64,000 nucleotides of DNA. It comes from Lachnospiraceae bacterium (GTDB taxonomy: Bacteria > Bacillota > Clostridia > Lachnospirales > Lachnospiraceae). A program made the translations under genes and the position numbers. The notes beneath the pieces are model-generated. The model was not told the DNA's origin and searched no databases. It worked only from the letters and a program-made list of their open reading frames with translations. Shown one piece after another: positions 1 through 64,000 of the stretch; the stretch's first letter is position 1; every line of letters starts with the position of its first letter. The DNA lies in contig SVFD01000004.1 of the NCBI GenBank assembly GCA_015057025.1, forward strand, positions 1 through 64,000, given 5' to 3'.

Positions 1-98
1 CCTTTTTGCATTGATTTCAACACGTTTTTCTCCGGTATAGGGTCACCAGGATATACTTCACAACTAAAAACTTCTTGAGAAATATCATAGACTTTCAT
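1..98 (-). CDS. Cyclase-family protein, N-terminal fragment cut by window edge
   Basis: Only about the first 32 codons are visible; the rest lies left of the window. The reading frame opens with ATG at 98 behind a good AGGAG site and reads MKVYDISQEV followed by a YPGDP-type motif. That opening matches the start of the cyclase/kynurenine formamidase-like family (PF04199), metal-dependent hydrolases whose N-terminus carries D-I-(S/T) and G-D-P near the first strand. The gene lies 53 bp after the small gene at 152-526 on the same strand, so it is probably the last or near-last gene of the aromatic operon. Substrate cannot be told from this fragment; a link to aromatic metabolism is only suggested by position. 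Confidence 0.6.
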   Translation of the reverse strand, partial: MKVYDISQEVFSCEVYPGDPIPEKNVLKSMQK

Positions 99-151
99 CG
101 CATATTCTCCTCGCCAAATTCAAATTTGTCTTTGTAAACAAAACTTGACTT

Positions 152-526
152 CTATTCCGGCTTCTGCAACTCAAAAATATCATTATCTATCAATTTGACA
201 TTTCCCCTAAAATACGCCATCAATGCGTACTCAATTCTTTCCAAGTAATCAACATAGTTCTCCGGAAAATTCTCTAAAGTGAAATCATCATTCGGATCAA
301 AGTGAAAAACAATATACTTCAATAGTCTTTGATAATTTTGCGTGATTTGTTCTGCTATTTCCATTGACCGTTCTTCAACACATAAAGTCAATGCAGTTAT
401 GCTTTCATAAAACTCCCAAAATGCTTCCTCAGAAAAGTAATTCTTTTCATGAAGAAAAAACATAAAACTGTTATTTTCTATTTTGTAATTATCAAGCATT
501 ATTTGTTTCGCAATTTCAGTTTTCAT
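152..526 (-). CDS. Hypothetical protein, 124 aa, translationally linked to aroA
   Basis: I do not recognise this family. The 124-residue product is acidic, has no signal peptide or membrane segment, and is rich in aromatic residues and glutamate (for example FWEFYESI and a YxxLLKYIVFHF stretch), as expected of a small soluble helical protein. Its ATG lies inside the end of aroA: the two frames overlap by 11 bases (516-526), and an AAAGG sequence within the aroA tail is the only ribosome binding site. This implies translational coupling with aroA. The position in an aromatic biosynthesis operon suggests, without proof, co-expression with that pathway. It could also be a small immunity-like protein; nothing in the sequence decides this. 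Confidence 0.6.
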   Translation of the reverse strand: MKTEIAKQIMLDNYKIENNSFMFFLHEKNYFSEEAFWEFYESITALTLCVEERSMEIAEQITQNYQRLLKYIVFHFDPNDDFTLENFPENYVDYLERIEYALMAYFRGNVKLIDNDIFELQKPE

Positions 527-1796
527 ACATTAAAACCCTTTTATAATCCTCAAAGAATCCCGGATACGACTTATTTACCGCTTCTGCACCACGAATTGTC
601 ACAGGTGTCATTGCCCTTACCGCCGCTACTGCAGCTGACATTGCAATACGATGATCTCCTGCGCTGTCCACTTCACCGCCGGTATATTCTTTCACACCGT
701 CAATGTATAAGTTTACCTTTCCGTCTTCTTCTACGGCTCTTAAATCCGCACCAAGGGCCTGTAACAAAGCCTTGGTGGTTTCGATACGATCACTTTCCTT
801 AATACGAAGTCGCCCTGCATTTTCAAACACAGTAGTACCTTCTGCCAAGGCCGCTACCACGCACATAACCGGAACCAAATCGGGAATCTCGGATACTTCT
901 GCACGGATTGCTTTTAATTCTTTCTTTTTTACGGTAACCGCACTCTCTCCTATTGTAACTTCTGCACCAAATTTCTTCAATATATTTAGGATTTCCTTAT
1001 CGCCTTGAGGGGATGTGGCATCAATCTCCGTTACTGTCATCTCACCTGCTATAGCACCCATACACAAGAAAAACGCCGCATTGGACCAGTCTCCCTGGGC
1101 CTGCATTTTATCCGGCGCAACATACTTCTGATTTCCGGGAATGTGATAGCCGTTTTCAGTAGGCTCCACCCGAATGCCAAACATATTTAACACATCCAAA
1201 GTAATATCGATATATGCCTTGGATTCCAGTTCTGTAGTTAACATAATATCACTATCGCCTTGTAACATAGGCAAGGCATACATCAACCCCGTAATATACT
1301 GGGATGATATATTTCCGGGCAATTCGTAAGTCCCCGGCCTTAACTCTCCGCTCACTTCCAAAGGGATAAAATCGCTTGAAATCACAGCACCGTTTGCTCT
1401 CATACACTCGCACACCGGACCGAAAGGACGCTGAGGCAACTTGCCATGTCCCTCCATAGTGAATTGTTTACATAAAACTGACGCTACCGGTAAAAGAAAT
1501 CTCGCCGTCGAACCGCTTTCGTTAGGATTTAAGTGGGCATTTTCACGTTTTTTACCCGATAAAATTCCTGTAATAGGGTTTACATAAATAATCTTATTTT
1601 CTACTTTGATATCTGCGCCCATTGCGTTTAGACAATCAATGGTGGCCTTCATATCTTCCGATAAAATATTCGTTCTGACGGTAGATGCCTGTTCCGACAA
1701 CGCCGCCGCAATCAGCAGTCTATGTACATAAGACTTAGAGGATATGGCCTCTATTTCACTTATGCATTTTTTTGCAGGTGATAATGTAATATCCAT
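516..1796 (-). CDS. aroA: 3-phosphoshikimate 1-carboxyvinyltransferase (EPSP synthase)
   Basis: This enzyme joins phosphoenolpyruvate to shikimate 3-phosphate in the sixth step of the shikimate pathway, in the cytoplasm. The 426-residue length is normal for the family. Visible signatures are a SKSYVHRLLIAAAL N-terminal substrate loop, NESGSTARFLLP (the usual GNSGT-type PEP/S3P loop), RPFGPVCE, and the C-terminal RIKESDRIETT and DHRIAMSAAV motifs that bind phosphate and PEP. The start at 1796 has an AAAGG site at good spacing. It lies 12 bp downstream of aroB and overlaps the next gene by 11 bp, so it is an inner gene of the leader-peptide-controlled operon. Other shikimate genes (aroD, aroE, aroK, aroC) are not in this window. 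Confidence 0.96.
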   Translation of the reverse strand: MDITLSPAKKCISEIEAISSKSYVHRLLIAAALSEQASTVRTNILSEDMKATIDCLNAMGADIKVENKIIYVNPITGILSGKKRENAHLNPNESGSTARFLLPVASVLCKQFTMEGHGKLPQRPFGPVCECMRANGAVISSDFIPLEVSGELRPGTYELPGNISSQYITGLMYALPMLQGDSDIMLTTELESKAYIDITLDVLNMFGIRVEPTENGYHIPGNQKYVAPDKMQAQGDWSNAAFFLCMGAIAGEMTVTEIDATSPQGDKEILNILKKFGAEVTIGESAVTVKKKELKAIRAEVSEIPDLVPVMCVVAALAEGTTVFENAGRLRIKESDRIETTKALLQALGADLRAVEEDGKVNLYIDGVKEYTGGEVDSAGDHRIAMSAAVAAVRAMTPVTIRGAEAVNKSYPGFFEDYKRVLMYEN

Positions 1797-1808
1797 ATTA
1801 GTACCTTT

Positions 1809-2858
1809 CTAAACTCCACTGTTCACAATATACGCAATCCACTCATCCATGGTCATATCCTGAATAATGGAATTACCGATAGTCTCCGGCAACAATACGC
1901 TAATCTTCTTACCGGCACGCTTTTTATCGGAAATCGCCTGCTCTGCCAAATCCACAAGGGTATATTCGCAGGAAATGGGCAAATTATAATTCTGCAAAGT
2001 CGCAATTAAACGCTTGGACATAGTATCATCCAATCCGTTCGCCTTCTCATATGCCTTGGTTACCACTACCATACCAATGGCAACCGCACTACCGTGGGGC
2101 ACTTCGTAATTGCTTAATTTCTCAATGGAATGACCGACTGTGTGACCGAAATTAAGAAGCTTACGCACGCCGGTATCAAATTCATCTTCTCCTACGATAT
2201 CTGCCTTAATCTGCACGCATCTTTGTACCATGGCAGCAATATCGAATTCCTTCTTTTCAAACTGTTCAAATAACTCCAAATCACGAATCATACCGTATTT
2301 TACAGCCTCTGCCATACCATCCGAAAACACTTCCGCCGGTAAAGTCTTAAAAGTATCGGTATCGCATACAACTCTCAAAGGCTGATGGAAAGCTCCCACC
2401 AGGTTTTTGCCCTGGGGTAAATCCACTGCAGTCTTGCCGCCTACGGAAGAATCAATAGCCGCTAAAAGCGTTGTAGGACACTGTACATACTCTATTCCAC
2501 GTAAAAATACCGATGCCACAAAACCTGTTAAATCTCCGGTTACTCCACCGCCCAATGCCACCAAAAGGTCAGACTTGGAGATGCCGTTTTCGGCACAAAA
2601 GGAAAGTACCTTTTCGGCTGTACTCAAGTTCTTTGATTTCTCACCATTAGGAAATACGAAAGACAATACTTCAAATCCGCATTCCTTTAATTCGTTGACG
2701 CACTTATCTCCATACAATGAAAATACAATATCATCGCTGACTACAACTACTTTACAAGGCTTTTTTACCTTAGCAATCTCTTCGCCGTAGTGAAGTCCGC
2801 CACCGATGATGACTTCATATTCTTTTGTGCTGGTTGTTACTTTTACAATTTGCTCCAT
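1809..2858 (-). CDS. aroB: 3-dehydroquinate synthase
   Basis: Converts DAHP to 3-dehydroquinate, the second shikimate-pathway step, using NAD and a divalent metal. The 349 residues show the NAD-binding GGGVTGDLTGFVAS loop, the DSSVGGKTAVDLPQGKN substrate motif, the metal ligands in the AEAVKYG and NFGHTVGHSIE segments, and a C-terminal KKRAGKKI basic patch, all standard for AroB. The ATG at 2858 follows AAGGAAG. The gene sits 77 bp downstream of tyrA and 12 bp upstream of aroA. That gap to tyrA holds no convincing terminator, so read-through from the aroF promoter is expected. Confidence 0.96.
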   Translation of the reverse strand: MEQIVKVTTSTKEYEVIIGGGLHYGEEIAKVKKPCKVVVVSDDIVFSLYGDKCVNELKECGFEVLSFVFPNGEKSKNLSTAEKVLSFCAENGISKSDLLVALGGGVTGDLTGFVASVFLRGIEYVQCPTTLLAAIDSSVGGKTAVDLPQGKNLVGAFHQPLRVVCDTDTFKTLPAEVFSDGMAEAVKYGMIRDLELFEQFEKKEFDIAAMVQRCVQIKADIVGEDEFDTGVRKLLNFGHTVGHSIEKLSNYEVPHGSAVAIGMVVVTKAYEKANGLDDTMSKRLIATLQNYNLPISCEYTLVDLAEQAISDKKRAGKKISVLLPETIGNSIIQDMTMDEWIAYIVNSGV

Positions 2859-2935
2859 AATTATCTTCCTTGTTATGTAAACTTATATCTTGCATTGCTC
2901 GCGTTATCACGCAATACTTTTTAGTTTTTTCAATA

Positions 2936-3814
2936 TTATGTTAACTTTTCGAATGTAGCCTTATACTCTTCTTCCCTGCGATTATCATTCTCCTTACAGA
3001 TACGCCCCTCAGCAAGCATTTTATGTAGACCATTGTAATCCTCTGCCGCAAGCACATCCCTGTAATCCTGAACATTCTTAATGAAGACATCCAACTCTGC
3101 CAACAAATGCTCACGATTCTCTGCAAACAGCTCCGTCCACATATCTTCATTTAAGTATGCAACCCTGGTCAAATCCTTAAAACTTCCTGCCGAAAAACCA
3201 TATCTTTTTTCACAGGTAGGACTCTTAATATATGCACTGGATACCAAATGAGCCATCTGGGATGTATAGGCAATCACTGCATCATGCTCTGCAGCTGTGG
3301 TAACCCTAATCTTGCCAAAGCCAAGTTTAAGAAAGAATTCCTTTGTTTCCTCAAACAATGCTTCATCCGTATTATGATCCTTACACAAAATCATAGTCGC
3401 GTTATTAAACAACCCAAAGAACGAATACTGATATCCTGACTTCTCAATACCGGCCATCGGATGTCCACCGATGAAATGTACGCCGTTTTCCTCGCAGAAA
3501 TCCGAAAGTTCTTCACATATGCTTCCTTTGATTCCGGTGCTGTCCACCAAAACCGCGCCCTTCTTCATAAAAGAAATATTTTCTTTTACATACTCAATAT
3601 TTCTTCGCGCATACAAATTTAAAATCAGCAAATCGCATTCTTTTAAAGTATCTGCATTTAACTCGCCATGGATAACATCCTCGGCAATTGCCTGTTCCAC
3701 AATATTTTTACTTCTGTTGCAGGCATAAATTTTACAGGTAGTGGTTTCACGAACCGTTTTAGCCATGGACCCTCCGATAAGGCCCAGGCCAACAATTCCT
3801 ACTGTTTTTATCAT
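2936..3814 (-). CDS. tyrA: Prephenate dehydrogenase
   Basis: Oxidatively decarboxylates prephenate to 4-hydroxyphenylpyruvate for tyrosine synthesis. The 292-residue protein has an N-terminal Rossmann fold (VGLGLIGGSMAK, residues about 7-18), a GGHPMAG substrate motif near the middle and the HDAVIAYTSQMAHLVSSA helix typical of monofunctional TyrA. There is no fused chorismate mutase and no obvious C-terminal ACT domain. It overlaps aroF by four bases (ATGA), so translation of the two is coupled. Placing tyrA directly after the DAHP synthase fits an operon controlled by Tyr/Phe codons in the leader. Confidence 0.93.
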   Translation of the reverse strand: MIKTVGIVGLGLIGGSMAKTVRETTTCKIYACNRSKNIVEQAIAEDVIHGELNADTLKECDLLILNLYARRNIEYVKENISFMKKGAVLVDSTGIKGSICEELSDFCEENGVHFIGGHPMAGIEKSGYQYSFFGLFNNATMILCKDHNTDEALFEETKEFFLKLGFGKIRVTTAAEHDAVIAYTSQMAHLVSSAYIKSPTCEKRYGFSAGSFKDLTRVAYLNEDMWTELFAENREHLLAELDVFIKNVQDYRDVLAAEDYNGLHKMLAEGRICKENDNRREEEYKATFEKLT

Positions 3815-4818
3815 AATTTCATAATGTCCTCTCTAATCATCTGAACACCGCGATTAATTTCTTCGAATGCTGCCGGTGTAATGGACTGCTGACCATCGCA
3901 CCATGCCTTGGCAGGGTCATTGTGTACTTCAATAATCAAACCGTCAGCTCCGGCTGCCGTAGAAGCATAGCACATTGATTTCACATATTTAGAATAACCC
4001 GTAGAATGTGAAGGGTCAATGACAATCGGTAAATGTGTCTTTTCTTTCAAAACAGGTACTGCGGAAATATCAAGGGTATTTCTGGTTGCGGTTTCAAAGG
4101 TTCTGATACCTCTTTCGCAAAGAATAACGTCTTCGTTGCCGCCCGCCATAATGTATTCCGCACTCATCAACAATTCCTGGATTGTGCTGGATAAACCTCT
4201 CTTTAAAAGAATGGGTTTCTTGGTATGGCCAAGTTCTTTTAACAACTGGAAGTTCTGCATATTTCTTGCACCAACCTGAATTACGTCTACCTCTTCGAAT
4301 AAATCAAGCTGGGATAAATCCATAATTTCGGTAACAATGGGAAGTCCTGTTTCTTTCTTTGCTTCTAATAAAAGCTTGATACCATCGCCACCCAAGCCCT
4401 GGAATGCATAAGGTGAAGTACGAGGCTTGAATGCACCGCCGCGAAGCATAGTTGCTCCTGCCGCTTTTACTGCCTTTGCAATGCCGATAATCTGCTCTTC
4501 TGTCTCAACGGAACAGGGACCTGCAATCATTGCAAAATGTCCGGCACCGATTTTGGTATTTTCAACAGTGATTTCCGTATCCAAAGGATGGAACTTACGG
4601 TTTGCAGCTTTATACGGCTCCTGAATACGCTTAACGGTATCAACAATTTCCATAGCGGATACCAAATCGATATCTACTTTAGAAGTATCACCTACAAGAC
4701 CTAAAATAGTGGAATGGATACCCTGTGTTTTATGGATATCAAGACCTTTGTCTTCTAACCATTTCTTTAACTGTTCATACTGTTCGGGATTGGGGTTTGA
4801 TTTTAATACGATAATCAT
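3811..4818 (-). CDS. aroF: 3-deoxy-7-phosphoheptulonate synthase, type I beta
   Basis: Condenses phosphoenolpyruvate and erythrose 4-phosphate, the committed step of aromatic biosynthesis. I set the start at the ATG at 4818 (MIIVLKSN) because GGAG stands just upstream; an upstream in-frame start would add 11 residues that run into the attenuator. The 335-residue protein has an N-terminal ferredoxin-like domain (about 1-70), which in related type I beta enzymes mediates feedback inhibition, then the barrel with AGPCSVET, RGGAFKPRTSPYAFQG, KRGLSSTIQE and IDPSHSTG motifs for substrate and metal. It is the first structural gene after the leader attenuator, and overlaps tyrA by four bases. Symbol is by role; aroG or aroA(G) are also used for this type. 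Confidence 0.95.
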   Translation of the reverse strand: MIIVLKSNPNPEQYEQLKKWLEDKGLDIHKTQGIHSTILGLVGDTSKVDIDLVSAMEIVDTVKRIQEPYKAANRKFHPLDTEITVENTKIGAGHFAMIAGPCSVETEEQIIGIAKAVKAAGATMLRGGAFKPRTSPYAFQGLGGDGIKLLLEAKKETGLPIVTEIMDLSQLDLFEEVDVIQVGARNMQNFQLLKELGHTKKPILLKRGLSSTIQELLMSAEYIMAGGNEDVILCERGIRTFETATRNTLDISAVPVLKEKTHLPIVIDPSHSTGYSKYVKSMCYASTAAGADGLIIEVHNDPAKAWCDGQQSITPAAFEEINRGVQMIREDIMKL

Positions 4819-4856
4819 TTTTGTGTTCTCCTTTTCATCTTTTCTTTCCAATCATA

Positions 4857-4891
4857 CAAAAAACCGGCATTTCTCTGCGAAACACCGGTTT
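4857..4891 (-). terminator. Attenuator terminator upstream of aroF
   Basis: Read on the minus strand, a 13-bp stem begins AAACCGG and closes on CCGGTTT, with two G-U pairs inside and a five-base loop, and runs directly into a T tract (4857-4863). It lies between the leader peptide stop and aroF, 38 bp before the aroF start, so it can only act as a conditional terminator. Its 3' arm and loop contain CAGAGAAA (4870-4877), which can pair instead with the upstream antiterminator segment at 4928-4937. Confidence 0.88.
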
Positions 4892-4915
4892 ACCTTACTT
4901 TTTATAAAAACCTTG

Positions 4916-5002
4916 TTAGTTGCACGACAGAGAAACCTTATTAAATTGCTTAATAAAGTAAAAGTAAAAGTATGTAAAAAAGAAATTTACAAATCTACTC
5001 AT
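4916..5002 (-). CDS. Phe/Tyr-rich leader peptide of the aro operon, 28 aa
   Basis: A short frame opens with ATG at 5002, six bases after GGAGA within a GAAGGAGA site, and ends with TAA at 4916. Eleven of 28 residues are aromatic (8 Phe, 3 Tyr), ten of them between residues 4 and 16 with the core FFFTYFYFYF. This is how ribosome-stalling leader peptides of aromatic operons look. The last codons (KVSLSC) cover the antiterminator segment, so a ribosome that reaches the stop masks it and the terminator forms; a ribosome stalled in the Phe/Tyr run leaves it free. The peptide itself probably has no other function. It is too short for routine gene calling. Confidence 0.88.
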   Translation of the reverse strand: MSRFVNFFFTYFYFYFIKQFNKVSLSCN

Positions 5003-5010
5003 TTTCTGTC
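4926..5010 (-). promoter_or_regulatory. Competing leader-RNA pairings (antiterminator and protector)
   Basis: The RNA segment GGUUUCUCUG (4937-4928) is exactly complementary over eight bases to CAGAGAAA in the terminator (4877-4870), which would form an antiterminator. The same segment, extended to CUGUC, can pair with GACAGA at 5010-5005, beside the leader ribosome binding site, forming a protector stem that favours termination when the leader is not translated. Together with the terminator this gives the 1:2, 2:3, 3:4 set of alternative stems known from proteobacterial trp, phe and his operons. Pairings are seen in the sequence; the switching is inferred. Confidence 0.75.
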
Positions 5011-5033
5011 TCCTTCAAGATTTATTCGTGTTC

Positions 5034-5061
5034 ATTATAGCACTATCATTTCGAATGTCAA
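5034..5061 (-). promoter_or_regulatory. Consensus promoter of the aro operon
   Basis: TTGACA (5056-5061) and TATAAT (5034-5039) are separated by 16 bases, giving a near-perfect housekeeping sigma promoter. Transcription would begin near 5027, about 25 bases before the leader-peptide start codon. No other promoter of this quality lies closer to aroF. Confidence 0.85.
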
Positions 5062-5122
5062 TAGTTTTTTCTTTATTTTTTTATCACTGCAATCCAATAA
5101 AGCATCTATAAACCTACTGCTT

Positions 5123-6859
5123 TTAAATTCGCTCTCCGGCCTGAATAACAATTTCCAGCATATAGCACTGCAAAACCGCAAAATAACCTATAGCATATCC
5201 GCCAAACAGATACTTTAAAACCTTCTTTCCCCGCACATTTTCAAACTTTCCATGCGTCCACAACCATTTCATTCCGGCAAGCATCCAAGGTATTCCAAGA
5301 TAAATTACCGGCAGAATATATCGCGCATGCATGGTATGTACAAAAGGATATTGCACATTAAAGTACAGGTAAAAAACAAGGTAACTGAACACCAAAACCG
5401 CCCATGCTATTTTATGATGCATATTTATCTTGCCTTTCCATAAACCGATAAAACCGAATATAATCATTAATACTGCAAAAAGAATTGTAAACACATATAA
5501 AATACTGCCCCAAAACAATGTTACATCCGTACTCATCATTTCTGCACTGTGGGTAAAGGTCAATGTTTTTAGGGTACTGATAATAATATTATGGTCTACA
5601 TTTTCACTGGTATTAAAAAGTTCTATGTACAGGTGGTTCAATTGATTTCTGGTGTCAAATAAACGTTCCCATATGCTGTATTCCGGAATATACTGTATGG
5701 AATCCGTACTGGGTTCATTTACGTATAAAAAAGGCATTCCAAAGCGGATTACGTTTCTTATATTCCACCAAAGGCCTAACGGCAGGGATATTGCCCCATA
5801 AAGCAGATATTCCACTATCCTTTTTCCTCTGCTTCCTCTATCTTTTAAAAGACGCATTATAAAAATTGCAGCTATTGCCGGTGCTACCAGAGCTCCGGAA
5901 GATTTACTCATTACCAAAAGACCTGTAATCACCGCATCAATAATCAAAACAGGTAATTTAGGATTTTCATACCATTTTAATGCATAATAAAATGCCATCA
6001 CTGTTAACAACACTAATAAAACATCATTGTTGACCGCACCGGATAAATATGTTGTGTAAGGAATACAAGATAAAAACAATACAGCCCAGATTCTCTTTTC
6101 TGCCTCAAATCCCATCAATTTCATGATTTTATCCAGATAAATCGTCGTAAGCGTTACACACAATACCGAAAAAAACTGAATATTTTCTGAGGTTTTAAGG
6201 ATAGGCACACCCAAAACCGAGCTTATTTTAATCCAATATCCGCTAAGCAGATAATAAAGGGGCGGTTGCGAAAATTCCCACATGGTTCTCGGGTCAACAT
6301 CAGGCAATGTACCATATGCCCATACGTGCCATATATATCCAAGATGACCGCCGCCGTTGGTAAACTGAATGGTATCATTTTGTCTTGCAAGATTAGCAAT
6401 CCCCGTAAACTGTGCATATAGCAAATGAAACAAAAACGCTATAAAAATTAAAATGGATATTGTCTGTTCCGCGGTTATTTTATTTTGGTTATATGCTTTA
6501 AATAAAAAGAAAAAAACAATTAATATTCCCAAAAACAAAAGTACGGTAAACGGCCATTGCACTTTGTTATCTACAAAGAAACAATTAATCATTTCACCAA
6601 CAACTACAAACAGACACTGCATAACAAAAACGCCAATCATAATAACCGGCACCATAACCGATGGCTTCTTCTCTTTTTTAATCATACAGCGTTCATAAAT
6701 ATAATATCCGATTACACCACATATTCCTTCCACTGCCATGAAAACAGTGTATGCTCCATAAGAAGGAATTACCTGTAAGAAAGCAAAACATGCCAGCAGG
6801 GCAGCAAAGAAATATATAATTATCTGTTTATTTTGAATACTTATTTTAATATTCTTCAT
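5123..6859 (-). CDS. Polytopic membrane glycosyltransferase, GT39/ArnT-like
   Basis: The 578-residue protein has roughly a dozen hydrophobic segments and the layout of the PMT/ArnT-like family: an early large extracytoplasmic loop, then the FSQPPLYYLLSGYWIKI motif that recurs in dolichyl- or polyprenyl-phosphate-sugar transferases, then multiple membrane helices. Such enzymes transfer a sugar from a lipid-phosphate carrier to a surface acceptor on the outer face of the membrane. The acceptor and sugar cannot be inferred. It begins 20 bp after the EIIC-like gene and is probably cotranscribed with it. No clear terminator follows before the aro promoter. Confidence 0.7.
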   Translation of the reverse strand: MKNIKISIQNKQIIIYFFAALLACFAFLQVIPSYGAYTVFMAVEGICGVIGYYIYERCMIKKEKKPSVMVPVIMIGVFVMQCLFVVVGEMINCFFVDNKVQWPFTVLLFLGILIVFFFLFKAYNQNKITAEQTISILIFIAFLFHLLYAQFTGIANLARQNDTIQFTNGGGHLGYIWHVWAYGTLPDVDPRTMWEFSQPPLYYLLSGYWIKISSVLGVPILKTSENIQFFSVLCVTLTTIYLDKIMKLMGFEAEKRIWAVLFLSCIPYTTYLSGAVNNDVLLVLLTVMAFYYALKWYENPKLPVLIIDAVITGLLVMSKSSGALVAPAIAAIFIMRLLKDRGSRGKRIVEYLLYGAISLPLGLWWNIRNVIRFGMPFLYVNEPSTDSIQYIPEYSIWERLFDTRNQLNHLYIELFNTSENVDHNIIISTLKTLTFTHSAEMMSTDVTLFWGSILYVFTILFAVLMIIFGFIGLWKGKINMHHKIAWAVLVFSYLVFYLYFNVQYPFVHTMHARYILPVIYLGIPWMLAGMKWLWTHGKFENVRGKKVLKYLFGGYAIGYFAVLQCYMLEIVIQAGERI

Positions 6860-6879
6860 AAAGCTCTCCTACAGATACA

Positions 6880-7947
6880 TTATGATTCAAGTTTCATATC
6901 TCCCGGCTTTAACCACTTTAATCTGCGCATCAAAACTGCTACTCCCCAGGCAATTAGTCCCGGCAAAACAAAGCACAATAATATTACCTCAAGAATTGCC
7001 AATGCCGGATCCAAACCTGTTTCAACCATAACATGGTATGCATTAAGCGGGCCTACCAAACCTGCAGTTCCCATACCGGAGCCTACCGCATTATTTTGGA
7101 ATTTAAAAATCATAGTGGCTATCGGTCCCATGACTGCACTGGAAATAATCGCCGGAAGCCAAATTGTAGGTTTCTTTACAATATTACCCATCTGTAACAT
7201 ACTTGTTCCAAGTCCCTGCGCCAGTAAACCATTCCATTTATTATCCTGATAACTTGCAACCGCAAATCCCACCATATTGGCACAACATCCTACCGTTGCA
7301 GCACCTGCCGCAATACCGGATAAATTCAGTATCACACCCAAAGCTGCGGAACTGATAGGCAACGTCAATGCCATACCCATAAGCACTGAAACCACGATAC
7401 CCATAAGGAAGGGTGCCTGCTGGGTTCCAAATGCAATCAACTCGCCGATTTTATTCATAAACGCACTAATGGTAGGTCCCAAAAGAAGTCCTACTGTAGC
7501 GCCTGTCATAATACATACAAAAGGAGTTAAAATAATATCCAACTTGGTCTTGCCTGATATTAATCGTCCTATATATATTCCGCTTACTGCCGCAAGAAAA
7601 GCTCCCAATGGCTCCCCGGGTCCGCTAAAATGCACCACACCATCTGCCAATACACTTCCTGACAGTATCTGGGATGCAAACGCTCCTGTCATACCGGTCA
7701 CTACCGCAGATAATGTGACCAAAGGACTCGCTTTAAACTTCACTGCAACACCGCAACCGATACCTGCACCGGTCAACGCAGTTGCAACTTTACCAATCAA
7801 CAAAATATAACCGCCAAATTGCCCCGGAATCCATGAACCGATTTGTACAATAATGGTGCCTATAATTAAAGTTGCAAAAAGCCCCTGCGCCATTCCTGTT
7901 AAACCATCGATAAAAAATTCTTTTAGGAATTCACCTATTTTTTTCAT
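6880..7947 (-). CDS. PTS-type EIIC-like membrane transporter (PF13303 family)
   Basis: A 355-residue, very hydrophobic protein with eight to ten predicted helices rich in Gly, Ala and Ser. Motifs such as GMAQGLFATLIIGTI, an internal FSGPGEPLGAFLA stretch and a GPLNAYHVM segment fit the PTS_EIIC_2 family, whose members are lone IIC-like proteins of uncertain substrate. No EIIA or EIIB domain is fused or encoded nearby, so phosphorylation-coupled transport is not shown. The start at 7947 has a modest AAGGTGA site. It lies 20 bp before the GT39-like gene and is transcribed divergently from the cold shock gene. Confidence 0.8.
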   Translation of the reverse strand: MKKIGEFLKEFFIDGLTGMAQGLFATLIIGTIIVQIGSWIPGQFGGYILLIGKVATALTGAGIGCGVAVKFKASPLVTLSAVVTGMTGAFASQILSGSVLADGVVHFSGPGEPLGAFLAAVSGIYIGRLISGKTKLDIILTPFVCIMTGATVGLLLGPTISAFMNKIGELIAFGTQQAPFLMGIVVSVLMGMALTLPISSAALGVILNLSGIAAGAATVGCCANMVGFAVASYQDNKWNGLLAQGLGTSMLQMGNIVKKPTIWLPAIISSAVMGPIATMIFKFQNNAVGSGMGTAGLVGPLNAYHVMVETGLDPALAILEVILLCFVLPGLIAWGVAVLMRRLKWLKPGDMKLES

Positions 7948-8068
7948 ATTATCACCTTGTTCGGATTCTGAAATTATCCGGCCTTTCTTCTGTAAAAACA
8001 GTAGTTTTTTATCTTTTAAGAGCGTAACACAAGCCCCTCATTTTATCAAGAAAACCTTTCAATTTATC

Positions 8069-8097
8069 TTTACATTTTACTATGGTTGTGCTATTCT
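8069..8097 (+). promoter_or_regulatory. Promoter of the cold shock gene
   Basis: TTTACA (8069-8074) and TATTCT (8092-8097) stand 17 bases apart. The predicted start near 8104 gives a 5' leader of about 47 bases ending in GGAGG. The leader is shorter than the long structured leaders of E. coli cspA. Confidence 0.55.
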
Positions 8098-8150
8098 ATG
8101 TGTGTTGTAAAATATTTACAACAGTTATATTTTTTTTGGAGGTATCTACA

Positions 8151-8351
8151 ATGAACAAAGGTACAGTTAAGTGGTTTAACAACCAGAAGGGTTACGGCTT
8201 CATTTCTGACGAATCAGGAAATGACGTATTCGTACACTACTCAGGACTCAACATGGAAGGCTTCAAGACATTGGAAGAAGGCGCTGCTGTTGAATTTGAA
8301 GTAGTTAACGGCGAAAAAGGACCTCAGGCAGTAAACGTAACCAAGTTATAA
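8151..8351 (+). CDS. Cold shock protein, CspA family
   Basis: A 66-residue single cold-shock domain that binds single-stranded RNA and DNA and acts as an RNA chaperone. It has the [10 protein letters not shown] start, the RNP1-like KGYGFI motif and the RNP2-like VFVHYS motif, and ends in the usual [10 protein letters not shown] chose the ATG at 8151 because GGAGG precedes it by seven bases and it gives the standard length; the longer open frame from 8082 adds a hydrophobic stretch with no ribosome site. It is monocistronic, with its own promoter and a terminator at 8460-8488. The paralogue (CspA, CspB, CspC or CspD) cannot be named from sequence alone. Confidence 0.96.
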
Positions 8352-8459
8352 TTAATCAGTTTTATCGATGTGCCTATTCTTAAATATATAAGTTTTATTT
8401 AGAAAAAAGCAGTATTGTTTTAACAGATTAACGAACATTACGTTCTAACGCTAAGATTC

Positions 8460-8488
8460 AAAAAGGAACCTGTAAAGGTTCCTTTTTT
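8460..8488 (+). terminator. Terminator of the cold shock gene
   Basis: AAAAAGGAACC pairs with GGTTCCTTTTTT around a six-base loop, with the T tract on the plus strand. It is about 110 bp past the csp stop, leaving an unstructured AT-rich 3' leader-like stretch. Confidence 0.85.
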
Positions 8489-8504
8489 CATTTGGTTGTG
8501 TGAA

Positions 8505-8722
8505 GTTTCAAAGCGAGGAAGGGGGTTTAGATAGAAAAACGGTGTGTTATATTTTATATTTCTACAGAACGCGCTCTCGCTCGATTTCCTACGTAACAGT
8601 ACTAAACTCGCAGTGCATTACATTTCTGCTCGTTAAGTGCTGACGTAGTCAAAGGGTTCTTTCGGAATAAAAATATCCACACCGTATTATGTCAATATAA
8701 GTATACTTCCTCGCCTTGAAAC
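8505..8722. repeat. 218-bp long imperfect palindrome, MITE-like or structured RNA element
   Basis: The whole gap between the csp terminator and hisA folds on itself. The outer arms GTTTCAAAGCGAGGAAG (8505-8521) and its partner at 8706-8722 match at 16 of 17 bases. Moving inwards, ACGGTGTG (8539-8546) pairs with 8678-8685, AGAAC (8566-8570) with 8656-8660, CTACGT (8589-8594) with 8643-8648, and 8597-8607 with 8632-8642 at 9 of 11. All arms nest in register around a loop near 8608-8631. No open frame of useful length is present and no target-site duplication is obvious. It could be a miniature inverted-repeat transposon remnant or a dispersed hairpin repeat. Confidence 0.7.
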
Positions 8723-8730
8723 AATTCCGT

Positions 8731-9513
8731 CTATGAATTGAAATTACAGAACTTTACAATATCTTCAAAGGGCAAGTATCCCCCGAATAAGTCTAATGCA
8801 CTTCCGATAGTGGCATGTACTCTTCCGTTTCCCAGCTCTCTTAAAAGTGATAAATCTTCCATGGAATGGATTCCTCCGGCATAAGTGACTGCATTGCCTT
8901 CATAAGTTCCAAGCAATTTTACCAACTCCTGCTCAATCCCTTCTGCTTTGCCTTCCACATCCACAGCATGGATTAGGAATTCATCACAATACTTCTCTAA
9001 TTCTTGCAATAACTCAACGGTTACATACTCAGACGTTGCAGTCTGCCAGCGGTTGGTCATAATACAATAACCCTCTGCAGTCTTTTTACAACTCAAATCA
9101 AATACTATGTGTTCACGTCCTACCGCCTTACATAATGTCTTCATTTTGTTTCTTGAAAGAATATCTCCTTCAAACAAATATGAGGTTACAATAACATGAG
9201 AAGCGCCGGCATCAATAAATTCCTTAGCATTTCCGTTATGAATTCCTCCACCGACCTGCATTCCTCCGGGATATGCCTTTAAAGCATCTATAGCAGCCTG
9301 TTTGGTTGCCTCATAATATTCACTGTCGGATTTATTTAAAAGAATAATGTGACCGCCCTTTAAACCATTTTTACAATATAATTCAGCATAAAAAGCAGAG
9401 CCTTTTTCAGATACAAAATTTTCTTTTGCCTGATTTCCCTCATCTTTTAAACTGCTTCCCACAATCTGTTTTACTTTACCGTTATGTATATCAATACAAG
9501 GTCTGAATTCCAT
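8731..9513 (-). CDS. hisA: HisA, eukaryote-type (HIS6-like) ProFAR isomerase
   Basis: Isomerises phosphoribosylformimino-AICAR-phosphate in histidine biosynthesis. The 260-residue barrel resembles yeast HIS6 rather than ordinary bacterial HisA: it has FRPCIDIHNGKVKQIVG, the VIVTSYLF, VFDLSCKKT and EFLIHAVDVEG motifs and the C-terminal GSALDLFGG. I placed the start at 9513 (MEFRPC) because GGAGAG lies just upstream; a longer frame reaches 9591 but overlaps dapB. It lies 67 bp after dapB on the same strand, away from any other his gene in view. The long palindrome at 8505-8722 follows its stop. Confidence 0.88.
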   Translation of the reverse strand: MEFRPCIDIHNGKVKQIVGSSLKDEGNQAKENFVSEKGSAFYAELYCKNGLKGGHIILLNKSDSEYYEATKQAAIDALKAYPGGMQVGGGIHNGNAKEFIDAGASHVIVTSYLFEGDILSRNKMKTLCKAVGREHIVFDLSCKKTAEGYCIMTNRWQTATSEYVTVELLQELEKYCDEFLIHAVDVEGKAEGIEQELVKLLGTYEGNAVTYAGGIHSMEDLSLLRELGNGRVHATIGSALDLFGGYLPFEDIVKFCNFNS

Positions 9514-9580
9514 GATACTCTCCATAAAACATTCTTTTATCAACAATGGAGCCTTTATATGGGCTCCATTATCAATATCA

Positions 9581-10339
9581 CTATCCTTCAATTACATCCT
9601 GCATATTATACAAGCCTGCTTCTTTGCCTGCAAGGAATTTTGCCGCCTGTACGGCACCTTTACCGAATACAGCCTTGGAATATGCAGTATGGCTAAAGGT
9701 TATTACCTCATCTTCACCCGCAAAAATAACATCGTGATCACCTACTATAGTGCCTCCGCGAACAACAGCAAAACCGATTTCATTCTGGGAACGAGCTTCT
9801 CTCTTCTGACTTCTGTCAAATACATATTCATAGCGGTTATCCAACTCTTCATTAATGGAATCCGCCAATGCAAGTGCAGTTCCGCTGGGAGCATCTTTTT
9901 TAAGATTATGGTGCTTCTCTACTACTTCAATATCATAGCCCGCAGGTGCTAAAGTGCCTGCCGCTGTTTTTAACATTTTTAATAAAAGATTAATACCGAG
10001 AGACATATTTGCAGATTTTAAAACTGCTACTTTCTTAGATGTCTCTTCCACCAGACGAATCTGGCTTTCGTCAAGACCTGTTGTACAAAGTACTACCGGA
10101 GTCTGTGTTTTAACACAATAATCTAAAAGACCGTTTACCGCTGTTGCTGATGCAAAGTCAATAATAACGTCTGCTTTAACATCGCAGTCAGAGATTGTCT
10201 TGAATACCGGATATGTATTCTTAATTCCGTCAAAAGGATCAATGCCTGCCACAATTTCCATATCATTTTCCTGTGCAATCAGTCTGGTAATAACCTGTCC
10301 CATTTTACCGTTGCAACCATGCATAATTACTTTAATCAT
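9581..10339 (-). CDS. dapB: 4-hydroxy-tetrahydrodipicolinate reductase
   Basis: Reduces the DapA product to tetrahydrodipicolinate with NAD(P)H on the route to diaminopimelate and lysine. The 252-residue protein has the N-terminal MHGCNGKMGQ nucleotide-binding loop, the central EKHHNLKKDAPSGTAL motif that holds the catalytic histidine and lysine, and a C-terminal GKGAVQAAKFLAGK segment. GAGGAG precedes the ATG at 10339. It follows dapA by 75 bp, but a strong hairpin (10366-10393) separates them, so dapB may be expressed less than dapA or from read-through. Confidence 0.96.
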   Translation of the reverse strand: MIKVIMHGCNGKMGQVITRLIAQENDMEIVAGIDPFDGIKNTYPVFKTISDCDVKADVIIDFASATAVNGLLDYCVKTQTPVVLCTTGLDESQIRLVEETSKKVAVLKSANMSLGINLLLKMLKTAAGTLAPAGYDIEVVEKHHNLKKDAPSGTALALADSINEELDNRYEYVFDRSQKREARSQNEIGFAVVRGGTIVGDHDVIFAGEDEVITFSHTAYSKAVFGKGAVQAAKFLAGKEAGLYNMQDVIEG

Positions 10340-10365
10340 TCTTTTATCTCCTCACTATATTTTAT

Positions 10366-10393
10366 AAAAAGGCAGAGACGACTCTGCCTTTTC
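10366..10393 (-). terminator. Terminator-like hairpin between dapA and dapB
   Basis: AAAAGGCAGAG on the minus strand pairs with CTCTGCCTTTTT around a short TCGT loop, followed by a run of T. It lies 22 bp past the dapA stop and 27 bp before the dapB start. It probably attenuates transcription into dapB and hisA. Confidence 0.75.
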
Positions 10394-10414
10394 TCTTATC
10401 CTTATTAATTCAGC

Positions 10415-11299
10415 TTAGATTAAGCCGTATTTCTTCATTTCTTCTTCTAAAACCTTAGCATGTTCAGGTTCCATCTCTGTCAAAGGTCGTCTTACAGTGC
10501 CACCCTTGTTACCAAGAAGATTCATAGCCTTCTTAACCGGGATAGGATTTACTTCACAGAACAATGCATCAATCAAGGGAATTGCTTCTAACTGCATCTT
10601 ACGTGAACCTTCCACATCGCCTTCAAAGTACTTTGCGCAGATTTCGTGAGTCTGTCTGGGGGCAACATTGGATAATACGGAAAGAACACCTTTGCCGCCC
10701 AATGCAAGCATGGGAACAATCTGGTCATCATTACCGCTGTATACATCTACACAACCATCTGCCAATGCAAGAAGATGAGCTGTCTGTGATAAATCACCGG
10801 TAGCATCCTTAACACCAACGATGTTGGGAACGTCCTTGCAAAGTCTTACGATAGTCTTAGGCTGAATGTTAACGCCGGTTCTTCCGGGAATGTTATAAAG
10901 AATCACAGGAATCTTAATAGAATCCGCAATCATCTTAAAATGCTCATACAAGCCCTGCTGTGTTGCCTTATTATAATAAGGTGAAACAACCAAAACAGCA
11001 TCTGCGCCAAGCTTCTCAGCTTCCTGTGAAAGATAAATAGCGGTAGCGGTACAGTTAGAACCTGTTCCTGCAATAACCGGAAGTCTTCCTGCAACCTGCT
11101 TCACACAAAAACCAACAACTTCCAAATGTTCTTCATGAGATAAAGTAGATGCTTCACCTGTGGTTCCGCAAACCAAAATAGCATCTGTTCCACCTGCAAT
11201 CTGAAGCTCTATATTCTCTGCAAATTTCTCGTAATCCACTTCCCCGTTTTCTTTAAAGGGAGTTATAATAGCAACACCTGCTCCGGTAAAAACTGACAT
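10415..11299 (-). CDS. dapA: 4-hydroxy-tetrahydrodipicolinate synthase
   Basis: Condenses pyruvate with aspartate semialdehyde, the first step specific to lysine and diaminopimelate. The 294-residue barrel shows the CGTTGEASTLSHEEH substrate loop, YNIPGRTGVN with the catalytic tyrosine, and GVKDATGDL with the Schiff-base lysine. GGAGGAG precedes the ATG at 11299. A strong promoter at 11358-11386 embedded in a nested palindrome drives it. With ddh at 29553-30536 the organism can use the dehydrogenase branch from tetrahydrodipicolinate to meso-DAP. Confidence 0.97.
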   Translation of the reverse strand: MSVFTGAGVAIITPFKENGEVDYEKFAENIELQIAGGTDAILVCGTTGEASTLSHEEHLEVVGFCVKQVAGRLPVIAGTGSNCTATAIYLSQEAEKLGADAVLVVSPYYNKATQQGLYEHFKMIADSIKIPVILYNIPGRTGVNIQPKTIVRLCKDVPNIVGVKDATGDLSQTAHLLALADGCVDVYSGNDDQIVPMLALGGKGVLSVLSNVAPRQTHEICAKYFEGDVEGSRKMQLEAIPLIDALFCEVNPIPVKKAMNLLGNKGGTVRRPLTEMEPEHAKVLEEEMKKYGLI

Positions 11300-11335
11300 A
11301 TACGTCTCCTCCTGACTAGTCTGATATACCTATGT

Positions 11336-11412
11336 AAAAGGCATTTTTCTGCGTATAATCATAACACTACGCGTCGATTATGTCAACGCGCAGTGTTATA
11401 AAAAATGCCTTT
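11336..11412. repeat. Nested palindrome containing the dapA promoter
   Basis: An outer perfect 12-bp inverted repeat (11337-11348 with 11401-11412) encloses an inner 13-bp inverted repeat with one mismatch (11361-11373 with 11387-11399). The inner arms overlap the spacer and flank the -35 of the dapA promoter. On the minus strand the outer repeat directly follows the ssb stop and ends in TTTT, so it may terminate ssb transcripts. The inner repeat could be an operator. Confidence 0.7.
11358..11386 (-). promoter_or_regulatory. dapA promoter
   Basis: TTGACA (11381-11386) and TATGAT (11358-11363) with a 17-base spacer. The predicted start near 11351 leaves a leader of about 50 bases, too short for a lysine riboswitch, so control is more likely by a protein at the overlapping inverted repeat or is absent. 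Confidence 0.8.
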
Positions 11413-11418
11413 GTGGAT

Positions 11419-12066
11419 TTATACTTCAATTTCAGAATCATCCTCTAATTCTTCTAATTTACTGACGGATACTTCATAAGCTACTCTTCTCTCCGCTTCC
11501 GTGTCCGAAATCTTCTTCACATATTCCCTGCTTTGGATTCTTCCCCAAATGGCACAACGGGTACCAACCTCAAAACCGGAAGCAAAACGGGCATTTCTTC
11601 CCCAACAAATACAAGGTATGTAATCTGACTTTCCGTATGGTCTGTTTACCGCTAATAAAAGGTCTGCAATTTCTCTCCCCAAAGGGGTCTTCCGGTAAAT
11701 GGGTGCCTTACAGATATAACCATCTAAGAAAATCTGATTTGTTTTACTGCTCTCACCTATCTCTTCAATAAATTCTATCTCTCGTGCAAATACAGACAAT
11801 ACCAGTTTATTCTTGCGCTCCTCATGTCTGTTGTAGGAACGAAACTGTCCGGTCACCATGATTTTAGTGCCGCGATAATCTTTTGTGACATCCAGTAATC
11901 TTTCTGATACCATAAGGGGAATTACATCAGCAGACTCGCTTAAACGTGTTACAAGCACATCCACCATATAAAACCCTTCTCCGTAAATCTCGTGGCTAAA
12001 TGAGAATTCGCCAACGATTTCTCCCATAATCACCACCTGATTGTTTTCAATTACCTTATCTGTCAT
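11419..12066 (-). CDS. Tandem OB-fold single-stranded DNA-binding protein
   Basis: The 215-residue protein appears to contain two SSB-like OB folds. The first (about 8-105) has NQVVIMGEIVGEF, and the second (about 111-205) has IFLDGYICKAPIYRKTPLG, then YIPCICWGRNARFA and GTRCAIWGRIQSREY, which closely follow the canonical SSB strand pattern. The acidic tail (ELEDDSEIEV) resembles but does not match the usual DDDIPF-type C-terminal tip. Ordinary bacterial SSB has one OB fold in about 150-180 residues, so this is an accessory or divergent SSB. It is probably a single-gene unit between ilvE and dapA. Confidence 0.75.
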   Translation of the reverse strand: MTDKVIENNQVVIMGEIVGEFSFSHEIYGEGFYMVDVLVTRLSESADVIPLMVSERLLDVTKDYRGTKIMVTGQFRSYNRHEERKNKLVLSVFAREIEFIEEIGESSKTNQIFLDGYICKAPIYRKTPLGREIADLLLAVNRPYGKSDYIPCICWGRNARFASGFEVGTRCAIWGRIQSREYVKKISDTEAERRVAYEVSVSKLEELEDDSEIEV

Positions 12067-12370
12067 TTCTGTTCTCCCTTCTTTGTTTCTTTCACAAAAG
12101 AATTTTTTCTATCATGCACTAATATATATATTCATCTACCGTGCATGAAATGACTGTTTTTTGTAAACGTTGCTTATGTAAAAATCGCATAAATCGCCAA
12201 CGCTTTTTCGTCCTCAAATATTTTATGCGAAGGATTTTTTCAATAACACTCCCCTAATGGTAACAATTGTTTGTGAATTTTTAATGGGTAAACCCGTTAT
12301 TTTTTATTTTTACATAAAAAAAGCGCAGACTGCCTAAACAATCTGCGCAAATATATTTTACTATTTAAGA
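12067..12370. other. Intergenic region with several hairpins upstream of the SSB-like gene
   Basis: This 304-bp gap holds no plausible gene. It contains the ilvE terminator (12316-12348), a small GGGTAAACCC hairpin near 12285-12296, an inverted repeat of TCGCATAAA near 12187-12231 and a CATGCAC/GTGCATG pair (12113-12119 with 12141-12147). The last lies close to the SSB-like start and might be an operator. I could not define a confident promoter here. Confidence 0.4.
12316..12348 (-). terminator. ilvE terminator
   Basis: On the minus strand GCGCAGATTG pairs with the GTCTGCGC arm and is followed by seven T residues. It begins 23 bp past the ilvE stop. Confidence 0.88.
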
Positions 12371-13438
12371 TTATTCTACAACTACTACCCAGCCTTCAGG
12401 ACCTTCAATTTTACCTAACTGAATGCCTGTTACGGTATCATAAAGCTTCTGGCTTAATTCTCCAATACCGCCATCTTTAATCTGAACTACTTCATCACCT
12501 TTTCTTAAGTGACCTACAGGAGAAATAACAGCTGCCGTACCGGTACCCCAAACTTCTTCCAAGGTTCCGTTCTGTGCCGCTTCAAAGAGTTCATCAGCAG
12601 AAATCTTTCTTTCTTCTACAGGATAACCCCATGACTGACAAAGTTCAATACAGCTTCTTCTGGTTACACCGGGTAAAATACTGCCGTTTAATGCAGGAGT
12701 AATAACAGTTCCGTTAATCTTAAAGAAGATATTCATGGCACCAACTTCTTCGATGTACTTTCTTTCTACGCCGTCAAGCCAAAGAACCTGTGAATAACCC
12801 TCATCATGAGCCTTAACCTGAGCCTTCAAGCTTGCCACATAGTTAGCACCTGCCTTAGCTTCACCAAGCCCGCCGCGTACTGCTCTTACATATTCATCTT
12901 CAATCCAAATCTTAACAGGGTTGAGACCTTCAGGATAATAAGCACCAACCGGTGACAAAATAATAATAAACTTATATGTAGAAGAAGGACGCACACCGAG
13001 GAACGGATCTGTTGCAATAATAAAAGGTCTGATATAAAGAGAGGTTCCGGGCTTAGTGGGAATCCAATCTTTATCTACCTTAACAAGTTCCTTGATTGCC
13101 TGAAGAAAATCTTCTGCAGGAATGGTAGGAATACAGATTCTTTCATTTGTATTATTCGCTCTTTCAATATTCTTGTCAGGTCTGAAAAGCAATACCTTTC
13201 CTTCTTCTGACTTATATGCTTTCATACCCTCAAACATTTCCTGTCCGTAATGAAATACCATTGCAGAAGGCTCTAATGAAATAGGAGCATAAGGTACGAT
13301 TCTTGCATCATTCCAACCCTTTTCAACACTATAGTCCATTACAAACATATGGTCCGTAAAAATTGTACCGAATGTTAACGGATTATCTTTTCCGGGTTTT
13401 TCTTTGGGTGTCTGTGTTAATTCATATCTGATATTCAT
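12371..13438 (-). CDS. ilvE: Branched-chain amino acid aminotransferase
   Basis: Transaminates 2-oxo acids to valine, leucine and isoleucine with PLP. At 355 residues it belongs to the longer BCAT group (fold type IV). It shows FHYGQEMFEGMKAY, RPDKNIERAN, the GGLGEAKAGANYVASL segment with the PLP lysine, an EEVGAMNIFF loop and a WGTGTAAVISPVG phosphate loop. GGGAG precedes the ATG. It is monocistronic, with promoter 13507-13534 and terminator 12316-12348; the short leader leaves no room for a T-box. Confidence 0.96.
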   Translation of the reverse strand: MNIRYELTQTPKEKPGKDNPLTFGTIFTDHMFVMDYSVEKGWNDARIVPYAPISLEPSAMVFHYGQEMFEGMKAYKSEEGKVLLFRPDKNIERANNTNERICIPTIPAEDFLQAIKELVKVDKDWIPTKPGTSLYIRPFIIATDPFLGVRPSSTYKFIIILSPVGAYYPEGLNPVKIWIEDEYVRAVRGGLGEAKAGANYVASLKAQVKAHDEGYSQVLWLDGVERKYIEEVGAMNIFFKINGTVITPALNGSILPGVTRRSCIELCQSWGYPVEERKISADELFEAAQNGTLEEVWGTGTAAVISPVGHLRKGDEVVQIKDGGIGELSQKLYDTVTGIQLGKIEGPEGWVVVVE

Positions 13439-13506
13439 TTTTCTCTCCCTTCGAGTGTCTGATACGCTCTCTTTATTAACATTTAAACATGTTATATTAT
13501 TTTTTT

Positions 13507-13534
13507 ATTATATTCTTCTCGTCCCAAAAGTCAA
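13507..13534 (-). promoter_or_regulatory. ilvE promoter
   Basis: TTGACT (13529-13534) and TATAAT (13507-13512), 16 bases apart, about 70 bp before the start codon. The leader is AT-rich and unstructured. Confidence 0.75.
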
Positions 13535-13616
13535 CCTCTTCTATTTCTTCTTTTATATAGAATATTTTGAAAGGATATGATAAAATATATGTTATTATTA
13601 GAACAGGAGGTTAGAA

Positions 13617-14708
13617 ATGAATCGTCTTATTCAAAAATTGCGTTTATTAATTGTAAAAGACGTCAGTGACGAAAAAGAAACCAAAGACTTAGCGGTTCTG
13701 CTTCGCGTTCTCTCTCTTGTTTATATTGCATATTACATATTTGCTGCTATTTTTTTAGCTCTTTTATTCCACTATACGCATGCTTTTATCGCTTTAATTT
13801 GTGCAGGACTGCTCAGCGGATGTTTTATCAGTACCTATGATAATCAAACCAGATTAGCTTTAAGACTGTTTAATGTGGTTACCATCGCCAGTGCTTCTTA
13901 TTTTACTTTAGCAACAGGTTGGTCTATGAACTTCCAATGGAATATATTAATTTCTATTTTGGTTCTCTTCTACAGTCTGGAAATTAAAATGAGTCAAAAA
14001 TTACGATATATGAAGCTTTTGTTTACACTAATCGTAGCTCTGGCTGTTTTTACACACATGGCACCACCCTACAGACAGGGAAGTGAATTGTTTTCTTTCT
14101 TTTTCCAAACCATACATGCCTTCTTCTATGGTGGTATGCTTTGTACCCTTGCTTATTGTTATTGTACCAAATTTAATCTTGCGGAAGACAAACTCCGACA
14201 GTCTAATAAAAAGTTAATCGAGATGGCCTCTTTAGATGCCCTGACACAATTACCAAATCGCCGAAGCATGACAGAGCATTTAAACGTTTTAGTTTATGAA
14301 AATGACCGCACCGGCAAACCTTTTTGTATAGCAATCGGCGATGTGGACTTTTTTAAGCGCGTCAACGATACCTACGGACACGACACCGGTGACTATGTTC
14401 TTACTACCCTTGCCCAAATGTTCCAAAACATTGTAAAAGGCCGTGGCAAAGTAGCACGTTGGGGTGGGGAAGAATTTCTCTTCTGTTTCGAAGGGATGAA
14501 TGTCCAACAGGCTCGTGCCGCCCTGGAAGTTCTTCGTTTACAAATTGAAAAATACAACTTTCAGTTTAAAGATCAGAATCTCAAACTTACAATGACCTTT
14601 GGCTTGGAAGAATATTCTCAGATTATCGGGATAGAAGCAGCGATTTCCAAAGCAGATGGGAAGCTTTATGAAGGTAAGAGTAACGGACGAAATCAGGTTG
14701 TTTATTAA
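13617..14708 (+). CDS. Membrane-bound diguanylate cyclase (GGDEF)
   Basis: Makes cyclic di-GMP from two GTP. The 363-residue protein has about six hydrophobic helices in residues 25-180, a short coiled linker, then a GGDEF domain opening with DALTQLPNRRSMTEHL and carrying the active GGEEF form of the signature (RWGGEEFLF, near residue 280). The allosteric RxxD inhibitory site five residues before the signature is not obvious. The membrane part has no recognisable named sensor fold to my eye. AGGAGG stands seven bases before the ATG. The gene is alone on the plus strand, with a bidirectional terminator shared with folA. Confidence 0.92.
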   Translation: MNRLIQKLRLLIVKDVSDEKETKDLAVLLRVLSLVYIAYYIFAAIFLALLFHYTHAFIALICAGLLSGCFISTYDNQTRLALRLFNVVTIASASYFTLATGWSMNFQWNILISILVLFYSLEIKMSQKLRYMKLLFTLIVALAVFTHMAPPYRQGSELFSFFFQTIHAFFYGGMLCTLAYCYCTKFNLAEDKLRQSNKKLIEMASLDALTQLPNRRSMTEHLNVLVYENDRTGKPFCIAIGDVDFFKRVNDTYGHDTGDYVLTTLAQMFQNIVKGRGKVARWGGEEFLFCFEGMNVQQARAALEVLRLQIEKYNFQFKDQNLKLTMTFGLEEYSQIIGIEAAISKADGKLYEGKSNGRNQVVY

Positions 14709-14726
14709 TTTGAATTAAGAAATAAG

Positions 14727-14764
14727 AAAAACAGGCATTGTTTACATAACTTTGCCTGTTTTTT
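14727..14764. terminator. Bidirectional terminator between the GGDEF gene and folA
   Basis: AAAAACAGGCA pairs with TGCCTGTTTTTT around a 15-base loop, with A and T tracts on both sides. It serves the plus-strand cyclase gene and the minus-strand folA. Confidence 0.85.
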
Positions 14765-14777
14765 ACTTTATAAAATA

Positions 14778-15290
14778 TTATTTTACCCGTTCATACTTTG
14801 TAAATGTATATGTGATATCAAAATAGGTCTGTTCTTCACTTTCTTCCACAAGCTTCCATTCTGCATCCTCATCCAAATTGGGAAAATATGCATCCGCCTC
14901 GTATTGGTGTTCTATTTTGGTAATATAAGCCTCTTTGCAATAAGGTAAAAATTGACGATATACTGTTTCTCCACCAATGATATAGATACTCTCTTCATCA
15001 TATTTTTTAATCTCTTCCAAGACTTCTTCAACACTGTGAACAATAATTTCGCCATTTAAACTTTCACGGTGTTCTTTCGTCATTACAATATTTACTCTAT
15101 CTTTTAGGGGCTTACTGCCCGGAAATGACTCTAATGTCTTTCTTCCCATTACTACTACATTTCCCGTAGTTTTCTCGCGAAAGAATCTCTGGTCTGCAGG
15201 GATACGCACCAATAATTCATTTTTACATCCGATGCCCCAATTGGCATCCACGGCTACAATTAACTTCATTCTATACTTCGGTACCGCCAT
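14778..15290 (-). CDS. folA: Dihydrofolate reductase
   Basis: Reduces dihydrofolate to tetrahydrofolate with NADPH, recycling the folate oxidised by ThyA. The 170-residue protein shows IVAVDANWGIGCKNELL at the N-terminus, the catalytic acid within RIPADQRFF, VVVMGRKTLESFP for the nucleotide, and the IYIIGGETVYRQFLP motif. The chosen ATG at 15290 has a strong AGGAGGAGG; an internal Met at residue 8 would match the shorter start of most homologues but lacks such a site. It follows thyA by 54 bp in one operon. Confidence 0.94.
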   Translation of the reverse strand: MAVPKYRMKLIVAVDANWGIGCKNELLVRIPADQRFFREKTTGNVVVMGRKTLESFPGSKPLKDRVNIVMTKEHRESLNGEIIVHSVEEVLEEIKKYDEESIYIIGGETVYRQFLPYCKEAYITKIEHQYEADAYFPNLDEDAEWKLVEESEEQTYFDITYTFTKYERVK

Positions 15291-15344
15291 ATAACGGACC
15301 TCCTCCTTCTGTTGTTGGACTTTCTTATTTTGTAGTTTACATAA

Positions 15345-16193
15345 TTATATCGCAATAGGAATATTCTCAATCTGAGGTCCCGTAACATAATTTTCAACCT
15401 TAACATCATGTCTGGTAAACTGATAAAAATCTTTTATCTCCGGATTTAACCAAAACTGTGGTGCATCATAAGTAGGTCGTTCAATCAATTCCTTAATAAT
15501 AGGAATATGTCTGTCGTATATATGTGCATCTGCAATAACATGTACCAATTCTCCCACCTTCATATCACACACCTGAGCAAGCATATGTAAAAGAACGGAA
15601 TACTGCACCACATTCCAGTTATTTGCTGCCAGCACGTCTTGGGAACGCTGATTTAAAATACCGTTTAAGGTAAGTTTATCATCTCCCGGTTTCTGCGTTA
15701 CGTTAAATGTCATGCTGTAAGCACAAGGATATAAATTCATCTCGTGCAAATCCTGATGTACATAAATATTCGTCATAATTCGGCGACTGAAAGGATTATT
15801 CTTCAAATCATAAATCACTCTATCTACTTGGTCCATCATACCTTCTTTATATTGATGCTTTACACTCATCTGGTAACCATATGCCTTACCGATAGAACCA
15901 TTTTCATCTGCCCACTCATCCCAGATATGACTGTGTAAATCATTCACATTATTGGATTTTTGCTGCCAAATCCAAAGCATTTCGTCGGTAGCACTCTTTA
16001 ATGCAGTTTTTCTTAATGTAATCAAAGGAAATTCTTTGGATAAATCATAACGGTTTACTACACCGAATTTCTTAATGGTATATGCACTGGTGCCGTCTTC
16101 CCACTTCGGTCTTACCTTTTCCCCTTCGGTACTGGTGCCGTTTTCAAGGATATCCTTACACATATTGATAAAAATTTGATCTGCGTAGCTCAT
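15345..16193 (-). CDS. thyA: Thymidylate synthase, Bacillus subtilis ThyA-like
   Basis: Methylates dUMP to dTMP with methylenetetrahydrofolate. At 282 residues it resembles the B. subtilis ThyA subgroup more than E. coli ThyA: LLWIWQQ-type helix, KSNNVNDLHSHIWDEW, and the active-site segment NLYPCAYSMTF, where Cys is the nucleophile. Later motifs include NQRSQDVLAANNWNVVQYSVL and ADAHIYDRHI for dUMP binding. It lies between yigZ (24 bp) and folA (54 bp), the common thyA-folA pairing. Confidence 0.95.
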   Translation of the reverse strand: MSYADQIFINMCKDILENGTSTEGEKVRPKWEDGTSAYTIKKFGVVNRYDLSKEFPLITLRKTALKSATDEMLWIWQQKSNNVNDLHSHIWDEWADENGSIGKAYGYQMSVKHQYKEGMMDQVDRVIYDLKNNPFSRRIMTNIYVHQDLHEMNLYPCAYSMTFNVTQKPGDDKLTLNGILNQRSQDVLAANNWNVVQYSVLLHMLAQVCDMKVGELVHVIADAHIYDRHIPIIKELIERPTYDAPQFWLNPEIKDFYQFTRHDVKVENYVTGPQIENIPIAI

Positions 16194-16217
16194 AGTTCCC
16201 CCTTATATTTGTTCTTT

Positions 16218-16844
16218 TTATATCTCTGTTTTGGCAACAAAGGTACATTCCTTCTTATCTTTTATAAGAATGCGTCCGCAAGTAGCTTCCACCAACGCAT
16301 CCGTAACTTCCTGCAAAAGTTCCTTCTGCATCTGTAACTCAAAAGTTACATTCTGCGCATATACGGAATTTAATACCGTAATCTGCTTCTGTGTCAGAAG
16401 ATACTGCACCTTACCCACATCAGAATAATCCGTTTCTATGATAACTTCATAGCCCTCGACTTCTTCTCCTATAACACTGTTCTCAAGCGCCTGCTTTACC
16501 GTCTGTCCGTAAGCGCGAATCAAGCCGCCCGTACCAAGCAGTGTTCCTCCAAAATATCTGGTAACTACCACTACAATATTTCTTACTTCAGAATGTAATA
16601 ATACCTCCAGCATCGGAAGCCCCGCCGTTTGTGCCGGTTCTCCGTCGTCATTACATCTGGTATATTGCGCGTCCTTCCCTATTACATATGCAGAACAGTT
16701 GTGCTTTGCATCCCAATATTTCTTTTTTATCTGCTCAATAAAACTTTGAGCTTCCTCCGGTGTGGAAACAGAACATACAGAAGCAATAAAACGTGATTTC
16801 TTCTCTACCAGTTCCGCATTTCCGGCCTCCAGAAGTATTTTCAT
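16218..16844 (-). CDS. yigZ: YigZ/IMPACT family protein
   Basis: The 208-residue protein has an N-terminal UPF0029/IMPACT domain with KKSRFIASV, a KHNCSAYVIG stretch, CNDDGEPAQTAGLPML and the RYFGGTLLGTGGLIRAY signature, followed by a C-terminal ferredoxin-like DUF1949 domain (about 135-205). The eukaryotic relatives act on translational stress kinases; the bacterial function is not established. It heads the yigZ-thyA-folA group, with its own promoter -10 at 16913-16918 and AAGGAG before the ATG. Confidence 0.93.
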   Translation of the reverse strand: MKILLEAGNAELVEKKSRFIASVCSVSTPEEAQSFIEQIKKKYWDAKHNCSAYVIGKDAQYTRCNDDGEPAQTAGLPMLEVLLHSEVRNIVVVVTRYFGGTLLGTGGLIRAYGQTVKQALENSVIGEEVEGYEVIIETDYSDVGKVQYLLTQKQITVLNSVYAQNVTFELQMQKELLQEVTDALVEATCGRILIKDKKECTFVAKTEI

Positions 16845-16912
16845 AAATAAAACTCCTTAAAAAAATCAACATTCTTGTAGATGAAGACAATTTTATATTT
16901 ATCACGTTGTTT

Positions 16913-16918
16913 ATTATA
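16913..16918 (-). promoter_or_regulatory. Extended -10 element for yigZ-thyA-folA
   Basis: TATAAT preceded by TGT (a TGnTATAAT extended -10) about 70 bp before yigZ. The -35 region is AT-rich and lacks a clear hexamer. Confidence 0.5.
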
Positions 16919-17011
16919 ACATAGTTTTATAAAAAAGAAAAAGTGCTTTCTGTATAAACTATAATTTTGTGTGAACAATATAAGAAAAACCTTTATTTAC
17001 CATTCATTTTT

Positions 17012-17020
17012 TGGTATAAT
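17012..17020 (+). promoter_or_regulatory. Extended -10 element for the penicillin-binding protein gene
   Basis: TGGTATAAT forms an extended -10 motif about 75 bp before the start codon. No good -35 hexamer is visible. The gap 16845-17093 between the divergent yigZ and PBP genes holds only these two promoter elements. Confidence 0.5.
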
Positions 17021-17093
17021 GTATTTGTATTATGGCTTATTATGTGCAAAAAATCATTTTTGAGCGCAAACATATGAAAGGCTGGTAAATAAT

Positions 17094-19739
17094 ATGAACT
17101 ATGGAATTAAGGGTGTCCGAAAAAAACAACAGACCCTGAACTCAAAAGAAATAAAATTCAAAAAAATGGGAAAGGTTTATTTCCTAAAAGCACTCTGCAT
17201 CTGTGCCGTATCCGCCATTATCCTGGTTGGTTGCATGGGGTTAGGTATGTTTAAAGGTATTTTAAACTCAGCACCGGATATTTCTACATTAGATGTTGTC
17301 CCCGATGGCTACGCTACTGTGGTGTATGACTGCGAAGGACATGAAATGACAAAACTGGTTGCTGAAAATTCCAACCGAAGCTACGTTACCATGGATAAGA
17401 TTCCTCAGGATTTGGCAGACGCATTTGTTGCCATTGAAGATGAACGTTTCTATTCACATAATGGTATTGATATCTATGGCATCTTACGTGCAGGTTTTGC
17501 AGTTCTTGAAAGCGGCGAATTAACTCAGGGTGCAAGTACCATTACCCAGCAGCTATTAAAAAATAATGTCTTTGAAGGCTGGGTAAACGAAGAAGACGAT
17601 ATGGCCAAAATCAAACGAAAGATTCAGGAACAATATTTGGCCATTGAAATCGAAAAGAAACTTACCAAGGAAGAAATTCTTGAATTATACATGAATTCCA
17701 TCAACTTAGGGCAGGGTACTTTAGGTGTACAAGCTGCATCTCTAAGATACTTTGACAAACCGGTATATCAGTTAACGCTTTCCGAATGTGCGGTAATTGC
17801 CGGCATCACCCAGAACCCTTCCAAATATAATCCTATCTCCCATCCGGAAGATAATGCAGAAAGACGTACCAAAGTACTTGATCATATGTTAGACCAGGGT
17901 TACATTACTCAGGCTGAATATGATGAAGCTATGGCAGATGACGTTTACTCCCGAATTCAGGAGGTTAATAATGAAACCATTACTAATTCAGTTTATACCT
18001 ACTTTGTAGACGAATTAACAGAACAGGTTGTGGAAGATTTGCAGGAATACTGCGGATATGATTCACAACAGGCATATCGAATGTTATACAGCGGCGGTCT
18101 TAGCATTTTTACAACACAGGACCCGCAGATTCAGGCTATCTGTAACGAAGTATTTACAAACGAAGAAAACTACCCCGACAATGCCCGCTGGCAGTTAAGC
18201 TACGCATTAACCATTGAAAAGGCTAATGGTGATTTAGAAAATCATAGTACGGAAATGTATCAGGCATATTATAAAGAACAGAATCCTTCTTTTAATCTTC
18301 TTTATGATACACAAGAAGAAGCTTATGAAGCTATTGAGGCCTACAAAGCGGCTCATATGGAAGAAGGCGATGAAGTCCGTGCCGAGAATGTCAGCCTTGT
18401 TATTCAGCCTCAGGTTTCTATTACCGTACAGGATCAAAGTACAGGATATGTTGTAGCATTGGTGGGTGGACGAGGTGTTAAAACCGGTAGCCGTACCTTG
18501 AATCGAGCAACCAATACCATGCGTCAGCCCGGTTCAACCTTTAAGATTCTGGCTGCTTATGCTCCCGCCCTCGATGCAGCAGGTGTATCACTTACCGATG
18601 TATATTTAGATGCGCCTTTTAATTATAACGATGGCAAACCGGTGGGTAACTGGTATGGTGAATCATATCGAGGCATCCAAAATGTCCGTCAGGGTATTGC
18701 AGATTCCTTAAATATCGTAGCGGTTAAAACCATTACTCAGATTACACCTCAGCTGGCTTTTGACTATCTTACAAATTTTGGTTTTACAACATTAATCGAA
18801 CGTGAAGTCAGAAATGACGGTACTGTTTACAGTGATATTAATCAATCCATCGCCTTAGGTTCACCTACTTATGGTGTAACAAATATGGAATTAAATGCGG
18901 CATACGCTTCTATCGCAAACGGCGGTGTATATATTGAACCTACTCTATATACCAAGATTTTAGATAACGAGGGCAATGTTTTAATTGATAAAACAGTACC
19001 CGAAAGCCACAGAGTAATCCAGGAATCCACCTCATATCTCTTAACAAGCGCTATGGTTGACGTAGTAACTGTAGGTACGGGTGCTTCTGTAAACTTCGGT
19101 GGAATGGCAATTGCCGGTAAAACAGGTACAACACAAGCCTACAATGATGTTTGGTTTGCCGGATATACCCCTTACTACACTGCTACTGTTTGGGCCGGCT
19201 ATGATAATAATACCAAACTTCGTAAAGGTGATGAAAGAGCTTTGGCTAAAACCTTATGGCGTGCAGTAATGTCGCGTATTCATGAAGATTTACCGAATAA
19301 AGCCTTTACAATGCCAAACGGTATTGTTACAGCTACAGTATGTAGCCGTTCAGGAAAACTTCCAATTGCCGGTTTATGTGATAACACTTTAACAACAGAT
19401 TACTTCTCAACCAATAATATACCTACAGAAAGCTGTGATGTACATTATAGCGGTATCATATGTGAGTATAGCGGTTTAGTTGCTTGTGAAAACTGTCCGT
19501 TTAAAGTAAATGGTGTTGCAGAATTACCTTTAGTAGAACACCCTTCTATTCAAAGCGGTTCACAAATTACAGATGCGGCTGGAAATGTCATTTCCCAAGG
19601 TGCTTCTACAAATATGTGTCCTCATAACATAGAATTTTATCTGAATCCGGATTATCAGAATGTTATTAATCAACAGACTGTTGAACTGGAACAAAGACGT
19701 GCCGCTGCAGCGGCCGCTGCGGCACAACAACCGCAATAA
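17094..19739 (+). CDS. Class A penicillin-binding protein (PBP1A-like)
   Basis: Bifunctional peptidoglycan synthase: polymerises lipid II and crosslinks stem peptides outside the membrane. The 881-residue protein has a cytoplasmic basic tail, one membrane anchor (about 30-52), a GT51 transglycosylase domain with the catalytic EDERFY (115-120) and QGASTITQQLLKN motifs, and a transpeptidase domain with STFK (about 480), SLN (about 536) and KTGTT (about 673). The C-terminal region carries four to six cysteines, then an Ala/Gln-rich tail ending in a run of eight alanines. GGCTGG is the only, weak, ribosome site. It is monocistronic, terminated by the hairpin at 19768-19800. Confidence 0.95.
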   Translation: MNYGIKGVRKKQQTLNSKEIKFKKMGKVYFLKALCICAVSAIILVGCMGLGMFKGILNSAPDISTLDVVPDGYATVVYDCEGHEMTKLVAENSNRSYVTMDKIPQDLADAFVAIEDERFYSHNGIDIYGILRAGFAVLESGELTQGASTITQQLLKNNVFEGWVNEEDDMAKIKRKIQEQYLAIEIEKKLTKEEILELYMNSINLGQGTLGVQAASLRYFDKPVYQLTLSECAVIAGITQNPSKYNPISHPEDNAERRTKVLDHMLDQGYITQAEYDEAMADDVYSRIQEVNNETITNSVYTYFVDELTEQVVEDLQEYCGYDSQQAYRMLYSGGLSIFTTQDPQIQAICNEVFTNEENYPDNARWQLSYALTIEKANGDLENHSTEMYQAYYKEQNPSFNLLYDTQEEAYEAIEAYKAAHMEEGDEVRAENVSLVIQPQVSITVQDQSTGYVVALVGGRGVKTGSRTLNRATNTMRQPGSTFKILAAYAPALDAAGVSLTDVYLDAPFNYNDGKPVGNWYGESYRGIQNVRQGIADSLNIVAVKTITQITPQLAFDYLTNFGFTTLIEREVRNDGTVYSDINQSIALGSPTYGVTNMELNAAYASIANGGVYIEPTLYTKILDNEGNVLIDKTVPESHRVIQESTSYLLTSAMVDVVTVGTGASVNFGGMAIAGKTGTTQAYNDVWFAGYTPYYTATVWAGYDNNTKLRKGDERALAKTLWRAVMSRIHEDLPNKAFTMPNGIVTATVCSRSGKLPIAGLCDNTLTTDYFSTNNIPTESCDVHYSGIICEYSGLVACENCPFKVNGVAELPLVEHPSIQSGSQITDAAGNVISQGASTNMCPHNIEFYLNPDYQNVINQQTVELEQRRAAAAAAAAQQPQ

Positions 19740-19767
19740 TAATTAATATATGTATTCAGAAATGATA

Positions 19768-19800
19768 ATGCCCTCCTTACTGCATGTAAGGGGGGCATTT
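19768..19800 (+). terminator. Terminator of the PBP gene
   Basis: AATGCCCTCCTTAC pairs with GTAAGGGGGGCATT around a short loop, with a three-base T end. The stem is long and GC-rich; the weak T tract makes it less certain as a simple terminator. Confidence 0.7.
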
Positions 19801-19829
19801 ACTATATAAACCTATAAAATATAACTTCT

Positions 19830-19867
19830 AAAAAATAAGCGATTACCTTTGGTAATCGCCTATTTTT
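19830..19867 (-). terminator. Terminator of the adhesin operon
   Basis: AAAAATAGGCGATTACC pairs with GGTAATCGCTTATTTTTT, with a three-base loop and T tract on the minus strand, 10 bp past the adhesin stop. Confidence 0.88.
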
Positions 19868-19876
19868 ATATAACTC

Positions 19877-22800
19877 TTATCTCTCGTTCTCTGTTTTCTT
19901 TCTGTATACCATAACACCGGTAAAACCTAATGCTGAGAGAATCATCACTATTACTGCTACAGGGATATATGTGATATCACCTGTCTTAGGAGCTTTGGTA
20001 ATCGAATTATTTGAAGTATTACTGTTATTGCTTGCCGGTGGATTATTATTTGTTGCACCACCTGTTACAGGCTTCTTAATAGTCACCTGAAGTGATGTAC
20101 TCTGTCCTGCAACAACGGTAACCTTGGTAGGTGTACCACTAGGCTGTGTATATCCGCTAGGAACAGTATTTACGATTACCGAATAGTTTCCTACGGGTGT
20201 AAGATTAGGTAATTCAATTTTACCATCGCCGTCTGTTGTAAATTCATTACCGCCTTGAGGATTCGATACTACGTTACCCTGAGGGTCTTTTACGGTTACG
20301 GTTGCACCGGGTACCTTGGCACCGGTCTTTTCATCTACTACTGTAATGACTAAATCGCCCGGCTGACCTGATGTATCAAGTGCAGGAAGTTTAAATTCTA
20401 CCTCTCCGTTGTTACCTGTTGAAATAGTAACTTTCTTATCCGTTTCATCCGGCAATACATTATCGGAATTAGAAGGAACACTATCAATAGTAACCTGCTG
20501 CTGGCCTATGGGTTGCTTCTGGAATGTCACAGTACCATCATTACCTGTTGTTCCGTTCTTTTCGTTTCCATAAGGATCTGTAATAGTAACATCTGCACCT
20601 ACAATAGGCTTAGTAGGATCTGTCTCATCTGTAACCTTAACGGTTACGTCTGCTGTCTGAACCACTTCAAACTTCTGCTCGGATTTCTGACCTCTTGACA
20701 CGGTTACATTACCGTTACTTGCACCATAAATCTCATAATTTGCAACACCGTTAGTTTTAATTGCATAAGTACCAACAATCTGGTCTTTCAAAGTTAAGGT
20801 TCCGGTAGCACCTGTATTTAACTGTGTTTCGCTTGCATAATCACTGTCCGCAGGACCTGTAATGGTGACTTCTGCATTAGTAACAACCTTACCATTGGTC
20901 TTATCATATACTGTAATTGCAATATCACCGGTACCGTATACTTCACGTTCTTCATTCACTGTATTACCGTTTAAAATCACAGCTGTATCATCACCCGGAA
21001 CTGCAATAGGCAATTTGTAAGTGTTGGGAACTGCTACTACTTCTACTTCATATGTTCCATCTGCTAAGTTACTGAATGTAACCTCACCTGTATTGCTTGT
21101 GACCTTGCGGATCGGATTATTGGATGCATCTTTGATTGCATTGCCGCTTCCATCCTGTAATTCTACAGTTGCTCCGGGAAGAATATCTCCGGTTGTTTTA
21201 TCCTTAACAATTACATTAATGGTTCCTGTAGGAGTTACTGCCGGAGGCACAACCTCGAAAAGCACTTCATTGGTTTCCGGCAACGGCGTAACATCAACTA
21301 CTTTCTCCATAGGATTGCTCGGTGTAGGATCTTCATATCCGTCCGGTAAATCTTTAATTTCAATTGTATTATTACCAATCGGTAACTCAAGAGTTACTTC
21401 GCCATTGGAATCCGTGGTTCCGGTAATAACTACGGGATCATGGTTTGTATCGGTTCCGATTTTAACCTCTACCTTAGCATTCGGAATAGGTTCATCTGTT
21501 CCTTCTTCCGTTACGGTTACCTTCACTTCAGCTGTCTGTAAAAGTACATATGTTACAGTCTCAGAATCATTTACTTCAAGAGTTTTTTCCTGTACCTTAT
21601 CACAATCCGGCTTTAAAATATATCCGTTAGGAATGGTTGTGATGTCTAATGAATAATCACCTGTAGGTAAGGCAACAATTGTTATTTCACCATCGCGAAT
21701 CAATTCTTCAGTACTGCTTGAACTTGGATATGTCATAGTAACCTTTGCACCGTTTACCTTATTGCCATCCTTATCTACCACCTCAATAGTAAGTTCAGGA
21801 TCTGCAGCTACCGCTGCTTTTTCTTTTACATAGAAAGTAACTGTTGATGTACTTCCTGCAACAACGCCTTTATTTATAGTACTTCCCGATTTGGAAGTAT
21901 CCAACTCATAACCTTCAGCTTCAATATTTGTTGTATCAATCGTAACCGCATATGTAGCCGGTTCTAAATCGGTCTTTGTTGTTTCACCATTTGTAACTGA
22001 AATATTAACGCTATTATTTGAATCGGTTGTATCTGTTGCGGTTACATCCACATCAAATGTGACATTATTACCATTCTCGTATAAAATCTCAACTTTCAAA
22101 TCGCCGGTAGTAGGTGCAGGCGGAATTTCCTTCAACATAAAAGTGATTGTTTTTTCATCACCATCAGCTAAAGTTTTCGACTGTGATGCTGCAGTACTTG
22201 CATCCAACTCATATCCGGAAGGAATTGTTGTTTTATCAAGTACTACTGTATAAGTACCAACCTCTGTGTCAGCTTTGGTAATCTTACCGTCGGTTACAAT
22301 TTCTGGACCAACAGATGCATTAGGGTATGTTATGGTTACCTGAGGATCCGTTGCGAGACTATCTAATATATTACCATTTTCATCCTCAATCTGAATATTT
22401 AATGTCGCCTTCTCAACTACAGGCGTCTTTGTCAATTTTAATACGGCTGTGCCATCCTGACCGGCAGTTACAGTTGCTGTTGTTGTTCCAACTGCATTTC
22501 CACTGTTTTCATAACCCTCAGGAATCTTAGTAATAGTTACTTCATATGTACCCCAATCTACAATGCTGTGTACATTAGAACCTGTAGAATCGGTTGTTCC
22601 GCCATAAAATGGTTCCGGTGTAACAGAGCCTTCTTTGATAACTGTCGTCGAATATTCAACACCGGGAATCTTAATTGCCTCGTTATCAGCATCCACTACA
22701 ATAACAGTAAGATTTCGAATCGGAGTTAATTCTAATACAGCAGGAGTTTTAGTTCCTACTGTAACAGAAGGGGTAGCACTTACTGAATCTTCATCATAAT

Positions 22801-25591
22801 TACTATTAATAGGAGGTGTTACCGTAACAGTATAATCACCTACCGGCAAATTATTGATTGTAATATCTGTACCTGTAGTCTTTCCGGTATATACAACTTC
22901 ATTATTTGAGTTTTTAACGGTTACATTTGCACCTGTTATAGATGTTGCTGTACCTGTCTCCTGTACAGTAATCTTTAAACCACCATAAGGCACTAATACA
23001 TATTCTGCAGTACCTTCACCATCTTTCGGTACATTTACTACCTGAATCTCTTTGCTGGTAGTTTTCCAATCCTCGCCTGGAGTCTTTTCTAACTTTACCG
23101 TATAAGTGCCTGCTGCAAGATCTTTTAATTCAATCTCATCATTTACTTTCTTATCAGTGTATTCTGCTACATCATTTCCTTCTGAATCTGTCACAATAAT
23201 ATCCACACCTGTTGTAGTATTGGGGGTATCAGAAGGTGTTGTTATAGTAATCGTCAAATCACCTTTTGCATCATCAGGAAGTTTTGCTAACTCAAAAGTA
23301 TGAGTTGCTGTCGTATTCTTATTTACAGTAAGAGGATCTTTTTCTTCTGTTCCATCCGTTGGAATTATATAACCGGGAGCACCGATAATTTCAACCTTAA
23401 CATCTCCAACGGGTACATCTGTGTATGTAACCTTTCCTGTTGCATCGGTTGTTTTCTCTTCTGTTGTTCCATCAGGATATGTAATTTCAACCGTTGCATT
23501 AGAAATAGGATTACCTGTCGTCTTATCCTTGACAGTTACTTCCACACTACCTACCTGTTTTTCGAATACAAAGGTATGTGAATTATCGTCAGTTCCATCT
23601 GTTGCTGATACGATAATGGTTGCTTTACCATCCCGTGCTACACCATTTAAGTCTGTATCTGCAAAAGCATAACCTTCCGGAATAGATGTTACTTCTACCG
23701 CATAAGTTGCAGATAAGTTATTCTTAAAAGTAGTGGTTCCGCCTGTAGTAATCCACGCACTCATTGCTTCTAACGGATCATTATTAGAATCCAAATCTGT
23801 AATATTCTGAACAGTTACCCAACCGCCCACTTCAACGGGATTATCCTGTGTATCAACAAAGTTAATGGTAATCGATTCTTTTACCTGCTCTAATTCGAAA
23901 AGATGATATCCGGTTTCCTTAACTTCAACTTCTACATGATATTCTGTAGGTGTCTGATAACCTTTGGGAATCTCTCCGATTGTTACAGTATAATCACCAC
24001 GTTCCAATCCGGTAAAGGTAATCATACCTTTTTCATTGGTAAATGTATTTGTAGTTGTATTCGGGTCATTGTCTAAATCAACAATATTTCCGTCAGGATC
24101 TTTTACCGTAATTTGAATGTTTTCAATTCTTTTACGAGTATCCTTATCTTCTACATATACAGTCAAAACACCGGTAGAATCTGTTGTCTTATCTACCAAG
24201 TTCTCGCAAACAGGAGATGCACTACTGTATACAGGATTTGCATCTTTACCTTGTTCACAATAAGTAATTAAACCACCATCAGAAACCTGACATGCATAAA
24301 TTGTTTTATTTATAGAAAATCCGTCGGGAGCAGAAATTTCTTTAATATAATATGTACCATTGTTAACAACTTCAGGAATGGTTTCACTCTCAAATCTAAC
24401 AGTACCGATACCTGTAGCAGCATCAATATCTGTTGCTGTTGCCGTTGCAATCGGCGTTGTAGCACAGGCAGAATCTGTGTACAAACCAAAAATTGCACTA
24501 CCGGTTGTAACGGTTGTATGGGTACCATCTTCCTTTACAAACTTCTTGGTAATTACCAAATCCTGGGGAGTTCCTGAAACTGCGTTATAGGGATAATAGT
24601 GAGATTCACCTGTACCATCAAAACCTTTTGCGATGATACCGCCCTGAAAACGACCGGAAGTAACTTCAACACCTGCTCTGGGTGCTACCAAATGACCACC
24701 CATCGCATTCCAGTATATGGTATTATCTACTGCATCAGGGAAGTTCCACATTAACTTCATACCGGATAAGTTACATTCAATACCATGTACCTGTCCGCTC
24801 ATATCACCAAGAAAGGCATACTGCTTTCCATTAACCCAGACATCGGTAGAATTGGAGTTAGCTGCACCCTTCCATGCTTCGCCATCCAAAGTAATACTTT
24901 GACTACCTACTCCTGTAATGTTTATGGTATATTCATATTTACTGAAATTATCTATATCTGAGATATTTAAATTAATTGCTTTCGCCTTCTTAAATTCTTC
25001 ATAAGGAATTTCAATATTCATATCCTGATTCTTCAATGTAATATCAATTACAGGATATCCCATGCTGGAATTCTCATCACAGGTATATACTTCTGTTGCC
25101 TGTGTCGCAAGGCTGATAGACTCCCCAATCAAACCGGAGGATGTGCTACCAAAAATACCATCAATTCCGCCCTGATTTGCAAAGAAATTAGCATTCTGGG
25201 TAAATCCGGCCTGTGGCAAAGTAGAAGCTCCTGTATTGTAATAGAAGTCTCTTGTAGTTGCACCATAGCCGGCACCATTACCAATGCTTGCTTCATTAAT
25301 CTGCTCAGCATAAGAGGGACTCTGTGCACCATCACCTATTGTATTCAATGCAGCCAAAGATCCACCGACCGCAACAGCACCTACTGTATGGTTCTTTAAC
25401 GAGGCATCATTCTGAATAAAATACTGATAATTCGTCAAAATGTCCGTAATGGTAGTTCCGCCTGTATATCTGTCATCCGCAGATGCAGCCGAAACAGTCT
25501 GTGGCATGCAAATCGTCAACACCATTAATGCTGTCAGAAATGCGGCCAACATTCTTTTTGCTTTCAATTTTTTCCTATAGCCCTTCATCAT
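19877..25591 (-). CDS. Giant sortase-anchored surface protein: choice-of-anchor A, SpaA, about 14 Cna-B repeats
   Basis: A 1,904-residue secreted protein. The signal peptide (about 1-36) has a basic start and a TVSAAS cleavage region. Residues about 45-300 resemble the choice-of-anchor A adhesin domain. A SpaA-type prealbumin-like domain follows (about 340-445), with a Lys in DLVITKKF and the catalytic Glu in YYIKEISAPDGF, the pair that forms intramolecular isopeptide bonds. I count about 14 Cna-B-like repeats (460-1850) marked by recurring V(K/T)DK(T)TG openings and (L/D)PxGDYTV ends. An Asn/Ser-rich linker leads to APKTGD (about 1867-1872), a hydrophobic helix and a KK tail, a sorting signal. 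It is the last gene of an operon with the SH3 protein and the sortase. A fimbrial-like or stalk-forming adhesin is inferred; the ligand is unknown. Confidence 0.88.
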   Translation of the reverse strand: MMKGYRKKLKAKRMLAAFLTALMVLTICMPQTVSAASADDRYTGGTTITDILTNYQYFIQNDASLKNHTVGAVAVGGSLAALNTIGDGAQSPSYAEQINEASIGNGAGYGATTRDFYYNTGASTLPQAGFTQNANFFANQGGIDGIFGSTSSGLIGESISLATQATEVYTCDENSSMGYPVIDITLKNQDMNIEIPYEEFKKAKAINLNISDIDNFSKYEYTINITGVGSQSITLDGEAWKGAANSNSTDVWVNGKQYAFLGDMSGQVHGIECNLSGMKLMWNFPDAVDNTIYWNAMGGHLVAPRAGVEVTSGRFQGGIIAKGFDGTGESHYYPYNAVSGTPQDLVITKKFVKEDGTHTTVTTGSAIFGLYTDSACATTPIATATATDIDAATGIGTVRFESETIPEVVNNGTYYIKEISAPDGFSINKTIYACQVSDGGLITYCEQGKDANPVYSSASPVCENLVDKTTDSTGVLTVYVEDKDTRKRIENIQITVKDPDGNIVDLDNDPNTTTNTFTNEKGMITFTGLERGDYTVTIGEIPKGYQTPTEYHVEVEVKETGYHLFELEQVKESITINFVDTQDNPVEVGGWVTVQNITDLDSNNDPLEAMSAWITTGGTTTFKNNLSATYAVEVTSIPEGYAFADTDLNGVARDGKATIIVSATDGTDDNSHTFVFEKQVGSVEVTVKDKTTGNPISNATVEITYPDGTTEEKTTDATGKVTYTDVPVGDVKVEIIGAPGYIIPTDGTEEKDPLTVNKNTTATHTFELAKLPDDAKGDLTITITTPSDTPNTTTGVDIIVTDSEGNDVAEYTDKKVNDEIELKDLAAGTYTVKLEKTPGEDWKTTSKEIQVVNVPKDGEGTAEYVLVPYGGLKITVQETGTATSITGANVTVKNSNNEVVYTGKTTGTDITINNLPVGDYTVTVTPPINSNYDEDSVSATPSVTVGTKTPAVLELTPIRNLTVIVVDADNEAIKIPGVEYSTTVIKEGSVTPEPFYGGTTDSTGSNVHSIVDWGTYEVTITKIPEGYENSGNAVGTTTATVTAGQDGTAVLKLTKTPVVEKATLNIQIEDENGNILDSLATDPQVTITYPNASVGPEIVTDGKITKADTEVGTYTVVLDKTTIPSGYELDASTAASQSKTLADGDEKTITFMLKEIPPAPTTGDLKVEILYENGNNVTFDVDVTATDTTDSNNSVNISVTNGETTKTDLEPATYAVTIDTTNIEAEGYELDTSKSGSTINKGVVAGSTSTVTFYVKEKAAVAADPELTIEVVDKDGNKVNGAKVTMTYPSSSSTEELIRDGEITIVALPTGDYSLDITTIPNGYILKPDCDKVQEKTLEVNDSETVTYVLLQTAEVKVTVTEEGTDEPIPNAKVEVKIGTDTNHDPVVITGTTDSNGEVTLELPIGNNTIEIKDLPDGYEDPTPSNPMEKVVDVTPLPETNEVLFEVVPPAVTPTGTINVIVKDKTTGDILPGATVELQDGSGNAIKDASNNPIRKVTSNTGEVTFSNLADGTYEVEVVAVPNTYKLPIAVPGDDTAVILNGNTVNEEREVYGTGDIAITVYDKTNGKVVTNAEVTITGPADSDYASETQLNTGATGTLTLKDQIVGTYAIKTNGVANYEIYGASNGNVTVSRGQKSEQKFEVVQTADVTVKVTDETDPTKPIVGADVTITDPYGNEKNGTTGNDGTVTFQKQPIGQQQVTIDSVPSNSDNVLPDETDKKVTISTGNNGEVEFKLPALDTSGQPGDLVITVVDEKTGAKVPGATVTVKDPQGNVVSNPQGGNEFTTDGDGKIELPNLTPVGNYSVIVNTVPSGYTQPSGTPTKVTVVAGQSTSLQVTIKKPVTGGATNNNPPASNNSNTSNNSITKAPKTGDITYIPVAVIVMILSALGFTGVMVYRKKTENER

Positions 25592-25636
25592 TTCTACTCC
25601 CTTTCGTATGTTATTTGTATGATATTGGGTTTTATA

Positions 25637-25655
25637 TAAAATGGTTTTACCATTC
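25637..25655 (-). terminator. Weak hairpin between sortase and adhesin genes
   Basis: AATGGT pairs with ACCATT around a three-base loop and is followed by TTATATAA. It touches the sortase stop. It is too weak for full termination and may set the ratio of sortase to adhesin or be an RNA processing site. Confidence 0.35.
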
Positions 25656-26434
25656 TACTTTCGCTCTACTGCCACAACAATCAGTCTGGCATCATCATCG
25701 TTTCCGTAACAGGTTGATAATGTAATTAACTTCTGTCCGTACTCCGGAACAATTCCGGTATCATACAGTGCTTTCTCCTGTATGTATGCTATTTTCTCCG
25801 CATAATTTTCAGGCTGGTCTGCCGGATTGGTAAAATACCAATCGTCTGTAGCGTCTACCACGGCTACCGCAAAAACCTCATAAACCGTACAGCCCTCTTC
25901 TGTTTCAAATTCTATAAAAGGATGTTCATCCCTATAATAATGATCTGCATATTCCACAATATCAGCAAACATGGTATCATTTCTCATATTATGTCCGTAC
26001 AGAATGACATGCATATCCGTTAATCTATGGCTTCCATCCATAAAAGGCACCCCGGACACACTGTAATCCCCGTAGAAATTACGTCGCAGATATTTTTCCG
26101 GGTCATCCGGTGTATGCATGACCGGATAATTTACACGGGTACCCTCAATATATATCCATCCGATACAATCTTCATTTTCACTTTTTAAAATTCTGATATT
26201 CCGGGTATGATTCTGTTCTTCATCGCCACTCACACTTTCGCCTTCCGTTACCATGTGAACATCGGAATTATCCAAAGAATTAATATTCAGCCCTGCCAAT
26301 TCCGTTACTTTATCGAAATTGTTAGAATCAATTTTACGCTGTATCAGTTCCTTGACCAAAACTCCCCCCGAAACGCAAAATAACAAAGCAAAGAAAACCG
26401 TCAAGCAGGTAAGTAACACTTTTTTCTTGCGCAT
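25655..26434 (-). CDS. srtB: Class B sortase
   Basis: Membrane transpeptidase that cleaves a C-terminal sorting motif and links the protein to the cell wall. The 259-residue protein has an N-terminal anchor (about 5-27), a linker, and a class B catalytic domain with IGWIYIEGTRVNYPVM, the catalytic His in LYGHNMR (His148), Cys in TLSTCYG (Cys242) and Arg in DDDARLIVV (Arg250). GAGGAG-type sites precede the start. Its neighbours, an SH3 protein upstream and a giant anchored adhesin 63 bp downstream, indicate a dedicated sortase for that substrate. Confidence 0.93.
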   Translation of the reverse strand: MRKKKVLLTCLTVFFALLFCVSGGVLVKELIQRKIDSNNFDKVTELAGLNINSLDNSDVHMVTEGESVSGDEEQNHTRNIRILKSENEDCIGWIYIEGTRVNYPVMHTPDDPEKYLRRNFYGDYSVSGVPFMDGSHRLTDMHVILYGHNMRNDTMFADIVEYADHYYRDEHPFIEFETEEGCTVYEVFAVAVVDATDDWYFTNPADQPENYAEKIAYIQEKALYDTGIVPEYGQKLITLSTCYGNDDDARLIVVAVERK

Positions 26435-26492
26435 TTTTCTCTCCTCGTATATATTTCGGCATATTATTTATTTCATCAATACTAATCTTCGA

Positions 26493-27002
26493 CTATTCTG
26501 CTACATCATCTGCAGTTTCATCATCCGTAGTTTCTTCCGAGGTCTCTGTACCATCCGGTGCAGATTCATCCTCCAAATCCACATACTCGGAATAGCTTCC
26601 GTCTTCTTCCAATACCATGGGAATAATTTCAACATATTCGCTGTATACATAAGCCATCTGTCCGTCATATACAATCTTGGTCCAGCCTTCATCCAACTGT
26701 TCCACAAATTCAAAATCATATCCCGTATAAGCAGAACCCAGACGCTCATAATCTGTACCCGGACCGCTACGCACATTAATATTATCGTTTACAATTCGTA
26801 CACGCTCTTCAATAACCACTTCCGGCTCAGGTTCCGAAATCTCTTCTACAACAGATTCCACCTCAGAAACCTCTTCGCTGGGCAGCTCCACAACCGGTAC
26901 TTCTTCCGGTCTGATTATCAGTTTTATCGTAACAAACACAATGGCAATTACCAGTACAATGATAACACCTTGCATAATGGCATTTAACGTACTTTTTTTC
27001 AT
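26493..27002 (-). CDS. Membrane-anchored SH3b-domain protein
   Basis: A 169-residue protein with one N-terminal membrane helix (about 8-30), an acidic Glu/Val-rich linker (about 33-62), a bacterial SH3 domain (about 65-127) with NINVRSGPGTDYERLG and the GWTKIVYDGQMAYVYSEYV ending, and a Thr/Asp/Glu-rich acidic tail. SH3b domains bind cell-wall peptides or glycans, so it may tether or sense wall material outside the membrane. It is the first gene of the sortase operon, 58 bp before srtB, behind promoter 27035-27063. Its role in sorting is inferred only from position. Confidence 0.85.
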   Translation of the reverse strand: MKKSTLNAIMQGVIIVLVIAIVFVTIKLIIRPEEVPVVELPSEEVSEVESVVEEISEPEPEVVIEERVRIVNDNINVRSGPGTDYERLGSAYTGYDFEFVEQLDEGWTKIVYDGQMAYVYSEYVEIIPMVLEEDGSYSEYVDLEDESAPDGTETSEETTDDETADDVAE

Positions 27003-27034
27003 CTAATAAACCTCATCCTAGTTAGGCTATTTTA

Positions 27035-27063
27035 AGTATAAACCTCTTTATGTCAACTATCAA
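27035..27063 (-). promoter_or_regulatory. Promoter of the SH3-sortase-adhesin operon
   Basis: TTGATA (27058-27063) and TATACT (27035-27040), 17 bases apart, about 33 bp before the SH3 gene. Two TTGACA hexamers nearby (27047-27053 and 27067-27073 region) lack well-placed -10 partners. Confidence 0.6.
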
Positions 27064-27132
27064 TTGATTGTCAAGAATTCGTTTTTATTTTCAGCATTTT
27101 AACCAAATTGAGCATCCGTAAATTAGTTATTA

Positions 27133-28071
27133 TTACAAAGTAATTGCATCTTTAGAATCATACATTCTTTTTACAATCTCTTTTGCATTATATTCCTCTG
27201 TCATACAGAATTCCTTTGACCATGTCATATAATATGACCAAGGAACTTTGCTCTCTTCCCATATCTCCATATCCGGAATCAAACCGACTTCGCCAAGAGC
27301 CGCCACTTTAGGGGCATCCGTAATTCTTCGAAGCTCGTCATACTCCTTAGCATAGTCTGTTTTAGTTCCTTTTTCCAAATATACATCTCTGGAAATGACA
27401 TCACAATATTCATCTCCGGGATAGCCTTCCGGTGCCGGTGAATTCCACACCCAGATTAAATGATCCAAATGCTTAACGTTTACATAATATTCATACATCA
27501 TGCGATATAACTGCTTTCCGGTTTCATGACCTCTTGCTCCCCACCAGAACCAGTCACCATCAGCTTCATGAAAAGGTCTCCAAAGAATAGGAATATTTTC
27601 ATTCTGAAACTTTCTCAATTCCTCTGCAATCACATCCATATCTGAATAAAAAGCTTTTCTCTCCTCCGTTCCTTCTTCTAAAATTTTACGGGCATCAAAG
27701 TCAGTATTCTTCTGATAAAAGCTTTTATCCCTTCCGCCAACCGGCGAATACCAATGGAAACAAATAGATACAATACCTCCTGTTTCTTTTGCCCATTTAA
27801 TTGCAGTTTCCACCGTCCCCTGATTCTCTTTGATTTCTGTTAAACATGCCTCATCGGCATCATCCCAATTAATATTCGGTGAATAGCTAAGTAATTCAAA
27901 TCCCTGCAATTTAGGTTTTTTACCTGTAACCTGATAAATATAATCCACTTCTTCCATAGGGTTTGTCTGCGTATGCTGACCTGTAATCATTTTCCCCTGT
28001 TCTACAGTCTTATATAAATAATTCAATAAAGCAACTGCTTCCTTAGTAGCATTCTTATTAACCGGTTTCAT
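27133..28071 (-). CDS. Glycoside hydrolase family 26 (beta-mannanase type), no signal peptide
   Basis: Hydrolyses beta-mannosidic links. The 312-residue protein shows GKMITGQHTQ, FHWYSPVGG, the acid/base Glu in WRPFHEADGDWFWWG (near residue 167), LIWVWNSPAPEG and the nucleophile Glu in VAALGEVG (near residue 260). I chose the ATG at 28071 because GGGAGG stands ahead of it; the open frame upstream has no ribosome site. No signal peptide is present, which suggests action on imported manno-oligosaccharides in the cytoplasm. No transporter or other mannan genes lie beside it. Confidence 0.85.
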   Translation of the reverse strand: MKPVNKNATKEAVALLNYLYKTVEQGKMITGQHTQTNPMEEVDYIYQVTGKKPKLQGFELLSYSPNINWDDADEACLTEIKENQGTVETAIKWAKETGGIVSICFHWYSPVGGRDKSFYQKNTDFDARKILEEGTEERKAFYSDMDVIAEELRKFQNENIPILWRPFHEADGDWFWWGARGHETGKQLYRMMYEYYVNVKHLDHLIWVWNSPAPEGYPGDEYCDVISRDVYLEKGTKTDYAKEYDELRRITDAPKVAALGEVGLIPDMEIWEESKVPWSYYMTWSKEFCMTEEYNAKEIVKRMYDSKDAITL

Positions 28072-28119
28072 ATAAAATACCTCCCTCGTCTTTTTATCCG
28101 AAAAATATTTAATTACGCA

Positions 28120-28150
28120 CAAAACGACCCTTGCTAATTGCAAGAGCCGT
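28120..28150 (-). terminator. Hairpin after the zinc-ribbon gene
   Basis: ACGGCTCTTGC pairs with GCAAGGGTCGT (two G-U pairs) around a five-base loop, followed by TTTTG on the minus strand. It lies 23 bp past the zinc-ribbon stop and ahead of the GH26 gene, so termination may be partial. Confidence 0.65.
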
Positions 28151-28173
28151 CTGTACTATATATACACTTCATT

Positions 28174-29250
28174 TTAATATTCTGAACAGTCGTCTAATAC
28201 ATATTCAAATTCCATGACATAAGGTTTTGACATATCGCCATACTCAAAAGTGATGACAATTGTACCTTCAATCTGTTTCTCACCATATGAATTTTCAGTT
28301 ACTTCTCCTGTGAAAGTAATACCGTATTCACCATCTTCAGCCACTTCCCAGTCTTCTACATCATAATCATAAGAATCAAAGAATATGCTACCGTACTCTC
28401 CAAGATAATCGGTTTCTGTACAACCCACTTCAAATTTATCACCACTGTTCAATTCAATGCATCCGGCTCCCGGATCATTATCAAATTCCCAATAGGTCAA
28501 AGCATCCCAATCATCCCAATTCTGTGTTCCAAAGAATGAACCCATATATATATCCATATTCCATGAACCGGGATACTCATTCCCATAGTCATCCACATAC
28601 TCATAAATGTCAATCTGCATAAACTCATCATAAACCAGTTCAGAAAGACCTTCTATTTCACTATCACTCAAAGGACGGCCATACAAGTCTTCCAAATATT
28701 CCTGCAGCTCATCCTCACCGCTTACAGATACCAAATCAGCAGTACCTGTCCAATAGCCGTAAATATCTTCAACACCACTTCCACCGCCAAACAAAGTAGC
28801 ACCAAATATAATCAAAATCACTACAAGAAGTACCGCAAGAATACCAACAACAGATGCAATAATTACTGCAATTAAGCATCCTTTCCCCTTTTTCTTGGGT
28901 TGTTGCACATTATAATTATATGTAGGATTTCCGCCGTACATATTTTGCTCTGCACCGTACATATTCTGTGTTGTATCGTATGCATTCTGGGTTGCACCAT
29001 ATACACCTTGTGTTGCACCATAAGAAGCACCTCCCACAGCACCTGTGGTTCCCATGGTCTGTGATGATGATTCATTATATAAAGAACTGCTTGCAGGTTC
29101 TGTATACAAGGGCTGCACAGGCTCATTTACCATCGTTGCCGCCTCTTGGGTTTCCATCGCCATGCCTGCTGCTTCCGGCATCTTGTATCCGCAGTTGGTA
29201 CAAAATGATGCATTATCAGGTAACTTTGTTCCGCATTCTGTACAAAACAT
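28174..29250 (-). CDS. Zinc-ribbon membrane protein of unknown function
   Basis: The start at 29250 follows GAGGAGG and gives MFCTECGTKLPDNASFCTNCG, an N-terminal zinc ribbon with two CxxC knuckles. Residues about 35-120 are low-complexity, with a repeated YGATQN/YDTTQN/MYGAEQN pattern. One strong membrane helix (about 125-155, GCLIAVIIASVVGILAVLLVV) is followed by an extracytoplasmic, very acidic, aromatic-rich domain of about 200 residues that I do not recognise. The layout (cytosolic zinc ribbon, one helix, outer domain) is common in Lachnospiraceae. The 358-residue protein may be a membrane sensor or wall-associated factor; no function can be assigned. Confidence 0.75.
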   Translation of the reverse strand: MFCTECGTKLPDNASFCTNCGYKMPEAAGMAMETQEAATMVNEPVQPLYTEPASSSLYNESSSQTMGTTGAVGGASYGATQGVYGATQNAYDTTQNMYGAEQNMYGGNPTYNYNVQQPKKKGKGCLIAVIIASVVGILAVLLVVILIIFGATLFGGGSGVEDIYGYWTGTADLVSVSGEDELQEYLEDLYGRPLSDSEIEGLSELVYDEFMQIDIYEYVDDYGNEYPGSWNMDIYMGSFFGTQNWDDWDALTYWEFDNDPGAGCIELNSGDKFEVGCTETDYLGEYGSIFFDSYDYDVEDWEVAEDGEYGITFTGEVTENSYGEKQIEGTIVITFEYGDMSKPYVMEFEYVLDDCSEY

Positions 29251-29335
29251 ATTAATCCTCCTCTTTTTACACACTGAAATGAATAAACTCATTTCTATAA
29301 AAATTTAGTATATCTGTTCATACTATTCGAATGAA

Positions 29336-29365
29336 CAAAAAACCCTTAAATAATTAAGGGTTTTT
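29336..29365 (-). terminator. Terminator after tRNA-Thr
   Basis: AAAAACCCTTAA pairs with TTAAGGGTTTTTT with T tracts in both directions. It follows the tRNA-Thr 3' end by three bases on the minus strand. Confidence 0.85.
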
Positions 29366-29368
29366 AAG

Positions 29369-29441
29369 AGCTGCTAACGGGAATCGGACCCGTGACCTCC
29401 GCACTACCAATGCGACGCTCTACCGACTGAGCCATAGCAGC
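29369..29441 (-). tRNA. tRNA-Thr (anticodon GGU)
   Basis: A 73-base cloverleaf. The acceptor GCTGCTA pairs with TAGCAGC, the D arm is GCTC/GAGC, the anticodon loop is TTGGTAG (GGT at the anticodon), and the T arm is ACGGG/CCCGT. The CCA end is not encoded. It is terminated by the hairpin at 29336-29365. Confidence 0.95.
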
Positions 29442-29509
29442 AAGTGATTGTGTCACCGTGTGCTATATTACCACATTGGAATTGACTTTGTCAATCATAA
29501 AAACAGAAA

Positions 29510-29546
29510 AGAACCTACTTTAAGTTAAGTTCTTAAAGCAGGTTCC
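29510..29546 (-). terminator. Terminator after ddh
   Basis: AGGAACCTGCTTTAAG pairs with CTTAAAGTAGGTTCTTTTC with a small loop and T-rich end, seven bases past the ddh stop. It closes the cysE-to-ddh operon. Confidence 0.8.
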
Positions 29547-29552
29547 TATATT

Positions 29553-30536
29553 TTATAATAAATGCTCTCTAATCTCTTCACCACTTAAATGTGTTAAATA
29601 TGCCGGTGCAATATCAAATACTGTTTTGCAACCTGACATGCCCTCTTTTTGCATCTTTACGGCAGCTCGCGCATAAGCAGCAATAACAGATGCCGTAAAT
29701 TCAGGATTTGAATCAAGTTTTAAGCTATATTCAATGACATGACTGTTTTCCTGATTCCAGCCTGTTTTTCCCGTACGGAATACAAAACCTCCGTGAGGAA
29801 TACCTGCATGGTCACGCTGTAATTCTTCTTCTGTAATAAAATGAACAGTTGTATCATAATCCGCAAAATAATTGGGCATATTTTTAATTTCGGCTTCAAT
29901 CTTAGCTTTGTCAGCACCTTCTTCTGCCACAACAAAACATTCTCTTAAATGTTTCTGTCTTGTGGTAAGTTCAGGATTCTCACCATTTCTTACTGCATCC
30001 AGTGCCGCCTGTACAGGAATGGTATACTGCTTACCGTTTTTCACACCTTCTACACGTCTTATAGCATCAGAATGTCCCTGACTTACACCTTTTCCCCAGA
30101 AGGTATAATCATTTCCTCCGGGCAGAATTGCATTGGCATATAAACGGTTTAATGAAAACATTCCCGGATCCCAACCACAGGAAATAATTGCAACATTACC
30201 GTTTTCTTTTGCGCTTTTATCTACATTTGCAAAATGTTCCGGAATTCTCGCATGGGTATCAAAACTGTCTACTACCGTAAAATATTTCGCATACTCCTGA
30301 GTCTGTTTAGGTAAGTCCGTTGCACTTCCTCCGCAAAGAATCAAAACATCAATCTCATCCTTCTTACTGACAGCGTCATCTACATGATATACATTTACAC
30401 CTTCCGTAAGAATCTTTACATCTTCCGGATTTCGACGGGTAAAAACAGCCTTAAGCTCCATATCCGGATTGTTTTTTACCGCACATTCGATTCCTTTTCC
30501 CAAATTTCCATAACCTAAAATTCCTACTCTAATCAT
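29553..30536 (-). CDS. ddh: meso-Diaminopimelate dehydrogenase
   Basis: Converts tetrahydrodipicolinate to meso-DAP in one NADPH- and ammonia-dependent step, for lysine and peptidoglycan. The 327 residues show VGILGYGNLGKGIE at the N-terminus, CGGSATDLP, the SCGWDPGMFSLNR substrate loop, KGVSQGHSDAIRRV and the GIPHGGFVFRTG segment, all usual for this family. GGAGG precedes the ATG. It follows sigH by 33 bp with no terminator, so it is likely read with the sigH operon. With dapA and dapB here, the dehydrogenase branch of the DAP pathway is covered. Confidence 0.95.
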   Translation of the reverse strand: MIRVGILGYGNLGKGIECAVKNNPDMELKAVFTRRNPEDVKILTEGVNVYHVDDAVSKKDEIDVLILCGGSATDLPKQTQEYAKYFTVVDSFDTHARIPEHFANVDKSAKENGNVAIISCGWDPGMFSLNRLYANAILPGGNDYTFWGKGVSQGHSDAIRRVEGVKNGKQYTIPVQAALDAVRNGENPELTTRQKHLRECFVVAEEGADKAKIEAEIKNMPNYFADYDTTVHFITEEELQRDHAGIPHGGFVFRTGKTGWNQENSHVIEYSLKLDSNPEFTASVIAAYARAAVKMQKEGMSGCKTVFDIAPAYLTHLSGEEIREHLL

Positions 30537-30569
30537 TGCTTTGCCTCCTATAACTATTTATATTTATTT

Positions 30570-31202
30570 TTAACACCTGACATATTTCTTCAACTTTGTC
30601 CTGATACGTTGAAGTGCATTATCTGTTGACTTTTCATCTCTTCCAAGAACCTTGGCAATTTCCACATAACCCATTCCTGTAATATGAAGCTCTAATACTT
30701 GCGTTTCAAACGCACTTAACTCTTCTTCAATATATTTCTGCAACTGCTCCATATTTTCCTGGCTGATAAAAATTTCTTCCGGATTAGATGTTTCACCATC
30801 TGCCAATAAATCTATCGCCCCGTTAAACGAGCTTTCCAAGTTGCCGTCTCCATCCCTGCTGCCTTCTGAACCATAAATAGAAATATAAAAATTTAACGGT
30901 GCATGTTTTTGGCGTCCCGACTTCTGTACGGCAGAATAAATATTCCTGGATACACACAGTTGCGCAAAGGTATAAAAGGATGCATCCCTTCCGGCATCAT
31001 AATCCCTGATTGCTTTAAAAAGACCAATCATTCCTTCCTGCACCAAATCCTGCGTATCTCCGCCTAAAATATACATGGATTTTGCTTTGCTTCGTACAAG
31101 ATTTTTATACTTATCCAGAAGGTATTCCATAATCTGCTCTTCACCATCGCGAAGACGTTCTATAAGTTCTTCATCCGTAGAATTCTCATAATGTTGTAAC
31201 AT
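30570..31202 (-). CDS. sigH: RNA polymerase sigma factor SigH (sporulation/stationary phase)
   Basis: A sigma-70 family factor of 210 residues, starting MLQHYENSTDEELI. I prefer the start at 31202 (GGAAG upstream) to a longer open frame that runs through rlmB. Region 2 has YNLVRSKAKSMYILGGDTQDL-like and QEGMIGLFKAIRDYD segments that bind the -10, and region 4 has EKSTDNALQRIRTKLKK, the helix-turn-helix. In the Bacillus type this protein starts sporulation. Position after cysE-cysS-mrnC-rlmB matches the conserved Firmicute gene order and supports SigH over SigE-like paralogues. Confidence 0.9.
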   Translation of the reverse strand: MLQHYENSTDEELIERLRDGEEQIMEYLLDKYKNLVRSKAKSMYILGGDTQDLVQEGMIGLFKAIRDYDAGRDASFYTFAQLCVSRNIYSAVQKSGRQKHAPLNFYISIYGSEGSRDGDGNLESSFNGAIDLLADGETSNPEEIFISQENMEQLQKYIEEELSAFETQVLELHITGMGYVEIAKVLGRDEKSTDNALQRIRTKLKKYVRC

Positions 31203-31222
31203 AGCTATCTTCCAATACTTTT

Positions 31223-31963
31223 TTACTGCAATCTCTGTCTTACGATTTCGTAAGCCAATACACCCGCTGCCACTGAAGCGTTTAAAGAATCGATTTGACC
31301 TTTCATTGGAATTGATGCAATCAAGTCGCACTTTTCTTTTACAAGTCTTCCTACGCCTTCGCCTTCACTACCAATAACCAAACCGATAGGTCCTTTTAAA
31401 TTAAGGTCGTACATTACGGTTCCATCCATATCCGCACAAACAAACCAAAGCCCTTCCTTCTTCAAATCTTCAATTGTCTTTGCAAGATTTGTTACCTTGG
31501 CAACCGGTAAGTAGTTCAAAGCACCCGCCGAAGTTCTTGCTACCGTTGCAGTCAGGCCTACTGCTCTGTTCTTCGGAATAATCACTCCATGAGCACCTGC
31601 CAAATGTGCAGTACGAATCATAGCTCCGAGATTATGAGGGTCTTCGATATTGTCTAAAAGAAAGATAAAAGGATCTTCCCCCTTGTCTTTTGCTGCCTGC
31701 ATAATATCTTCTACCTCAGCATAATCATAGGCCGCCGCATAAGCAATTACGCCTTGATGCTTACCTGTTTCGGACATTTGGTCCAAACGTTCCTTGTTTA
31801 CATAACGTATCAATGTATCCTGCTTCTTCGCTTCTCTTTTAATACTTAAAACCGGTCCGTCCTGACAGCCATCCAAAACAAACAGCTTGTCTATACATTT
31901 ACCTGAACGAAACGCTTCCATTACTGCATTTCTACCCTCTATTGTAAATTCATGATATCCCAT
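31223..31963 (-). CDS. rlmB: 23S rRNA 2'-O-methyltransferase RlmB
   Basis: SPOUT-family methyltransferase that methylates a guanosine in domain V of 23S rRNA. The 246-residue protein has an N-terminal substrate-binding domain (about 5-75) and a trefoil-knot domain with NIEDPHNLGAMIRTAHLAGA, IIPKNRAVGLTATVARTSAGA and GSEGEGVGRLVKEKCD, with the C-terminal SLNASVAAGVLAYE. Usual length is 240-250. It lies 93 bp after mrnC and 20 bp before sigH. A related enzyme, TrmH, is a less likely alternative. Confidence 0.94.
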   Translation of the reverse strand: MGYHEFTIEGRNAVMEAFRSGKCIDKLFVLDGCQDGPVLSIKREAKKQDTLIRYVNKERLDQMSETGKHQGVIAYAAAYDYAEVEDIMQAAKDKGEDPFIFLLDNIEDPHNLGAMIRTAHLAGAHGVIIPKNRAVGLTATVARTSAGALNYLPVAKVTNLAKTIEDLKKEGLWFVCADMDGTVMYDLNLKGPIGLVIGSEGEGVGRLVKEKCDLIASIPMKGQIDSLNASVAAGVLAYEIVRQRLQ

Positions 31964-32056
31964 AAATAAACCTGCTTTCCTTTGCCAACTTAATATCTTA
32001 TCACTCTAGCATTTTAAACCGCACATACTTCATCTGCATGTACAAATATATCATTT

Positions 32057-32482
32057 TTATCTTGGTAAAACCAACTTAATCAACTGAAGAATTCTGTCCT
32101 CTTCACCCTTCAAATACAGGTATCCTATTAAGGTCTCAAACCCGGTAGCTTTATGATACTGTCCGATTCCGGCATTCTTGGCATGAGATACGGTCTTGGC
32201 ATTACGTCCTCTTTTATAAACATCTGCTTCTTCTTCCGTTAAATGTTCTTTTAAGGCTTCTGCCATCTGTGCCTGCGTCTCAGCTTTTACCAGATTACTT
32301 TTATCTTTATGTAAACCATTTACATTACGATTTCCCTCACCAACAAGAATACTGCGAATAACAAGGTCGTACACACAATCCCCGATAAAAGCCAGGGTCA
32401 GAGGGGAGTATGTTCTGATATCTACTTCCCCCAGCCCGAATTCTTCTTTTATTTTATCCAAAAACAGCGTCTCGTTATGCAC
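32057..32482 (-). CDS. mrnC: Mini-ribonuclease III
   Basis: Dimeric RNase III catalytic domain without the RNA-binding domain; in Bacillus it matures 23S rRNA. Motifs are SPLTLAFIGDCVYDLVIRS and GFETLIGYLYL, the latter carrying the second set of metal-binding acidic residues. The start I choose is GTG at 32482, eight bases into the end of cysS, giving the usual length of 141 residues; the AAGGAG lies in the cysS tail. A longer frame to 32602 is out of place because it lies wholly inside cysS. The cysS-mrnC overlap means coupled translation. Confidence 0.9.
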   Translation of the reverse strand: MHNETLFLDKIKEEFGLGEVDIRTYSPLTLAFIGDCVYDLVIRSILVGEGNRNVNGLHKDKSNLVKAETQAQMAEALKEHLTEEEADVYKRGRNAKTVSHAKNAGIGQYHKATGFETLIGYLYLKGEEDRILQLIKLVLPR

Positions 32483-33884
32483 GTTTCCACTTAACTCCTT
32501 CTCTTGTGTCTTCCAAAACAATCCCCATCTCCAGAAGCTTATTACGGATTTCATCAGCCTTGGCAAAATCCTTAGCCTTTCTTGCTGCCTGACGGTCTGC
32601 AATCATCTGCTCGATTTCGGCGTCTAATATCTCTGCCTTCTTCTCGGTAATGATACCGCAGACATCGGTCATTGTCTTAAAGAATGCATTTACAGCCTCT
32701 AAATATGCCTTACTACTGTTCTCATCTGTATTGGTATTCATAAACTTCACCAATTCAAAGATTGCCGAAATGGCATCCGCTGTATTGAAGTCATCCTCCA
32801 TGGCTGCTTCATACTTATCCATCAAAGACTTAGCGGTTGCAAGCAATTCCTTCTCGGCGTCGCTCATAGCTTCGCCTGTGGCATTTGCAATCAATCCCTG
32901 CATTCTTTCTGCCGCATTTAAAATACGCTCCAGAGAGTTCTTAGCCGCTTCCATAAGGTCAGCGCTGAAGTTTAACTGGCTTCTGTAGTGTGCAGAAAGC
33001 ATAAAGAAACGAAGCACCTGTAAATCATATTTTTCCGCGATGTCACGCACGGTAAAAAAGTTACCGAGAGACTTACTCATCTTTTTATTATCAATATTTA
33101 AAAAGGCGTTATGCATCCAGTAACGGGCAAAAGTTTTGCCGTTTGCTGCCTCACTCTGTGCAATTTCATTCTCATGATGGGGGAATACCAAATCTTCTCC
33201 ACCTGCGTGGATATCAATTTCTTCGCCCAAGTATTTTTTACTCATAACAGAACATTCAATATGCCAGCCCGGACGACCGTTACACCAGGGTGAGCACCAA
33301 TAAGGCTCGCCTTCCTTTTTAGGTTTCCAAAGAACGAAATCCAAGGGGTCTTCCTTCTGGTCTTCACCGGTTACAAGGAGTGAACGATTACCTCCCTGTA
33401 AATCATCCAGATTCTTGTGAGACAACTTACCGTATTCCTTAAAACTTCTTGTTTTAAAGTAAACCGTACCGTCGCCCCCCACATAAGCATGGTTCTTATT
33501 AATCAATGTTCCAATCATTTCAAGCATACCTTCAATTTCTTCGGTTGCCTTGGGATGTGTAGTTGCTTCTTTTACATTCAAAGCCTTCATATCCTTCTTA
33601 CATTCTTCAATGTAACGCTCAGAAATTACAGATGAATCTACGCCTTCTGCAATTGCAGCCTTGATAATTTTATCATCTACGTCTGTAAAGTTAGATACGT
33701 AGTTTACTTCATATCCCTTATATTCCATATAACGTCTTACGGTATCAAATACAATCATGGGACGTGCATTACCTATATGAATCAAATTGTATACGGTAGG
33801 TCCGCACACATACATACGCACCTTCCCCTCTTCGATAGGCACAAACTCTTCTTTTCTCTTGGTTAATGTGTTGTAAATCTTCAT
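32475..33884 (-). CDS. cysS: Cysteinyl-tRNA synthetase
   Basis: Charges tRNA-Cys. Class Ia enzyme of 469 residues with YVCGPTVYNLIHIGNARP (HIGH motif, with the zinc-binding Cys), a CSPWCNGRPGWHIECS zinc-ligand region, HAGGEDLVFPHHENE and the KKMSKSLGNF (KMSKS) motif. The ATG at 33884 has a modest GGAG-like site. It lies 68 bp after cysE and overlaps mrnC. The T-box at 34692-34935 reads uncharged tRNA-Cys, so lack of cysteine raises CysS and CysE together. Confidence 0.97.
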   Translation of the reverse strand: MKIYNTLTKRKEEFVPIEEGKVRMYVCGPTVYNLIHIGNARPMIVFDTVRRYMEYKGYEVNYVSNFTDVDDKIIKAAIAEGVDSSVISERYIEECKKDMKALNVKEATTHPKATEEIEGMLEMIGTLINKNHAYVGGDGTVYFKTRSFKEYGKLSHKNLDDLQGGNRSLLVTGEDQKEDPLDFVLWKPKKEGEPYWCSPWCNGRPGWHIECSVMSKKYLGEEIDIHAGGEDLVFPHHENEIAQSEAANGKTFARYWMHNAFLNIDNKKMSKSLGNFFTVRDIAEKYDLQVLRFFMLSAHYRSQLNFSADLMEAAKNSLERILNAAERMQGLIANATGEAMSDAEKELLATAKSLMDKYEAAMEDDFNTADAISAIFELVKFMNTNTDENSSKAYLEAVNAFFKTMTDVCGIITEKKAEILDAEIEQMIADRQAARKAKDFAKADEIRNKLLEMGIVLEDTREGVKWKRA

Positions 33885-33952
33885 TTTTCTTCTCCTACTG
33901 CTCTATATTTTATTAAAAACTTTACCGTAAATTATGTTAACTAAAATTCTTT

Positions 33953-34627
33953 CTATTCTTTTACCTTTTCTTTTAATTCTGCCATTTCCGTTTCCAGAGC
34001 CTCTAATTTTTCAAGAAGTCTTACATTCGCAGATTGCAGACGATTGATGTCCTCTTTGACAGGGTCAGGCAAATGTACCTGATCCATGGTATCCCTGGGA
34101 ATTGCAATGTTATCCCTCTTTACTATTCGCCCGGGCACACCTACTACCGTACAATTGGGAGGTACTTCTTCCAATACCACACTTCCGGCTCCGATTTTGG
34201 AGTTTTCTCCCACTGTAAAAGAACCTAAAACCTTGGCTCCCGCACTAATCATAACATTATCACAAATGGTCGGATGGCGTTTTCCCTGTTCCTTACCGGT
34301 ACCGCCTAATGTAACACCCTGATACAAGGTTACATTATTTCCGATAATGGTAGTCTCTCCAATGATTACACCGTTACCATGATCAATAAAAAGTCCTTCA
34401 CCTATGGTTGCTCCCGGATGAATCTCAATACCTGTTTTTCGCGCCCCACGTTGTGAAATAAGGCGGGCCAAAAAATACATTTTTCGATTGTAAAATTTAT
34501 GAGCCAATCTGTAATGCAACATAACCTTGAAACTGGGATACAGCAAAACCTCCATAGAGTTATGGATTGCCGGGTCACGTTCCTTTACAATGGCTATTTC
34601 ATTTCTGATACGTTTGATAATGCCCAT
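33953..34627 (-). CDS. cysE: Serine O-acetyltransferase
   Basis: Acetylates serine to O-acetylserine, the substrate of CysK. The 224 residues have the helical N-terminal part and a left-handed beta-helix of hexapeptide repeats with HPGATIGEGLFIDHGNGVIIG, GVTLGGTGKEQG and the KIGAGSVVLEEVPPNCTVVG loop. A C-terminal coiled tail (about 185-224) is longer than in minimal CysE. GGAGT precedes the ATG. First gene of the T-box operon. Confidence 0.95.
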   Translation of the reverse strand: MGIIKRIRNEIAIVKERDPAIHNSMEVLLYPSFKVMLHYRLAHKFYNRKMYFLARLISQRGARKTGIEIHPGATIGEGLFIDHGNGVIIGETTIIGNNVTLYQGVTLGGTGKEQGKRHPTICDNVMISAGAKVLGSFTVGENSKIGAGSVVLEEVPPNCTVVGVPGRIVKRDNIAIPRDTMDQVHLPDPVKEDINRLQSANVRLLEKLEALETEMAELKEKVKE

Positions 34628-34691
34628 TGAATATTCTACTCCTTACAGAGACCTGTTTACAACTTTCATATAATAAAATTTCTCTAAAAAA

Positions 34692-34722
34692 TAAAAAACC
34701 CGCCTCAAAAAAGAGACGAGTT
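34692..34722 (-). terminator. T-box attenuator terminator of cysE
   Basis: AACTCGTCTC pairs with GAGGCGGGTT around a six-T loop and is followed by T. The stem overlaps the 3' part of the T-box antiterminator, as usual. Confidence 0.85.
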
Positions 34723-34935
34723 CATCGCTATTCCACTCTTAATGTCAAAGACATATGCCTTATTCACATCACGTATAACGTACGCCCCGGATACGGATAC
34801 TTACAGTTCCCCATATCAGCTCCCGAATGCACTTCCATCAAACTCATACATAAAAGCAGCTTTCAGCCGGTGACTGCTTCTCTCTGTTAGCTTCCTTTGA
34901 TGTACTCTTTTCGTTCATCGCCTTTGTCATATTCC
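34692..34935 (-). promoter_or_regulatory. T-box leader, predicted tRNA-Cys specific
   Basis: The 243-base leader before cysE has the parts of a T-box: a stem I whose lower arms pair around 34900-34891 with 34843-34835, an AGAGAG-type motif, a specifier-loop candidate TGC (34829-34831) for cysteine followed by A, a T-box core GTGGAATAGCG (34727-34737 region) and the terminator at 34692-34722. The UGGA bulge (34732-34735) can pair with UCCA, the end of a tRNA with discriminator U, as tRNA-Cys has. The core is divergent, as canonical ones have GGAACCGCG. The regulated genes are cysE and cysS, which agrees. Confidence 0.82.
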
Positions 34936-34941
34936 TCTTAT

Positions 34942-34970
34942 AAAATATGCGTTTTTTGCTTTTTTGTCAA
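34942..34970 (-). promoter_or_regulatory. Promoter of the cysE operon
   Basis: TTGACA (34965-34970) and TATTTT (34942-34947), 17 bases apart. The predicted start near 34935 begins the T-box leader. Confidence 0.72.
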
Positions 34971-35015
34971 TAAAAACCGTTATAAAATCCTTGTTTTTTT
35001 CTTCCATATTCAACA

Positions 35016-36131
35016 TTATACTATCTCAGTAATAAAAACTCTTTTTAAAACCATAATTTGTTCAAGACTTTTTATAATTTCACTGCGGGCAGTCTCATTT
35101 GAAATTTCAAAACATTCTTCTGCACTTTTATATCCAAAAATAAAAGCAGTCAAATCATCAATGGAAACCTTACAATCTGCTTTAACACTTTTTCTCTTTT
35201 TGCAGACCATTTCCCCGTTCTCAAGGGAATACAAATGGTATAAACCATTATTTTTTTCTAAAATATCATCGCTTATTTCCACAAGCAAATCCACTTGTCC
35301 CATGCTTTGCATCGAAGCAAACATTTCTTCAATACGAAGTATTCTTGCCATAATTGCGGGCTTATATGTATCTGCATCAATTAACTGCCACTCAGACAAA
35401 TCTTCATTCATAATAACTTCCTGCGCTCCCGGCTTTTCATTCTCTTTGACATAAGCAAGAATAGCTTTCAATACACCGTCTTTTTCTATCATAAAAAGGT
35501 TTCCGTTTTGTGCGACAAGCTCTTTTTTTAAAATTTTATAATAATGAGAATTACGAAACATGTAACAATCCGAATTCTGCTTTAGCATTTTGTTTGCAAA
35601 TTCTGCAATCTTTATAAAGTCTGCATCTTTGGCAACTTTAATTTGAAGCGTCCCCTTCTCTTTAATTACTAAATGAAACTCCGCACCATACTTTGCCGCC
35701 GCATCCAAATAACGGGGCGGAAGCACAGTCTCATTCAATTTCCACACCGGTTTATCGTAAATATATGTAAACTGAAAAGGTGTATAATATGCCGGATTAG
35801 CAGGCATTAAAAAGGCAAACGGCTGTCCTTCTTCCCACATAAAATGTAAGGCTTCCTTCATCATATCCGCCATCAGCCCCTGTCTGCGGTATTCTTCTTC
35901 TGTTGCCACACCTACAATATAACACACCGGCTCCATTTTATCTGTCAAATAAGGTGCCAAATGCAACATACTGACAATTTGCTCGCCGTCCATTCTGGTA
36001 AAAACCAAATTATGCTCCGCTTTATTGGCAAAATAATACTCCGTAAAAGCCTTACTGTCCTCCGCAAAAACTTTTTCCCACAAAGGGCGTATATTATGCA
36101 CTTCTTTCTCTGCCAGAAAACCTGATTCCAT
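35016..36131 (-). CDS. GNAT-family N-acetyltransferase, Eis-like layout
   Basis: A 371-residue protein with a GNAT domain in the first half, marked by CYIVGVATEEEYRRQGLMADMM (the acetyl-CoA binding pattern with RxxG), and a second GNAT-like and sterol-carrier-like half. The arrangement resembles the Eis family, whose known members acetylate amines. The substrate is unknown. It lies 12 bp after ispF and ends 46 bp before the cysE promoter, with no strong terminator between. It is the last gene of the mnmA-to-GNAT run. Confidence 0.8.
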   Translation of the reverse strand: MESGFLAEKEVHNIRPLWEKVFAEDSKAFTEYYFANKAEHNLVFTRMDGEQIVSMLHLAPYLTDKMEPVCYIVGVATEEEYRRQGLMADMMKEALHFMWEEGQPFAFLMPANPAYYTPFQFTYIYDKPVWKLNETVLPPRYLDAAAKYGAEFHLVIKEKGTLQIKVAKDADFIKIAEFANKMLKQNSDCYMFRNSHYYKILKKELVAQNGNLFMIEKDGVLKAILAYVKENEKPGAQEVIMNEDLSEWQLIDADTYKPAIMARILRIEEMFASMQSMGQVDLLVEISDDILEKNNGLYHLYSLENGEMVCKKRKSVKADCKVSIDDLTAFIFGYKSAEECFEISNETARSEIIKSLEQIMVLKRVFITEIV

Positions 36132-36143
36132 TCTTTCTCCTAT

Positions 36144-36677
36144 CTATTGCTTACTGCAACCGCCACAGTTTTCACAATTGCCATAGGTTACTCCCGGCAT
36201 CTCATCCGGTGTAGACAAGAGGCAGATTGCCTGTGAACTGATACCATCCTTACTTCCTGTAAAACCTAATCCTTCTTCCGTTGTTGCTTTGATATTTACC
36301 TGTGAAATGTCAATTCCCAAAACACCTGCGATATTAGCACGCATGGTATCAATATGCGGACGCATCTTAGGTGCCTGAGCAATAATGGTTGCATCGATAT
36401 TCTCAATAAAATATAAGTTATCATCCAAAATTTCTTTTACCTTGGCAAGAAGCTTCATACTGTCTGCACCCTTATATTCTTCTGCAGTATCAGGAAAATG
36501 CTTTCCTATATCACCTAATGCGGCTGCGCCCAGCAGAGCATCCATAATCGCATGTACCAAAACATCCGCATCCGAATGTCCAAGTAAACCTGTTTCGTGG
36601 GGAATTTTTACTCCACCGATAATCAAATCTCTTCCTTCCACCAAACGATGTACATCATAACCCATTCCTATTCTCAT
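36144..36677 (-). CDS. ispF: 2-C-methyl-D-erythritol 2,4-cyclodiphosphate synthase with Cys-rich tail
   Basis: Makes MEcPP in the MEP isoprenoid pathway. The start at 36677 ([11 protein letters not shown]) follows GGGAGG; a longer frame adds 15 residues with no site. The protein has the metal ligands in GYDVH and in [19 protein letters not shown], then [11 protein letters not shown], and the [11 protein letters not shown] end motif. Length is 177 against a usual 155-160: the extra C-terminus carries a [11 protein letters not shown] cluster with three Cys in CxxCxxC spacing, which most IspF lack. Isolated from other MEP genes. It lies 62 bp after tcdA and 12 bp before the GNAT gene. Confidence 0.93.
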
Positions 36678-36739
36678 GGTATATCCTCCCGTTTTACTTT
36701 CCATGTCCGTGACAATCATCATTATATTTTAATCATCAT

Positions 36740-37450
36740 CTATGTTTCTGCCAAATCCTTAATCACTTCTCCTGCAATCATAAGCCCTGCCACAGAAGGC
36801 ACAAATGCCACAGAACCGGGCGTAGCCCTTCTTCCTTCCTGTGGCGCTATATCTGCTTGAGGCTTCAATGCTTCTTCCTTAGAATATAAAACCTTAAGTT
36901 TTTTAATACCGCGTTGCTTTAATTCGCGACGCATCACTTTAGCCAAAGGGCAAACTGAAGTTTTATAAATATCCGCAATTTCAAAAGCTCCCGGATTTAA
37001 CTTATTTCCGGCCCCCATGCAACTGATAATCGGTACACCTGCATCATTTGCCGCTTCCACCAATGCAAGCTTTGCTGTTACCGTATCCACCGCATCCACC
37101 ACATAATCATACTTGGTAAAATCAAATTCCGAAGCATTTTCCGGCAAAAAGAAACATCTTCGCTCTTCTACCAGGATATCCGGATTGATGTCCAAAGCCC
37201 TCTCCTTCATCACCTCGGTTTTGAATCTGCCAATAGTTTTGGTTGTAGCAATAATCTGTCGGTTAATATTACTTTCCGATACTGTATCACTGTCTACTAA
37301 AGTAATTTTACCGATTCCGCTTCGCACTAACGCTTCCGCAGTATATCCGCCTACACCGCCAATACCAAAGACTGCCACATGGGCTTTTTTTAATTGTTCC
37401 ATCGCATCCGCCCCAAGAAGCATCCTGGTACGGCTAAATCTTTCGCTCAT
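36740..37450 (-). CDS. tcdA: tRNA threonylcarbamoyladenosine dehydratase
   Basis: ThiF/E1-like, ATP-dependent enzyme that cyclises t6A37 to ct6A in tRNAs reading ANN codons. The 236-residue protein has the Rossmann loop FGIGGVGGYTAEAL, LVDSDTVSESNINRQ with the adenylation Arg, DAVDTVTAKLALVE and ISCMGAGNKLNP. The family is named TcdA/CsdL in E. coli. It lies 63 bp after cysK. No sulfur acceptor gene (csdE) is visible here. Confidence 0.9.
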   Translation of the reverse strand: MSERFSRTRMLLGADAMEQLKKAHVAVFGIGGVGGYTAEALVRSGIGKITLVDSDTVSESNINRQIIATTKTIGRFKTEVMKERALDINPDILVEERRCFFLPENASEFDFTKYDYVVDAVDTVTAKLALVEAANDAGVPIISCMGAGNKLNPGAFEIADIYKTSVCPLAKVMRRELKQRGIKKLKVLYSKEEALKPQADIAPQEGRRATPGSVAFVPSVAGLMIAGEVIKDLAET

Positions 37451-37513
37451 CTGTTATCCTCTTCAAATCAGGCTTTACATTTGTTTACATAACTTCGTGA
37501 TTATAGTAAACTA

Positions 37514-38452
37514 TTATTCCTGTGAAAACATCGGAGTTGACAAATATCTGTCGCCGGAATCCGGTAACAATGCAACTATTACTTTTCCTTTGTTTTCTTC
37601 TCTGGCAGCAAGAATTTCAGCCGCCTTCAATGCCGCACCGGATGTAATTCCCACCAGAACTCCCTCCGTCACAGCAAATCGCTTTCCTTCCGCAAAGGCA
37701 TCCTCATTTTCAATACAAATAATCTCATCATAGATTTCCGTATTCAATACTTCCGGCACAAAATTTGCACCGATTCCCTGCAATTTATGCGCACCGGCTT
37801 TACCTTTAGATAAAAGCGGACTTCCGGCCGGTTCCACCGCTACGATTTTTATATTGGAATTTTGAGCTTTTAAATACTCACCAACGCCGGTAATCGTTCC
37901 GCCGGTACCTACACCTGCTACAAATATATCTATTTTACCTTCTGTCTGTTCCCAGATTTCAGGTCCTGTAGTTTGTCTGTGCGCTTCAGCATTGGCAGGA
38001 TTTTCAAACTGTCCGAGAATCACTGCCCCGGGAATACTGTCTCTTAGCTCCTCAGCTTTTGCAACGGCACCTGCCATACCCTTAACACCTTCCGTAAGTA
38101 CAAGCTGCGCGCCATAAGCTCCAAGAAGATTTCTTCTCTCCACACTCATGGTATCCGGCAATGTCAAAATAGTCTTATATCCCTTAATGGCCGCTACTGC
38201 TGCCAAGCCGATGCCTGTATTTCCGCTGGTCGGCTCAATGATTGTCGCACCCGGTTTTAAAATCCCTTTATTTTCAGCATCTTCAATCATCGAAAGAGCA
38301 ACTCTGTCCTTTACACTGCCTGCAGGATTGAGATATTCCATTTTTGCAAGTAAAGTAATATCGCAAATTCCTGCTGCTGCCTTATATCTGTCCACACACA
38401 TAAGTGGTGTGTTTCCCACTAATTCTATTGCACTGTTTACAATATTCTTCAT
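37514..38452 (-). CDS. cysK: Cysteine synthase A (O-acetylserine sulfhydrylase)
   Basis: Makes cysteine from O-acetylserine and sulfide, using PLP. The ATG at 38452 (MKNIVNSAI) follows GGAG by eight bases; a GTG three codons upstream is also in frame. The 312-residue protein has NPAGSVKDRVALSMIE with the PLP lysine, PTSGNTGIGLA, GVGTGGTITGVGEY and AVEPAGSP. It is 70 bp after mnmA. CysE lies 3 kb away in a T-box operon, so the two steps are regulated separately. The C-terminal motif cannot separate CysK from CysM with certainty. Confidence 0.94.
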   Translation of the reverse strand: MKNIVNSAIELVGNTPLMCVDRYKAAAGICDITLLAKMEYLNPAGSVKDRVALSMIEDAENKGILKPGATIIEPTSGNTGIGLAAVAAIKGYKTILTLPDTMSVERRNLLGAYGAQLVLTEGVKGMAGAVAKAEELRDSIPGAVILGQFENPANAEAHRQTTGPEIWEQTEGKIDIFVAGVGTGGTITGVGEYLKAQNSNIKIVAVEPAGSPLLSKGKAGAHKLQGIGANFVPEVLNTEIYDEIICIENEDAFAEGKRFAVTEGVLVGITSGAALKAAEILAAREENKGKVIVALLPDSGDRYLSTPMFSQE

Positions 38453-38522
38453 ATCCTTCACTCCATATTTCTTCGACTTATATTTTGTATAAGGACGTAA
38501 GAATCCATAATATTATATCATC

Positions 38523-39605
38523 TTACAGAATTCTTCCGCCACCAAGCACCGTGTCCCCGTCATAAAAAACCACCGACTGCCCCGTCGTAATTCCTCTCTG
38601 GGGTTCTTCAAATGTCACTCTGACTTTACCATTATCAAGACACTCCACTACAGCATCGGCTTCCTTCTGCTTATAGCGTGCTTTTGCCTTACAGTGTACA
38701 GTTTTTCCCTTTTCCGGCTCTACTATCCAATTAACATCCTCCGCTTCCAAAACAGAACTGAACAATTCATCATTCCTACACAAAACCACTTCATTGGTAT
38801 CCATACGTTTCTCATATACGTACATTGGTTCCTGCAATGAAAGACCTAAGCCTTTACGTTGTCCTATGGTATATCGAATCATACCTTTATGACGGCCTAA
38901 CACCTTACCGTCACGACTTACGAAATTGCCTTCTTCAAAAGACTGTCCCGTATATTCTTCAATAAAAGACGCATAATCTCCATCCGGCACAAAACATATA
39001 TCCTGACTGTCCTTTTTCTTTGCATTTAAAAGACCCAGTTGTTCCGCAATTTCACGAATTTCTTCCTTACTGTATTCTCCCAAAGGAAACTTACAATGAG
39101 CCAGCTGTTCCTTAGTCAAATTATATAAAACATAGCTTTGGTCCTTGCTTTCGTCCCTGCCCTTTTTAAGAATATACTGACCACGAAACTCATCATATTC
39201 CACACGCACATAATGTCCCGTCACCACATAATCACAGTCTTCTTTTCGCATTTTATCCATAAGGCGGCCAAACTTCATATAACGGTTACACTCCACACAG
39301 GGATTAGGCGTTCCGCCCACAATATAGGTATTAACAAAACGACAGATTACTTCATCCTTAAAATCTTCGCGGTAATCGTAGGCACGAAACGGAATATCAA
39401 AATGCTTCGCCACAGCCTCGGCATCTTTTACCGCACTACTGCTGCCACAGGTTGTATCTTCTGCTTTGTTTTCACATTGAGTACCTTCATATAAGCACAT
39501 GGTAGCACCTATGCAATCATATCCGGCCTTCTGCATTAAATGCACTGCCACGGAAGAATCTACACCTCCGCTCATAGCAATCAACGCTCTTTTTTTATCA
39601 CTCAT
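38523..39605 (-). CDS. mnmA: tRNA 2-thiouridylase MnmA
   Basis: Thiolates U34 in tRNA-Lys, -Glu and -Gln. The start at 39605 (MSDKKRALIAMSGGVDSS) is preferred over a TTG-started frame six codons upstream. The 360-residue protein has the SGGVDSSVA PP-loop, the catalytic Cys in NPCVECNRYMKFG, the second Cys in DICFVPDGDY, GQRKGLG and the C-terminal barrel with EEPQRGITTGQSVVFY. It lies 60 bp after the DUF6320 gene. No cysteine desulfurase gene is adjacent. Confidence 0.95.
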   Translation of the reverse strand: MSDKKRALIAMSGGVDSSVAVHLMQKAGYDCIGATMCLYEGTQCENKAEDTTCGSSSAVKDAEAVAKHFDIPFRAYDYREDFKDEVICRFVNTYIVGGTPNPCVECNRYMKFGRLMDKMRKEDCDYVVTGHYVRVEYDEFRGQYILKKGRDESKDQSYVLYNLTKEQLAHCKFPLGEYSKEEIREIAEQLGLLNAKKKDSQDICFVPDGDYASFIEEYTGQSFEEGNFVSRDGKVLGRHKGMIRYTIGQRKGLGLSLQEPMYVYEKRMDTNEVVLCRNDELFSSVLEAEDVNWIVEPEKGKTVHCKAKARYKQKEADAVVECLDNGKVRVTFEEPQRGITTGQSVVFYDGDTVLGGGRIL

Positions 39606-39665
39606 AAGAATCACCGATTCCAATCTTTTTTATCTTATTTAAACAATTTTATTTTCTCTCAGTCC

Positions 39666-40379
39666 TTAATAATTCATATACAATCTTCTGCTCATCTCTT
39701 CGCGTAATTTTGGTCTTGCCGCAATAATCAATAACAGTGTTGCAATAGCAAGCAACAATGGTGCACAACATAACGACCAAATTAAATACACTTTTCCAAC
39801 AATAAAAATATCCAGCAAAAACTCAATCAAAATCAACAGAAAACACACAAACAATAAACTAATGCCACCGGCTCTAAAATAGTTTCTCCTTTTTTTACGA
39901 AGAAAAATAACCATACAAAAAGTATAAATGCTTGTCAGAACGTGTAGCGGCAGGAAAAACTCAAAATACCACAATTCTCCGCCTGTTATCCATGCAATCA
40001 TAAAAATATACAGCGCCAGTGCCACAAGGTCGATCATTGTAGCAATATAAGGCGATTTTATCTTCGTCAATACCGGCAGAGCAAAACACACCAACAACCC
40101 GAATGCCCCGATGGCATATAAAGACCAGCTCAAACTAAATGAAATTAAAAAATCGCATAAAGTCTGTACCACTACACCTACCGCAATAACCACCAAAATG
40201 ATTTGAGAAAGATATTTTAAATTGATTTTTCGTCTCGGATAATCTTCGTAACGATGGGAATACACTGCCTCTTTCTTAGCTTCCCCTGTTATATTTGGAT
40301 TTATTACCACAGTATTGCATAGTGGACATTTTTCTTCAGATGCGGCAAGCTTTACACCGCAGTTTACGCAATATGACAT
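39666..40379 (-). CDS. Zinc-ribbon membrane protein, DUF6320 type
   Basis: The ATG at 40379 follows AAAGGAGT. Residues 3-19 form a zinc ribbon (CVNCGVKLAASEEKCPLC), a basic linker follows, and then six to seven hydrophobic segments (about 52-225). I associate this layout with DUF6320 proteins of Clostridia, of unknown function. It is 78 bp after an HxxxDG acyltransferase-like gene, and such pairs recur in the Lachnospiraceae, which hints at a shared pathway. No enzymatic motif is visible, so the membrane part may be structural or a small-molecule carrier. Confidence 0.7.
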   Translation of the reverse strand: MSYCVNCGVKLAASEEKCPLCNTVVINPNITGEAKKEAVYSHRYEDYPRRKINLKYLSQIILVVIAVGVVVQTLCDFLISFSLSWSLYAIGAFGLLVCFALPVLTKIKSPYIATMIDLVALALYIFMIAWITGGELWYFEFFLPLHVLTSIYTFCMVIFLRKKRRNYFRAGGISLLFVCFLLILIEFLLDIFIVGKVYLIWSLCCAPLLLAIATLLLIIAARPKLREEMSRRLYMNY

Positions 40380-40457
40380 TATAATACTCCTTTTATTAAA
40401 CACCTCTGCTTTTATCTAACATACAGCTGTAAGTTTACATAACTTTCTTTTGTTTCA

Positions 40458-41747
40458 TCATGCCTGATTACTCTCAATCTCTACAGGAATCCCCATCTCC
40501 ACAAGCTTTGTATAAAAAAGACGTTCAATCTCGGCCTCCTTAATTTTACGGGTAAAAGTAACAGACATGGTATCTAAATAACTTACCCCCATACAACTTG
40601 TTACCCGACCGAAATTTTTACCTGCTACAGCTTGGATACCTTTTACATATTCTGACATTTTCGGCGGCAATACCATATTCCCAAGATTCGACATAGTACA
40701 GGTGGACTTGATTTCACCACCCATATAATTTCCAAGAATCACAAACGGTTTCTTGATAAACATAGGGATGACCTTATATACCTTCAACTGATAACTGGCA
40801 ATATTGCCTGCTATCAGGTTGTTTAATCGCTTCTCTGTAATATTAAGAGCCATACCATGCTTTACCTGCTCCACAATCTCTGAAAAAGAATAATGTCCCA
40901 AAGCACGATCCAGACCGATATTAATATTTGCAAAAAAATTACTCACGGTTTTAGAAGGATAAAACTTGCGCAAATCCACGGGAATATTAATAACAATGGG
41001 CATCTGACGGATTTTACGTTTCTTTTCTTTCTCTTGAATATCCTGAAAAGCATCCATCAGAACCGCCGTCAAAAAAGCGGTTACGGTACAGTTATACTCT
41101 TTCGACTTGGCCTTTACTGCCTCCACAGGCATATGCCCCGTCACAATATTTAAATAGCCCTCGTTTTCTTTGCTTCCCTTTGCCTGATAAGCCTTGGGGC
41201 TCTTTCTCTTAAACTTCTGTCGTCTTGCCACCTTACTGTAGGAATCTTCATATTCTTCCGGTTTGGGTTCCTCGTCAGGATTCAGAATCCATCGGCTCTC
41301 CTCTATCTCATAGCCATATTTCTGATGAAGATATTCTGCTACCAAAGTCATCATAAAAGTCATTCCGCCGGTACCATCTGCCAAGGCGTGAAATACTTCC
41401 AAGGAAATTCTTTTACCGAAATAACGGACACGGAACAGGAAGTGTTTGTTTAGCTTCCAGCTTCTTCGCACCATAGGATTACGCACGTCCTCTTCTACTT
41501 CCGGCTTATCCTTGGCAAGTTCCAGATAATTCCAGAACAAACCATAACGGAGTTTCAAGGCAAAGGAAGGAATTCTTTTTAAAACTACCTGTAATGCGTT
41601 ATCCAGAACCACAGGGTCAATTTCTTCTTCCAATTCCACTGACAGTCGAAAAATATGCGCAAATTTTTTGGTAGTAACCATGGTACAAAAATTTGCCGTA
41701 TTGTCCGGTTTCAACCATTCCAAATGCTTGGTATTTTTAGAATGCAT
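40458..41747 (-). CDS. Condensation/acyltransferase-like protein (HxxxDG)
   Basis: The 429-residue protein shows the BAHD/condensation fold: FHALADGTGGMTFM carries the HxxxDG active-site motif, followed by a middle linker, MPIVINIPVDLRKFYPSKTVSNFF (compare the NxxDLRxxF region of condensation-like enzymes) and a late NLGNMVLP loop. Relatives include alcohol acetyltransferases and PapA-like acyltransferases. It could acylate an alcohol or a lipid precursor; no substrate evidence is here. AGGAGG precedes the ATG at 41747. It starts a run with DUF6320, mnmA and cysK on the minus strand. Confidence 0.75.
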   Translation of the reverse strand: MHSKNTKHLEWLKPDNTANFCTMVTTKKFAHIFRLSVELEEEIDPVVLDNALQVVLKRIPSFALKLRYGLFWNYLELAKDKPEVEEDVRNPMVRRSWKLNKHFLFRVRYFGKRISLEVFHALADGTGGMTFMMTLVAEYLHQKYGYEIEESRWILNPDEEPKPEEYEDSYSKVARRQKFKRKSPKAYQAKGSKENEGYLNIVTGHMPVEAVKAKSKEYNCTVTAFLTAVLMDAFQDIQEKEKKRKIRQMPIVINIPVDLRKFYPSKTVSNFFANINIGLDRALGHYSFSEIVEQVKHGMALNITEKRLNNLIAGNIASYQLKVYKVIPMFIKKPFVILGNYMGGEIKSTCTMSNLGNMVLPPKMSEYVKGIQAVAGKNFGRVTSCMGVSYLDTMSVTFTRKIKEAEIERLFYTKLVEMGIPVEIESNQA

Positions 41748-41860
41748 ACTTTTCCTCCTGTCGTGATTATTTCTATGAATTCGCCAAAAATCTTTTTATG
41801 ACTCTTTTAAGTGCACATAGATAATAAAATTATACACAAAAAAAGATTTTATCACAATAG

Positions 41861-41895
41861 AAAAAAGGTACTTTCCGTATATCGGAAGTACCTTT
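41861..41895 (-). terminator. Terminator 3' of the tRNA-debris region
   Basis: AAAGGTACTTCCGA pairs with CGGAAAGTACCTTTTTT around a short loop, with T tract on the minus strand. It follows the duplicated tRNA 3' end. Confidence 0.85.
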
Positions 41896-41901
41896 ATAAA
41901 A

Positions 41902-42020
41902 GTAGCGAGAGGGGGATTCGGGTCTACGCTTCGCTCCGGTCGGCGCAAAGCCGAGGTCCCCCGGACCTCGTGCGCCCTCTCCACCACGACCTGGTGTCGA
42001 TGGTTCACATTCTTCCTGTA
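41902..42020. pseudogene. Rearranged tRNA-derived debris, GC-rich
   Basis: The 19 bases at 41902-41920 repeat the first 19 of the region from 42060, which is the 3' end of tRNA-Met. Next to them is a GC-rich segment with a perfect 8-bp hairpin (CGAGGTCC at 41952-41959 with 41963-41970), and a stretch near 41990-42015 that matches tRNA-Met bases 17 of 21 in opposite orientation. No full cloverleaf can be made. This appears to be partial duplication and inversion of tRNA sequence, possibly the scar of an integrated element. Confidence 0.55.
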
Positions 42021-42024
42021 CGAC

Positions 42025-42053
42025 AAAAAAAGGAATCCATTTGGATTCCTTTT
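42025..42053 (-). terminator. Terminator of the tRNA-Val/tRNA-Met transcript
   Basis: AAAAGGAATCCA pairs with TGGATTCCTTTTTTT, with a two-base centre, in the minus direction directly after tRNA-Met. Confidence 0.9.
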
Positions 42054-42060
42054 CTTGTCG

Positions 42061-42134
42061 TAGCGAGAGGGGGATTCGAACCCTCGACACCACGGGTATG
42101 AACCGTGTGCTCTAGCCAACTGAGCTATCTCGCC
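42061..42134 (-). tRNA. tRNA-Met (anticodon CAU, elongator)
   Basis: A 74-base cloverleaf: acceptor GGCGAGA with TCTCGCT, D arm GCTC/GAGC, anticodon stem CACGG/CCGTG with loop TTCATAC, T arm GAGGG/CCCCC-like with loop TTCGAAT. Position 1 forms G-U with 72, as in Bacillus elongator tRNA-Met, and the stem lacks the three G-C pairs of initiator tRNA. A lysidine-modified Ile tRNA cannot be ruled out from anticodon alone. Confidence 0.9.
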
Positions 42135-42159
42135 ATATGGTAGTCGCAAAAAGTATGAG

Positions 42160-42232
42160 TGGAACCTACAGGGCTCGAACCTGTGACCCTCTGCTTGTAA
42201 GGCAGATGCTCTCCCAGCTGAGCTAAGATTCC
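42160..42232 (-). tRNA. tRNA-Val (anticodon UAC)
   Basis: A 73-base cloverleaf: acceptor GGAATCT with AGGTTCC, D arm GCTC/GAGC, anticodon stem TCTGC/GCAGA with loop CTTACAA (TAC), T arm ACAGG/CCTGT. It is the first gene of the tRNA-Val, tRNA-Met transcript. Confidence 0.94.
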
Positions 42233-42259
42233 ATATTGCCTTTTTGCGACTGCCTTATT

Positions 42260-42288
42260 AATATACAAAAAACGCGGACAAGTGTCAA
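42260..42288 (-). promoter_or_regulatory. Promoter of tRNA-Val/tRNA-Met
   Basis: TTGACA (42283-42288) and TATATT (42260-42265), 17 bases apart, about 28 bp before tRNA-Val. It begins just after the argS stop. Confidence 0.88.
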
Positions 42289-42309
42289 GCATTTTTTGAA
42301 AAATATTTC

Positions 42310-44076
42310 TTACATTCTTTCAGGTGCACTGAAACCAAGTACATCCATACAGCTTTCTGCCACATCTTTGGTAAGACTCAAGAGAGCAATCCAGCCTGCT
42401 TTCTTTGCCTCGTCTTCTTCGGAAAGAATCTTTGTCTCATGATAAAAGCTGTTAAATGCATTTGCCAAATCATAAAGGTATGCACAGATTTTATGGGGTG
42501 CAATTTCTTCATAAGCACTTTCCATCACGCTGTTAAACAATACCAACTGCATCATTAAGTTCTTTTCGGAAGTATTGCTGTAATTCTTACAAGCCAAACC
42601 TTCCAATGAACCACCATTTTCTGCATAGCGTTTCAAGATAGACTTAATACGTACTACTGTGTAAAGCAAATAGGGGCCGGTATCACCTTCAAAGGAAGTA
42701 AAGCGGTCAATATCAAAAACATAGTCCTTGCTTGCCTGATTTGATAAATCGCCATATTTTAAGGCAGATAACGCAATAACCTTAGAGGTCTCTTCCGCCT
42801 CCTTCGCTTCCATTTCACGGCCGGAAAGAATTTTCTTAAGCATTTCCTCGTTGATATCCGCAATCAGGTGCTCTAAGCGCATAACGCCACCCTGACGGGT
42901 TTTAAAAGGCTTTCCGTCCTTACCGTTCATAGTACCGAAGCCTAAGAACTTCAATGAAGTATTCTCATCTACCAATTTAGTCTTTCTTGCACAACGGAAT
43001 ACCTGTTCAAAATACAAATCCTGACGCTTATCTACCACGTAAATAATTTCATCGGGCTTATACTCCCTCATACGCACCATAATAGTCGCAAGGTCTGTAG
43101 TATTGTAAAGTGCTGCCCCGTCAGATTTTAAAATCATACAAGGAGGAATTTCCTTGGTGTCGGTTTCTTCTTTTACATCTACTACCAAAGCGCCTTCGCT
43201 CTCATGGGCATAGCCTTCCTTTTTCATATAATCTACCATTTCCGGAATTACATCATGAACATCAGACTCGCCCTTCCATAAATCGAATTCTACGGAAAGA
43301 TTCTCATAATTCTTTTTCAAGTCGGTTACGGATACATTCAAAATATGCTTCCAAAGAGCACGATACCCTCTTACACCATTCTGAAGCTTAAAGGTATTCT
43401 GCATCGCTTCTTCTTTGTATGCAGCATCTTCCTTAGACTTACCGCTGGCTGTAGGATAAATTTCTTCCAATTCAGAGATAGTAAAAGGTGCTTCTTCGGG
43501 ATATTCTCCCTCATAACTTTCATCAAAATAAACCAAATCCGGCTGACGTAATTTTAACTCTGTAATAATAAGCCCCATCTGTAAGCCCCAGTCTCCCAGA
43601 TGAATATCACCGATAACATTATGTCCCATATATCTTGCAATACGCTTAATACTCTCACCGATAACCGCAGAACGCAAATGACCTACATGAAGAGGCTTTG
43701 CTACATTAGGTCCACCATAATCAATCATGATTTTTTTAGGCTGTGCCGGTGCTTCTACTCCAAATTTATCCGAAGATGCCATATCGTTTAAGTACTTCTG
43801 AATCATTTCAGCACTGACATTTAAGTTAAGAAATCCGGGAGGTACTACTTCCGCCTTTTCGAACACCTCTGAACTTTTAAGAAATTCTGCCACTTCATTA
43901 GCAATCATAACAGGGGCTTTTTTATACTTCTTTGCTCCTGCCATTGCACCGTTACACTGGTACTCACAAAGATCCGGTCTGTTAGAAATCGTTACTCTTC
44001 CCAACTCCTTCTCGTAACCGGCCTGTTCAAAAGCCTTCCCTACTTCATTTGATAACAAGTCCAAAAACTTTTTCAT
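42310..44076 (-). CDS. argS: Arginyl-tRNA synthetase
   Basis: Charges tRNA-Arg. The ATG at 44076 (MKKFLDLLSNEVG) follows GGAGGA; a longer frame overlaps queH. The 588 residues include an N-terminal Add1-like domain (about 1-95), the HIGH-type GPNVAKPLHVGHLRSAVIG, DWGLQMGLI, VYVVDKRQDLYFEQ, and a C-terminal DALR-type anticodon domain. The KMSKS site is replaced by a KTRQGG segment, which is common in ArgS. It lies 50 bp after queH. Confidence 0.96.
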   Translation of the reverse strand: MKKFLDLLSNEVGKAFEQAGYEKELGRVTISNRPDLCEYQCNGAMAGAKKYKKAPVMIANEVAEFLKSSEVFEKAEVVPPGFLNLNVSAEMIQKYLNDMASSDKFGVEAPAQPKKIMIDYGGPNVAKPLHVGHLRSAVIGESIKRIARYMGHNVIGDIHLGDWGLQMGLIITELKLRQPDLVYFDESYEGEYPEEAPFTISELEEIYPTASGKSKEDAAYKEEAMQNTFKLQNGVRGYRALWKHILNVSVTDLKKNYENLSVEFDLWKGESDVHDVIPEMVDYMKKEGYAHESEGALVVDVKEETDTKEIPPCMILKSDGAALYNTTDLATIMVRMREYKPDEIIYVVDKRQDLYFEQVFRCARKTKLVDENTSLKFLGFGTMNGKDGKPFKTRQGGVMRLEHLIADINEEMLKKILSGREMEAKEAEETSKVIALSALKYGDLSNQASKDYVFDIDRFTSFEGDTGPYLLYTVVRIKSILKRYAENGGSLEGLACKNYSNTSEKNLMMQLVLFNSVMESAYEEIAPHKICAYLYDLANAFNSFYHETKILSEEDEAKKAGWIALLSLTKDVAESCMDVLGFSAPERM

Positions 44077-44126
44077 TTTACTTTGTTCCTCCGTTTCCGC
44101 ATTTGCGGTGTTTTTTATAAAATTAT

Positions 44127-44762
44127 TTACTCTGCATTCTTCTGCTTCTGCAATTCTCTCTCCGCCTTGGAAAAAGCACAACCGCAATAATCCTGTCGGT
44201 ATAAATCATATTTTTTTGAAAGTTCAATACTTTGCTTATAGCCATTCTTCTTTTTAAAATCCGACATAAGATATGATACATTATATTCCTCTGCCAGAGC
44301 CAGTCCCAATTCATTTAAAACCGTAGCGTTTTTAAGGGGGCTTACCGTTAATGTAGTAGCAAAATAATCAAACCCGTCCTTCCTTGCAAGCAACGCTGTT
44401 GCTTCCAAACGCTGTCGGAAGCATAATTTACATCGCTCACCGCCTTCCGGAAAGGATTCATATCCTTTTACCGTTTCCAGAAAACTCTTTGGTTCGTAAT
44501 CACCTTCTATGCATTGGATTTGATAACCGTCATTTTCCTTATTCAACTCTGCAATCAAACGTTTCTGTTCTTCTACCCGCTTATAATATTCCTCATCTGC
44601 AGTAATATTTGGATTGAAATAAAAAACCGTCACCTTAAAATACTGTCTTAAATATGTTAAGACATAACTGCTACAGGGTGCGCAACAGCTGTGTAATAAT
44701 ACACTCTTCCCATGCTCACTTTCCCTTGCCAGTATTTTTTCAAGTTCTGACTGATAATTCAT
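44127..44762 (-). CDS. queH: Epoxyqueuosine reductase QueH
   Basis: Reduces epoxyqueuosine to queuosine in tRNA, the alternative to QueG. The 211-residue protein (formerly DUF208) has the diagnostic paired cysteines HSCCAPCSSYVL near the N-terminus, ERCKLCFRQRLE in the middle and DYCGCAFS near the end, which hold an iron-sulfur cluster and a second metal. It lies 61 bp after the EAL gene and 50 bp before argS. No other queuosine gene is in view. Confidence 0.94.
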   Translation of the reverse strand: MNYQSELEKILARESEHGKSVLLHSCCAPCSSYVLTYLRQYFKVTVFYFNPNITADEEYYKRVEEQKRLIAELNKENDGYQIQCIEGDYEPKSFLETVKGYESFPEGGERCKLCFRQRLEATALLARKDGFDYFATTLTVSPLKNATVLNELGLALAEEYNVSYLMSDFKKKNGYKQSIELSKKYDLYRQDYCGCAFSKAERELQKQKNAE

Positions 44763-44823
44763 ACCTACGCTTCCTCAATATCTTACTACGAAATATTCTC
44801 TGCCTGATTCCTTTTTATTGACG

Positions 44824-47115
44824 CTATCTTTTACTGATATTAGTTTTAGGTCTGCAGTACTTGTCTAAAAATTCATCCATAGGTATGGGTTTATCATAAT
44901 AATAACCCTGTACCATAGTACAACCTAATTCACGCAAAGTTATAATCTGCTCTTTCGTTTCCACACCTTCGCAAATAACCTTAATATTTAGACCTTTTGC
45001 CATTTCAATAATTTTTTGCATAATAACGATGGATGACTTAGACGCAACCGATTCACTCACAAATTCCCGGTCAATCTTTAATACGTCAAACGGAATATCC
45101 CTTAAAATATTTAAAGATGAATAACCGGAACCAAAATCATCCATAGCCAGGCTTAAACCCAACTTCTTTAACTGATTTACCACTTCTATCATCTTGTTCT
45201 TTTCATCAAAAAATACAGTTTCCGTAATTTCTATTTGCAAATGCTCTACATCAATGTTAAATCGAGAAATAACCTTTTCCACATTTTTAACATAATCCGG
45301 ATTATTGATTAATATTCTGGACTGGTTTACGGAAATAGGTACAAGAACGTACTTGTCCTCGAGCTCTATTTCACGAATTCTCTTACATAACTTCTCCAAC
45401 ATATGAAAGTCCAGTTTTTCAATAAATCCGTTTGTTTCAAATAACGGAATAAAATCTGAAGGATATATCATGGAACCATCATCTTTTATCCAACGCACCA
45501 GTGCTTCCGCACCCACGAGACGGTCATTTACAATATCCCACTTCGGCTGCAAAAAAATCTTAAATTCATCATTAACTATAGCCGGCTGCATTTGTGATTC
45601 AATAGCATCCACTTTTTTCATATTGGATACAATTTTCTCGGAATACATAGCTTCCTGAACCTTTTCGGTTCCGCTTAACGACTTTCTTGCCGCGTTAGCA
45701 TGGTCAATCATAATATCAATATTGTAATCATCTTTTCGCACCTGATATACGCCGGTACGAAGTCTGATAGGATACCTGACACCATTGGTTCTTGCTGCTT
45801 CCCCGATGGCTTTCATATAACTTTGATAATTCTGCTTTGTATCTGTGTTATTAATAATCAATGCCAGAAAATGATCGGAATTGATACGTACACATAATTC
45901 ATTTTTACTGTAAATGCGCATAAACTCCTGCACACAGGCTTTCAAAATCAAATCCGCTTTATCATGCCCATAAGCTTCATTAATATATCTGAAATTCAAA
46001 ATATCAAAACGATATATCAAAAAAGGTGTTTCTCTGTTCTGATTAATAATTTCTGCCGCCTTTTTACGGAAAAAGTTTAAGTTTTTACCTCCGGTAACAC
46101 TATCTTCAAATGCCAACCTCTCTACCGTTCGACGTGCCACTCTTCCCGAATTCCATACAAATCCTATGGTTACCAGCATAATTATCAAAATAATGGTCCA
46201 TAACAAAAAACTTCTGAAAAGTACCGGTTGCACCATTTCATAAACTGCATCCTCATGGAAAACAACCATCAGATACCTGTCTCTGGTTCCGTTTATCTCT
46301 TCATAAGCCACAAAGACATTCCTGCCTGCAGATGATACAAATTCCATATTTCCTTCCTGTTGCGAAGGAATTTCACTACGCATCTGATTAATCTGGGATT
46401 CACTATGGTTGCTACCATTACTATATTCTTTTAATGCCTCATAAAAATTATCACCCAGTCCTAATTCTTTTACATAGTTACTGTCCGTCGTGATGACAGT
46501 TCCCTTTTTATCAACAAGACTGCAAATACCCAATTCACAAAGATAATCGAAACATTCATCTTTAAATAAGTCGTTATTATCCCTTCGACTCATAAGAAAA
46601 CCGGGTTCATCATACTCTTTCAACTGCAAGCGGCAGATTCCTATCCAATAGGACTCTTTTTCACCTTTTACATTATTTCCTTCTTGGGTAATACAAATAA
46701 AATCATTCTGGAACTCGTACCCATGAATTTCAGACAATTGTTCAAATGCACCGTCTTCTACCGCTGTTCCGTTTGCATAATATGTCATACCATCGGGAGC
46801 AGCATAATAAAATTCATACTCATCATATTCATCGGTATATTCTTTTAAAATAGTACTTAACTTCGTATCATCTTCATGAAAAAAAATAGCATCTGCGCAC
46901 GCTTGCGTTGCAACCATCTGTGCATCCACATCATGATTTATCACTTCAACCGCCACCTGCATATGTCCCAGCAACTCATCCTCTGCCTTCTGCTCATAAA
47001 TTTTACCGAGACTCACCATATGAATTGCACACGCCAACAAGCAGCCAATCAGGATAAAAAGTCCCGTGGTCAAAATTTTCGCGGTAACCGGATTAAATTT
47101 TTTATTCGGACTCAT
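44824..47115 (-). CDS. Membrane protein with degenerate GGDEF and intact EAL domain
   Basis: A predicted cyclic-di-GMP phosphodiesterase. The ATG at 47115 (MSPNKKFN) follows GGGGGG; a longer frame reaches past the divergent promoter. The 763-residue protein has two membrane helices (about 12-32 and 300-322) that bound an extracellular sensor of about 260 residues, then a GGDEF-like domain whose signature is NSDHF (inactive as cyclase), and an EAL domain with AEALVRW, ITETVFFDE and MDDFGSGYSSL motifs, the metal- and substrate-binding ones. GGDEF may bind GTP to control EAL. The gene has a divergent neighbour (the MoxR gene). Confidence 0.92.
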   Translation of the reverse strand: MSPNKKFNPVTAKILTTGLFILIGCLLACAIHMVSLGKIYEQKAEDELLGHMQVAVEVINHDVDAQMVATQACADAIFFHEDDTKLSTILKEYTDEYDEYEFYYAAPDGMTYYANGTAVEDGAFEQLSEIHGYEFQNDFICITQEGNNVKGEKESYWIGICRLQLKEYDEPGFLMSRRDNNDLFKDECFDYLCELGICSLVDKKGTVITTDSNYVKELGLGDNFYEALKEYSNGSNHSESQINQMRSEIPSQQEGNMEFVSSAGRNVFVAYEEINGTRDRYLMVVFHEDAVYEMVQPVLFRSFLLWTIILIIMLVTIGFVWNSGRVARRTVERLAFEDSVTGGKNLNFFRKKAAEIINQNRETPFLIYRFDILNFRYINEAYGHDKADLILKACVQEFMRIYSKNELCVRINSDHFLALIINNTDTKQNYQSYMKAIGEAARTNGVRYPIRLRTGVYQVRKDDYNIDIMIDHANAARKSLSGTEKVQEAMYSEKIVSNMKKVDAIESQMQPAIVNDEFKIFLQPKWDIVNDRLVGAEALVRWIKDDGSMIYPSDFIPLFETNGFIEKLDFHMLEKLCKRIREIELEDKYVLVPISVNQSRILINNPDYVKNVEKVISRFNIDVEHLQIEITETVFFDEKNKMIEVVNQLKKLGLSLAMDDFGSGYSSLNILRDIPFDVLKIDREFVSESVASKSSIVIMQKIIEMAKGLNIKVICEGVETKEQIITLRELGCTMVQGYYYDKPIPMDEFLDKYCRPKTNISKR

Positions 47116-47241
47116 TTTATCCCCCCTTTTTGTGCATACATGGAAAATTATAACACAGAAACACGTATCAAACAACCTTTTTCCCCCTTTTCCTCTACTC
47201 CCAATACAAGTCAAAATCACCATCTTAAATACGGATAAACA

Positions 47242-47270
47242 TTGCACAACGAGGAAAAAAATAGTATGAT
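47242..47270 (+). promoter_or_regulatory. Promoter of the MoxR-DUF58-transglutaminase operon
   Basis: TTGCAC (47242-47247) and TATGAT (47265-47270), 17 bases apart, about 50 bp before the MoxR start. Confidence 0.65.
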
Positions 47271-47319
47271 AGTAAGAAGCAAAAAAGACATTTTATGTAC
47301 GTGGAAAGGAAACAGACAA

Positions 47320-48246
47320 ATGGCATCTAAAACCGAACAGATGAAACAAACAATCCGTAAAGCAATTCATGGTAAAGATAATGTTATCGATACTGTTATT
47401 TGTGCCCTGTTGGCAGGCGGACATATATTACTGGAAGATATCCCCGGTGTAGGGAAAACAACCCTTGTTACCGCACTGGCAAAAGTTATGTCTTTGGATT
47501 ATAAAAGAATTCAGTTTACTCCTGATGTTCTCCCCAGTGATTTAACCGGTTTTACCATGTATGATAAAAATACCGGCAATTTTACCTTTCACGAAGGTGG
47601 AATTTATACCAACCTTTTTCTTGCAGACGAAATCAATCGTACCTCTCCCAAAACCCAGTCAGCGCTATTGGAGGTTATGGAAGAAGGACATGTTACCGTA
47701 GATGGTGTCACAAGAGATTTACCCCGCCCTTTCCTTGTCATTGCAACACAGAATCCAATCGGTGCTTCCGGAACACAAAAGCTTCCCGATTCACAGCTGG
47801 ATCGTTTTATGGTCCGTCTTTCCATGGGATATCCCAATCACGAAAGTGCCGTTGATATTTTAAAAGGTGATTCCCATGAAACTATTCGTGAAATGAATGC
47901 CGTTCTTGAAAAAGACGATATTCTTTCCATGCAGAAAGAAGTTTTGGAAACACATGTTTCTGAAGCTTTATACGAGTATGCCGTTTCTCTGACAGAAGCG
48001 ACCCGTAACCCTGAATATTTTACATTAGGATTAAGCCCCAGAGGAAGTATTGCTCTTCTTAAAATGGCTAAAGCCCATGCTTATCTTGCAGACCGTAATT
48101 ATGTTGTTCCGGAAGATTTTCGCGATGTCTTCGAAGCGGTAGGCAACCATCGTGTGCTTCTATCTACCAAAGCCAAAGCCAGCGGCATGTCCGTATCCGA
48201 TGCCCTAAAACAGGCTTTTGAAAGCGTTAAACTTCCCAAGGCATAG
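47320..48246 (+). CDS. MoxR-family AAA+ ATPase
   Basis: The ATG at 47320 (MASKTEQMKQ) follows AAAGGAA. The 308-residue ATPase has Walker A EDIPGVGKTTL, Walker B LFLADEINRTSPKTQSALLEVMEE, sensor 1 ATQNP, and a C-terminal AAA lid domain with LSPRGSIALLKMAKAHAYL. MoxR proteins act with DUF58/VWA partners as chaperones that assemble or activate protein complexes. Stop to DUF58 start is 16 bp. First gene of a three-gene operon. Confidence 0.93.
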   Translation: MASKTEQMKQTIRKAIHGKDNVIDTVICALLAGGHILLEDIPGVGKTTLVTALAKVMSLDYKRIQFTPDVLPSDLTGFTMYDKNTGNFTFHEGGIYTNLFLADEINRTSPKTQSALLEVMEEGHVTVDGVTRDLPRPFLVIATQNPIGASGTQKLPDSQLDRFMVRLSMGYPNHESAVDILKGDSHETIREMNAVLEKDDILSMQKEVLETHVSEALYEYAVSLTEATRNPEYFTLGLSPRGSIALLKMAKAHAYLADRNYVVPEDFRDVFEAVGNHRVLLSTKAKASGMSVSDALKQAFESVKLPKA

Positions 48247-48262
48247 AAAGGCATAAAACAAC

Positions 48263-49291
48263 ATGAAGAAACACTGGTTTAGCATAATAGGATATCTATT
48301 GGGTATTTTCCTTGTATGGGCGTGTATTGTAATTTTTCAACAGCCCTTTCTTCTTATGTTTTTATTTCTTATGCTGATTCTGCCAGCCTTAAGTGTCTGG
48401 TTCTTTCATTTAGCAGTTTCAAATCTTAAAATAAACGCCTACAGCAAAGTACCTGCTGTAGAAACCGGTAATAATGTGGGCATATTTGTTGAATGTGAAA
48501 ACAAATCTTTCTTTCCATTATTCCATTGCGAATATGTTTTTACATTACAGAATTTATATAAGCCAAATCCCATACAACATAAGTTATCGACACCTCTGCT
48601 TCCCCGTCGGAACAACCGCGTGGAGATTCCTGTGGAAACAGCCGCTTCCGGTATGCTTTCCTTAGAAATTACATCACTGCAGATTTCTGACTATTTATAT
48701 TTTTTAACGAAAGAAATACCCTTATCTATTAAAGTACAGATTCCTATTCTTCCTTCCTTAACAGAAGTCATCCTTCCTTCTACTGCTCCTGTTGCAGATG
48801 GCATGGAGGAATTTACGGAATCGGATAACAAAGGAAATTTATCCTCTGATATTAAAGAAATCCGCGAATATCGTCCCGGTGACAGATTACAGAGAATCCA
48901 TTGGAAACTTTCTGCTAAGTTAGATGAATTGTTAGTCAAGGAAATGGCTCATACTACCATTCTCTCTCTGATCATTTTGCCGGAATGTAATCGCGAAACA
49001 ATTGAAGATACCTCACGCATGCTCCGTTCCGTCATGACAGAGCTTTTAAAACGTGAAGAACGTTTTGAAGTATGCCTGTATCATCATACAGCCTGTGAAT
49101 TTTCATATTTTTTGATTACGGATGAATTCGAAATTACGGAATGTTTAATACATTTCTTTTATTTGCCTCTTTATGACGGCACAAATGAAGCAAAAGAAGC
49201 ATACTTTGCCTCTTCACAAAAGGCCGCAACCATCCTTCATATTTGCGGCACGGATTTGAAACGATTAGACAGCGAAAACATTATTGGTTGA
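48263..49291 (+). CDS. DUF58 domain protein
   Basis: The 342-residue protein has two membrane helices at the N-terminus (about 6-55), a beta-rich region, and the DUF58 core with DIKEIREYRPGDRLQRIHWKLSAK (about 193-216), a signature found next to MoxR ATPases. It probably exposes a von Willebrand A-like domain to the MoxR partner. Substrates are unknown. The ATG has only a weak ribosome site, so it is probably coupled to the MoxR gene. It ends 19 bp before the transglutaminase start. Confidence 0.88.
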   Translation: MKKHWFSIIGYLLGIFLVWACIVIFQQPFLLMFLFLMLILPALSVWFFHLAVSNLKINAYSKVPAVETGNNVGIFVECENKSFFPLFHCEYVFTLQNLYKPNPIQHKLSTPLLPRRNNRVEIPVETAASGMLSLEITSLQISDYLYFLTKEIPLSIKVQIPILPSLTEVILPSTAPVADGMEEFTESDNKGNLSSDIKEIREYRPGDRLQRIHWKLSAKLDELLVKEMAHTTILSLIILPECNRETIEDTSRMLRSVMTELLKREERFEVCLYHHTACEFSYFLITDEFEITECLIHFFYLPLYDGTNEAKEAYFASSQKAATILHICGTDLKRLDSENIIG

Positions 49292-49310
49292 CATAAAAAG
49301 GAGAATGCTT

Positions 49311-51887
49311 ATGTTTCCTTTTCTGGAATCCGGAAAAAGAAAAAAAGAATTAGAGCAAAACGGACTATATATCGGTGCGGTTCATAATCCGGACGGTCTG
49401 AAACGCTTAGCCATTTGTCTTTTAAGAGGACTTATGGTCTTCTTTGCATGTTACGGAGCAGTTGTCGGTTTAGTGGAAGCTTTTGATATTGCTTATAATC
49501 GCAGTATTGTAACTATTTTTTTATTTGTCATATCTTTATTTGCTTCATTCCTCTATTATAACAAACCAATTTTTTATATCGGTTACGTCATTCTCCTAGT
49601 GGGCTTTACTTATGAATTGGTTCGTTATTACCGCTATGCAAACAGTGGTTATCAGGCAGTTATAAATATTATTTATGAAGAGTATTCGGACTACTTTAAT
49701 TTACTAACACTTCGTGAGGCTCACGAATATATTACAGACCGCTATACAACGGTTACCGTTGCTATGATTTTTGTAGGTATCTTACTGGCAATTCTTTTAA
49801 ATGTAACGATTTCCGGCTATATGAATCTGCTTGAAACCATTTTAATCACTTTTCCGTTTCTTGAGATTGCATTTTATGTTGAAAAGCGTCCTCCTTTGTA
49901 TTGCGTTATTATGTTACTTGCAGTTTACATCTGTGTCGGTTTACAACAAGCCAGCAAACATTTTAAAATGTCAGTAAAAGGAAAACACACACCTGAATAT
50001 CTAAGGTTCCGCCGAAAAAAAACTACTACCTATGTTTATCAAAGTTCTGCAAAAGGAACCCTGCAGACGTTATTGTTTTCTTTGATTCTTTCCTCGCTTG
50101 TAGGACTTGGCTTTTATACCTCATACTACTCCGAGGTACCCATTCAACCTACCAATGCTATTAAGGAAACCACCGATAATTATGTGAAAATTTTTGTCCA
50201 AAGCGGTTTTACAGGTTTGTTAGACCGATACGATTCTACCGGTGGCTTAAGCCATGGACGTTTAGGCGGCGTAAGTTCTATCCGTCCCGATTTTGAAACC
50301 GATTTGACAGTCACCTTCGCTCCCTACTCCTATGAAACAGTCTATCTGAAAGGATTTACGGGAAGTTATTATACGAGCAATCAATGGATGGAACATACCT
50401 ATCTGGATGCATATCCGGAAGCGTTAGAATTGGTTCCCGAAGAAATCGGAATTCCTTTTTCTTCTCAAGATCCTACGATTTCTTCCAGCGCTATGATTTA
50501 TATGAACAGCGAAACAATTCAAGAATTTGATGCCATGTATCAACCGGATACAGATTCAGCCGGCAAAATGGTAATTGATAATGTAGGTGCAGATTCCGAC
50601 TTTTATTATCTTCCCTACTATTCTTCCGCCGATGATATGAGTCTTGATTTTGGAAACGCAACCGGCTCTGTAACAGAACCTCCATTAGCAACCATTAATT
50701 ATTCACCTTATTTAGGACATTATGATGAAAATGTAGAGCCCTTTGATTTACCTCTTTATTATGATTTATATGTCAATGAATTCTGCTTACAAATTCCGGA
50801 GGAATTACGCCCGGTATTGGAAGAATATTGTGCCGAACAAAATTTTCCCGGTATTGCATCCTCAGAGTTTACGGATGCCCCCACAGACCCTGAAAATATC
50901 AATGCTTATCGTTTGGAAGTGGCACAGACAATTTATAATCACTTTGTAAAAGAATTTGACTATACCATGTCACCGGGTACTACACCTTATCGTCAAGACT
51001 TTGTGGAATACTTTTTAACGACACAAAAACGCGGTGTATGTGCTCATTTCGCAGCTTCTGCCACCATGTTGCTTCGTAGCATGGGAATTCCTGCCAGATA
51101 TGTGGAAGGCTACTGTATCCCTTTATCTGTTATGTCTGACGGACAACCAATCCAGGCAGAATATAACCAATGGTATCAAGGTCCCTCACTGGTCGCTGAA
51201 GAAGGTGTATTAAGTGTAGATGTTACCGATGCTCAGGCTCATGCCTGGGTGGAAATCTATCTGGAAGGTTACGGATTCGTTCCTTTTGAAATGACTCCTC
51301 CTGATTTTTTGGAAGATAATCCGACTAACTTTAACTTCGGAAATTTATTTGACGGTTTATTTTCAATGGACTTATCCACGGGAAACTTATCCAACAATAA
51401 CACTGCCGATATTGAATTTGAACGCAACGAATTATCATTGTTTTCTTTCTCCTTCGGCAACTCATTGGCTCCGGTTTTAATTATGATAGGTACTCTGATT
51501 GGTATAGGAATTCTGATTGTTATCGGCAACATATTATTAAAACAATACAAACTGTTCAAGTTACTAAAAACAAAAAAATATGCCGACTTAATCTACATCC
51601 GTTATGAAGCGTTATGTAAAAAAGTAGCAAAGAAATCAAGCACTTCTCTGATAAATCCTTTGCCGGACGAATTAAGCAGACAAATAGAAAATATGTTATC
51701 TGCAACGTCAGATAACCAACAGCATGATAAATATCGCAACGACTTAATTACTTTATTCAACTTAACAGAAAAGGCTTTATATTCTCCGGATGGAATTACT
51801 GATGAAGAATATACACTCTATGAAAATCTTTACAAACAGGCAATGCAAATTGTAAAAGAATATAAAGTACCAAAAAATAAAAAATAA
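49311..51887 (+). CDS. Membrane protein with extracellular transglutaminase-like domain
   Basis: I place the start at 49311 (MFPFLESGKR), eight bases after AAGGAG; two upstream in-frame starts give small extensions. The 858-residue protein has about six membrane helices in its first 280 residues, an extracellular part with a transglutaminase-like domain carrying a catalytic Cys in RGVCAHFAASAT (near residue 576) and His in QAHAWVEIYL (near 644), a further helix (about 720-740) and a cytoplasmic tail. The MoxR-DUF58-TGase trio is widespread; its function is not fixed, but a cell-envelope peptide target is plausible. Confidence 0.9.
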   Translation: MFPFLESGKRKKELEQNGLYIGAVHNPDGLKRLAICLLRGLMVFFACYGAVVGLVEAFDIAYNRSIVTIFLFVISLFASFLYYNKPIFYIGYVILLVGFTYELVRYYRYANSGYQAVINIIYEEYSDYFNLLTLREAHEYITDRYTTVTVAMIFVGILLAILLNVTISGYMNLLETILITFPFLEIAFYVEKRPPLYCVIMLLAVYICVGLQQASKHFKMSVKGKHTPEYLRFRRKKTTTYVYQSSAKGTLQTLLFSLILSSLVGLGFYTSYYSEVPIQPTNAIKETTDNYVKIFVQSGFTGLLDRYDSTGGLSHGRLGGVSSIRPDFETDLTVTFAPYSYETVYLKGFTGSYYTSNQWMEHTYLDAYPEALELVPEEIGIPFSSQDPTISSSAMIYMNSETIQEFDAMYQPDTDSAGKMVIDNVGADSDFYYLPYYSSADDMSLDFGNATGSVTEPPLATINYSPYLGHYDENVEPFDLPLYYDLYVNEFCLQIPEELRPVLEEYCAEQNFPGIASSEFTDAPTDPENINAYRLEVAQTIYNHFVKEFDYTMSPGTTPYRQDFVEYFLTTQKRGVCAHFAASATMLLRSMGIPARYVEGYCIPLSVMSDGQPIQAEYNQWYQGPSLVAEEGVLSVDVTDAQAHAWVEIYLEGYGFVPFEMTPPDFLEDNPTNFNFGNLFDGLFSMDLSTGNLSNNNTADIEFERNELSLFSFSFGNSLAPVLIMIGTLIGIGILIVIGNILLKQYKLFKLLKTKKYADLIYIRYEALCKKVAKKSSTSLINPLPDELSRQIENMLSATSDNQQHDKYRNDLITLFNLTEKALYSPDGITDEEYTLYENLYKQAMQIVKEYKVPKNKK

Positions 51888-51909
51888 CTTTAAACCTTTT
51901 AATGAACTA

Positions 51910-51957
51910 AAAAATCCGGGTTCTTGAGATATACTCAATTGCCCGGATTTTATTTTT
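51910..51957. terminator. Terminator between the TGase operon and purL
   Basis: AAAATCCGGG pairs with CCCGGATTTT over a 22-base interior with a further small stem (TTGAG/CTCAA). Followed by T-rich sequence on the plus strand and A-rich on the other, so it can serve both. Confidence 0.8.
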
Positions 51958-51987
51958 TCATTTAGATAAGGCCAATACCTTTTTATT

Positions 51988-54900
51988 TTACATAAAGTAC
52001 TTCACACCGGATTCAAAGATCTTAAGATCCTGTTCACCGTAAATATTAATTGCCACACCGTCGCCGCGACGTTCAGCATGTGCCATCTTACCGAAACATC
52101 TGCCGTCAGGAGATGTAATACCTTCGATAGATGCGTAAGAACCATTGATATTGTATTCTTCATCCATGCTTACGTTACCATCGGGATCAGCATACTGGGT
52201 TGCAATCTGCCCGTTAGCGGCCAACTTCTCAATCCACTCTTTAGGAGCTACGAAGCGTCCTTCACCATGGGATGCAGGGCTTGTATATGTCTTACCAACC
52301 TCTGCAAGCTGTAACCAGGGTGACTTATTAGAAACAACCTTAGTATAAGCCATCTTAGAGATGTGACGGTTAATAGTGTTGAATGTTAAGGTAGGTGAAT
52401 CTTCTGTCTGTCCCACAATCTCACCGAAAGGTACAAGACCTAACTTAATGAGAGCCTGGAAACCGTTACAGATACCTAATGCCAAACCGTCTCTTTCATT
52501 TAACAGTTTCATAACAGCTTCTTTTAAAGCTTCATTCTGGAATGCAGTCGCAAAGAACTTAGCACTACCATCCGGTTCATCACCTGCTGAGAAACCGCCG
52601 GGGAACATAATAATCTGTGCCTTACCGATTTCTTTGACATACATATCAACAGATTCTCTGATATCGCTTGCGCTTAAGTTTCTAAAGATACCTGTTGTTA
52701 CGGTTGCACCTGCGCGCTCAAATGCTGCAGTACTATCATACTCACAATTGGTTCCGGGCATTACCGGAATGAATACGTGAGGTTTTGCCACCTTATTCTT
52801 GCAAATATAAATTTCCTTAGCATTGTATTCAGGAATATCAATTTTAGTATCATCAAAAGTAACACGGCTGGGGAATACCTTCTCCAATTTAGACTTAAAG
52901 GAATCTAAAATTTCAGCATGAGAAATTACAATTCCCTTGTAAGAGAAGTCGCCTTCTGTTACGGTACCAACCAATGTATAATCACAGTTAATCTTAGCTA
53001 CATTCTCAGGAGCAACTTCTACAATAATATTACCCAATTCGTTAGCGAACAATGCAGGTAATTCTAAGGCATCATCCATTGCTACACCAAGACCATTACC
53101 AAAGGCCATTTTACTTACTGCAGGTACCAAACCGTAAGCATCCAAAGCATATGCCGATTCTACGATTCCGGCCTGCATCATACCATGAATTGCATCATAA
53201 AGTGCCATAACCTTATCGTACTTAGGAACGTCATATTCATCCTTTTCAATAGAGAATTTTACAAGCTTGTTGCCAGCTTTCTTAAGCTCAGGTGTAATGA
53301 CATCCTGTGCCTTAGCCACATCCACTGCAAAAGATACTAATGTAGGAGGTACGTCAATATCCTGGAAAGTACCTGACATACTGTCTTTACCGCCGATGGA
53401 AGGAAGTCCGTAACCCATCTGGGCATCGAAAGCTCCAAGCAATGCTGCAAAAGGCTGGCTCCATCTGTAAGGATCTTCTGTCATACGACGGAAATATTCC
53501 TGGAAAGTAAAACGAATCTTCTTGTAATCGCCGCCTGTTGCCACAATCTTTGCCATAGATTCGGTAACTGCATAAACCGCACCATGGTAAGGACTCCAGC
53601 TTGAAAGGTAAGGGTTAAAACCATAGCTCATCATAGTTACCGCATCCGACTTACCGCCAAGAACAGGTACCTTAGCTACCATAGTCTGGGTCTCTGTCAA
53701 CTGATGCTTACCACCATAAGGCATAAGTACTGTGCCTGCACCGATGGACGAGTCAAACATTTCCACAAGTCCCTTCTGAGAACAGGTATTCAAATCATGA
53801 ACACTTTCCATCCATGCTTTCTTTACATCGTCTTTTGCAACTGCATCTGCTACTGCATCGCAGGCAATTTTATTTAAGTAATTGTCCTTTTCATCCGGCA
53901 TATCTACAGCTACCTTGGTAGACTGATGTGCACCGTTAGTATCCAGGAATGAACGCTTAATATTAACGATTTCCTTGCCTCGCCATACAAGTACAAGACG
54001 CTTCTCTTCTGTTACAGTTGCTACGCAAACTGCCTCTAAGTTTTCTTCTGCAGCATATGCAAGGAATGCATCTACATCCTTAGGATCAACTACTACAGCC
54101 ATTCTTTCCTGTGATTCGGAAATAGACAATTCTGTACCGTCAAGACCTTCGTACTTCTTAGGTACCTTGTCAAGCTCTACTCTAAGGCCGTCAGCCAATT
54201 CACCAATAGCAACGGAAACACCGCCGGCACCGAAGTCATTACACTTCTTAATCAACTTGCTGACTTCTTCTCTACGGAACAATCTCTGGATTTTACGCTC
54301 TGTAGGAGGATTACCCTTCTGTACTTCCGCACCGCAGGTCTCGATAGAGGATACTGTGTGTACCTTGGAAGAGCCGGTAGCACCACCGCAACCGTCACGG
54401 CCCGTACGACCACCAAGTAAGATGATGATATCACCGGGATCGGAATTTTCACGAATAACGTTACGTCTGGGAGCTGCACCCATAACAGCACCGATTTCCA
54501 TACGTTTTGCAACGTAGTTAGGATGATAAATTTCCTTTACAAGGCCGGTAGCAAGACCAATCTGGTTACCGTAAGATGAATAACCGCTTGCTGCGCCTTT
54601 TACAAGCTTCTTCTGTGAAAGCTTGCCCTGCATGGTTTCTGCGATAGGCACAGTAGGATCTGCTGCACCGGTCACACGCATTGCCTGATATACATAAGAA
54701 CGTCCTGATAAGGGATCGCGGATTGCACCGCCAAGACAGGTTGCCGCACCACCAAAAGGTTCAATTTCGGTAGGATGGTTGTGTGTCTCATTCTTAAAGC
54801 TGATTAACCATTCTTCGGTAATTACGCCCTTGCCATCGTTGTAGTCCACTTCCAAAGGCACTACGATAGAGCAGGCATTGATTTCATCAGACTTCTCCAT

Positions 54901-55782
54901 ATCTTCCAATTTGCCGTCTTTCTTAAGCTTACGCATTGCCATAAGGGCAAGGTCCATAAGACAAACGAACTTGTCGGTTCGACCGGCAAAAATTTCCTCT
55001 CTGGTTTCAAGATAGTTGTTGTATGTTTTCTCCAAAACAGGCTTATAAAAACCTTCGTCAAACTTCACATCTTCCAACTCGGTAGAGAATGTAGTATGAC
55101 GGCAGTGATCTGACCAATAGGTATCAAGTACCTTAATTTCAGTCATGGAAGGATTACGCTTTGCATCCTCTTTGAAATGGTCACGGATAAAGCAAAAGTC
55201 CGTAAAAGTCATGGCAAGACCAAGGCTGTCATATAACGCCTTCAAATCCGCATCTGACATTGTGATAAAATCATCCATAATTGCAACATCAGCAGGCACG
55301 TCAAATTCTGTTACCAAAGTATCAGGTTTCACCATACCTGTTTCTCTGGAATCTACAGGGTTGATACAATATGCCTTAATTCTGTCGAAATCCGCATCGC
55401 TTAATTCACCACAGATTAAATATGTGGTTGCAGTCTTAATGATAGGCTCCTCATCCTCTTTTAAGAACTGGATACACTGCACTGCGGAGTCTGCACGCTG
55501 GTCGTACTGTCCGGGCAGATATTCTACTGAGAATACACGTCCGTTTGCAGGCACTTCTATTGTCTCTAAGAAAAGCTTGTCAACAGGCGGCTCTGAAAAT
55601 ACAGTCTTGCACGCTCTGTCAAAAATCTCCTCCGATAAATTTTCCACATCATAACGTATAAAAACTCTGACCTCTTCTACACTGTTTAAACCAAGGTAAT
55701 TCTTAAGGTCTTCTTTTAACTCACTTGCTTTGACTGCAAAGTCAGCCTTTTTCTCAACATAAATACGTTTTACATTTCCCAT
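51988..55782 (-). CDS. purL: Phosphoribosylformylglycinamidine synthase, single chain (PurL clade II)
   Basis: Converts FGAR to FGAM with glutamine and ATP in purine biosynthesis. The 1,264-residue chain combines an N-terminal PurS-like part (about 1-130), two synthetase halves with LISFKNETHNHPTEIEPFGGAAT and PSIGGKDSMSG motifs, and a C-terminal class I glutaminase with the catalytic Cys in LGICNGFQ (near residue 1105) and the SHGEGRF His segment (near 1170). It fits the long clostridial subtype. No other pur gene is in view, so it is monocistronic behind promoter 55836-55864. Confidence 0.96.
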   Translation of the reverse strand: MGNVKRIYVEKKADFAVKASELKEDLKNYLGLNSVEEVRVFIRYDVENLSEEIFDRACKTVFSEPPVDKLFLETIEVPANGRVFSVEYLPGQYDQRADSAVQCIQFLKEDEEPIIKTATTYLICGELSDADFDRIKAYCINPVDSRETGMVKPDTLVTEFDVPADVAIMDDFITMSDADLKALYDSLGLAMTFTDFCFIRDHFKEDAKRNPSMTEIKVLDTYWSDHCRHTTFSTELEDVKFDEGFYKPVLEKTYNNYLETREEIFAGRTDKFVCLMDLALMAMRKLKKDGKLEDMEKSDEINACSIVVPLEVDYNDGKGVITEEWLISFKNETHNHPTEIEPFGGAATCLGGAIRDPLSGRSYVYQAMRVTGAADPTVPIAETMQGKLSQKKLVKGAASGYSSYGNQIGLATGLVKEIYHPNYVAKRMEIGAVMGAAPRRNVIRENSDPGDIIILLGGRTGRDGCGGATGSSKVHTVSSIETCGAEVQKGNPPTERKIQRLFRREEVSKLIKKCNDFGAGGVSVAIGELADGLRVELDKVPKKYEGLDGTELSISESQERMAVVVDPKDVDAFLAYAAEENLEAVCVATVTEEKRLVLVWRGKEIVNIKRSFLDTNGAHQSTKVAVDMPDEKDNYLNKIACDAVADAVAKDDVKKAWMESVHDLNTCSQKGLVEMFDSSIGAGTVLMPYGGKHQLTETQTMVAKVPVLGGKSDAVTMMSYGFNPYLSSWSPYHGAVYAVTESMAKIVATGGDYKKIRFTFQEYFRRMTEDPYRWSQPFAALLGAFDAQMGYGLPSIGGKDSMSGTFQDIDVPPTLVSFAVDVAKAQDVITPELKKAGNKLVKFSIEKDEYDVPKYDKVMALYDAIHGMMQAGIVESAYALDAYGLVPAVSKMAFGNGLGVAMDDALELPALFANELGNIIVEVAPENVAKINCDYTLVGTVTEGDFSYKGIVISHAEILDSFKSKLEKVFPSRVTFDDTKIDIPEYNAKEIYICKNKVAKPHVFIPVMPGTNCEYDSTAAFERAGATVTTGIFRNLSASDIRESVDMYVKEIGKAQIIMFPGGFSAGDEPDGSAKFFATAFQNEALKEAVMKLLNERDGLALGICNGFQALIKLGLVPFGEIVGQTEDSPTLTFNTINRHISKMAYTKVVSNKSPWLQLAEVGKTYTSPASHGEGRFVAPKEWIEKLAANGQIATQYADPDGNVSMDEEYNINGSYASIEGITSPDGRCFGKMAHAERRGDGVAINIYGEQDLKIFESGVKYFM

Positions 55783-55835
55783 ATAGGTTTATCCTCCAAC
55801 AAACTATCCTTTGTGCGCATAGTCACACATATTCA

Positions 55836-55864
55836 ATTATATATGGTTTGTGACAAGTTTTCAA
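55836..55864 (-). promoter_or_regulatory. purL promoter
   Basis: TTGAAA (55859-55864) and TATAAT (55836-55841), 17 bases apart, with a 5' leader of about 47 bases; no purine riboswitch can fit. Confidence 0.75.
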
Positions 55865-55986
55865 TGTCGAATGCTGTAAAAAAACTTATTTTTCGTATTT
55901 TCGTTTTCTTGTACAAAATTTTCTTTTATCCTAAAAATATTTATGTTATATTTAATAATGTATAATATTTCAGAACGGAGATTTTT

Positions 55987-57000
55987 ATGGACGATAAAAA
56001 ATTTGCGCTTTTAATTGATGCAGATAACGTATCCTCCAAGTACATTAAGATTATTCTTGATGAACTTGCAAAATACGGTACGGTAACATACAAAAGATTA
56101 TACGGCGATTTGACAAGAACCAATAATAAAAGCTGGCGCGATGCCCTTTTAAGCCATTCCATCATTCCCATGCAGCAGTTTAATTACACTACGGGAAAAA
56201 ATTCCACAGACTCTGCCATGATTATTGATGCCATGGACATCCTTTATTCCGGACATGTTGACGGCTTTTGCTTAGCAAGCAGTGACAGTGATTTTACAAG
56301 ACTCGCCATGAGACTCAGAGAATCGGGCATGACAGTTATCGGCATGGGAGAACGTAAGACTCCTGAAGCATTCCGCGATTCCTGCGAACGTTTCGTATAT
56401 CTTGATTTACTTGCAGATAATGCTACCGATGAAGAAAATACAGAAGCCAAAGACGAGGAAGCAATCACACCTCTTTCTGCCATTGAAGCAATTATTATTA
56501 AAATCATTATGGAAAACGGTATTAACGGCAATTCCATGGATATCGGCGAATTAGGAAGCCGCATTACCAAGTTTTATTCTGCATTTGATATGCGTAACTA
56601 TGGTTATAATAAATTTTCCAAGTTTTTGGAGCAGTTCCCCTCCATTAAATTGGACTATACCGAAACCACAGTTACCGCACATTTACTGGAATCTGATATT
56701 CCTTTGGATGCCATTGAAGCTGAAGTCATTGCCATTTTGGATAAATGCGACAAAAAAACGATGTACTTAAGCCAGTTAAATCAGGTACTTTGCAAAAAAT
56801 ATCCCTCATTTAACATTCATAATTACGGCTATTCACGATTCAGCAAATTACTTTCCGATTTCGAAAGTGTTAAAATCGGAGCCTTTAATAAAACCGTTAC
56901 TTTAACGGCTCCCCCCAAGGAAGTTACTGTCCCCGCAAAAAAAACAACCTCATCTTCTCCCCGCATCAAAAGCGGAACCAAGAAAGATGCAAAGAAATAA
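55987..57000 (+). CDS. NYN-domain protein with two OST-HTH/LOTUS domains
   Basis: The 337-residue protein opens with a NYN nuclease-like domain (about 1-130): LLIDADNV (a family acidic motif), a TDSAMIIDAMDILYSG segment and a CLASSDSDFTRLA segment that provides further acidic residues. Then come two LOTUS-like winged helix repeats (about 157-225 and 232-305), each ending in NYGYNKFSKFL or NYGYSRFSKLL. A basic, Thr/Ser-rich tail closes the protein. NYN proteins cut RNA; LOTUS domains bind RNA. One LOTUS is usual in bacterial relatives. GGAG precedes the ATG. Confidence 0.88.
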   Translation: MDDKKFALLIDADNVSSKYIKIILDELAKYGTVTYKRLYGDLTRTNNKSWRDALLSHSIIPMQQFNYTTGKNSTDSAMIIDAMDILYSGHVDGFCLASSDSDFTRLAMRLRESGMTVIGMGERKTPEAFRDSCERFVYLDLLADNATDEENTEAKDEEAITPLSAIEAIIIKIIMENGINGNSMDIGELGSRITKFYSAFDMRNYGYNKFSKFLEQFPSIKLDYTETTVTAHLLESDIPLDAIEAEVIAILDKCDKKTMYLSQLNQVLCKKYPSFNIHNYGYSRFSKLLSDFESVKIGAFNKTVTLTAPPKEVTVPAKKTTSSSPRIKSGTKKDAKK

Positions 57001-57027
57001 CTGTTCTTTAGGATTCATGACAAACAG

Positions 57028-57066
57028 AAAGCTCTTGAAAGAAATAAAAATTCTTTCAAGAGCTTT
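57028..57066. terminator. Terminator between the NYN gene and the TetR gene
   Basis: AAAGCTCTTGAAAGAA pairs with TTCTTTCAAGAGCTTT around a seven-base loop. Both genes end here, so it can terminate convergently. Confidence 0.85.
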
Positions 57067-57091
57067 AAAAATGCTTACTTTTTATTATATA

Positions 57092-57679
57092 CTATTCTTC
57101 AACTGCAATGCGGCTCAATAAGTATGCCATTTCCTGATCGATTTCAGCAGCTTCCACCTCGGTAGTCTGTGCCATAATTTTTAAACCTTCCATGGCATAC
57201 ATCATATTCTTTGCTTCCAATTCAGGATATGCACAAACAAACTCACCGTTCTCAATACCGATTTCAATCAAATTCTTAATAATCTCTGCACCCACTTCAA
57301 ATTGCTTCTGCAACGTATTATCCAAACTATTGTCTTTATTCTCGAAATAATATTCATAAATTGCCATAATCAGGCTTCCGCCTTTGGCAAGAATATCGGC
57401 TTTCTGCGCTTTAAAGAACACCATAAGGATTTCTGCCGCGGTTGCATCTTCTGAAAACTTCTCTTCTAAAGAAGCGTCTGTCTGCTTAGCTTCCAACTGT
57501 AATACATCCCTAAAAATTTCTGCCGTATTATTATAATACAAATATAATCCGCCACGGCTGATATCACAGGCTTCTACAATATCCTTCATGGTCACCGTAC
57601 GAAATCCTTTAGAAACAAATACTTTTCTAGCAGTCTCTAAAATATATAATTTCTTTTGTTCTGACTTACTTCCCATCAT
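57092..57679 (-). CDS. TetR/AcrR-family regulator
   Basis: A 195-residue one-component regulator. The N-terminal helix-turn-helix reads GFRTVTMKDIVEACDISRGGLYLYYNN (about 21-47, only part shown as motif), a typical TetR DNA-binding pattern; the rest is an all-alpha ligand-binding domain. Ligand and target are unknown. Its ATG directly abuts the stop of the upstream 160-residue gene (TAAATG), so the two are translationally coupled and it may regulate its own operon. Confidence 0.88.
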   Translation of the reverse strand: MMGSKSEQKKLYILETARKVFVSKGFRTVTMKDIVEACDISRGGLYLYYNNTAEIFRDVLQLEAKQTDASLEEKFSEDATAAEILMVFFKAQKADILAKGGSLIMAIYEYYFENKDNSLDNTLQKQFEVGAEIIKNLIEIGIENGEFVCAYPELEAKNMMYAMEGLKIMAQTTEVEAAEIDQEMAYLLSRIAVEE

Positions 57680-58162
57680 TTACTCCTCTGTACTCTCTTG
57701 TGCATAGGGAACATCCCAAAATTCAATCAATTCTTTCATCTTGGAAATCAGTGCATAAAAGACACCTGTCTCTACACCTTCCTTCCACATCATACCTTTG
57801 GTTCGACCTTTAATGATGTATTTCGAAAGAATCGCTCCAAGCATATCCATATCCTGGATGCGCGCACGGGCAATCATACGAAGCTCATCCTCATAGTTGA
57901 CCATCCGATACTTGCGATAAATATAATCATAATTACGATTAATAAACTTAGTTTTATCCGCACATTTTACAAATGCTAATAAAGTACCGTCATAAGTAGG
58001 AATTCTCATGGTACTATCCGTTGCAGAATCCGGAGTATACTGAGAAACTACATTTTTACCTTGTTTTGCTTCCAGCCACGGAAGATATTTTAATAAAACA
58101 GCAACTTCGTCTTTATATTCTGCCACAAATTGTCCGGTAGTTAATTTTTCATTTTCAAACAT
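57680..58162 (-). CDS. Hypothetical protein, 160 aa, coupled to the TetR gene
   Basis: I do not recognise this family. It is soluble, with no signal peptide or membrane helix, rich in Lys, Tyr and Met, and has a central IYRKYRMVNYEDELRMI segment. AAGGAGG stands before the ATG at 58162, preceded by an extended -10 (TGGTATGAT, about 58195-58203). It is directly coupled to a TetR regulator, which suggests joint regulation but not function. Confidence 0.7.
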   Translation of the reverse strand: MFENEKLTTGQFVAEYKDEVAVLLKYLPWLEAKQGKNVVSQYTPDSATDSTMRIPTYDGTLLAFVKCADKTKFINRNYDYIYRKYRMVNYEDELRMIARARIQDMDMLGAILSKYIIKGRTKGMMWKEGVETGVFYALISKMKELIEFWDVPYAQESTEE

Positions 58163-58248
58163 AGGTTTTCACCCTCCTTAAACATGCCCCTCAATAAAAA
58201 TATCATACCACACACAGTCAAAAAATCCACTATATTTTTCACACATTT

Positions 58249-61056
58249 TTACATTTGCAACAATTTCTGCACCTGCACTTTTGCTTCTTCATAGTCGAAA
58301 TTTTTTATACTGCGTTTTACTTCTTCCAATAACTTTCTTTTATTATCGTCCATCCTAAACGACAACATGGCATTTACCTTCTTTTCTGCTTCCTGTTGCT
58401 CAAGCATATCAAGGCTGCCAATCATGGATAAAAGTTGTGCCGTATATTCGCTGGGAGTCAATTCCACATCCTGTACTTTTACGTCTTCTGTCAGAGCTAT
58501 GCCGTTATCCTGGAATACAAACTTAATATTGGCAAGCAACATCTGATACTGTTCGAATAAATGCTCTGCACCATCTTTTATCACGTCATACTGCTTTTCT
58601 CTTGCCGCCATTTCCTGCTTTTTTGCATTTTCGGACAATTCCATGGCACCGATTCCTTTAGCAAGCCCTTTTAATGCATGTGCTTCAAACAGATAATCAT
58701 CGTATCTCTTTTCGCGCACCTGTTTCTTCATCCGTACAATCTGCTCTTCGCCATCATCATAAATATAACGCAAAATCTGAATATATCGTTGACGGCTGTT
58801 TCCGTAATTGGCAATACCTGCATCCACATCCACCTGTGGAATTACAATGGGCTTACCAAGACTGACTTTGGGATTCTTTTTATCTACCAAATGAATAAAT
58901 TCCGTAGGAAGATGTTTTCTCAATATTTTTTCCAAAACATTAATATCCATGGGTTTTGAAATATAATCCTGAAAACCATTCTCCAAAAACATTTCTCTTG
59001 CTCCGCGAATTGCATTGGCCGTCAAAGCAATTACCGGTATACTTCGCACATCTTTATCCGGAAATTCTCTAATTTTTTTGGTAGTTTCAATACCGTCCAT
59101 AATCGGCATCATCTGATCCATTAAAATCATATGATAATGATTTTTTTTCAATTTTTCCAAACACTCCTGACCGCTGGTGGCTGTGTCCACACGAATCTGA
59201 TACATGGAAAGAATACCTTGTATCACCTTAATATTTGTCACATTATCATCTACAGCCAACACCTTTGCCATAGGTGCAATGAAGGTTTCATTACTGCTCT
59301 TTAATTCCTCTTCTTCCTTCTCTGTTAAAACATTGTAATCGCCGGTAGGTGCATAATCTACGATTCCCTGATAAAAGTAAAATGAAAAAATGCTTCCTTC
59401 ACCATACGTACTTTTTACAGAAATGGCACCGCCCATACTTTCAATCAAACGCTTTGTAATGGCAAGGCCAAGACCTGTACCCTCAATGGTCTGATTCTTA
59501 ATCATATCTGCACGCTCGAAACTGTTAAATAGAGTCTTTATATTCTCTTCACTAATGCCGCAACCGGTATCTTCCACAGAAACACGCAACAACGCCAGAC
59601 CGTTTTGCAATTCCCAGTCCACATTCATTGCTACATATCCGCGCTGGGTATATTTTACTGCATTAGTAAGGATATTGGTAAAGACCTGTCTTACATGGGT
59701 CTCATCACCGTGCAATACTTTTGGAAGAGTTTCTTTTACATGGATTTCAAACATAACACCCTTTTCTTCCAACTTAGGTCTTATGGAATCCGTAATATCC
59801 TTAATAAGAAATCCCGGCTTGTAATTTACATCATTTACATTCATTTTCCCGGATTCAATTTTAGAAAAATCCAAAATATCATTGATAATGGAAATCAGAA
59901 TGTTTCCGGCGTTTTTAATGCTGTTTGCATGATTCTCCACCGCTTCAGAAGTATTCTCGCGAAGAATCATCTCCGTGGTACCCATAATGGCATTCATAGG
60001 TGTTCTGATTTCGTGGGACATATTGGCAAGGAACATTGTTTTTGCTTTATTTGCTTCTTCTGCCTGCTCTTTCAACTCAAGCAAACGCTTATTATACTCC
60101 TGCTCCTCTGTCTTATCGAAAAGCCAAAGATTATACCCCTTTAAGGTATTTTTATCATAAAAGGGAACAACCGATATACTGTACTGTTTACTTCCCAGAT
60201 GAATTATCTTTTTATTACTGCGATATATCTGATTGATAATACGGCTCTGTTGATTAGGCAGTTTCAACTCCGGTAAAATCTCCAATGCCACATCATTTGC
60301 AAATAAAAGATTCTTACCGATATCAATTACAAAAAATCCTTCGTCAATGGTTTGAACTACATCTTCCTTAGCGATTTGAACCGTATCAAAAATACGATAT
60401 TTAAAAATAATAATTGCTACAATAATTAAGGCTGCAACCAGGATAAACTCCGAATATCTGGCATAGGGATGAATATGAAAATTCTCCATAACAGTACAAA
60501 GCCAAAATATAAAAAAGCCTACCGGTAAGAAGATTATAAACTTGGAATTCTTTGTTTTATAGGTAATCTGATTACGAATGGTAATAATAAATGAAGTGAG
60601 TAAAAGCGCAAAATGATATACGTACCAAAATATCATAAGTCTACCCGGAGTATACTCCAACTGGTAAAAATAGCCTGTTTTTTGTGCATCATACTGTTCA
60701 AAAAACAAATCATGATAATCTAATAACAAAACACCGGTAAGCATCACGGTGTCAATAAGTAAAAGTATTACCGCAATAGATGTATATACCTTAGTATTAC
60801 ATGTACGCATAATTAACAACAACAAAAATGTATAAAGATATGCCACACCGAAATATTGTATTTTGACCGCAACAACCAACTCGCCGCCGGAAGACGCCAG
60901 GTCACTCAAAAAGCATCCTATCATGCAAATAAATGAGGATACACAAACAAGACCAAGATATTTCTGATTATCAGAAAATTTCTCATTATACACTAAGAAA
61001 CATATAATACCTATAATAAGAATACACACAATATGTGCTATAACAATGTAATTCAT
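58249..61056 (-). CDS. Hybrid histidine kinase with REC and HPt domains
   Basis: The ATG at 61056 follows AGGGGTGG. The 935-residue protein has an N-terminal block of about seven membrane helices (1-225) like the histidine kinase 7TM sensor, a PAS-like segment (about 232-325), a coiled coil, HisKA with the phospho-His in FLANMSHEIRTPMNAIMG, HATPase with FTNILTNAVKYTQ, GCGISEENI and EGTGLGLAITKRL, a receiver with DDNVTNIK and MDQMMPIMDG (phospho-Asp) and a C-terminal HPt with FEAHALKGLAKGIG. The full phosphorelay is in one chain. No partner output regulator is adjacent. Consensus promoter at 61079-61107. Confidence 0.93.
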   Translation of the reverse strand: MNYIVIAHIVCILIIGIICFLVYNEKFSDNQKYLGLVCVSSFICMIGCFLSDLASSGGELVVAVKIQYFGVAYLYTFLLLLIMRTCNTKVYTSIAVILLLIDTVMLTGVLLLDYHDLFFEQYDAQKTGYFYQLEYTPGRLMIFWYVYHFALLLTSFIITIRNQITYKTKNSKFIIFLPVGFFIFWLCTVMENFHIHPYARYSEFILVAALIIVAIIIFKYRIFDTVQIAKEDVVQTIDEGFFVIDIGKNLLFANDVALEILPELKLPNQQSRIINQIYRSNKKIIHLGSKQYSISVVPFYDKNTLKGYNLWLFDKTEEQEYNKRLLELKEQAEEANKAKTMFLANMSHEIRTPMNAIMGTTEMILRENTSEAVENHANSIKNAGNILISIINDILDFSKIESGKMNVNDVNYKPGFLIKDITDSIRPKLEEKGVMFEIHVKETLPKVLHGDETHVRQVFTNILTNAVKYTQRGYVAMNVDWELQNGLALLRVSVEDTGCGISEENIKTLFNSFERADMIKNQTIEGTGLGLAITKRLIESMGGAISVKSTYGEGSIFSFYFYQGIVDYAPTGDYNVLTEKEEEELKSSNETFIAPMAKVLAVDDNVTNIKVIQGILSMYQIRVDTATSGQECLEKLKKNHYHMILMDQMMPIMDGIETTKKIREFPDKDVRSIPVIALTANAIRGAREMFLENGFQDYISKPMDINVLEKILRKHLPTEFIHLVDKKNPKVSLGKPIVIPQVDVDAGIANYGNSRQRYIQILRYIYDDGEEQIVRMKKQVREKRYDDYLFEAHALKGLAKGIGAMELSENAKKQEMAAREKQYDVIKDGAEHLFEQYQMLLANIKFVFQDNGIALTEDVKVQDVELTPSEYTAQLLSMIGSLDMLEQQEAEKKVNAMLSFRMDDNKRKLLEEVKRSIKNFDYEEAKVQVQKLLQM

Positions 61057-61078
61057 ACACACCACCCCTAACGCTTTT

Positions 61079-61107
61079 ATTATACGAAAAACAGACTAAA
61101 GTGTCAA
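61079..61107 (-). promoter_or_regulatory. Promoter of the hybrid kinase gene
   Basis: TTGACA (61102-61107) and TATAAT (61079-61084), 17 bases apart: full consensus, about 23 bases before the start codon. Confidence 0.85.
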
Positions 61108-61255
61108 AATATAAGCTTTAAGCTAATATATTGTTAATTTTACGCAAAATAATTATAGATTTTCACCTCTGCAAGTAATATAATTTCATTAAAGTTAGTC
61201 AGTGAACGACAAGCATTGATTAACAATTCCGAAAGAATTCCCCTTTTACACAAAA
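61108..61255. other. Gene-free stretch before a solitary terminator
   Basis: Part of a gene-free region of about 310 bp (61108-61417). On the plus strand TTGTTA and TATAGA, 17 bases apart near 61131-61159, could start a short RNA of about 130 bases ending at the terminator 61256-61292. No open frame of note is visible. Confidence 0.3.
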
Positions 61256-61292
61256 CAAAAAGCCGGATGGTATAAGCCATCCGGTTTTTTGT
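61256..61292. terminator. Strong terminator without an obvious gene
   Basis: AAAAAGCCGGATGG pairs with CCATCCGGTTTTTT around a six-base loop, with T tracts on both strands. No annotated gene ends at it on either strand. It may end a small RNA on the plus strand or insulate tRNA-Trp from the kinase promoter. Confidence 0.85.
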
Positions 61293-61355
61293 TTGCTTCC
61301 GTATCATCATATTTGCCAATAATATTACTTAATTTTACTTTATTCAAAATAATGC

Positions 61356-61385
61356 TTGCTATTTTATTATGTCTTATGCTATAAT
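61356..61385 (+). promoter_or_regulatory. tRNA-Trp promoter
   Basis: TTGCTA (61356-61361) and TATAAT (61380-61385), 18 bases apart, about 32 bases before tRNA-Trp. Confidence 0.75.
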
Positions 61386-61417
61386 AACCCTCGGTGGCGA
61401 AAGCAACATAATGAAAT

Positions 61418-61488
61418 AGGGGAATCATACAATGGCAGTATGACGGTCTCCAAAACCGTTCATGGGGGTTCGAATCCCTCTTCCCCTG
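61418..61488 (+). tRNA. tRNA-Trp (anticodon CCA)
   Basis: A 71-base cloverleaf: acceptor AGGGGAA with TTCCCCT, D arm ATAC/GTAT with a short loop, anticodon stem ACGGT/ACCGT with loop CTCCAAA (CCA), T arm GGGGG/CCCTC with TTCGAAT, discriminator G. The CCA end is not encoded. Confidence 0.95.
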
Positions 61489-61491
61489 CTA

Positions 61492-61523
61492 AAAAACCTT
61501 GATACAAGCGTATCAAGGTTTTT
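61492..61523. terminator. Terminator of tRNA-Trp, also facing radA
   Basis: AAAACCTTGATA pairs with TATCAAGGTTTTT around a six-base loop with T tracts on both strands. It is shared by tRNA-Trp (plus) and radA (minus). Confidence 0.88.
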
Positions 61524-61541
61524 CTTTTATGTATATCTGTA

Positions 61542-62912
61542 TCATGACAAAATACTGTCAATCGCATCCGTTACGGAAGATACGTAAATCAAATTCACTC
61601 CTTTTACATCCTGTAAGCTGTCTTTGCAACTTGCAGGCACAATACAGGTCTTAAAACCAAGTTTCTTTGCCTCACTGACTCTGGTCTGCATTTGACTTAC
61701 AGCTCTTACCTCTCCCGACAAACCAACCTCTCCAAATGCCATCACATCTTCTCCGATAGCCCGATTACGGAAGCTGGATACCAAGGCCAATACGATACCC
61801 AAATCTATGGCCGGTTCTGTAATACGCATACCTCCTGCAATATTCACATATGCATCACAGTCACCCATGGACATCCCCAGCCTCTTCTCCAATACCGCCA
61901 TTAAAAGATTTAATCTGTTTAAGTCCGTACCGATTGCCTGACGACGCGGAATGCCGAAATTCGTACGGCATACCAGTGCCTGTATTTCTATAAGAATCGG
62001 TCTGGTGCCTTCCACGGAACAGGTGACAATGCAACCGTTCTCCCCTTCAGGTCTGCCGCTTAGCATAAACTCCGAGGGATTCTCTACTTCTACCAATCCC
62101 TGCTCTCTCATTTCAAACACACCGATTTCATTGGTAGAACCGAAACGATTCTTTACACCTCTTAAAATGCGGTAAGATGCATGCCTGTCACCCTCGAAAT
62201 AAAGTACGGTATCCACCATATGCTCTAATACCCTGGGACCGGCCACAGTGCCTTCCTTGGTTACATGACCTACAATAAAAACAGAAATCTCAAGACCTTT
62301 GGCAATCTGCATAAGAACTGATGTAGCTTCCCTTACCTGAGAAACGCTCCCCGGTGCAGAACCTACATCCTCAGAATACATGGTCTGGATAGAGTCAATA
62401 ATCACCACTTCCGGTTTTACTTTCTTTAATACTTCTTCAATGATATCCAGATTGGTCTCACACAGCAATTGAACCTCATCCGTAAACTCTCCGATACGTT
62501 CTGCACGCAGTTTAATCTGCTTTAAGGATTCCTCCCCGGAAATATAAAGAACCGAATGTCCGGCACTTCCTAAGAATCTGCATGTCTGTAAAAGAATGGT
62601 TGATTTGCCGATACCGGGATCACCGCCTACCAAGGTAAGAGACCCCGGTACAATGCCGCCTCCAAGCACACGATCCAACTCCTTCATGCCGGTAGCAATT
62701 CTTTCTTCTTTAGCTGTAGATATTTCAGGCATTTTGCTTAAAACGGCTTCTTTACGTTCCGATGCCCTCATACTTCCCTTACTGCTCACTGTAATTTTCT
62801 CTTCCGACATGGTATTCCATTGTCTGCAACCGGGACACTGCCCCATCCATTTTGCAGACTCATAACCGCACTCTTTACAGTAAAAAACTGATTTTTCCTT
62901 ACCTTTTGCCAT
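61542..62912 (-). CDS. radA: DNA repair protein RadA
   Basis: RecA-like ATPase/helicase that acts on recombination branches. The 456-residue protein has a four-Cys zinc motif (CKECGYESAKWMGQCPGC), Walker A GGDPGIGKST, Walker B VVIIDSIQTM, the RadA-specific KNRFGSTNE motif and a C-terminal Lon-like domain (about 280-456) with VGLSGEVRAVSQ. GGAGTG precedes the ATG. Full length. Confidence 0.96.
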   Translation of the reverse strand: MAKGKEKSVFYCKECGYESAKWMGQCPGCRQWNTMSEEKITVSSKGSMRASERKEAVLSKMPEISTAKEERIATGMKELDRVLGGGIVPGSLTLVGGDPGIGKSTILLQTCRFLGSAGHSVLYISGEESLKQIKLRAERIGEFTDEVQLLCETNLDIIEEVLKKVKPEVVIIDSIQTMYSEDVGSAPGSVSQVREATSVLMQIAKGLEISVFIVGHVTKEGTVAGPRVLEHMVDTVLYFEGDRHASYRILRGVKNRFGSTNEIGVFEMREQGLVEVENPSEFMLSGRPEGENGCIVTCSVEGTRPILIEIQALVCRTNFGIPRRQAIGTDLNRLNLLMAVLEKRLGMSMGDCDAYVNIAGGMRITEPAIDLGIVLALVSSFRNRAIGEDVMAFGEVGLSGEVRAVSQMQTRVSEAKKLGFKTCIVPASCKDSLQDVKGVNLIYVSSVTDAIDSILS

Positions 62913-62975
62913 TTATACACTCCATACAATGTACGCTACATCAAATGTACATTCCCATTAAATCATCTTTTATTG

Positions 62976-63007
62976 AAAAAACAACATGCCAATCCGGCAT
63001 GCTGTTT
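62976..63007 (-). terminator. Terminator of the 136-aa unknown gene
   Basis: AACAGCATGCC pairs with GGCATGTTGTT with one G-U pair and is followed by six T. It separates this gene from radA on the minus strand. Confidence 0.85.
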
Positions 63008-63026
63008 CTCTTATGTTTAATCTTTA

Positions 63027-63437
63027 TTATTTTTTAATCTGCACCTTTAACTCGGATGCATCTGCCAGTTCTACACTGATATTCATTTTACCGCTGATAT
63101 TACTCTTAAGCACACCCATGTTCTCATCGCCGATCCAAACTTCATATTCCGTATTTTCAGCCAAACCGATGGTAAGCTGTGCATCATTATCGCCGTCCAC
63201 GATAAATGAAACACCATCTTCCTTTTCATCAAAATGAGTAACACTGGTTCCGGGAACAGATTCATATAAAAACATACCATTCTTCTCTAACTTTGTCATT
63301 GTCTGGAATGTTTTTACCTTGTAAAGGTCTCCGTCATGAGGAAAATCCTCTACCTTTGCTTTGTCTGCCAAAGTATGGTTTCCAAAACTGATTGTTCCGT
63401 CCGCTTCTTCACGGAGTAATTCTTCCACTACAGCCAT
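63027..63437 (-). CDS. Small conserved hypothetical protein, 136 aa
   Basis: The ATG at 63437 (MAVVEELLREE) follows GGGAGG; an upstream in-frame start adds eight residues without a site. The protein is acidic and likely beta-rich, starting with a short helix and a TISFGNHTL strand and ending SELKVQIKK; it has no signal peptide, membrane helix or cysteine. I recall similar Lachnospiraceae proteins labelled endosialidase, without evidence I can give, so treat this as unknown. Its leader carries a hairpin (63474-63500), and it sits 145 bp after clpC. Confidence 0.7.
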   Translation of the reverse strand: MAVVEELLREEADGTISFGNHTLADKAKVEDFPHDGDLYKVKTFQTMTKLEKNGMFLYESVPGTSVTHFDEKEDGVSFIVDGDNDAQLTIGLAENTEYEVWIGDENMGVLKSNISGKMNISVELADASELKVQIKK

Positions 63438-63473
63438 TTGTGTATCCTCCCAATTTATCATAAATGCCCGTCG

Positions 63474-63500
63474 GGAAATAAGTATTACTTCCTTATTTCC
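63474..63500 (-). promoter_or_regulatory. 5' leader hairpin and -10 of the 136-aa gene
   Basis: GGAAATAAG pairs perfectly with CTTATTTCC around nine bases in the leader. A TATACT -10 lies just upstream (about 63509-63516); no good -35 is seen. Confidence 0.45.
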
Positions 63501-63606
63501 ACTCTTTTAGTATACTAAATTTTTCATCTTTTTTCTACTGTTTCAGACAAGTTTCATAAAATAATTTTCATTCATCGTATCTTACATGTTCACACATTAA
63601 AATATA

Positions 63607-64000
63607 TTACTTCTTCTGAAAGGTTACCTTTTTATTTTTAATACCTGCAAGCACCTTATCACCTGCCTGAATTCGTCCGCTTAAAAGTTCTTCAGCCAAA
63701 GCATCTTCAATCACAGACTGCACAGCACGTTTCAACGGGCGGGCGCCCATCTTGGCATTGCTGTATTCCTTAACCAAATGCTCTTTTAAGGCAGAAGATA
63801 CCGTGAGTGTAATGTCCATCTGCTCTTTACATCTTGCACTAAGCTTTGAAGTTAATAACTGAATGATTTCCTTCATATTATCGTTATTTAACTGATGGAA
63901 TACGATAATATCATCAATACGATTAATAAACTCCGGTTTGAAGATACGTTTTACTTCCTCCATTACACCGTCCTTCATCTTTTCGTAATTCTGTTTTTCA
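63607..64000 (-). CDS. clpC: ATP-dependent Clp protease ATPase ClpC, C-terminal fragment
   Basis: The frame enters from the right edge (reading EKQNYEKMKDGVM) and ends at 63607; about 130 residues are visible. RIFKPEFINRIDDIIVF is the conserved end of the second AAA+ domain, followed by the small D2 domain with GARPLKRAVQSVIEDALAEELL. ClpC unfolds substrates for ClpP. ClpC and ClpB look alike here, but the short C-terminus fits ClpC. Its promoter and N-terminus are outside the window. Confidence 0.88.
   Translation of the reverse strand, partial: EKQNYEKMKDGVMEEVKRIFKPEFINRIDDIIVFHQLNNDNMKEIIQLLTSKLSARCKEQMDITLTVSSALKEHLVKEYSNAKMGARPLKRAVQSVIEDALAEELLSGRIQAGDKVLAGIKNKKVTFQKK

Follow-up and report, generated by a model that had tools for sequence, protein, structure and literature searches.

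The aroF operon and its leader

The analysed stretch of DNA, hereafter the window, comprises 64,000 nucleotides of contig SVFD01000004.1 (Lachnospiraceae bacterium, GenBank assembly GCA_015057025.1) and carries on its minus strand the operon aroF-tyrA-aroB-aroA, preceded by a leader with its own promoter, a short ORF rich in Phe and Tyr codons and an intrinsic terminator (Table 1). The products of the operon, starting with a DAHP synthase, fit these codons as originally proposed, although the matches of tyrA are below cut-offs.

Table 1 Features of the aroF leader and of the downstream operon in the window
Feature	Position	Strand	Basis and conservation
Sigma-70-type promoter, TTGACA-16-TATAAT, TG before the -10	5061-5034	-	12/12 consensus; present in 6 genus members
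Shine-Dalgarno region of the leader ORF (AAGGAG at 5015-5010)	5003..5015	-	Sequence reading
Leader peptide ORF, MSRFVNFFFTYFYFYFIKQFNKVSLSCN then stop, 28 codons, 11 Phe/Tyr	5002..4916	-	Same kind of ORF at 6/6 genus aroF loci
Hairpin A (1:2 stem), 4958-4950 paired with 4944-4936	4936..4958	-	5' arm overlaps the aromatic codons; 9/9 pairs in 6/6 genus members
Antiterminator 5' strand, UUUCUCUG, within the ORF (codons 23-25)	4928..4935	-	8/8 pairs with 4877-4870 in 6/6 genus members
Antiterminator 3' strand, CAGAGAAA, equal to the terminator loop and top of the 3' arm	4870..4877	-	Genus comparison; ribosome-position folding
Intrinsic terminator, 13-bp stem then U-run	4857..4891	-	Terminator scan; stem kept in the genus with paired changes
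aroF, DAHP synthase (PRK08673 / TIGR01361 type), first gene of the operon	3811..4818	-	NCBIfam matches
tyrA, prephenate dehydrogenase	2936..3814	-	Best NCBIfam matches, below curated cut-offs
aroB, 3-dehydroquinate synthase	1809..2858	-	NCBIfam matches
aroA, EPSP synthase	516..1796	-	NCBIfam matches

Most elements of the original prediction were recovered at or close to their predicted places. The consensus promoter matches at all 12 positions, and the frame of 28 codons with 11 aromatic residues lies behind a ribosome site and ends with a stop codon at 4918-4916, upstream of the aroF ATG at 4818 (minus strand). The terminator, drawn at 4857-4891, is a stem of 13 pairs (4891-4861) with a loop of 5, followed by TTTG; it is the sole terminator-like site in 4600-5300, where shuffles give 0.3. 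Promoter-like sites number 2 in the region scan vs 2.6 expected, the second reaching only 9/12. The antiterminator, proposed between 4937-4928 and 4877-4870, pairs 8/8 when its 5' strand is taken as 4935-4928. Folding, suggested as a check, gave -43.2 kcal/mol for the RNA 5027-4851 (z -3.37), a value that none of 200 shuffles equalled.

The protector stem of the prediction (5010-5005 with 4931-4926) fared differently: it is complementary in the window, but it is column-intact in only one of the six genus members, and as a conserved stem it was rejected (by word, 4/6 members could form it, L005 and L006 being without the word). The conserved 1:2 stem is instead hairpin A, formed over the aromatic codons and not by the Shine-Dalgarno sequence; this hairpin is invariant in 6/6 genus members, and its counterpart in other genera covaries. 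No known Rfam class was found for the leaders; the five sub-threshold matches in 4790-5100 (E<=5) correspond to unrelated families far below their cut-offs, and the T-box (RF00230) is not among them.

Conservation within the genus

This aroF is found at E<=1e-40 in six of the 31 genomes of the genus, and the same six match the leader DNA strongly (E 4.8e-17 or better), the match being no better than E 0.00256 in the other 25. These 25 genomes, not all of which are complete, lack any aroF match at E<=1e-40 and may belong to aromatic auxotrophs or to organisms using another type of DAHP synthase. The six leader peptides share the core (A/T)YFYFYF and an almost invariant C-terminal tail, NKVSLSC, and a 6-nt insertion in L006 retains the reading frame. 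Hairpin A is intact in all six; it displays no covariation at this scale because its sequence is invariant in the genus. The antiterminator is likewise intact in the six members, its word UUUCUCUG being matched by CAGAGAAA or CGGAGAAA in the terminators. The terminator stem is retained with paired changes, a single pair being broken in L005 and likewise in L006.

Phe/Tyr-rich ORFs upstream of aroF in other genera

In a family sample of 200 genomes, aroF was detected at E<=1e-60 in 89, from which 95 upstream regions were read, 6 of them from the genus of the window; seven aroF places were not included (G144, G223 (near contig end), G212 and partial second copies in G142, G136, G151 and G141). 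At least 8 Phe/Tyr within 12 residues were encoded on 15/95 sense strands, on 0/95 antisense strands and in 0/475 shuffles; with at least 7 of 12, the respective counts were 21/95, 3/95 and 6/475. A chance run of TTT and TAT codons in AT-rich promoter DNA, next to an ordinary terminator, could account for isolated cases, since AT-rich sequence makes such codons cheap and the level of 7/12 is reached by these six shuffles, but the absence of 8/12 from all shuffles and antisense strands argues against it, and we regard this explanation as having a negligible chance of being correct.

Twenty-one loci were accepted by hand as leaders, 20 with at least 7/12 Phe/Tyr plus L047 (6/12, with core and terminator), and all of them have a terminator ahead of the gene, downstream of the ORF. 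The aroF genes behind these leaders share about 62% identity or more with that of the window. Among more distant aroF genes the top score is 7/12, a level also reached by antisense strands, at L110, where 250 nt separate the end of the ORF from the gene; this locus is part of the 95-region count and was not accepted as a leader. Ten of the 33 close aroF loci have no visible leader, L067 and L094 having been read over about 500 nt only.

A second, titled set consisted of the best 80 of at least 592 aroF relatives obtained by a single scan of genome contigs; it keeps near-duplicates (L179/L183, L206/L220 and others) and includes L185, L187 and L218 with less than 250 nt upstream. Within these best 80 of at least 592, at least 7 Phe/Tyr of 12 occur at 46/80 loci vs 1/80 antisense, which likewise speaks against a chance run, and the carriers include Oscillibacter valericigenes, Angelakisella massiliensis, Bittarella massiliensis and Clostridium mediterraneense. 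A terminator follows the leader at 31 of the 46 loci and at 9/12 of the loci with 6 Phe/Tyr; the search saw none at the other 15 of the 46 (all among the best 80 of at least 592). For comparison, still within the best 80 of at least 592, terminators were seen at 5/22 leader-less loci (last 220 nt) and in 12/80 shuffles (last 160 nt), the searched lengths being different. The arrangement had been considered unusual for a Lachnospiraceae-like genome; on the contrary, leaders of this kind occur commonly ahead of this aroF clade in genomes titled Lachnospiraceae or Oscillospiraceae. Two loci among the best 80 of at least 592 (L208, L209), where the ORF upstream of aroF is also rich in Phe/Tyr, come from MAGs bearing the titles Lentisphaerae and Kiritimatiellae, which may reflect horizontal transfer or misbinning.

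In a tree built from 115 aroF proteins, where 68 rows bear a leader, the leader label needs 30 changes vs a shuffled mean of 36.7 (4/500 as low), and is therefore clustered only mildly; this count includes L051, whose leader precedes pheA, and L052 (5/12), a weak leader included manually as the 22nd. An old origin of the leader followed by many losses would be our guess. Leaders found with the covariance model R1 described below are also located before pheA followed by aroF, at L147 and L154/L051 (the gene match of L154 being slightly below cut-off) and, by reading only, at L150. In G303, a Phe/Tyr-rich leader with a terminator (L151) precedes an unexpected target, a gene resembling 4-hydroxy-2-oxovalerate aldolase by matches below cut-offs.

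Covariation and conservation at the RNA level

Alignment A3 gathers nine leaders from eight genera other than that of the window, since L042 and L066 share one genome (G150); L053 was left out owing to its poor alignment. The counterpart of hairpin A is paired in 54/54 cells of this alignment, with 12 double-change cells and a covariation score of 0.806, each of these values being reached by 0/500 shuffles. One position displays four pair types (C-G, A-U, U-A, G-C); the numbers of double-change pairs (67/500) and of pair types (264/500) are unremarkable relative to the shuffles. In 15 further loci outside A3, some from the same genera (alignment A6, without L143 and the second G446 place), 91.1% of the cells are paired, with 16 double-change cells (0/500 shuffles), two of the 15 rows pairing only after a one-column shift. 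The A6 loci are only partly independent, since the model that retrieved them already contains the hairpin pairs. This covariation in both alignments is a further point against a chance Phe/Tyr run.

With the covariance model built from A3 (R1), matches at E<=0.01 were obtained in 31 of the 397 genomes of the family. The 23 rows at E<=1.3e-6 include the nine loci from which the model was made; among the 14 others, 13 were read and all 13 present a Phe/Tyr-rich ORF (6 to 9 of 12). Apart from the window, eight weak matches (E 2e-4 to 0.01) were read: L161 has 7/12 Phe/Tyr, and the other seven have no ORF with 6 or more. The leader of the window itself is matched weakly (E 0.0058, 31 bits); this is the only match in its genome and falls exactly on the leader.

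The comparison across genomes that the original prediction had called for was thus favourable for the aromatic ORF, which recurs, and for hairpin A; the covariation of the antiterminator is weak and the named protector is not kept. In A3, the antiterminator is paired in 79.6% of the cells, no better than the shuffles (78.8%, 145/500), a value possibly undercounted because L049 appears by reading to pair in a shifted register; its double changes stand out (4 pairs, 7/500; 4 cells, 9/500). Covariation of the A3 terminator is also weak (94.0% paired vs 91.2% in shuffles, 16/500; double-change pairs 117/500).

A word around TGCTG corresponding to the antiterminator 5' strand is present in 15 of the 21 leaders, in frame 1 in nine, frame 0 in three, frame 2 in one and after the stop codon in two (L045 and L046, where the stop precedes the word); its varying frame indicates that it is conserved as RNA and not as peptide. 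The six leaders of the window's genus have a different word, UUUCUCUG, in its place. This bears on nascent-peptide arrest, by which the peptide, for instance through its NKVSLSC tail, would stall the ribosome on a small molecule, the Phe/Tyr run being part of the arrest motif. TnaC is an example of such an arrest responding to a small molecule, and the near invariance of the tail in the genus would suit it. Across genera, on the other hand, the tail varies and its RNA word lies in other frames or outside the ORF, so that the tail follows the RNA pairing, and the residues that are shared are the aromatic ones, matching the product of the operon. Nascent-peptide arrest, which we discarded on the frame evidence, thus appears very unlikely. 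The frame switching of this word offers a clear example from nature of selection acting on RNA within a coding region. A synonymous-codon test points modestly in the same direction: the hairpin reaches p<0.05 at 2/21 loci and the antiterminator at 7/21 (six of these in the genus of the window), and the combined z over 16 loci, representing 15 genera given the shared genome G150, is -2.6 and -2.9, respectively, in the expected direction. The leader at L046 is immediately preceded by the end of a tRNA gene lying on the same strand.

Folding with a ribosome on the leader

The effect of translation was modelled by folding the RNA downstream of the ribosome for each codon position. For the full-length RNA of the window at equilibrium, the antiterminator probability is at most 0.02 at early codons, rises to 0.17-0.39 with the ribosome at codons 11-18, vs 0.54-0.77 for the terminator, and vanishes from codon 19 on. 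Since the terminator outweighs the antiterminator even at codons 11-18 in this equilibrium, kinetics must matter. Over the set of 21 loci, upstream pairing of the antiterminator partner has a mean probability of 0.76 when the ribosome is on the core vs 0.14 at the stop, the former being higher in 20/21 loci (the exception being L046), a contrast that is partly built in by masking. Shuffling of the leader sequence (60 shuffles each) offers a fairer control: pairing is 0.80 vs 0.27, above the null mean in 21/21 loci and with p<0.05 in 17/21.

Without a ribosome, the full-length RNA of the window has an antiterminator probability of 0.00, and values for free RNA extend from 0.00 to 0.95 across the 21 loci. 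When the RNA of the window is cut at 4870, the antiterminator reaches 0.84 beside a formed hairpin A (0.98), hence hairpin A alone does not hold the antiterminator shut. Folding of the cut RNA leaves the untranslated state unexplained, and in this model folding alone would cover only part of the switching.

This ability of the antiterminator to form in ribosome-free cut RNA would also be compatible with an incidental ORF, the terminator being merely partial or the output of an RNA that senses a protein or a ligand, as a terminator with alternative upstream stems would suit a riboswitch too. Against such an incidental role, the leader regions examined contain no Rfam family at gathering score, and the Phe/Tyr ORF is the feature common to highly diverged leaders, far above the antisense strands and shuffles. 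We consider an incidental ORF as improbable as nascent-peptide arrest.

Proposed mechanism

Leader-peptide attenuation, the reading originally put forward for the locus, is the best fit to the comparative evidence from the genus and from other genera, and very probably the aroF leader is a ribosome-mediated transcription attenuator sensing Phe and Tyr together, as judged from its sequence and that of its relatives. The computational evidence comprises the parts and their conservation, the covariation in the counterpart of hairpin A, the conservation of the antiterminator at the RNA level and the linkage to aroF or pheA. The locus combines an ORF with codons for the end products and a ribosome site, a terminator, a mutually exclusive antiterminator late in the ORF and a 1:2 hairpin over the control codons.

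Transcription would start near 5027, as deduced from the -10 element, and a ribosome would then initiate on the leader ORF. With ample Phe-tRNA and Tyr-tRNA, it would pass the aromatic codons toward the stop codon at 4918-4916 and cover 4935-4928; with this antiterminator strand covered, the terminator 4891-4861 would form and transcription would end ahead of aroF. When Phe or Tyr is short, the ribosome would stall in the core, the effective window being about codons 11-18 according to the folding model, and would melt hairpin A, freeing 4937-4928 to capture 4877-4870 once the latter is made. The antiterminator would then block the terminator and the polymerase could continue into aroF-tyrA-aroB-aroA. 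In this scheme, the translation of the leader ORF, the stalling at its Phe/Tyr codons and the direction of the regulation are what we infer from these features.

Relation to known leaders

The mechanism itself is classical and has published relatives, the new element being a broad family of Phe and Tyr leaders without Rfam match; the new aroF leaders probably represent a large family. In the literature searched, which lay largely outside subscription journals, we recognised no account of Phe/Tyr leaders preceding clostridial aroF.

The leaders of enterobacterial pheA and pheST encode Phe-rich peptides and form mutually exclusive stems ahead of aromatic amino acid genes. The aroF leader resembles them in these three respects and differs, in a comparison by description, by its use of Tyr in addition to Phe, its target genes and its phylum. 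T-boxes also respond to a lack of charged tRNA through an antiterminator/terminator switch, but they bind tRNA directly without translation, and no T-box match was obtained in the aroF leader.

The uORFC-13-1 motif of Acholeplasma, an aroF uORF for which attenuation has been proposed (PMC8632094), is similar in having a uORF with a Phe-coding U-run, a promoter, an RBS and an adjoining terminator, exclusively upstream of aroF. It is known from 24 representatives, only from Acholeplasma and unknown environmental sources, and codes for at least one Phe (PMC8632094); compared by description only, the leaders reported here belong to Clostridia, have long mixed Phe/Tyr runs and present a defined hairpin A and antiterminator. 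In Firmicutes, leader-peptide attenuation is reported for his operons (PMC9413887), for hisS/hisZ (PMC2965389) and for the S. aureus ilv-leu operon (PMC5794164). Compared by description, these attenuators are likewise ribosome-mediated, in Gram-positives and in place of T-boxes, and they differ from the aroF leader by their amino acids and operons. With the aroF leaders, the Firmicutes, where T-boxes are better known, would gain a broad family of attenuators for aromatic amino acids, which also gives a hint at how gut Clostridia may set their shikimate flux.

T-boxes and a putative DNA operator

Nine T-box matches reach E<=0.001 in the genome of the window, five of them above gathering score; among the nine are matches upstream of pheS and trpB (L126, L131), the trpB one below gathering score. 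The view that Firmicutes usually rely on T-boxes therefore holds for pheS and trpB of this genome; ribosome-mediated leaders had already been described for Firmicutes in the papers cited above. A leader peptide would report the lack of either Phe or Tyr whereas a T-box reads one tRNA, and this integration of two amino acids could be the reason for the presence of two mechanisms in one genome.

An exact CRCTTTAA/TTAAAGYG half-site is located in the last 220 nt of 42 of the 71 leader-less aroF regions vs 2.7 expected from shuffles, and within 400 nt at 6 of the 22 leader loci vs about 1 expected; this count includes the weak leader L052 (5/12) added by hand, and leaves out L051, whose leader precedes pheA, and L091, whose upstream sequence is short. 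Half-sites of the CRCTTTAAAGYG type are found at the promoter of leader-less aroF genes of the family, for example at L040, L041, L087, L099, L119 and L120. The HisR site of Firmicutes is given as cacTTTAnnnnnnTAAAgtg (PMC9413887), and the CRCTTTAAAGYG-type sites resemble this published HisR/TrpR-family site. On the basis of these motifs, a DNA operator perhaps replaces the attenuator at leader-less aroF genes, and a TrpR/HisR-like repressor acting on aroF would be a lead to follow.

On balance, we lean towards the view that the dual Phe/Tyr attenuators form an undescribed, clade-wide family and would be the old default control of one clostridial aroF clade (titles Lachnospiraceae, Oscillospiraceae and Clostridium), allowing the shikimate trunk to sense either amino acid beyond what a single-tRNA T-box can do. 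T-boxes would have been kept for single-amino-acid genes, such as pheS and trpB in the genome of the window, and the attenuator swapped for the CRCTTTAAAGYG-type operator in sister genes.

Elsewhere in the window, a T-box leader (97 bits, 34709-34927, minus strand) lies upstream of a gene that reads by eye like serine O-acetyltransferase (cysE).
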